Position numbers and translations under genes: made by a program
Source: Phellopilus nigrolimitatus
Lineage: Eukaryota > Basidiomycota > Agaricomycetes > Hymenochaetales > Hymenochaetaceae
Direction: 5' to 3'
DNA length: 29,314 nucleotides
Assembly: GCA_021029095.1 (NCBI GenBank)
Contig: JAJOHG010000322.1
Coordinates: 1 to 29,314, forward strand
The notes under the pieces: model-generated
The model's input: only the letters and a program-made list of their open reading frames with translations
Databases searched by the model: none
What the model was told of the DNA's origin: nothing
Part shown: one piece after another, positions 1 through 29,314 of the stretch
Layout of the letters: each line of letters opens with the position of its first letter
How positions within the stretch are numbered: position 1 is the stretch's first letter

Positions 1-290
1 ACGTAGGCACTCCCTCGTGGACTGTAACCATCGCTACTCACACAGCTCGTCCGTAGACAAAAGGCCCTTTCTGCATTTTCTCACTTTTCAGTCTCCAGTC
101 ACATTTCATTGTCTACTGGATTTGTGTGCCACAAGACGGCCACACTCAGCACACCTAGTTCAACATAAATTAGCCAACAGGTAGTATGCAACTTACCTCA
201 CCACGACCACAGCACCAGCACCTCGTCTTTCTGCGGACCGCGCGAGTCAACACATCTTCGTATTAGTGATCTCAACGACAATCGCAGACA

Positions 291-1309
291 ATGCCAGACA
301 ACGAAAACGAAGAGATAAGCCGGACTGCGGCCTCTCGGGTCTACATGCCATCTCTACCCATGATTCTTTTTGCTGTTGATTCCTGCAGCGCTTTCGTGCC
401 GCTCACAGTGAAGCTTCTATTTGAATCGCATGCCCCGTTCTTGCAGATCGCCCGGCATTATGATATGATACATATGGTCAGGAATAGTTACAATGCCTCC
501 GCTGAAATTGCACAACAGATTTCTGCGATACAGAACTTGTACCAGGTCCAGCAGGGTTCCTCTCTGCTAAGCACCTGTGAAACGGATGGGCAAACTCGGG
601 AGCATCTTATCGAAACTTTCATTTTGAATGAACAACGTATGGCTGCTGAACAAGGAGCGCGCGGAGTAACAGGGAAAGGATGGAAAAACAGTCAGGATCA
701 GACTCAGGACTCCGTATGTTTATGTACGTACCTGAACATGCGCATATTGTTAACTTTTCTTCCGTTTCTTTTCCTTAGCCGCAGAAGAATCGAAAGGCAG
801 AGAAAGAGAATTACCAAGCGAACTCGACGGATTCTGAGGCGACTCCGAACAGTGGTCGGCACACATCCTGCTACACACCCGGTGTCCAGCCAGAGAACGA
901 GCTTGGCTACGGCTGTACGATTGTCCGTTCTTGTGTTTCGGAAGGCTTGTACCCTGAAACTCAGAATAGGTTCGTTCAAGGGAGTGTGTCTGGATCCATT
1001 CCCGAGACGCCTTATCAGCTAGACAAAACGTCGAAATCCCCGCTTCCGTTCTCTCCCCTTGAGTTGGACGCAGAAAAGCATATGTTCGATCCCGGGCCCA
1101 TCATGCTCATGCACATGCTCACGCTGGACCAGCAGGTCACTCGTGCAGAGCATGTCTCCGCTCTTGTGGCACCAAACGATGGTGACGATGGTGCACTAGA
1201 CGTCAAAGGAGATACACATGTCGCTGGTAGCTCTGTGCAGTTGGCACGCCCGTCAAATCCAATTCCAAATTTGGTTCTTAATGATGATGCGAACGATCTT
1301 GCCGCCTGA
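291..1309 (+). CDS. hypothetical protein, two exons, about 317 aa
   Basis: I do not recognise the family. Two open stretches join in frame through a canonical intron: exon 1 is 291-713, the intron 714-778 (65 nt, GTATGT donor, CTGAAC branch-like motif, TTAG acceptor) and exon 2 is 779-1309. Reading straight through the intron gives a basic, arginine-rich tail that looks non-coding; splicing gives a polar, serine/proline-rich C-terminal half ending at TGA. The first half contains a hydrophobic stretch (residues about 20-45) and a helix-like segment around residues 65-90; no catalytic motif is visible. The ATG at 291 follows CAGACA, and the upstream 290 bases are pyrimidine-rich in part, as in a fungal 5' leader. 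A further upstream exon outside the window cannot be excluded. Confidence 0.5.
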
Positions 1310-4174
1310 GCGGGACGGACTGGGTTTCGAAGCATATGAAGAGGAAGGCAGACGTATATGTATGCTACGAGAACAAGTGTGATAGGTGCCAGAGTAATGT
1401 GATGTGTAGACTGTTCAAATTTTAGTTAACACACTGCGCATTGTTGCGGATAGCGTCACATACTAGCAGTAAATCGGTCGTACGCATCCCGCGGGAATCA
1501 CTATGAGTCACTTAGAGGAAGCCGAATAGGAGGGAAACGCACTTCAAGACAATACACTGAGAATCGTAAAGGCGGTTTCATCACCGCAGGTCCGCTGCCA
1601 TCCATGATCATTAGTTCTTTCGTCCTGCACTGCGCGTTACACTCATGGCACGATGGTCTAGACACGTCACAAATGGAGCGCATTTTCTCCTGGGACCGAT
1701 ATTCTCGAACCAGTTTCAACAAATGCCCTGGCTTTGTGTGCAAGCAGCTCGGGCCGTCCGTGAGGTTACAATCACACCGCACACGCACCTGAGGCCTAGG
1801 ACTTAGTCGTGACTTTTACTTTTGCCTGTGTATCGTGCACCTTCGTCCTTGGGTATGCACCTTCGTCTGGGTACGAATGCGTGACGCATGACGCTCAGTA
1901 CGGGCCGCGCCCGAGCGCCAGGGAGAGTTTCCAGTCGTGTACGTTCAAATCGCGCTAGACGATGCAAGCCTCCGGCTACGGCGATCTGTGTTCGTCTGCT
2001 TGGAGCAAAGCGAAAAGGAGCCGTGGAGGAAGAAGAATATGGGGAGGTAAGGTGGAAAAGACAAGAGAAGAGGGCTGAGATAAGCATGTAAGTTATAAAG
2101 ATATTTACTGCATCTCGACGAAGAAAGCACGTATTGCATGACATACACAGCGAACATCCCCTATCCGGCCAACTCCACCTGCACTTCCTCGGTCAGTGCG
2201 TTTAGTTCCACTGGAAGCCCGTGGGAGCAAAGAAGTCGTGCCATCTGCGTAGAGTGCGGACATAATATAGAATGATGCAAGAAAAGGCAGAAACGCAGTT
2301 CTTGCGTGGATGGATCATAGCGCGAAAGAAAGTGGATGACAAAGGGGAGCCTGTGTTTGCGCTGTGATTGGTAAGCGAAAGGGCCTTTTTACGCGCCCCG
2401 CGAACCCCTGTATTCCGTTCAAGCCCGCATCGCATTCAACGTCCAGACGCAAGGTGTCACTCGACTCGAGCATAGTTTGCAACTATACGCTCTATCTGAA
2501 TGTCTCTCGTTCAACCGCCATCTTGCTCCTCCCTCATCCTGGCCTGCCCGCGACTCACGCCCGAATTCTCTGGCGCGGTCGAGAACTCCAAGCATGATGG
2601 CCGGCAAACCCTGCTTGCTGATGATGGATCCGCTGGTTACATCACCGCTTAGTTTGAGTGCTGCCCACTCCTCCCGCATCCTTACCCGCCCGAGACTCAT
2701 GGGCGTAAACGAATTCTCTCGCATGCGAGACGACAAGCAAGATGGTCGACAAGCGTTGCTTCTTCTTTTTATCCTAGCATTTTTTTCCCTTTTCATTAAC
2801 GATGGCCGCGTTATGTCTGCATACTCTCCTCGTGCTCGTCACCGCTCGACTGTCCTTTGAACCTGTAGCAAAATGCAAATGACCATCCAACCAGTGTACG
2901 TGCTTTGGGGCTCTATCAGCTCAGAAAAAGTGACAAATGCTCGCTTGCAAGCTCGATGCGTCACTGCGACGTTGTCGAACGTCGCTGCGAAAATTGCAAA
3001 GCAAGAGAGGCTAGCTACGTTCAGTACAGTAACAACTCTCTCCCCGCCATCTCGGCTCAAGCGCGCCGGATAGATCTAACGGGCACGATGCTGAATGGAA
3101 GACGGCCGGCGTCGCAGTACGACATTGTGTTCACTGCGTCGGCGCTGCTCGACGGTATAATGGCGGCGCCGAAAACGTCAGACATCAATACCGACCAGCC
3201 AGCATGAAACGCGGGTATCAGCCCCGCCCGCAACTGCGGTTCGGCAGCTCCACCACATCAATGTCGCCCTGCTTTTGCCGACTCACCAATTCGTTCTATC
3301 CTCATGCCTACAAGCGATAGACGTGGATAACAGCTTGGTGAGTCATTGTTGTGACTTCAAGAACGCGTTTGCGCTAGAATTGTTGAGTTTGCGACAAAGG
3401 AGAAACACGGACAGAGGGCACGAACTCCGACGTCCTAAGTAGTTTGTAGGATCCTAATAATATATTTAGTGGAGAGTAGCTAACCCTGTTTCATTGTAGG
3501 GGGGACCGATGGCTAGATCTGTTGTCAATTTATTTTTCCTTTATGCCTTGCGCATTCCGCGTCAGGGATAAACTTAGGGAGGTACGCATGCTGATGCTTT
3601 CTCTCCACCAACCTCCGTGCAGACGAAACTCGTGCATCGAACATATCAGGAAACTATGCTTTATCTATTCGGTTGTTGAGCTGAGCTCTACATTGGTTGT
3701 AGGCGGCTGTGTCAACCAACTACGATGATGACCTTCCAAGTTCTTATATCAACATAGATGTGTCGTCTCTTTTCTGTAAACCTCCTGTTATTCGTTCTGA
3801 ATCGCTTTTATCTTATACTGGTGTTATTTATAGACTGTTCGCTGCTCTGTCATTTATTTCCAGGTCCTCATGGGCTTATCATCAAAAGCCGCTGTCACGC
3901 ATTTCTCCTGTGCATCTCCCATCTATTACTGCAAATTCTCGTCAACAAGTTTTGAATTTAATTCCGTCGGACAGTGCCACCTATCAGTGGTTTCCTATTT
4001 GGCACATAACGCTGTGCGCTCTCACAAACTCACCACTGTGTCTCGGTATTACTTCCGTTATTGTTACAGAAAATATACATACCCATTGAAGACTTGAGAC
4101 ATGCATCCACTTTCAAGCTTCAGCATTGCACTGACGGGGTAAATATTGGTACATGCAAACCGCATGTTCATTCA
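1310..4174. other. intergenic stretch without a convincing gene
   Basis: Only short overlapping open frames on both strands are present, none with a recognisable motif or convincing splice pattern. The part 3440-4170 is AT-rich. Apart from the diverged duplication at 2527-2765 and a short tandem repeat (TGCACCTTCGTC, twice within about 1845-1870) I see no structured sequence. The frame at 1501-1788 (minus) is cysteine-rich but has no match that I know. Confidence 0.5.
2527..2765. repeat. diverged tandem duplication, two units about 141 bp apart
   Basis: The sequence 2527-2613 recurs in diverged form at 2668-2765. Shared landmarks in the same order are CTCCTCCC, GCATCCT/TCATCCT, a CCCG.GACTCA block, GAATTCTCT, CAAGCA.GATGG and TTGCTT. 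Several small indels separate the units. No gene is visible across it, so it is probably an old local duplication. Confidence 0.55.
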
Positions 4175-4949
4175 TATTATGTCAGGTTCGAACCGAAAAC
4201 GCTCAGTGGAATGAGGTTCGGGTCGACCAAATTCGCGGGGACGGAGTTCGGGGGTTTCGTTCGGTCGTTCGGGCTAGGCGAGAGGGCTGCCGAAGTCGAC
4301 GAGGGTTCGAGCGAGCCAGTCGTTCGTGGGTTGGATAGTTCGGTCACGCGTTTGTCGAGTCGGGCACGACGGGAACGCGTTCGGGCGTATCGAGAAGGGG
4401 AGACTCAGAGAGGGAGAGCAGGAAGGAGTCCGGGGATCGGACGAGTGGGCTGAGGGACGGTTCGCCGACACTCGATACGGATGTCAGAAACGTCAATATT
4501 CAGTCTAAAGTACGAAGTACAATTTGGTGTCCTATTTATACGAAAAGACTCCTTCCCCTGTCTCTCTCCCGGGCGAGTTAATGAGTCGTCGAAACTCGCG
4601 GTTCGACTGCGGAGCGGCGTGTCCAGCACGGGGGTTGGAGAGTCGGTGTGAGCCGATCGGCGAAGCGAGTCGCGTCGGCGAGCCGGGCGCGTGGTTCGGC
4701 GAACGCGGTCACATCTTCGATTCCCGACGCCTTTCGGTCGCGTCCGAATTCGGCACGTGCCCGTGGCGCGTTCGACTCGTGTTCGGGGTGCGGGCCGTCT
4801 TCGGTGTTCGGCCCCCTTCGTTCGCGAACTTGGACGTCGTGTGTTCGCTTGCGATCGGTTCGAGCCCCTTCGTTCCATGTTCTCGGTTCGCGATTGGTTC
4901 GAGGCCTTCGGCCCGCCCGGCCCGTGGGTTCGGGGTTGTTCCTCGATCG

Positions 4950-5498
4950 TGTAGCTTGGTGAGACAAGTCCGCGCAACGGCCTTACAGTAGTACACCTAG
5001 TACGAAGTAAGCTCAGTCGTTTGCGCGGTGTGCGAACGTCTTTTCATATAGCAAACTAACCTAGTACGAAGTAAGCTAGTTTAATGTAGTAATAAGTAAA
5101 AGTATAATAGAAACGTTATAATGTCCGAAAGCTCACCTCAGTCGTTTGCGCGGTGTGCGAACGTCTGAGGTGGCCATAAGAATAAAGAAGCTTTTTATAC
5201 TAATGGGTTTTCTGGCTGCGGAGAGCCGCTTTTACGATACGGAAAGAGGGGGGAACGATAAAGAAAGATAAAGACAAATAATCAATGAGTAAATGACTAT
5301 CTATCTGGGCAATGTAAAACGAGGGGTGTCGGGCGGCGGTCGGGAGTGGTGCGCGGGTGAACAGAGATCGCGCGCCAGCCAATCCCAGAGCAGGGAGCCT
5401 CGGGCTCGCTGAGCCGAGACGCTGCGCTCGTGACCGATCGCTCGAGCACGCAACCAGTGCGTACTCGGCACGGGACTCCGCCGGCTTGGATTCCAACA
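4950..5498 (-). repeat. copia 3' LTR (549 bp)
   Basis: On the element strand it starts TGTTGGAATCC and ends CAAGCTACA (TG...CA). It appears identical to 16716-17264. GATCG lies outside at 4945-4949 and the polypurine tract inside at 5499-5507. It carries a TATA box at 5191-5199 (minus), two copies of a 30-bp repeat (5012-5041, 5137-5166) and two copies of a 19-bp repeat (4995-5013, 5059-5077). Confidence 0.95.
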
Positions 5499-5507
5499 CT
5501 CCCCCTC
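5499..5507 (-). other. polypurine tract of the copia element
   Basis: GAGGGGGAG on the minus strand abuts the TGTTGG start of the 3' LTR, as expected for the plus-strand primer of reverse transcription. The TGA stop codon of pol (5508-5506) overlaps its upstream edge, so almost no 3' untranslated sequence precedes the LTR. Confidence 0.85.
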
Positions 5508-6202
5508 AAGCCGAGAGGAGCCCGAGCGCGGCCGCGAAATGCTTCACCTTGAACGAAGGGAGTGGCTTCGTGAGCGCGTCGGCAACCATGTCGGCGGTCG
5601 GGCAGTACGTCAACTTGATGGATCCGTTTTCGCAAACCCAGCGCAGGAAGTGATAGCGAATATCGATGTGCTTTGTGCGCGCGTGGTATTGGTGATCCTT
5701 CGTGAGGGCGATGGCAGACTGGTTGTCGGAGAAGAGGACAGTCGGTCCGTCGATCGGCTTGAAAATTTGCGTGATGAGCTGGCGAAGCCAAATCGCCTCC
5801 TTCGCGGCGTGCGTCGCCGCGACGTACTCGCTCTCGGTCGTCGAGAGCGAGACAATCTCCTGTCGTTTCGAATACCAGGAAACAGCTCCGCCGTCAATCA
5901 AAAAAGCATTACCTGAGATCGCGCGCCGGTCCTCCTGCATGCTCCCATCCGCATCAGCGTACCCCTTCATTCCACCATCCCCCGCGTCTCCAGTTCCTCC
6001 GTACGTGAGCCGGAGCTTGCGCGAGCCCTTCAGGTAGCGAAAAACCCGCTTTACGGCCTCCCAATGCGCGGGTCCGGGGTCGTTTGAGAAACGCGACAGT
6101 AGCGTCACGGCGAACGCGATGTCCGGCCGTGTCGCCATCGCCGCGTACATGAGTGATCCAAGCGCTTCGCGATACGGTACGCCGCGCATCTGGGCGTGGT
6201 CC

Positions 6203-6213
6203 ATCAGGAAAAT
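6203..6213 (+). repeat. left terminal inverted repeat
   Basis: ATCAGGAAAAT, the exact reverse complement of 12780-12790, preceded by GTCC. It is followed after GT by ATTTCCTGCAT, so the left end alone can also fold back on itself (6203-6226). Confidence 0.85.
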
Positions 6214-6285
6214 GTATTTCCTGCATTGCACTGTAGCACTGTGTAGTGTCTGTAGTGTCAATTGCACATTGTGCATAGGCACATA

Positions 6286-6524
6286 TAGCACTGTAGGAGT
6301 CTGTAGCTCCTTGTAGCTGTGCAGTATATAGCTTCATAGCACTTGTAAGAGTCTGTAGCTCCCTGTAGCTGTGTAGTATATAGCTTCATAGCACTTGTAG
6401 CAGTCTGTAGCTCCCTGTAGCCGTGTAGTATATAGTTTGGTAGCACCTGTAGCTGTATAGTTGTATAGCTTGGCAGCACTGTAGGAGTCTGTAGCTCTCT
6501 GTAGCTGTGTAGTATATAGCTTGC
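6286..6524. repeat. 52-bp tandem repeat at the left end of the DNA element
   Basis: About five units, one shortened, of a sequence starting TAGCACTTGTAAGAGTCTGT and continuing through GTAGCTCCCTGTAGCTGTGTAG and TATATAGCTT. Units begin near 6286, 6338, 6390, 6442 (short) and 6474. Because the period leaves frames open, long repetitive open frames appear on the minus strand; these are not genes. Confidence 0.85.
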
Positions 6525-6526
6525 CA

Positions 6527-6606
6527 GCTTGGGAAGCATATGGAAGGGCCATAGGAAATAGCTTGTTGACTGGGAAGCATATGGAAGGCTCATAGAAAAT
6601 AGCTTA
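6527..6606. repeat. two-copy short tandem repeat
   Basis: Two units built on GGGAAGCATATGGAAGG...CATAG.AAATAGCTT, next to the 52-bp array. They are part of the AT-rich left end of the DNA element. Confidence 0.7.
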
Positions 6607-7640
6607 GAGATCCAGAAGCATATAAATGATTTGTAGCAAATATCTCTCTGGGCTGCAAAGACCTCTTTTAAACACAATTTCATTATCCCTGGAGGGAAAA
6701 AAAAGTCTACAGCCTCCAACTCAAGGATGAGGGAGAGAAGGGTGAAACAAGAGAGACAGAGCTTCATGGCAGGAGGTGGTGGTCTTTACCAGATGGCTTG
6801 GTGACAATGAATGCACAGTTGAACCTTGAAAAAGTCAGCAATACATGTTCATAGCCCATAGTCACTGGGAAAACACTGCTGGCCCAGACCCTGGCAGCAA
6901 GCTATTGATACAATTGAGGGGGAATCTGTATGTGGCATTTGTTAAGTGTTTCTCCAGTGTCTGAAGCTCTTTCATAGTGTTCTTCATGTGCAAGAATGTG
7001 GACAATACCCGCAGGTTTTGATAACTTGTTTGCCTCTCCTGCTACAGATACTGCACCAATGCAAATATGTGTTTTTGCATACTGTGGACCTTAACAGCAC
7101 ACACATTTCGCATATACAATCACAAAATTTGGAGCAGAACATGCAGTACTTTTAGCAAAATGCTAAAACCACAGATCAACCCGTGCTATGCTCTAGGATG
7201 GATGCAGGCAAGTTATCCATTATCAATATTACACACAGAGGCAAAATGGGCAATCACTGGGAAAGAATAGCTGCGGGCTGCAGGCACAGGTGTGGAGACA
7301 GATGTTTTGTATCAATCTTAATGTGAAGATCGATACATGTCACAAATGTGACATGTCACACTTTTGCGAATTTTATGGCTAGCCACACTGTAGAGTCTAG
7401 CATGACTCCCTGGAACCAGTGGGTATCCCGTGGCCCGACTTGGACAGATCCGTATTCATGGATCACCCGTGCACGGTGACCCGTGGGAAACGGGTTTTCG
7501 TGGGTCCGGGTTGAGAGTTTTTCTAAAACCTGTGGGTAATTCACACAGGTTTTCAAGCTTAGAATGGCCAAGGTACATTTAATTGTATATTGTATGTATG
7601 TACAGTATGTATGGTTAATATGCTTCATAATCTACACATG
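6607..7640. other. AT-rich left arm of the DNA element, no gene
   Basis: No open frame with recognisable content on either strand. It contains a stretch of CCCGTG/ACGGGT words around 7425-7515 and an inverted-repeat partner at 7347-7374. Base composition changes sharply near 7640, where the GC-rich gene cargo begins. Confidence 0.6.
7347..7374 (+). repeat. internal inverted repeat, left copy
   Basis: TGTGACATGTCACACTTTTG followed by CGAATTTT, matching the reverse complement of 9546-9574 (TGTGACATATCACAATTTTA then CGAAATTTT) at about 25 of 29 positions. The pair encloses the Rtf1 fragment and the 3' part of the MADS fragment. Confidence 0.65.
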
Positions 7641-7702
7641 TACGCCCCCAGGTCCACAGCAAAAAAGGAGCCCCGCCCGCGTCCGCCCGCCGAAAGCAGC
7701 GC

Positions 7703-9245
7703 CTAAAAGTCGACCAGGTCCACTTCGACGGAGCTCGCGACGATGCTCTTGAACGCACGCTTCCCGAGGGCGCGGGCGACACGGAGCGGGCGCCGTCCCC
7801 GAGCGCAAGCGACGCGCCGAGCATTGTCGTCCCGTTCGGCGAGTCCCTGCGGAGATCACGCGATGCGCAAAGTCAGTCGGCGAACGCGCGCAGCAGCAAA
7901 AAAAAAAGCAGAAACAGGACGCACTTGAAAACGCCCGGCGTGCCCGCCCGCGAGCCGTTCGCAGCAGCGGCCGCGCGCGCCAGGCGCGCCTTCTTCCTGC
8001 GCTCCGCCTCGGCGACTTCCGCACGGCGCACGGCGTCGCGGTTCACCTGCCGGTTGCGCTCGTTCACCTTCGCGAGGATGTCCTCCTTCTCGGAGCGCGC
8101 GGGCGCGCCCACGCCCTGCCGCGCGTCGAGCGCGGCGAGCTGCACCTCGAGCGCCGCGCTCTCCGCGAAGTCGCGGCGCATCTGGGCGAGCGCGCGCATG
8201 CGCACGAGCTCCGCGCGCTCAAGTGCAGCCTTCGTCGCGGTCGTGCGCGACTTCGGCAGGCTGCGGTTCAGCTCCGCCTTGCGCGCGAGGATCGCGGCGA
8301 CGTCCGCCTGTGCGCGCGTTTCCAGCAGCAGCTCTCTGGGGGAGAGGGGCAAGCACGTACCTCCGTTAATGAATGGCTCGTCAGCTTGGCGAACTGTTGC
8401 AGCTTCTTCTCGATCGTGCGCTTCGCAGGGAGCTTGACTTTCTCATGTTCACATGTTGCTTTGAACCGGCACCACTCGTCCTGTACCGGACTGTTTGTCC
8501 AGCAACCAGGCATCGGAACAAAAGGTCGATGATCCTACCTCTGTGAACGCCGCATTGAAAACCTTGTCCATCGGGAACACTTTGATAGCCGCGCCGTGCC
8601 GCAGCTCGAGGCTGGTGTCGAAGTACTCGTTTTCAATCTTATAGGGCTTAGCTGGGTTTGCGCCGAGGTCTTTGGGAGGCGCGCGCTCAGAACACTAGAA
8701 ACAAGACACAGGCGAGGACGCAACACATACTTGCGATCTCGCAAATTCGATACACGGGCTGGCCTTGGTCCGCACCAATAAGGTAGCGCACCCATGAACC
8801 TTTGCAGTGCACCAACCGTCAAAAGGTTCGAGGGACGACAGAATGTCGGGCAAGTTACCTTTGACGAAATCCTCGAACCACGGCATCAATGCGTACTTAA
8901 CAAGCTTGTTGCGTGAAAGTCGGCACTTCTCGAGGTCTTCCAGAGTGAGATCTTCGTCCTCGGGCTTTGCCTTGTTTAGGAGGCACGATTCGCGCTCCTC
9001 TTGCTGCTCGAGTTTGCTGATCTGCCCGTCTTCCTCGTCTTCAGAAGACATTTCCATGTCCATCGGTGACGAAGAACGCTCCCTCTTCGGCGAGTTGATC
9101 CTCGTCTGTTGGCAGTTTAGAAGAAGGATGCGGACCAGCAATGAACAACGCACCCGCTTCTTCTCACTCTTCGCCTTCCTCTTCGCCTTCAGTTCGTCCA
9201 ACTTACGTGTCTTCTCCTTCGTTGCTCCCCTCACTTGATGAGCGC
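7703..9245 (-). pseudogene. Rtf1 (Paf1 complex subunit) gene fragment with introns
   Basis: Rtf1 is a nuclear transcription-elongation factor whose Plus3 domain binds Spt5. Read on the minus strand: a basic segment (KEKTRKLDELKAKRK, about 9225), an acidic serine-rich linker, and the start of Plus3 (LEKCRLSRNKLVKYALMPWF, about 8940-8870). Then come WVRYLIGA and PVYRICEIA across an intron, KPYKIENEYFDTSLEL (about 8650), MDKVFNAAFTE, DEWCRFKATCEHEKVKLP, a long charged helical region (8340-7950) and a typical C-terminus ASSVEVDLVDF followed by TAG at 7705-7703. Introns are still present (9152-9106 and others), so the copy came from DNA. The N-terminal exons are missing. One intron near 8345 is only about 25 nt, and the reading frame is uncertain around 8690. 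It sits within the mobile element, so it is a captured fragment, not the functional gene. Confidence 0.85.
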
Positions 9246-9339
9246 CTAGGAAGCATTATCAAAGAGAAGTAATTAGTGCACAGAATCCAGTAGTCACACT
9301 TTGCAGCCTTAGACACGTTGTCCTTGCGCTATGCGCGTA

Positions 9340-9800
9340 GCATCTGATCGAGATTGCGTTTGTCCTGGGAGCGGGCCGTGCGGCACGTTGAGGCAGGCCT
9401 AGATGAGGTTCTTGCCTTCGGGCTGCATGACGAGCGGCTGCAGCTTGGCGGTGGTGAAGTTATACACGAGCCCGGTCTCAGAGACGACGAGCAGGAGCGC
9501 CTGCGTTCCGGTGAGCATCGATAACTGAGAGATCAGGACTTAAGCAAAATTTCGTAAAATTGTGATATGTCACAAATGTAACGGTTACGGCCCAAAAAGG
9601 ACACGTTGAACTTGACTTTTTCTTGCCACACGTCTTTTTCTCTTGCTTCCCATCTGTCTTCCTGTCCGGACGCAGCTTTGGAAGCAGGCGCATAACGCTG
9701 CGCGTGAATATCGCGACGACTCAAGCTTTTCCGCCACCTCGTCGCTCGTAAGACTGGATGAGGACAAGGACCGCAATACCAACGATCCTTCGCTGTCTCT
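9340..9800 (-). pseudogene. SRF/Mcm1-type MADS-box gene fragment
   Basis: On the minus strand an exon beginning at 9524 (after an intron end CTCTCAG) reads LSMLTGTQALLLVVSETGLV and then YNFTTAKLQPLVMQPEGKNLI. This is the second half of a MADS box of the SRF/Mcm1 class, a DNA-binding and dimerisation domain. An in-frame TAG (9401-9399) follows where a glutamine codon is expected, and then ACLNVPHGPLPG. Upstream, around 9640-9690, basic sequence resembling the start of the MADS box (KRKRRVARK) is present, but the central helix is missing or destroyed by frameshifts. It could not make a working factor. It lies directly beside the Rtf1 fragment, in the same orientation. Confidence 0.75.
9546..9574 (-). 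repeat. internal inverted repeat, right copy
   Basis: Partner of 7347-7374 in opposite orientation, lying in what was an intron of the MADS-box fragment just upstream of its LSMLTGTQ exon. It may be one end of an inner insertion or an unrelated MITE scar. Confidence 0.65.
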
Positions 9801-9829
9801 TTCGTTCTGATCGGTACGTTCTTGGTATA

Positions 9830-10190
9830 TTCTGCAGTTTTCGAGCGGCTGAAATTGTCCGAATCCCCCGAGTCCATCGAGCGAAACACACACTCCCCTC
9901 GTCGTCGAATCGCCAATCCGCGTCCTCGTCGATTACGCACCGTGGACACCCCGCCCGAGGTCCGACAGCTCGCGCCCCCCGCGTGCACAAACTGCTCCGC
10001 GTACGGCATCCTGCTCGACGCGTTCCGCTACGTGTGCTCAACGTGCGGGGAGGGCACGCCACGCACGCGCGCGAGTTCCGGTGCGAATGGGCACGCGAAC
10101 AGGAGGGGCAAGGCGCGCGGGCGCGGACGTCATTGTCGACGTGTCGGTGTTCGACTCGCTCGCGTACCCGCCGCGTGCACATGAACGGTA
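9830..10190 (+). pseudogene. fragment with a CxxC...CxxC zinc-ribbon-like motif
   Basis: A plus-strand frame contains CTNCSAYGILLDAFRYVCST followed by CGEG (about 9985-10055), two CxxC pairs about 15 residues apart, typical of a small zinc-binding fold. I do not recognise the protein. The reading then shifts frame to DVIVDVSVFDSLAYPPRAHE and ends at a possible GTAAGC donor near 10190. It may be the 5' part of the kinase gene that follows or a separate captured fragment. Confidence 0.4.
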
Positions 10191-10257
10191 AGCCATTTTC
10201 TTGCGTGCCCGCGTCTGCTGCTCACATTCCCCTCCGCACCCTCCGCGGCGACAGCAG

Positions 10258-12191
10258 CATGGCCGCCGCGACCTCGCCCTCTCGTGCCAGAGCACCGTCA
10301 ACCTCAACGACTTATTCACACCACAATAGGAACCCCCAGAGCATGCAGCACAGCGCCGCCTTTCGCTGCCTAGTGCACCGCCGCCTGCCCCTGACCTGTA
10401 CTACGCCGCCGAGCCCGCGCTCCACTCGTCGCCCCCGCCTGCCTCCGCTCCCACCCACATCGACGTTTCCCCCGAGCACACGTTCGCCCCGCGCTCGCGC
10501 TCCACGTCCAAGTCGGGCCCTTCGAGCGCTTCGGGGTCGGCCTCAGGCTCTATCTCGGGCTCGGGCAAGAAGGGTACGCACTTCATGAGCAGCGCGAAGA
10601 AGCCCGAGATTAGCACTCCGTACGACCCCGTGCACCTGACGGTTCAACGCGAGCTCGGGCGAATTCACGGCCCTGCCATGCAAGTGGCAGCTGCTGCTGC
10701 AGGACCCGGTGTAGCAAAAGAACCCGCAGGCCGTCATGAAGATCACCAGGATCTACGAGATCGGCAGAACTGCGCCGCCGCCACCAAAGAAACCGATTTC
10801 GGCACCGTCCCCATACCGCCCCGCACCTGCTCCTCCACCGTCGCTACCTAGTATCCCCGCGCTCGACCGCACGATGTCGCAGCGGCTGCCCAAGTCGCCC
10901 TCCTTGTCTGGAGGCGTCGGCAGGAGCAACACCACGAGCGGCGCGCGGCGCTCTCCCGTACCGCAGCCGCAGCCGCAACCTCATGCCCCGCAATACGCAG
11001 CTCCACCCACCTCGGCACCGCCGTGGCTACCCGCGAAGCAGGCGCCCGCGAGCCCGACGCCGGCGCCGCCCCCGCCGCCTCCCTCTTCCGGGTCAGCGTC
11101 CGCCCACGTGCCACCACCGCATGCGCATGCGCCCCCGCCCCCGAATGTCGCGCCGTCGAGCCAGGGCAACAGTGCGATGCTGCGGCGGCGCGAGAAGAAG
11201 AAGGACAAGGTGAACGAGGAGGACGTGGTGCGGCTCCTCGCGCCACCCGAACATCGTCACTACATCGACTCGTTCCTCCACCGCAACGAGCTCTGGGTCA
11301 TGATGGAATACATGGAAGGCGGCTCGCTCACCGACGTCGTCACCGCCAGCCTCATGACCGAGGGGCAGATTGCGGCCGTCAGCCGCGAGACATGCCAGGG
11401 TCTCGAGTGCCTCCACCGCCACGGTGTCATTCATCGCGACAACAAGAGTGACAACGTGCTCCTCAGCCTCACGGGTGATATCAAACTCAGTGCGTGCCAC
11501 CCGTCGCGCTTGTGCGCTGCGCCTAGCTGATTGAACTTGCCTCCAGCCGACTTCAGATTCTTGCGCGCAGATTTCGGACCCCGCGCACTCGAAGCGCACG
11601 ACGATGGTTGGCACGCCGTACTGGATGGCGCGCTAGGTCGTCACCCGGAAAGAGCACGGCCCAAAGGTCGACATCTGGGGTCTCGGCATCAAGGTCATTG
11701 GTGCGTCCCTGCGACTTGACCTTCCATTTAGCTAACTTCTAATACCTTAGAATTCCCCCTTTGATTAATAATTACAAAACTAGAAAAGGTCGAAGGCGAG
11801 CCGCCCTATCTGAACTAGTACCCGCTGAAGGCGCTGTACCTGATCGCAACGAATGGGACACCGACGATCGCAAATCCGGAGTCGCTGTCGCCGACGTTCC
11901 GTGATTACCTCGCGCGCACGCTTGAGGTGGACGCGGAGAAGAGGCCCAACGCCGCACAGTTACTACAGGTGCGTCACTTCGATTTCTTTGTTCATTCCGA
12001 GGCCCCCCTTTTTTCTTTTTGTTTTCGGATTTTAGTTGTCTAGATACTTGTTTGCGTTTCGTCTCAGAGCACTAACTGCTTATCTTTTCCCCCCTAAACG
12101 TCTGCAGCATGCATTTTTCAAGCTATCCGAGCCGCTGCGCACGCTCACACCGCTCATCAAGGCCGCGCGCGAGCTCGCGAAGTCGAAGTAG
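10258..12191 (+). pseudogene. PAK/Ste20-family protein kinase gene fragment
   Basis: PAK kinases are Rho-GTPase effectors. The plus strand shows a CRIB domain (KPEISTPYDPVHLT, about 10600, then FNASSGEFTALP after a small frameshifting deletion) and a TAG at 10712-10714. A proline-rich linker follows (10760-11150), then REKKKDKVNEEDVVR. The ATP-binding lobe is deleted: sequence jumps to YIDSFLHRNELWVMMEYMEG. Then come the catalytic loop HRDNKSDN (11432-11455, asparagine where isoleucine or leucine is usual), a frameshifted DFG region, VGTPYWMA followed by TAG (11634-11636), another TAG (11817-11819), and a C-terminus HAFFKLSEPLRTLTPLIKAA with stop at 12189-12191. Introns remain at 11490-11546, about 11701-11788 and 11969-12107. 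It cannot encode an active kinase. Confidence 0.85.
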
Positions 12192-12530
12192 ATAACGGAG
12201 AGCCTGTATAGAGCTGCAGAAAAGGGGAGCAGAAATGTTTACGACATTTTCTATCTAGGTCTCAGGGGTTCACGGCTCGCCGCCTCTTGAGTATGAGGTG
12301 AGTGCCTATCCTGTATCTTCCCATCCCATTTCCTCCGCTTTCTCTTATGAAGCTTCTCCCTCCCCCTCACCCCCCTCCCCCCCTTTTTTATTTAATTTAA
12401 ATTACCCATATGTAGTGGCTTCCCAATGTCCGTATGTAGAGCTGCAATATAGAACATTTCTCACAATAGCACTGCCCCTATATATTCTGCACAAACTACA
12501 GGCCAACAGACTAAACAGACTATGCAGCTA

Positions 12531-12655
12531 CAGTGCTATGAACTTCAGTGCTACAGGCCTACAGTGCTATGAACATCAGTGCTACAGGCCTACAGTGCTA
12601 TGTAACTATGAACTTCAGTGCTACAGGCCTACAGTGCTACAGGCCTACAGAGCTA
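12531..12655. repeat. tandem repeat at the right end of the DNA element
   Basis: Units of about 30 bp built from CAGTGCTATGAACTT and CAGTGCTACAGGCCTA. The reverse complement contains TGTAGCACTG, the same word that starts the left-end repeats, so the two ends are loosely inverted beyond the TIRs. The open frames across it are repeat artefacts. The rest of 12250-12780 is AT-rich and has no gene. Confidence 0.8.
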
Positions 12656-12779
12656 CAGACACCTACAGACTATGGCACTATGGGCTCCTATATAGCGCTA
12701 TATAAGGGGGGGATATCTATGGAGTACTATGGAGCTATATTTTCTATATAGTCCTATATAGGTCTGTATAGCTTTGGTA

Positions 12780-12790
12780 ATTTTCCTGAT
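12780..12790 (-). repeat. right terminal inverted repeat
   Basis: ATTTTCCTGAT on the plus strand, followed by GTCC at 12791-12794, the second copy of the target duplication. Read through in the copia frame it encodes the aberrant residues after TAQD. Confidence 0.85.
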
Positions 12791-15700
12791 GTCCTGCGCG
12801 GTCTTCGGGCCCTGCGTGCTGTGTAAGTGCAGGTTCGGGTCCATCGGCGACGAAACGGGCTTGAGTTCCTCAAAATTGAAACGGCCGAGGATGGAGTTTA
12901 TGTATGCTGATTGCGACAGTGAGAGCGTCTTTATGTCGCGGTTTCGTTGGACTTCGATTCCCAGCAGCCAGTGCAGTGAGCCTAGGTCCGTAACTTCGAC
13001 ATAGCGAGACAGGCCAGCCTTGAGTGAGGACACGAGCGAGGCGGTAGTGGCAGCGATCGTGCAGTCGTCGACATGCACGACGACGATGGTCACGTCACAC
13101 CCATCGTGACGGAAAAAGACTGCTTGGTCCACGTCACAACGTGTCAATCCAAGCTCGTCGACAAATATCCATGTCAGTTTCTGGTACCACCTCCGTCCAC
13201 TCTGCTTCAACCCATACAAGGTCTTGCGCAACCTCAAAACTTTCGTGCCCGCATCGCGCGGTGCATATCCGGGAGGGTGCCGCATGAAAATCACCTCATC
13301 CGGCTCTAGCTCACCGTTAAGGTAAGCTCCCTTGATATCAACTTGCTCGAGCTCCAGGTCCAATCGCGCGGCCATCGCGAGTGTCGCACGGATGGATGCA
13401 AGCTTCGCAACGGGCGCGAAGGTGTCGAAGTAATCGATCCCCGGTACCTGGCTGAATCCCTGCGCGACAAGTCGAGCTTTGCGACGGACGACGTTTCCGG
13501 CCGCGTCCTTTTTTATCTTGAAGACCCACTTGGACCCGACAACGTTGGCACCCGCCGGAGGCTCCTCCAGCACCCACGTACCAGCCGCGCGAAGTGTCCC
13601 CAATTCCTCATTCACCGCGCGCTCCCATTCCGACCATTCCGGCAGGCGTTTCGCCTCCGCGAGCGAGCGCGGCTCGAGTCCCTCGGCCTCTTCCATCGCG
13701 GCCGCAAACTCATATTCGACGTCGTAATCGTCTTCCTCCACCGCCAGGTTCGCGGCCTCCTCCTCCTGATCAACATACTCGCGCAATGTGCGCATTCCTC
13801 GCGGAACGGCACCATCACGGCGCCAATGCGACGGCGCTCCCTCTCCGGACTCCAGGCGCTTAAGATAAGCCGATGGCGCGCGAACTCGCCGTTCGCGCGG
13901 CTCTTGTGCTTCCGCCGGAAGATGAGACACTGCTGGTCTCTCCGGGGCCGGCTGTGGCTGTTCCGCTGGTGGATCGCTCGCTGGTTCGGTGGGATCAGCG
14001 GATCCTTGGGGATTTTCGGCGGGTGGTGGCTGCGTCGACGGATTTTCGGCGGGCGGTGTCGCTGTCGGCGGTGAGTTTTTCGATGTCGTTTCGTTCTCTA
14101 CTCCACCGTCAAGTTCCTCCCCCTCGAGACGACTCGAAATGTCTCCGGGGTCGAAATATACATTACGCTCGACACTGATTGTTTTCTTTTCCGGCCAAAA
14201 AATCCTCTGCCCGTTTGAGGTCTTATCGAAACCCATCCACCGGCCTTCACGCGCGCGCGGGGCGAGCTTAGAGCTCGTGTCGTCGTGCACCCAGCACTTG
14301 GATCCCCAGACGCGCAGTCCGCGAAGATCGGGTTTCCGCCCGGTCATCGCTTCGTGCGGCGTCTTGTCTTTCAGCGCGCGGGTCGGGGTTCGGTTCTTCA
14401 ACCAAACGGCGTGTCCAGCCGCCTCCGCCCACAAAAACTTCGGCATTCGGCTCGCGTGCAACATCGCGCGGACCTTCTCGAGTATTGTCCGGTTTAGCCG
14501 TTCCGCGACGCCATTGTGTTGCGGAGTGTCGTGAACGGTAAGTTTTTGCTTTGTACCTTTACTATTCAAATACATGACAAATTCTTTGCCAGTGTATTCG
14601 CCGCCGCGGTCCGAATGAAGGATTTGGACCTTCGCATTCATCTGGGTTTCGGCCCAGGCCTCGAAATGACGGTAAGAACGAAAAACGTCGCTCTTTTTCT
14701 TCAGCAGGTATAACTTCGTCACGCGCGTCGCATCGTCCGTGAATGAGACATAGTAGTGTCGCCCGCCAAGCGAACGAGTCGGCGATGGTCCCCATACATC
14801 GCTATGGACCTCGCCTCCGAATTGCGCAGCGCGCTCTCCGTCTCGTTCACGCGCGATCATGCGGCGCGTCGCTTTGCCGTATACGCAGGACTCGCAGAGT
14901 GTCGGCGTCGGTCCAGACGTGTCGAGCCGCAACCCCGTAACCCATCCATTGCATACTAACCGCTCCGCAACCTTAGGCGAGATATGGCCCATGCGAGCGT
15001 GGAGCTCCATGAGGCTCAACGTCTCCTCGGCCGCATTCGCCGCGTCGCGCAGCGTTGGGTCGGCCGACTCGTGAGCAAACCGGTACAGGCCCTTACTGGA
15101 GCGCAAAACCTCGCCAATGCAATTCCCAGCCGCGTCGCGGAGAACACACTTGTTCCCGCCGAAAACTGCGAAGTAGTCCGCACGATCGAGCGCGCCGACG
15201 GACACCAGCGTGAATCCGACTTCGGGAGAATAAAGAACTTCGGTAAGCGTTAAATTTGTCGGTGTCTCACCATTCGGGAGTTGAATAGCTAAATCTCCCT
15301 CTCCCATAGCGTGAAACGTCTGCTTGTTTGCGGCGTGCAAACTCTTCGGCGCCGTCTCGACGAAATTTGTGAAGTCCTCGCGGTACGGCGAGATATGGCG
15401 CGTAGAGCCCGAATCGAGGATCGCGCGACGCGCATCGTCGCTTTCGCGAAGGTGAATAACCTGCGCGATCTCCTCTTCATCGCTATCCTCCTCGCTCACG
15501 TCGCTTTCGGGGTACGAGCTCGAAAGCTCGTCATCCTCGCTGTCCTCGTCGTCAGACCAAAAATCAGCCGGCTCGCTGGCTTCGCTATCGGACATGTCAA
15601 TGAGGTCGGGCATCGAGCCCGTCTCATCGTCTTCGTCATTCTCGTCATCCGACGAGTCCCAGGCTGCGTTACAGCAGTCCCAAACACCATCCGAGTCCGA

Positions 15701-16704
15701 GCCCGAGTCGACAGCCGCGTTTGCGCTGTCCTTCGGCTTCTCCTTGCCCGACGGTTTCCTCGGCTTCGGGCACTTCGCGCGAAGATGCCCGGTCTCGCCA
15801 CAGTTCCAGCAAGCTCCGCGCGGTTTCGCGTCATTTCTCGGCTTGCCTTTCGGCGCAGTACTGACATATAGCGCTTCGTCCTTCTCTTTAGGTCCACGCG
15901 CGGGTTCCTTTCGCTTCGCGAGTCGCTCGCGCTTCTGGCGGTCGGCCTCGTCCGATATAATATGGATCAAGACCTCAGGATCGACTTCGCGGAGTGAGGC
16001 AGCCTGCGCATCGGTGAGCGGCTGCGCTGTGATCGACGCGACGTTTCGTGCCGCAATCTCCGCCGAAGTTAGCTGCGCAGACGCGAAGGTCGCCAGCCGG
16101 TTCGGAATTGCAGTAATAATTGTCGAACGGAAATCCTTGTCGGAGATCTCAACACCCGACTGCGCCAGCGTCTCGCGGCGCATACGCAAGTCACTCAAGA
16201 ACTCGCGGACGTCGGCATCCCCGGGGCATCGTGTCTCGAGGAATTCAGTACGTAGCGAAGTCTGCGCGAAGGCCGACTTCGACGTAAACTCACGTACCAC
16301 CGCGTTCCAGCGCGCGGTACAATCCGCCAAGTTTCCGACTTGAATAAGGGTCGAGTCGGCGAGGCGCTGAGACAGTAAGTACATCGCGATGTCTTCGTCT
16401 TTGTCCCAGGTCTCACGGCGTGCGTCAAGGTCGTCATTCGGATCGGCTTGACCATTCGCTACCGCAGCAGTAGCGACAGCAGCAGCAACCGGCTCGGGGC
16501 GCGTTGACGATCCGTCGAAGTGCCCCCACTTCCCTTTCGCCTTCACGGCGGCCTGGAAGCGCATCCGGTATATCACCCAGTTCGCTCCGCTCGTCGCGAG
16601 CTTCGGAACTGAAGTAGGGAGGGTGTCGTGCGAGCTAGACATGAGTGGCGAAAATTGTGTATGTCGTACAAAATGAAAATTCGGCTTCGCTCAGTGGCTA
16701 GCAA

Positions 16705-16715
16705 GGCTCATAACC
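16705..16715 (-). other. primer binding site, matching an internal tRNA-Met segment
   Basis: Directly inside the 5' LTR the element reads GGTTATGAGCC. Its complement GGCTCATAACC matches the anticodon stem-loop of eukaryotic initiator tRNA-Met (loop with CAT) and not a tRNA 3' CCA end. Drosophila copia and relatives are known to prime from such a half-tRNA. That this element does so is inferred from the 11-base match and its position. Confidence 0.7.
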
Positions 16716-16760
16716 TGTAGCTTGGTGAGACAAGTCCGCGCAACGGCCTTACAGTAGTAC

Positions 16761-16938
16761 ACCTAGTACGAAGTAAGCTCAGTCGTTTGCGCGGTGTGCG
16801 AACGTCTTTTCATATAGCAAACTAACCTAGTACGAAGTAAGCTAGTTTAATGTAGTAATAAGTAAAAGTATAATAGAAACGTTATAATGTCCGAAAGCTC
16901 ACCTCAGTCGTTTGCGCGGTGTGCGAACGTCTGAGGTG
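16761..16938 (-). repeat. repeated motifs and hairpin in the LTR leader
   Basis: Two direct copies of a 30-bp motif (16778-16807 and 16903-16932; core GTCGTTTGCGCGGTGTGCGA) and two of a 19-bp motif (16761-16779, 16825-16843; core CCTAGTACGAAGTAAGC). The distal 30-bp copy is enclosed by CACCTCAG and CTGAGGTG (16900-16938), so it can fold into a stem of 8 perfect pairs with a partly paired interior. The same array is at 4995-5172. It lies downstream of the TATA box, thus probably in RNA; packaging, translation or reverse-transcription control are possible roles (inference). Confidence 0.65.
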
Positions 16939-16956
16939 GCCATAAGAATAAAGAAG

Positions 16957-16965
16957 CTTTTTATA
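16957..16965 (-). promoter_or_regulatory. TATA box of the copia 5' LTR
   Basis: TATAAAAAG on the minus strand, about 300 bases into the LTR, is the only good TATA box seen there. The same sequence is at 5191-5199 in the 3' LTR. A start about 25-35 bases downstream would place the repeated 30-bp motifs and the hairpin in the transcribed leader. The start site itself is inferred. Confidence 0.6.
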
Positions 16966-17428
16966 CTAATGGGTTTTCTGGCTGCGGAGAGCCGCTTTTA
17001 CGATACGGAAAGAGGGGGGAACGATAAAGAAAGATAAAGACAAATAATCAATGAGTAAATGACTATCTATCTGGGCAATGTAAAACGAGGGGTGTCGGGC
17101 GGCGGTCGGGAGTGGTGCGCGGGTGAACAGAGATCGCGCGCCAGCCAATCCCAGAGCAGGGAGCCTCGGGCTCGCTGAGCCGAGACGCTGCGCTCGTGAC
17201 CGATCGCTCGAGCACGCAACCAGTGCGTACTCGGCACGGGACTCCGCCGGCTTGGATTCCAACAGATCGTGTCACGAATGGTCGGATCGTGACATATTAC
17301 ACATACTAGCCTTCAATATAAAACATACTACGGACAGTTACAGTCAGTTTCACATGTAGGATCTCAGAATTTGATATTCCTGAAATGGAGTACACTGTAT
17401 AGAAACAAAATACAATAGAACAGAGACA

Positions 17429-19206
17429 TCAGGTGAATTCCAGGTGAGTTATTCTTTTTTGCAAAAGCTCGAGGGTTTCTTCCTCATATTGAGAAAGTAT
17501 ATCAGAATGCTTCTGAAAAATAAGGACAGCTTTTCTGGCTATCTCCAGAGCCTTTCTATGCTGTCCAGTTACTTCCAAAACATCAGAGTATGTTTCAAGA
17601 GCCATCCCATAATCTGTATCATATTTTTGGAATTGCCTCTCCTTTAGAAGAGACTCAAAAAGTGCAACAGAGTCCTGAATATGGACAACAGCCTCTGTGT
17701 GTCTTCCCAGGCTTAAGAAGCTGCAAGACAGGTTATTTAGAGAATTAGCAAGTTCAGGATTGAACCTGTCTGGGTCCTTCTGTGAAAGGGCCTGTCTGAT
17801 GGTCACTTCTTTCTGGCTAGCCTCCAGTGCTTCCTTGTGTCTGTCCAGGTTTGACAAGTTGAAGGACAAGTTATGAAGAGAGACTGCAAGAACAGGATTA
17901 AATCTGTTTGGGTCCTTCTCTGAAAGAGCCTGTCTGATGGTGACTGCTTTCTGGATAACCTCCAGTGCCTCCTCATGCCTATCCAGTTTTGTCAAGTCAA
18001 GAGACATGTTATGAAGAGAGACAGCAAGATCAGAATCATAGAGATTTCCATGACCTTCTGCTAACTTCTGAATGACATCAGTGTTTAGCCTGTTAAGCTG
18101 CAATGATTCATTGTGAAGTCCTATGTCATGTAAGACAAGTGCAAGTGTAAGGGCTCTATAAAACCATGCAATAGTAGGCATCTCTGAAGTATGATCATCA
18201 AATATTCGAAGAAGGGAAATGACTTCAATCAGAGCATCCTCTGTCTTTCTCTTGGGGTTGGAGTAATCAGGCTTGTGGTAAAGGTAGTCTGGAGTGTAAT
18301 ACTGTGGAAGAGCAGTTCTATCTGGGGAGAATAAAACTGGCTCTTTTCCCAAAGCCTGTTCCAGTGCTTTGATTTTGAGAGACAATGCCCAGGCATCAGC
18401 ATCTTTGCTGGCAGCAGCTAGATCCTAAATCCAAAAGATTGTCTAAGCAGATATGCAATTCATACTGAACAGGAAGTTTACAAGAGAAGCTTTCTTCAAA
18501 GACTTCTTCTTCGCCGTCGTGTCCATCTCATCAATGCCGAGAAGTCTGTCAGCTTGCGCCGGATCTCTCTGAGCTGCTTGGATAAGAATTGTCAAATCCT
18601 GGGCCAAAGCTATCGCCCCAGACAGGATCTCAGGAGAACTTGCACTAGTTTGAGCAACGATCTGTACGTTAGTCCTCACCTGAAAAAGCACAGTCAGCAA
18701 TAGGCTGAGTCGATCTGAGAAACAATCTACCATGAATCCAAGCTTAGCCTCAGCAATTTCGTTTCTCAGTTCCTTTATTTCATCTTTGATTTTAGTAGCA
18801 GTGAGCAGAGCTAAGCCTTTACGAATGGGATTCTTGCTCTGCTGCTGGACCAAAAGTTTCTGGGATCGATCGAGAAGGTTTTCGAGACCACTGGAAGGAT
18901 TCAGCATCCAGCAGTGAATGATGTGTGGGTTAACATACCTCTTCAACAGCGACATATTGTGATCCAAGCCAGGAAGATTGTCGCTGACATGACCCTTTCG
19001 AAGGCCTTCGAGATCTTCGATCTCATTGAGAAGTTTAGCAGAAAGTCGATACAATGCTGTCTGATTCTCTCGACACTGAAACCATGACAATCATATTTTA
19101 AGCACTTTCTGTTAGGATAAACTAATATGCGACGTACCTCTTCGAGAGCTTCCTTTATCTTCCATGCACGCTCGACGAGGTCAGGAATGCCTGTTGCAAA
19201 ATCCAT
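17429..19206 (-). CDS. NLR-like helical domain plus TPR protein, lacking NACHT
   Basis: Three exons join in phase 0: 19206-19138, 19075-18482 and 18424-17429 (introns 62 and 57 nt, GT-AG), giving 552 residues. Residues 1-220 are predicted mostly helical (VERAWKIKEALEEV, KIKDEIKELRNEIAEAKLGF, LSGAIALAQDLTILIQ), resembling the N-terminal helical domains of fungal STAND/NLR proteins. Residues from about 350 are tetratricopeptide repeats with the 42-residue period and ALSEKDPNRFNP-type linkers common in basidiomycete NACHT-TPR proteins. No P-loop or Walker B lies between them. Frame-neutral introns of 48 nt (18938-18891) and perhaps 51 nt just upstream of 18680 are possible. Likely a cytosolic scaffold or receptor; ligand unknown. 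Its 3' end lies 130 bp from the solo LTR. Confidence 0.75.
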
Positions 19207-20299
19207 CTAGCACCGCAAGATAAGACACGATTTCGCAAGGACACGCGATCTGCGACAGATACGAACTCTGAACTGGCAGAAAGTTCAGTAAACACAGAAG
19301 AAGTCTTAGTGCAAGAGTTAAGAGGACGCGAATGCGCGAGCGACGCTGGTAAGGCCAGAGATGATGGGGGTGAAAGGGCAAGGGGAGCGACGCAGAGCGA
19401 ATGCGCAGTTCAATCGTGCCCGTGGGATGGTGATGGAAGCTCTGCCTCGAGGCGGTGTGCTCGACTTCGAAAAAGTTAGATGCAAGTCCTTCGAGAGCAA
19501 AATCTAATAATTGACGCTGGGGAATGTGTGATCTGAACTTTATCTTGGAATGACATTGCTTTCGCAGTGGTTATGCCAAAGACATGTAAGTACATTTTCC
19601 GTTATTATCTATGTGATTGGGCCGCTCAACATTGTCACTTATACATGTACTTACGGGAAGATTTGGTCCGCCCGCATCCTGTGCGCCAGGCCCCAATATC
19701 TGCTTCCTCGGATCGAAGCTATCGGATGAGAACGCCCAGGGATGCCGGCCATTTTCGTACACGCATACACACGCACTAGAGCCTTATCCTGGAATGGAAT
19801 CAGTATTCGTAGTTGTTAAGTGTGCTGAATATTCACGAAATTATATTTTCCCATTAGCCAATTGCGACACTAGGCAGCGTTCTTGTTTATAGATGTGCAG
19901 CGTGCAGAATGAATTGGCCACCCGCATCTCAGTCCCCAGGTCCACACACGTGTTCGGAACCGTTCAAGAGCAACCCTTGACTCCGAATGCCAGATGTGTT
20001 TTCTTTTCTGCACACCTGGACCTTTGATCTCTGCGACGAAGTTTTCAAGCTTTCTGTAAAAATAAACCTAAAATAAAAGGTAAGCTCGACGAGCACTAAC
20101 ATCTCCCACCTGAAAATGTATGTCGAATAGACGCCGGTTTCCGCCTCAATCGATAGGAAGTCTGCTGCTCCTGTTCATGTCACACCGCGTTGCTTGTCGT
20201 TCATCACGTTGCAGTAGACCTGCGGCACAAAGATCGAACGTCAATCGGTGGGGGATCTAAAAGAAAACTAACGGAGAGAAGAGCAAGGAAGACAGTCGC
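19207..20299. other. intergenic, probable promoter region of the TPR gene
   Basis: No open frame here has recognisable content. An inverted pair GTAAGTACA (near 19580) and TGTACTTAC (near 19645) could form a weak hairpin. I see no clear TATA box for the minus-strand gene starting at 19206. Confidence 0.45.
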
Positions 20300-21215
20300 A
20301 CATCAGAACACAGCAAGTACTTCGTACTCGGTGCAAAGCACTTCTTTGATTCTCCCATCGCGCCCAGGACCGGGTGCGGTACGACGTCCTTCTTCCGATC
20401 ACATAGTACACTCGCCGGCTCCCCTGGCGCCGACTCAGTGCGAAGCTTATCACTCCTATGCTCCTTGCGTCGTCAATGGGAACACACTTGGCGCTAGTAT
20501 CCATAATACTTTCCCAGCGCGAGTGCCTCGGCCAGCTGCACATGCGGAGATTGCTCGCCCTTGTTCATCAAGTGCGTGCCCGAGGAGCAAAGGCAGTCCG
20601 ATAAGAAGCCAAGGTAGGCTAATCCGCTCTTGAAGAACTTTGGGAGTGGGGAGCTCATGATCAACGGTTATCGCAGCTTAGCAAATAAATAACGTACAGT
20701 CACGATTAATAGGGAATGTAGGACGCAGATAAAGCTTTTGTGCGAGTTCGTTGGTCTTGCTCGAGCAAGATGGTAGACCCTGGACGAGCGCGCGCAGACA
20801 GAGGCCCACCAAGACGCTGAATTGCGGATTCGTACATACAGCGTCGGACTTCCTCAAGAAACTTTAGCGCGAGCACTGAAACGGCAGAAAAGGCGAAAAA
20901 CACACCGAACGTTCCTGGAGCTCTGGATTCGATGTGCATAGGTAGTTTATTGCGCGCGCTCGAACTTGAACTTCTAGTTCATTAGTCTAGCTCGTTAGGC
21001 ACGTTAAGGGGCGCCCAGCATAGACAGACGTTACATCCGATGAAGCTGCATCAATCAACATCATGAAACCTGTTAGCCGAACGCATCAATTCATAGCTCA
21101 CGTCTGCGTGCTGTTCTCCCCGAGGAGCTTCAGTTCGCGGGCAAAGTGTTCGTCGTGAACGTGCTGTACGCGTGGACGAAGGCCTCCAACAGCCTCTGCT
21201 CTGTTCCTTTTCGCA
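20300..21215 (-). pseudogene. GH47 alpha-mannosidase pseudogene (tandem duplicate)
   Basis: It is a heavily damaged copy of the GH47 gene directly upstream, in the same orientation and block order. Block 1 (21200-21130) reads LEAFVHAYSTFTTNTLPAN, then a frameshift (functional copy: REAFVHAYSAYETYAMPAD). The intron/exon junction sequence ATCAATCAACAT near 21050 also matches. Block 2 (20865-20715) reads ESAIQRLGGPLSAR and, after a frameshift, NELAQKL (functional: ETVIRYLGGLLSAY and DELAQKL). Block 3 (20610-20520) aligns with the CFFPGLLALG region at DNA level. Block 4 (20360-20310) aligns with YFALKTKYL. The part matching exons 4-6 appears to be missing. No continuous frame survives. Confidence 0.75.
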
Positions 21216-21562
21216 CCGATGTCTGTAGTTCAGCGAGATACTTTTCTTCGTATGCGTCCCTCTTCCACCCCTTCAGCCTCTGTCAGTCGTCTTAGCTTTT
21301 TCCCCATTGAATAGTTAGGCTCTTTTCTACTGAATGGTCGGAGGAGAGATGGTCTCGCAAAACGAATTCTTTCATCGGTCGATCATTCTGTCTTTCCCTT
21401 CAACACAAAATGCCAGCATAGTCCAAAGTAATAAATTAAGATCACGCATCTACTAGCTCAGCAAAGCATGTAAGCTCTAGCTCACGAAAGGCGCAGACAA
21501 TAGGCGGATATAGGTATCAACTGGCAAATCGGAGCGTCCAATTCTAACAGGGGTCCATAAAT

Positions 21563-23797
<2,235 letters not shown>

Positions 23798-24990
23798 GGT
23801 GTCGGAATCGAGGATCGTGTGAGGGTAGGTCTTCGAGCGAGCGTGGATGGGAAGCATGCTATACAACTAGGCACCAGGAAAGATTGTATTCGCCAGCATT
23901 TACAATTTCGGCTGCAAATGCATTATTGGCGGCCGGGCGTCAGAACAGCCAAATTGCAGACGCACCCGTGTTTGTCTATGGCGACACACACTGTAAGACC
24001 CGCAGCGAAAGCGCTGAAGTGATGTGGCGAATTGGTTGTCGTTGCCCTTGCTTGCGTCGTCCTTGCTTTTACTTTGTTGCTCGATGGGCTGCTTGATGGG
24101 CTAAGGAAAGTAAACTAAACGGTCATTGCCAGGTCGACCGCAGCAGGCGTGGGGACCGTCGTCCAGCTTAGTTTCCCACGCGTCATAACCTCGGACTCTA
24201 ATCTCAACATGAAGCCATAGTCACAAAACTTGGAATCATCTCGTACGCGCTCACTGATGAAAGGCGAAGATGGGTGTACATAACCGCAATTTCGCTCATA
24301 TGCATGTTCAGCAGGAAAACACAACAATACTCAGTCAGACCTATTAAGACGGCTAGACGAACGGGCGCGCTGAAGCAACACAGTTGGTTCTCATTCCAGC
24401 GGCCGACGAGGTGCCAGCGCATTCACCTGCTCGACCATTAAGTCAAGGAGTGTAGAATACGCGTCACTTTTAATGCAACACCGGGAATCTGGCAGCCTCT
24501 GTATGCACACCATGGATCTGTGGCCGTCCGCCTTGCTTTTAAAATGACAATCTTAACTACCCGACCGCGAACATAGTCGTCGTGCCTGCTTCCTTCGAGG
24601 TCAGGACTATCTCGAAACTTCTGCTCAAAGTCTCTTTCTACAACATGAGGCGACTGAGACAATCTCCAGCACGCACCCGAAGTTCGGTATCATGTCGAAA
24701 ATCGCCGATACGCACGCATATTTCACTAGGCGGTTTTAAGACTGGATCCCGTTCCTGCAACTACAAGAATGCAGATGGTTACGATGCGTATGCTAGTCCA
24801 CTCAGGCATGCCAGCGCACTGGCTTTTGAAATACAGGTGCTGTTCGACCCACTAGCTTTGCAGCTTGATTCATTGTAAGAAGAGCATATCCTGCGAGAAC
24901 AACGAGACGAATGTTTAGGCGGCTGCCTCGGGAATCAAATTCTACGGGTTCTGTGACTTTCTACAATGTCCATCGGTTCGATGTGTGAGG

Positions 24991-25007
24991 TGTACACTTA
25001 GTGTACA
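24991..25007. promoter_or_regulatory. 17-bp palindrome TGTACAC-TTA-GTGTACA
   Basis: Perfect 7-base arms around TTA. Palindromes of this size can be dimeric transcription-factor sites, but no gene start is evident nearby, so the role is unknown. Confidence 0.3.
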
Positions 25008-25451
25008 TTTCAGGCTGATCTCGAATTCCGTGTTTACTCACGAGCAAGCAGATGTTATTTCTCTCGAAAGCGGGTAAGTGCAATGAAAGCCGACTCGAAG
25101 CGGATGAGGCTCTATAAATCTGGGACCCTGATCACGACCAAAGACGTCGATGGCGCTAATGCGGTATAGCAACACCCCATCCCCTATTGGGCTTCCAGTC
25201 CGCATTCAAAGCCGACTGGAACATCTACCATCGGTGGTCATGCAGTACCCAGCACCTTGGTTGGGAGCCGCTCTTGTAGAAAGGACTCGCGTTCACGCTC
25301 CCAATCGTTAAATTTGACATCGTGGTGATCAAATCAGATAACGCCCGCAACGGTACAGTGCGTCTGCTCACATCGCTCCACTTCGCTACCTTCCGGACTG
25401 GGTACGAGTATTCGATGCGCGCCCGCTGACAGCCTGCAGGCTGGCATTGCA

Positions 25452-25829
25452 GTGCGTGGGGCGGAAGAAGCGTGGGACGCCCTCGCGATCTCGAAGAAGC
25501 GCATTCTCGCAGAGAGGCTCGCCGCACGCTACCTGTTGAAGCTAGCGAAAGTGCTGTTGAACAGAATTTTCTTCGCTGAGGATGTAGAGGAGTATGTCGA
25601 AACGGCGCAGGCTGAGAGGACGACGACGATTGAGGGTGCGGAGCTGACCGAGGCGCAGAGGGAGGGCGAGACGAGACGCGCATGCATAAGCGCTTTGGAT
25701 GCACATGCATTTCCTGGCGACAGGGTACTAATGGCCGACGTGTCCGCCTCACGGTGTAATTACGCAAGGAAAGGTTTACTGCCTAAGGAATGCATTCATG
25801 ATACGCTGGCCCTCGTTTCTCTCGCCTGA
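25452..25829 (+). other. GC-rich open frame, possible gene fragment
   Basis: About 125 codons stay open in sequence richer in GC than its surroundings. The translation is helical and charged (KRILAERLAARYLLKLAKVL, then AEDVEEYVETAQAE). There is no ATG near its start and no clear flanking exon. I do not recognise it; it may be a degraded exon or chance. Confidence 0.2.
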
Positions 25830-25954
25830 CTTGAATTCGTGTTCCTGTAGCTTTCTGACGACCATCGCCTGCTACAGATCGTTCAAGTTGGGTTCATCAG
25901 GGCACTCAGCAACTGCGAGCCGTACTTCTCCAACTTGACCAAAACGTCTACAGA

Positions 25955-26008
25955 CTCAGCAGGAAATGTTTGTCAAACGCATACGATTGACAAATATTTC
26001 CTGCTGAG
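25955..26008. repeat. near-perfect hairpin, 22-bp arms, 10-nt loop
   Basis: The arm at 25955-25976 (CTCAGCAGGAAATGTTTGTC then AA) is the reverse complement of 25987-26008, with one mismatch in 22. The loop is ACGCATACGA. It could be a small palindromic element, a terminator-like structure or a small-RNA precursor; no TSD or gene context distinguishes these. Confidence 0.8.
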
Positions 26009-26633
26009 TTCGTTTTTGTAGGTCGTTCAGGAAGCAGTGCGGAGTATAAGAGCGTCTTGAAATCCTCTGACGCGATCATCTTAGAGCAAAGATTTAGACA
26101 ACCATATGATAATGTATGTTAAAATATCGTTTGTCGTCGAACGGATTCTAGTGTTGTGGAATTTAGCAGTGCGGGAAGACAGAAGTAGCGAGCTCGCCCC
26201 CCAAAATGTGTGATATGCAAGGTCACCCGTTACTCTTCGAAAAAGTGCCAGGCCGACGAATAGATGGGGAAAGGAGTCATGGACTCATGGTACATACTGC
26301 AAAATGCTCACAAAAGGTATGTTATGTGACAACCAAGGTTTCATGAACGGACTGCTTGATATAGGACCAGAGACCCGCTGCTCAAACATCATTCCATCAC
26401 TAACTCGGCAATACATGACGTACGACGGCACGCAAGAGTGTCAATAATAATGGCCGTGAAGGAATGACGAGCTCGGGAGTCTCATCGACTACACTTTGAC
26501 TTGCTGCACATGGATATCTTCCTCTTCTCCGGCTCAGGCACAATACACAGAAGCTGTTCAAGGCTCAATCGAATCGGCACGTATGGCACGCATCTTGTGG
26601 AGATGGGCAAAGCGGCGCGCTTAGCTTGAAGTA

Positions 26634-26904
26634 CAGGTGGGTCAGAAAAGTCTTCGGCCCCCCTTAGAAAGGAAAGTGGTTCCCTTCTGCGTCGTTCACA
26701 CAGAAAAACGTCAAGAAATGCCTTGTAACTATGAGAGCCTTTGCCTCAGATAAATATGAGAAACAGAAACTATGTATTGATTTGTTTTTCTGGATGAGTT
26801 GAGCTGGCAGCGTACCATAGACAATCGTGAGTGGCGCCACGAGACGACGCCGCTACGCAGGCGGGAATCGCTTTCCTTTTTAAGGGGGGCCGAAGACTTT
26901 TCTG
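26634..26904. mobile_element. Tc1/mariner-like MITE
   Basis: Long inverted ends share AGAAAAGTCTTCGGCCCCCC followed by TTA.AAAGGAAAG (left about 26644-26675, right about 26904-26870 on the minus strand). Both ends start with CAG next to the dinucleotide TA (26632-26633 and 26905-26906), the target duplication typical of Tc1/mariner. The right end lacks about 9 bases (GTGGGTCAG) found in the left end. It is about 271 bp with no coding capacity, hence a MITE. Confidence 0.75.
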
Positions 26905-26906
26905 TA

Positions 26907-27731
26907 TGTTTTCCTGTTTAGCCACAGTCGCGGAAAAAATATTAGGAACTGTTGAGTTCGGAACGCAGATGAAAGCCATCTTTGACCTTTTTTACTTTCC
27001 GCGGCGACCATGCGCTCACATGATTGGTTTGCAGTTGATCTTTTCTTGGCCATTCGGGAAGAAAGGCTATTTGGTCCGTAGCCCTGAATCCCGATGGCTG
27101 CGGAAGTTTGTTTCGTTGGTCACTCTGCGCACGCTCGCGGAGATGACCTCCTCGTCTTCCACCTAGCGACTCGAACATCCCATCGACTGCCAAGCCTCGG
27201 GAACCATTAGCCACCCCTAAAGTAGATAACATAACCTATAGTATGGATGGCATTTACAATGGCGCCCAGAAAGCAAATCGACGTCCTCGAATCGGAAATT
27301 CTAAAATTGGCGAACGCAACAACTGCGTGTTTCTGAAATGCGTTTGCAGATATCGCACTCTGGAGTGAAGTTCCACTCCGACGCGAACTGTATCGCATGT
27401 GATGGCTAATGCCTTCTCGCAGACTGTATGGGTGACCGTCTAGCGTAGGAGCCTGACCATCTAGCGATGTTTGTTGTAGTTTGATGCCGTGAATCGTGGT
27501 GTGTAAATAGAGGTATACATTACCCGATACAGAACGTTTCTTGACTTTTTCTGAATAATGCGATGCACAACGTTCATAATCAGCATCCTTCTTTTCCACG
27601 CTTACACGCTATAAGACACTGCTCATGCGCTGTCGCGCGCGGCGCATGCTCCCGACCCACATGTCCCCAACGCACACCCCGCTCTCATTTTTCTCATCGT
27701 CGCTACTTCGCCAAGTGTAGATTCAGTTGTA
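26907..27731. other. intergenic region upstream of the DUF6534-type gene
   Basis: No recognisable gene; a 130-codon frame at 27207-27599 (minus) has no known motif. The last 100 bases before the ATG at 27732 are pyrimidine-rich (CTCTCATTTTTCTCATC), as is common in fungal core promoters. Confidence 0.4.
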
Positions 27732-29314
27732 ATGGCGTCGCAAACAACCGCTGGTGACAGTCTAGACATCGGCGGTACTTTTGGTGAGTCACGAACGAAA
27801 TGCCTTAAAGGGGAAAACGTTACGTAACATCTACCCAGGCATTGCATACATTGGCGCGATGATAGCTATGGCGTGCGTCGAGAGTAACTCACTCCCTGGC
27901 CATACACTGAGATTTGTTTTTTTCAAGCTTATATGGAGTAACATCACTCCAGGTAAGATCAAATTTCTATTCGACATATCCTCCCAAGTGCCTATCGATC
28001 CTCTTTGTACGTCGCCAGAGTTATTTGTACTATATGTACTATCCAAAGGACGATTTTAGCTTCAAGCTTCTCGTGCGTAGATTTCAATTCAGGAAAGGTA
28101 TTGTGTGTTAACGAATTGCATGCAGGTCGCAACAATTTGGTAAGACTCCGGAAATATCTTTGAAGTAGTTTCTGATTCGATTGTTTTATCAGGACACTCG
28201 AGAGTCTTCAAGTTGCTTTCGGTAAGCCAGGATAGCCAGTAATCCGGTTAGAAACGGATGTGTTGAACTTAAACTTATAGTTTGCCATGCTATGTATTCC
28301 TATCTCGTACGTTCTTTCAGTCATTCCTGATTATCCTTTCTATACATTTATATCACCCATTCCAGATATCGAATTATGCGAACCCGCTAGCGCTCGAGAT
28401 AGGCGTCTGGTGAGTTTCAGGTTGCTCGACAAGTCCCTGACTCAACAGTTGCATTCGATGCGCAGGTCCTTGTTCGTAAGTGAATGTCCGCTTGTTTTTA
28501 GCGGGTCTAATCCGCGCAATCTATCATCAGGCTTCGATGCTATGCAATGTGTGTTTGATTGAATCTGGTCTCCTTCGTGTCTAACTGTTCTGCCCAAGAC
28601 CGTGATCTCTGCGATTGTTCAAATGTACGTCTGCCGCGAAACTCTAGCAGCATGTCGTTATTGAAGCACTATTCTTTGGCAAAGTTTTTTCACCGTCAGA
28701 GTGCACATATGTGAGATCTGAACCCTTCATTGTTGACGAGGGGTTTAACGTGGGCGACGATGGGGTTCAGTGTCCTCGAAAAAGTGGTGGATCACTGTAA
28801 TTTTAGTAAGCAACTTTGCAATCTAACGAGCCTCAATTCATCGTACTTCATTGTAGGCGATCACCATTACAGCGCATTTAGGTATGTGAAGCTGTTAGCA
28901 TCCTAACAACCTACTAACAAAACCGTAAATGTAGCTTTTGGCTTTGGTATATTCTCTGTTCATTTTATGCATACTCATTTATTCATCGCGTAACAACAGA
29001 AACCGTAATAGATTCGTACGTACTTCGATATTCTCTGCCCTTTGCTTAACTCATCGTATTTGGGTTCTCAGGCTTATTCTAAAAGAACTCAGCAAATTCT
29101 CGTCAATTACCGTGAGTGAATCGTAAAATTGCTCTCTCCGTTTGACTTTTGCTCAGTGCAGTGTTTGCCTATTTCTAGTACACGGCAGCTCTCCCTTTCG
29201 CCATCACGGCCATCTTTCCCGACGTCATCATAGCAGGATTGCTGTGTTACTATTTGCAGGGAGGAAAGGGAGGTTTCCGCGGGTATGTACGATCATCTAG
29301 TAGACCCGAACTCA
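27732..29314 (+). CDS. DUF6534-type multi-pass membrane protein, 3' end outside window
   Basis: Family of unknown function, abundant in agaricomycetes. Many tiny exons join in frame: 27732-27783, 27839-27872, 27928-27952, 28019-28072, 28126-28139, 28193-28221, 28281-28306, 28366-28409 and 28466-28475, all with GT-AG introns. They read MASQTTAGDSLDIGGTFGIA, then YIGAMIAMALYGVTSLQ, SYLYYMYYPKDDFSFKLLV, WTLESLQVAF, HAMYSYL and NYANPLALEIGVW. The family's landmarks are YPKD, the HxxYxYL helix and NP-L-W. Later exons include TVISAIVQMYVCRE (from about 28599), AITITAHL (28857-28881), AFGFGIFSVH (from 28935), LILKELSKFSSIT (about 29072-29111) and AALPFAITAIFPDVIIAG then LLCYYLQGGKGGFRG (29179-29282). 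The exon chain between 28600 and 28857 is uncertain. The C-terminal tail is cut off by the window edge. Confidence 0.8.

Follow-up and report, generated by a model that had tools for sequence, protein, structure and literature searches.

Insertion of a transposase-free element into a copia retrotransposon

The window, by which we mean the whole 29,314-nucleotide stretch of Phellopilus nigrolimitatus DNA analysed here, contains a copia retrotransposon interrupted by a second mobile element, which carries pieces of Rtf1, MADS-box and PAK kinase genes (Table 1). The initial annotation had placed this element within copia, and an uninterrupted copia relative (C522) bore this out at the DNA level, aligning at 99.1% over 1,254 bp on one side and 99.7% over 1,504 bp on the other; the empty site shares just GTCC at the join. 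Given that the LTRs of the host copia are identical (549/549) and that an uninterrupted relative exists, the insertion is recent. A second copy (C24:701870-708459) differs from the window copy (C249) at 3 of 6,590 bases, and the two are flanked by different duplications, TG and TC, respectively. Similarly, the copies in C68 and C25 are 98.9% identical and have the duplications AG and TT. Empty sites were seen at C522 and C346.

Table 1 Features of the element, its cargo and its insertion site (window coordinates)
Feature	Position	Strand	Remarks
Host copia	4950..17264	-	LTRs 4950-5498 and 16716-17264; 5-bp duplication GATCG
Target duplication TC, left	6200..6201	.	2 bp; from copy flanks
Whole non-autonomous element, PlavakaB-type ends	6202..12791	+	6,590 bp; left end is that at 6202; from copy comparison
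Left terminal inverted repeat CATCAGGAAAAT	6202..6213	+	12 bp; from sequence and copy comparison
Left subterminal tandem repeats	6285..6623	.	Include 52-, 84- and 41-bp units; common to other copies
Truncated hAT-type unit with Rtf1 piece	7391..9368	-	One end retained (near 7391); truncated at 9366-9368
Start of Rtf1 Plus-3 domain	8857..8937	-	27 of 109 positions; below Pfam cut-off
MADS (SRF-TF) piece	9456..9530	-	Profile positions 24-48 of 48; below Pfam cut-off
Zinc-ribbon-like ("CxxC") repeat block	9660..10247	+	Recurs in genome
PAK kinase block, broken	10246..12230	+	12230 is the query end, not a proven border
Kinase-domain match	11192..11491	+	Profile positions 40-140 of 263; first 39 missing
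Right subterminal tandem repeats	12528..12660	.	Include 31- and 16-bp units; common to other copies
Right terminal inverted repeat ATTTTCCTGATG	12780..12791	-	12 bp; from sequence and copy comparison
Target duplication TC, right	12792..12793	.	2 bp; from copy flanks

Ends and target duplications of the PlavakaB type

Inverted repeats lie at both borders, as the initial annotation had stated, but their length is 12 bp rather than 11 bp, each border shifting outward by one base. The GTCC proposed there as the target duplication was replaced by the 2-bp duplication TC once copies were compared: in the six other complete copies, the flanks share 2 duplicated bases only, and GTCC mimics a 4-bp duplication in the window because the outermost bases of the repeat, C and G, are the same as those next to them. 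Among the 12 paired-end copies whose flanks were read, 10 showed a 2-bp duplication, the exceptions being C346 and C390; by simple arithmetic assuming equal dinucleotide frequencies, the probability of such duplications arising by chance is ~5e-11. This count leaves out the single-end copies (C36, C622, C500, C154, C67, C335 and C231) as well as C434, which is likely the other haplotype of C146, since it has the same right flank, is 99.9% identical to C146 and is cut by a contig end.

These features allowed us to reconsider the earlier view that the ends point to no named superfamily. Pack-MULEs have long inverted repeats and duplications of ~9 bp, and were rejected given the 12-bp repeat and 2-bp duplication observed here. 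The ends instead match the published signature of PlavakaB, described by Kojima (2025, PMC12730594) as a CACTA-related lineage with 5'-CATCA..TGATG-3' termini and duplications of 2 or 3 bp; the element has these termini, and a duplication of this size was found in 10 of the 12 copies. CACTA/EnSpm proper, which has 5'-CAC..GTG-3' termini and a 3-bp duplication, was likewise set aside on the basis of the CATCA ends and the 2-bp duplication.

Relatives with shared ends, different cargo and Plavaka transposases

Both ends recur elsewhere in the genome, so the element is not unique sequence. Besides the near-identical C24 copy, five more family members were identified as complete, non-autonomous insertions. 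Comparison across copies revealed common ends with different cargo, in agreement with the central proposal of the initial annotation that an inverted-repeat element carries unrelated host gene fragments in Pack-type fashion. The element combines the absence of a transposase with inverted repeats, a target duplication and host gene fragments from more than one locus; on these sequence features, we class it as a Pack-type, non-autonomous transposon whose ends are those of PlavakaB.

The absence of a Plavaka transposase was confirmed by a search for PF18759, which gave no match on C249, the contig of the window copy. The search for transposase-bearing relatives was successful: units of 22.5-31.8 kb with the same terminal repeat contain a Plavaka transposase, so that PF18759 lies between the same ends in these larger units and not in the window element itself. 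The sequence CATCAGGAAAWT occurred 58 times, compared with 7 for a reversed control. At three of the eight main-domain PF18759 loci (C113, C390 and C555), a CATCAGGAAAAT site was located 4.9-5.1 kb away, and the partner terminal sites of these units were 22.5-23.0 kb off. The C555 and C113 units have clean target duplications, and the C390 unit has none (flanks CG/TA). No nearby CATCAGGAAAWT site was detected at three of the eight main loci (C482, C489 and C68:225611).

The PF18759 locus in C346 sits between two terminal sites 31.8 kb apart and is the only transposase-bearing unit with end sequences closely like those of the window element. Its flanks (CA/CT) are unpaired, and the right flank does not carry on the repeat interrupted at the left, which continues in C68 and C67. 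For these reasons, C346 may reflect recombination or a join made in assembly, and its candidacy as a clean autonomous partner is weakened.

Broken host gene pieces as cargo

The PAK kinase piece reported in the initial annotation was recovered (Pfam Pkinase, 3.4e-18; best PDB match PAK1, 1.6e-27). In the window, this kinase contains stops and lacks the part with the glycine loop; the carried fragments are therefore probably passengers. The PAK locus in C457 has one frame with a stop. The MADS piece is also present, named in the window itself from a weak profile score (SRF-TF, 19.4 bits vs a cut-off of 26), and the same block in the related copy C25 scored 3e-8. The window pieces lie on both strands, and the MADS and PAK pieces recur in several subfamilies. 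The "CxxC protein" did not hold up as a host gene: the block has no Pfam family above the cut-off and one protein-database relative, from the same species, and it is repeated at at least 21 further genome loci (40 of 104 candidates scored).

The cargo of other family members differs. C25 carries ribosomal protein L5, MADS, PBD and kinase pieces and retains the beginning of the kinase domain; C457 carries ribosomal protein L5; and C24:158676-168923, of a sister family, carries glutamate dehydrogenase (GDH2) and ribosomal protein L5. Separately, L036:7412-8053 had looked dioxygenase-like, but yielded no more than a JmjC match below threshold (0.082).

The Rtf1 piece is present as well, under a name that derives from a weak profile score (Plus-3, 4.5e-4, 21.2 bits vs a cut-off of 27); its single PDB match is a Paf1-complex component (E 0.8). 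Its straight capture from a host gene was not upheld, since it sits in a truncated hAT-type unit. Elements of the hAT type have inverted ends and an 8-bp duplication. The unit in the window is 89.5% identical across 2,036 columns to one in C9, which has inverted ends and the 8-bp duplication GCGGGCGT, and a related unit in C346 has inverted ends and the 8-bp duplication TCAGCTTA; the hAT-type assignment rests on these ends and duplications, the window copy having lost one end. No whole independent Rtf1 donor was found, all seven Plus-3 matches coinciding with loci that the Rtf1 block had itself hit. The acyl-CoA synthetase fragment in C346 is also a nested hAT-type unit, absent from C622.

Origin and retention of the cargo

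The two nested units raise the question of whether every fragment arrived with gene-carrying hAT-type units that were later broken up, Plavaka itself never having copied host DNA. The truncated unit with Rtf1 and the acyl-CoA synthetase unit missing from C622 both speak for such a history, but 18-bp hAT-type ends (<=5 mismatches) are absent around the MADS and PAK blocks of the window, a search that heavily decayed ends would escape; we regard this origin for all of the cargo as unlikely. We consider it less probable still that the fragments were kept because they are active, for instance as antisense or small RNA sources against parental genes. The presence of pieces on both strands and the persistence of MADS and PAK pieces in several subfamilies would fit such a role, whereas the stops and losses of the window kinase, and its different state in C25, argue against it.

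The Helitron alternative raised initially can be dismissed: Helitrons start with TC, end with CTGA and insert between A and T without inverted repeats or target duplication, and although the ends here read TC..CTGA between A and T if one base is dropped on each side, the outer C-A and T-G are constant in every copy read and thus belong to the element, which has 12-bp inverted repeats and, in 10 of the 12 paired-end copies, flanking 2-bp duplications that vary. Capture by fusion of tandem insertions was also rejected, as internal end relics were absent: a comparison of 10 element sequences (C434 being cut by a contig end) turned up no end-like stretch further in than 900 bases from either end. 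As for the bare 8-mer TCCTGATG, its two internal occurrences in each of C346 and C24:158676-168923 were attributed to chance.

Together, these results make it highly probable that the window holds a 6,590-bp PlavakaB-ended transposon without a transposase, filled with broken host gene pieces and likely moved by the transposase of larger relatives. In this model, the Plavaka transposase of the larger units with the same repeat would act in trans on the element. Its cargo would have built up in steps, in part through other gene-carrying transposons that inserted and were truncated, such as the hAT-type Rtf1 remnant, and in part through host DNA copied in when breaks in the element were repaired; recombination would have exchanged cargo between copies.

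Discussion

The window element resembles PlavakaB (PMC12730594) in its 5'-CATCA..TGATG-3' termini, its 2-bp duplications and the PF18759 transposase of its larger relatives. That account built its PlavakaB families around transposase and TET/JBP genes, whereas the window element has no transposase and carries several host gene fragments. Like the Pack-CACTA and other Pack-TYPE elements of plants, as presented in PMC8903248, it is non-autonomous, has inverted repeats and a duplication, carries coding DNA from several loci, and shares its ends with copies whose insides differ. Unlike plant Pack-CACTA, it is fungal, has CATCA rather than CACTA ends and contains nested hAT-type cargo, and the elements here lack the internal end relics of tandem fusion.

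Most documented cases of inverted-repeat transposons capturing host gene fragments come from plants. Within the literature surveyed, the fungal case was histone H3 in ascomycete hAT elements (PMC3538342, PMC6710886). That transduplication in Dothideomycetes similarly multiplied host sequence inside a fungal inverted-repeat transposon, but it involves hAT elements, ascomycetes and one gene, as opposed to a Plavaka-type element, a basidiomycete and several changing genes. The Helitrons of Pleurotus ostreatus (PMC4289320) are likewise basidiomycete DNA transposons with extra genes; they differ from the window element in ends and mechanism and, as reported in that source, do not carry host gene fragments.

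Whether the PlavakaB elements of this mushroom constitute a running gene-shuffling system, which picks up fragments of housekeeping and regulatory genes, takes in gene-carrying hAT-type units, swaps cargo among copies by recombination and still spreads the resulting chimeras to new sites, including young retrotransposons, is in our estimate an evenly balanced matter.

A shuffling system of this kind, if real, would have no described Pack-type predecessor in Plavaka or in a basidiomycete inverted-repeat transposon. Gene models for kinases, MADS proteins and Rtf1 that derive from elements of this sort would enter the count of paralogues, which calls for caution in annotation. In a single mushroom genome, the family combines common ends and changing cargo with near-identical copies and relatives that bear a transposase, a setting in which the route of capture could be followed.

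Ends and target duplications of the element

Searching the 56.4-Mb genome (635 contigs; the window is C249, and other C-handles denote other contigs), we found the first 24 bases of the left end at 10 places with zero mismatches, and the motif CATCAGGAAAWT at 58 places versus 7 for its reversed control. The flanks of the compared copies always ended in C on the left and began with G on the right. These constant outer bases make the terminal repeat 12 bp long and the window duplication TC, replacing the 11-bp inverted repeats and GTCC duplication of the initial annotation. Duplications of 2 bp flanked 10 of the 12 paired-end copies whose flanks were read, and the arithmetic chance of at least 10 is ~5e-11, assuming equal dinucleotide frequencies. 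For PlavakaB, Kojima 2025 (PMC12730594) gives the termini as 5′-CATCA..TGATG-3′ with duplications of 2 or 3 bp and places the lineage in the CACTA/EnSpm-Mirage-Chapaev-Transib clade. The ends and 2-bp duplications thus fit a named lineage, contrary to the earlier view that they pointed to none; the proposed Pack-MULE-type or Helitron-like capture holds for the Pack-type cargo, but not for the ends. Collectively, the window element is a real, recently mobile, non-autonomous transposon with PlavakaB ends and Pack-type cargo.

Terminal repeats, element copies and hAT-type units
Feature	Coordinates	Ends or duplication	Cargo
Left terminal repeat (copy comparison)	window 6202-6213	CATCAGGAAAAT	
Right terminal repeat (copy comparison)	window 12780-12791	complement of CATCAGGAAAAT	
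Window element	C249	TC	Rtf1, MADS, PAK
Near-identical copy	C24	TG	Rtf1, MADS, PAK
Copy	C68	AG	
Copy	C25	TT	ribosomal protein L5 1.9e-21, MADS 3e-8, PBD 1.3e-22, kinase 1.2e-19
Copy	C146	AA	
Copy	C2	AT	GDH2 match 2.5e-4, below cut-off
Copy	C457	CA	L5, 7.2e-11 and 1e-13
Sister-family element	C24:158676-168923	CT	GDH2 2.8e-17, L5 2.8e-15
Transposase-bearing locus	C555	TA	
Transposase-bearing locus	C113	TT	
Transposase-bearing locus	C346	CA/CT, unpaired	
Transposase-bearing locus	C390	CG/TA, unpaired	
hAT-type unit, 2,463 bp	C9:67112-69574 (L053:113-2575)	TAGAGCATAACACGAGTA and near complement; 8-bp GCGGGCGT	Rtf1 fragment
hAT-type unit, 2.6 kb	C346:135878-138489 (L039:1879-4490)	18-bp TAGGGCATACCACGAGTC; 8-bp TCAGCTTA	acyl-CoA synthetase fragment (AMP-binding 1.1e-14)

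Insertion site and copies

The host copia has identical LTRs (549/549 bases) and a 5-bp duplication, GATCG, and the LTR identity indicates that the insertion sits in a young retrotransposon. Contig C522 carries an uninterrupted copia relative, aligning to the two sides at 99.1% and 99.7%. At a second empty site, C346:105793-107312, the repeat interrupted in C68 is intact, and the two differ at 3 of the 128 bases compared across the join; in this repeat (C346, C68 and C67), CATCAGG-ended elements have inserted at different points. Elsewhere in the window, an open frame at 17429-18424 contains repeats resembling TPR units by eye and a 138-bp tandem DNA repeat, and at 26643-26904 a pair of 50-nt arms in inverted orientation, with 90% complementarity and a 162-nt spacer, perhaps marks a small inverted-repeat element.

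The window element and its C24 copy differ at 3 of 6,590 bases, and C68 shows 98.9% identity to C25. C146 and C2 have their right 2.77 kb in common at 98.4% and align piecewise at 78-90% on the left, a pattern that exchange between copies would give.

Transposase-bearing relatives

The Plavaka transposase profile PF18759 matched the genome 18 times, 8 of them in the main domain, with no match in any non-autonomous copy, which bears out the initial reading of an element without transposase. The loci at C113, C390 and C555 lie 4.9-5.1 kb from one CATCAGGAAAAT site, with the partner site 22.5-23.0 kb off, and their ends correspond in sequence to those of the sister family at C24:158676-168923. 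The C346 locus is flanked by two CATCAGGAAAAT sites 31.8 kb apart; its left end is 94-97% and its right end 80-86% identical to the window family, and its arms recur in C500 (98.5%, 7.1 kb) and C622 (98.6%, 2.7 kb). Its outer flanks, however, are mismatched and do not belong together, so that the locus is best taken as evidence of kinship rather than as one intact element. C83 has one CATCAGGAAAAT site on the same contig, and none was found near the loci at C482, C489 and C68:225611. In the search for an autonomous copy proposed at the outset, units containing PF18759 were found with paired 2-bp duplications at C113 and C555 and with unpaired flanks at C346 and C390. The common ends suggest that a Plavaka transposase would move the window element in trans.

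Cargo and its donors

We scanned 40 selected frames of C346 and five copies; 12 matched Pfam at a threshold of 0.01 (10 above the curated cut-off), and the remaining 28 had no match at that threshold. In the cargo comparison suggested initially, several copies were found and their contents differ: Rtf1, MADS and PAK in the window and C24; L5 together with MADS, PBD and kinase in C25; L5 in C457; and GDH2 with L5 in the sister family. The window kinase lacks a 192-base stretch present in C68, begins at profile position 40 versus position 1 in C25, and has stops further downstream.

MADS profile matches fell outside known elements at C168, C35 and C190, and in or beside element ends at C36, C68, C25, C457, C24 and C249. 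The PAK piece matched C457:170735-171729 at 94% identity over 998 query bases; this locus, at a distance of 2.2 kb from the C457:173904 element, has a 401-codon open frame and, further upstream, a frame with one stop. Since further PAK-like blocks are present at C612, C616, C179 and C625, C457 is only a candidate donor. At C625:201648-205148, ~300 bp separate a PAK block from an Rtf1 block, and their orientation is unlike that of the window. Because the PAK match to C457 spans stretches that are not protein-readable in the window, the copied template was probably genomic DNA and not spliced RNA. All 7 genome matches to Plus-3, the Rtf1 domain profile, fell within loci that the Rtf1 block had also matched. 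C101 and C141, without the part bearing the hAT-type end, are no more than candidates for the Rtf1 donor.

Nested hAT-type units

The Rtf1 block matched at least 11 other large loci among the 40 of 138 candidates scored, and in 8 of the 11 the match started at query 14-16 (window 7389-7391). The C9 and C346 units are presumably hAT-type, judging from their ends and 8-bp duplications. The Rtf1-bearing unit is seemingly multicopy (C9 plus at least 10 similar loci). The window piece kept one hAT-type end and lost the other, so the window contains a gene-carrying hAT-type remnant within a gene-carrying PlavakaB-ended element within a copia. The C346 unit, which is related to that at C9, is missing from the C622 copy. 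A 386-bp unit with hAT-type ends and an 8-bp duplication, CTATTAGC, lies inside an element copy at L041:1618-2003 (C36).

Cargo may have been gained through gap repair and through nesting of other transposons. The tandem-fusion model, outlined for Pack-TYPE elements in PMC8903248, leads one to expect internal end relics; none were present in the 10 element sequences compared.

Gene-fragment capture by Plavaka or basidiomycete inverted-repeat transposons was not found in the titles and abstracts listed by searches of an open-licence library, in agreement with the initial impression that it is little described. In ascomycetes, histone H3 transduplication by hAT elements is described in PMC3538342 and PMC6710886, and PMC4289320 states that Pleurotus Helitrons do not capture host gene fragments. 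The kind of element is thus already known, while its lineage and host group are new as far as the open-licence literature was searched. The acyl-CoA synthetase unit at C346 represents a second type of gene-carrying transposon in this genome.
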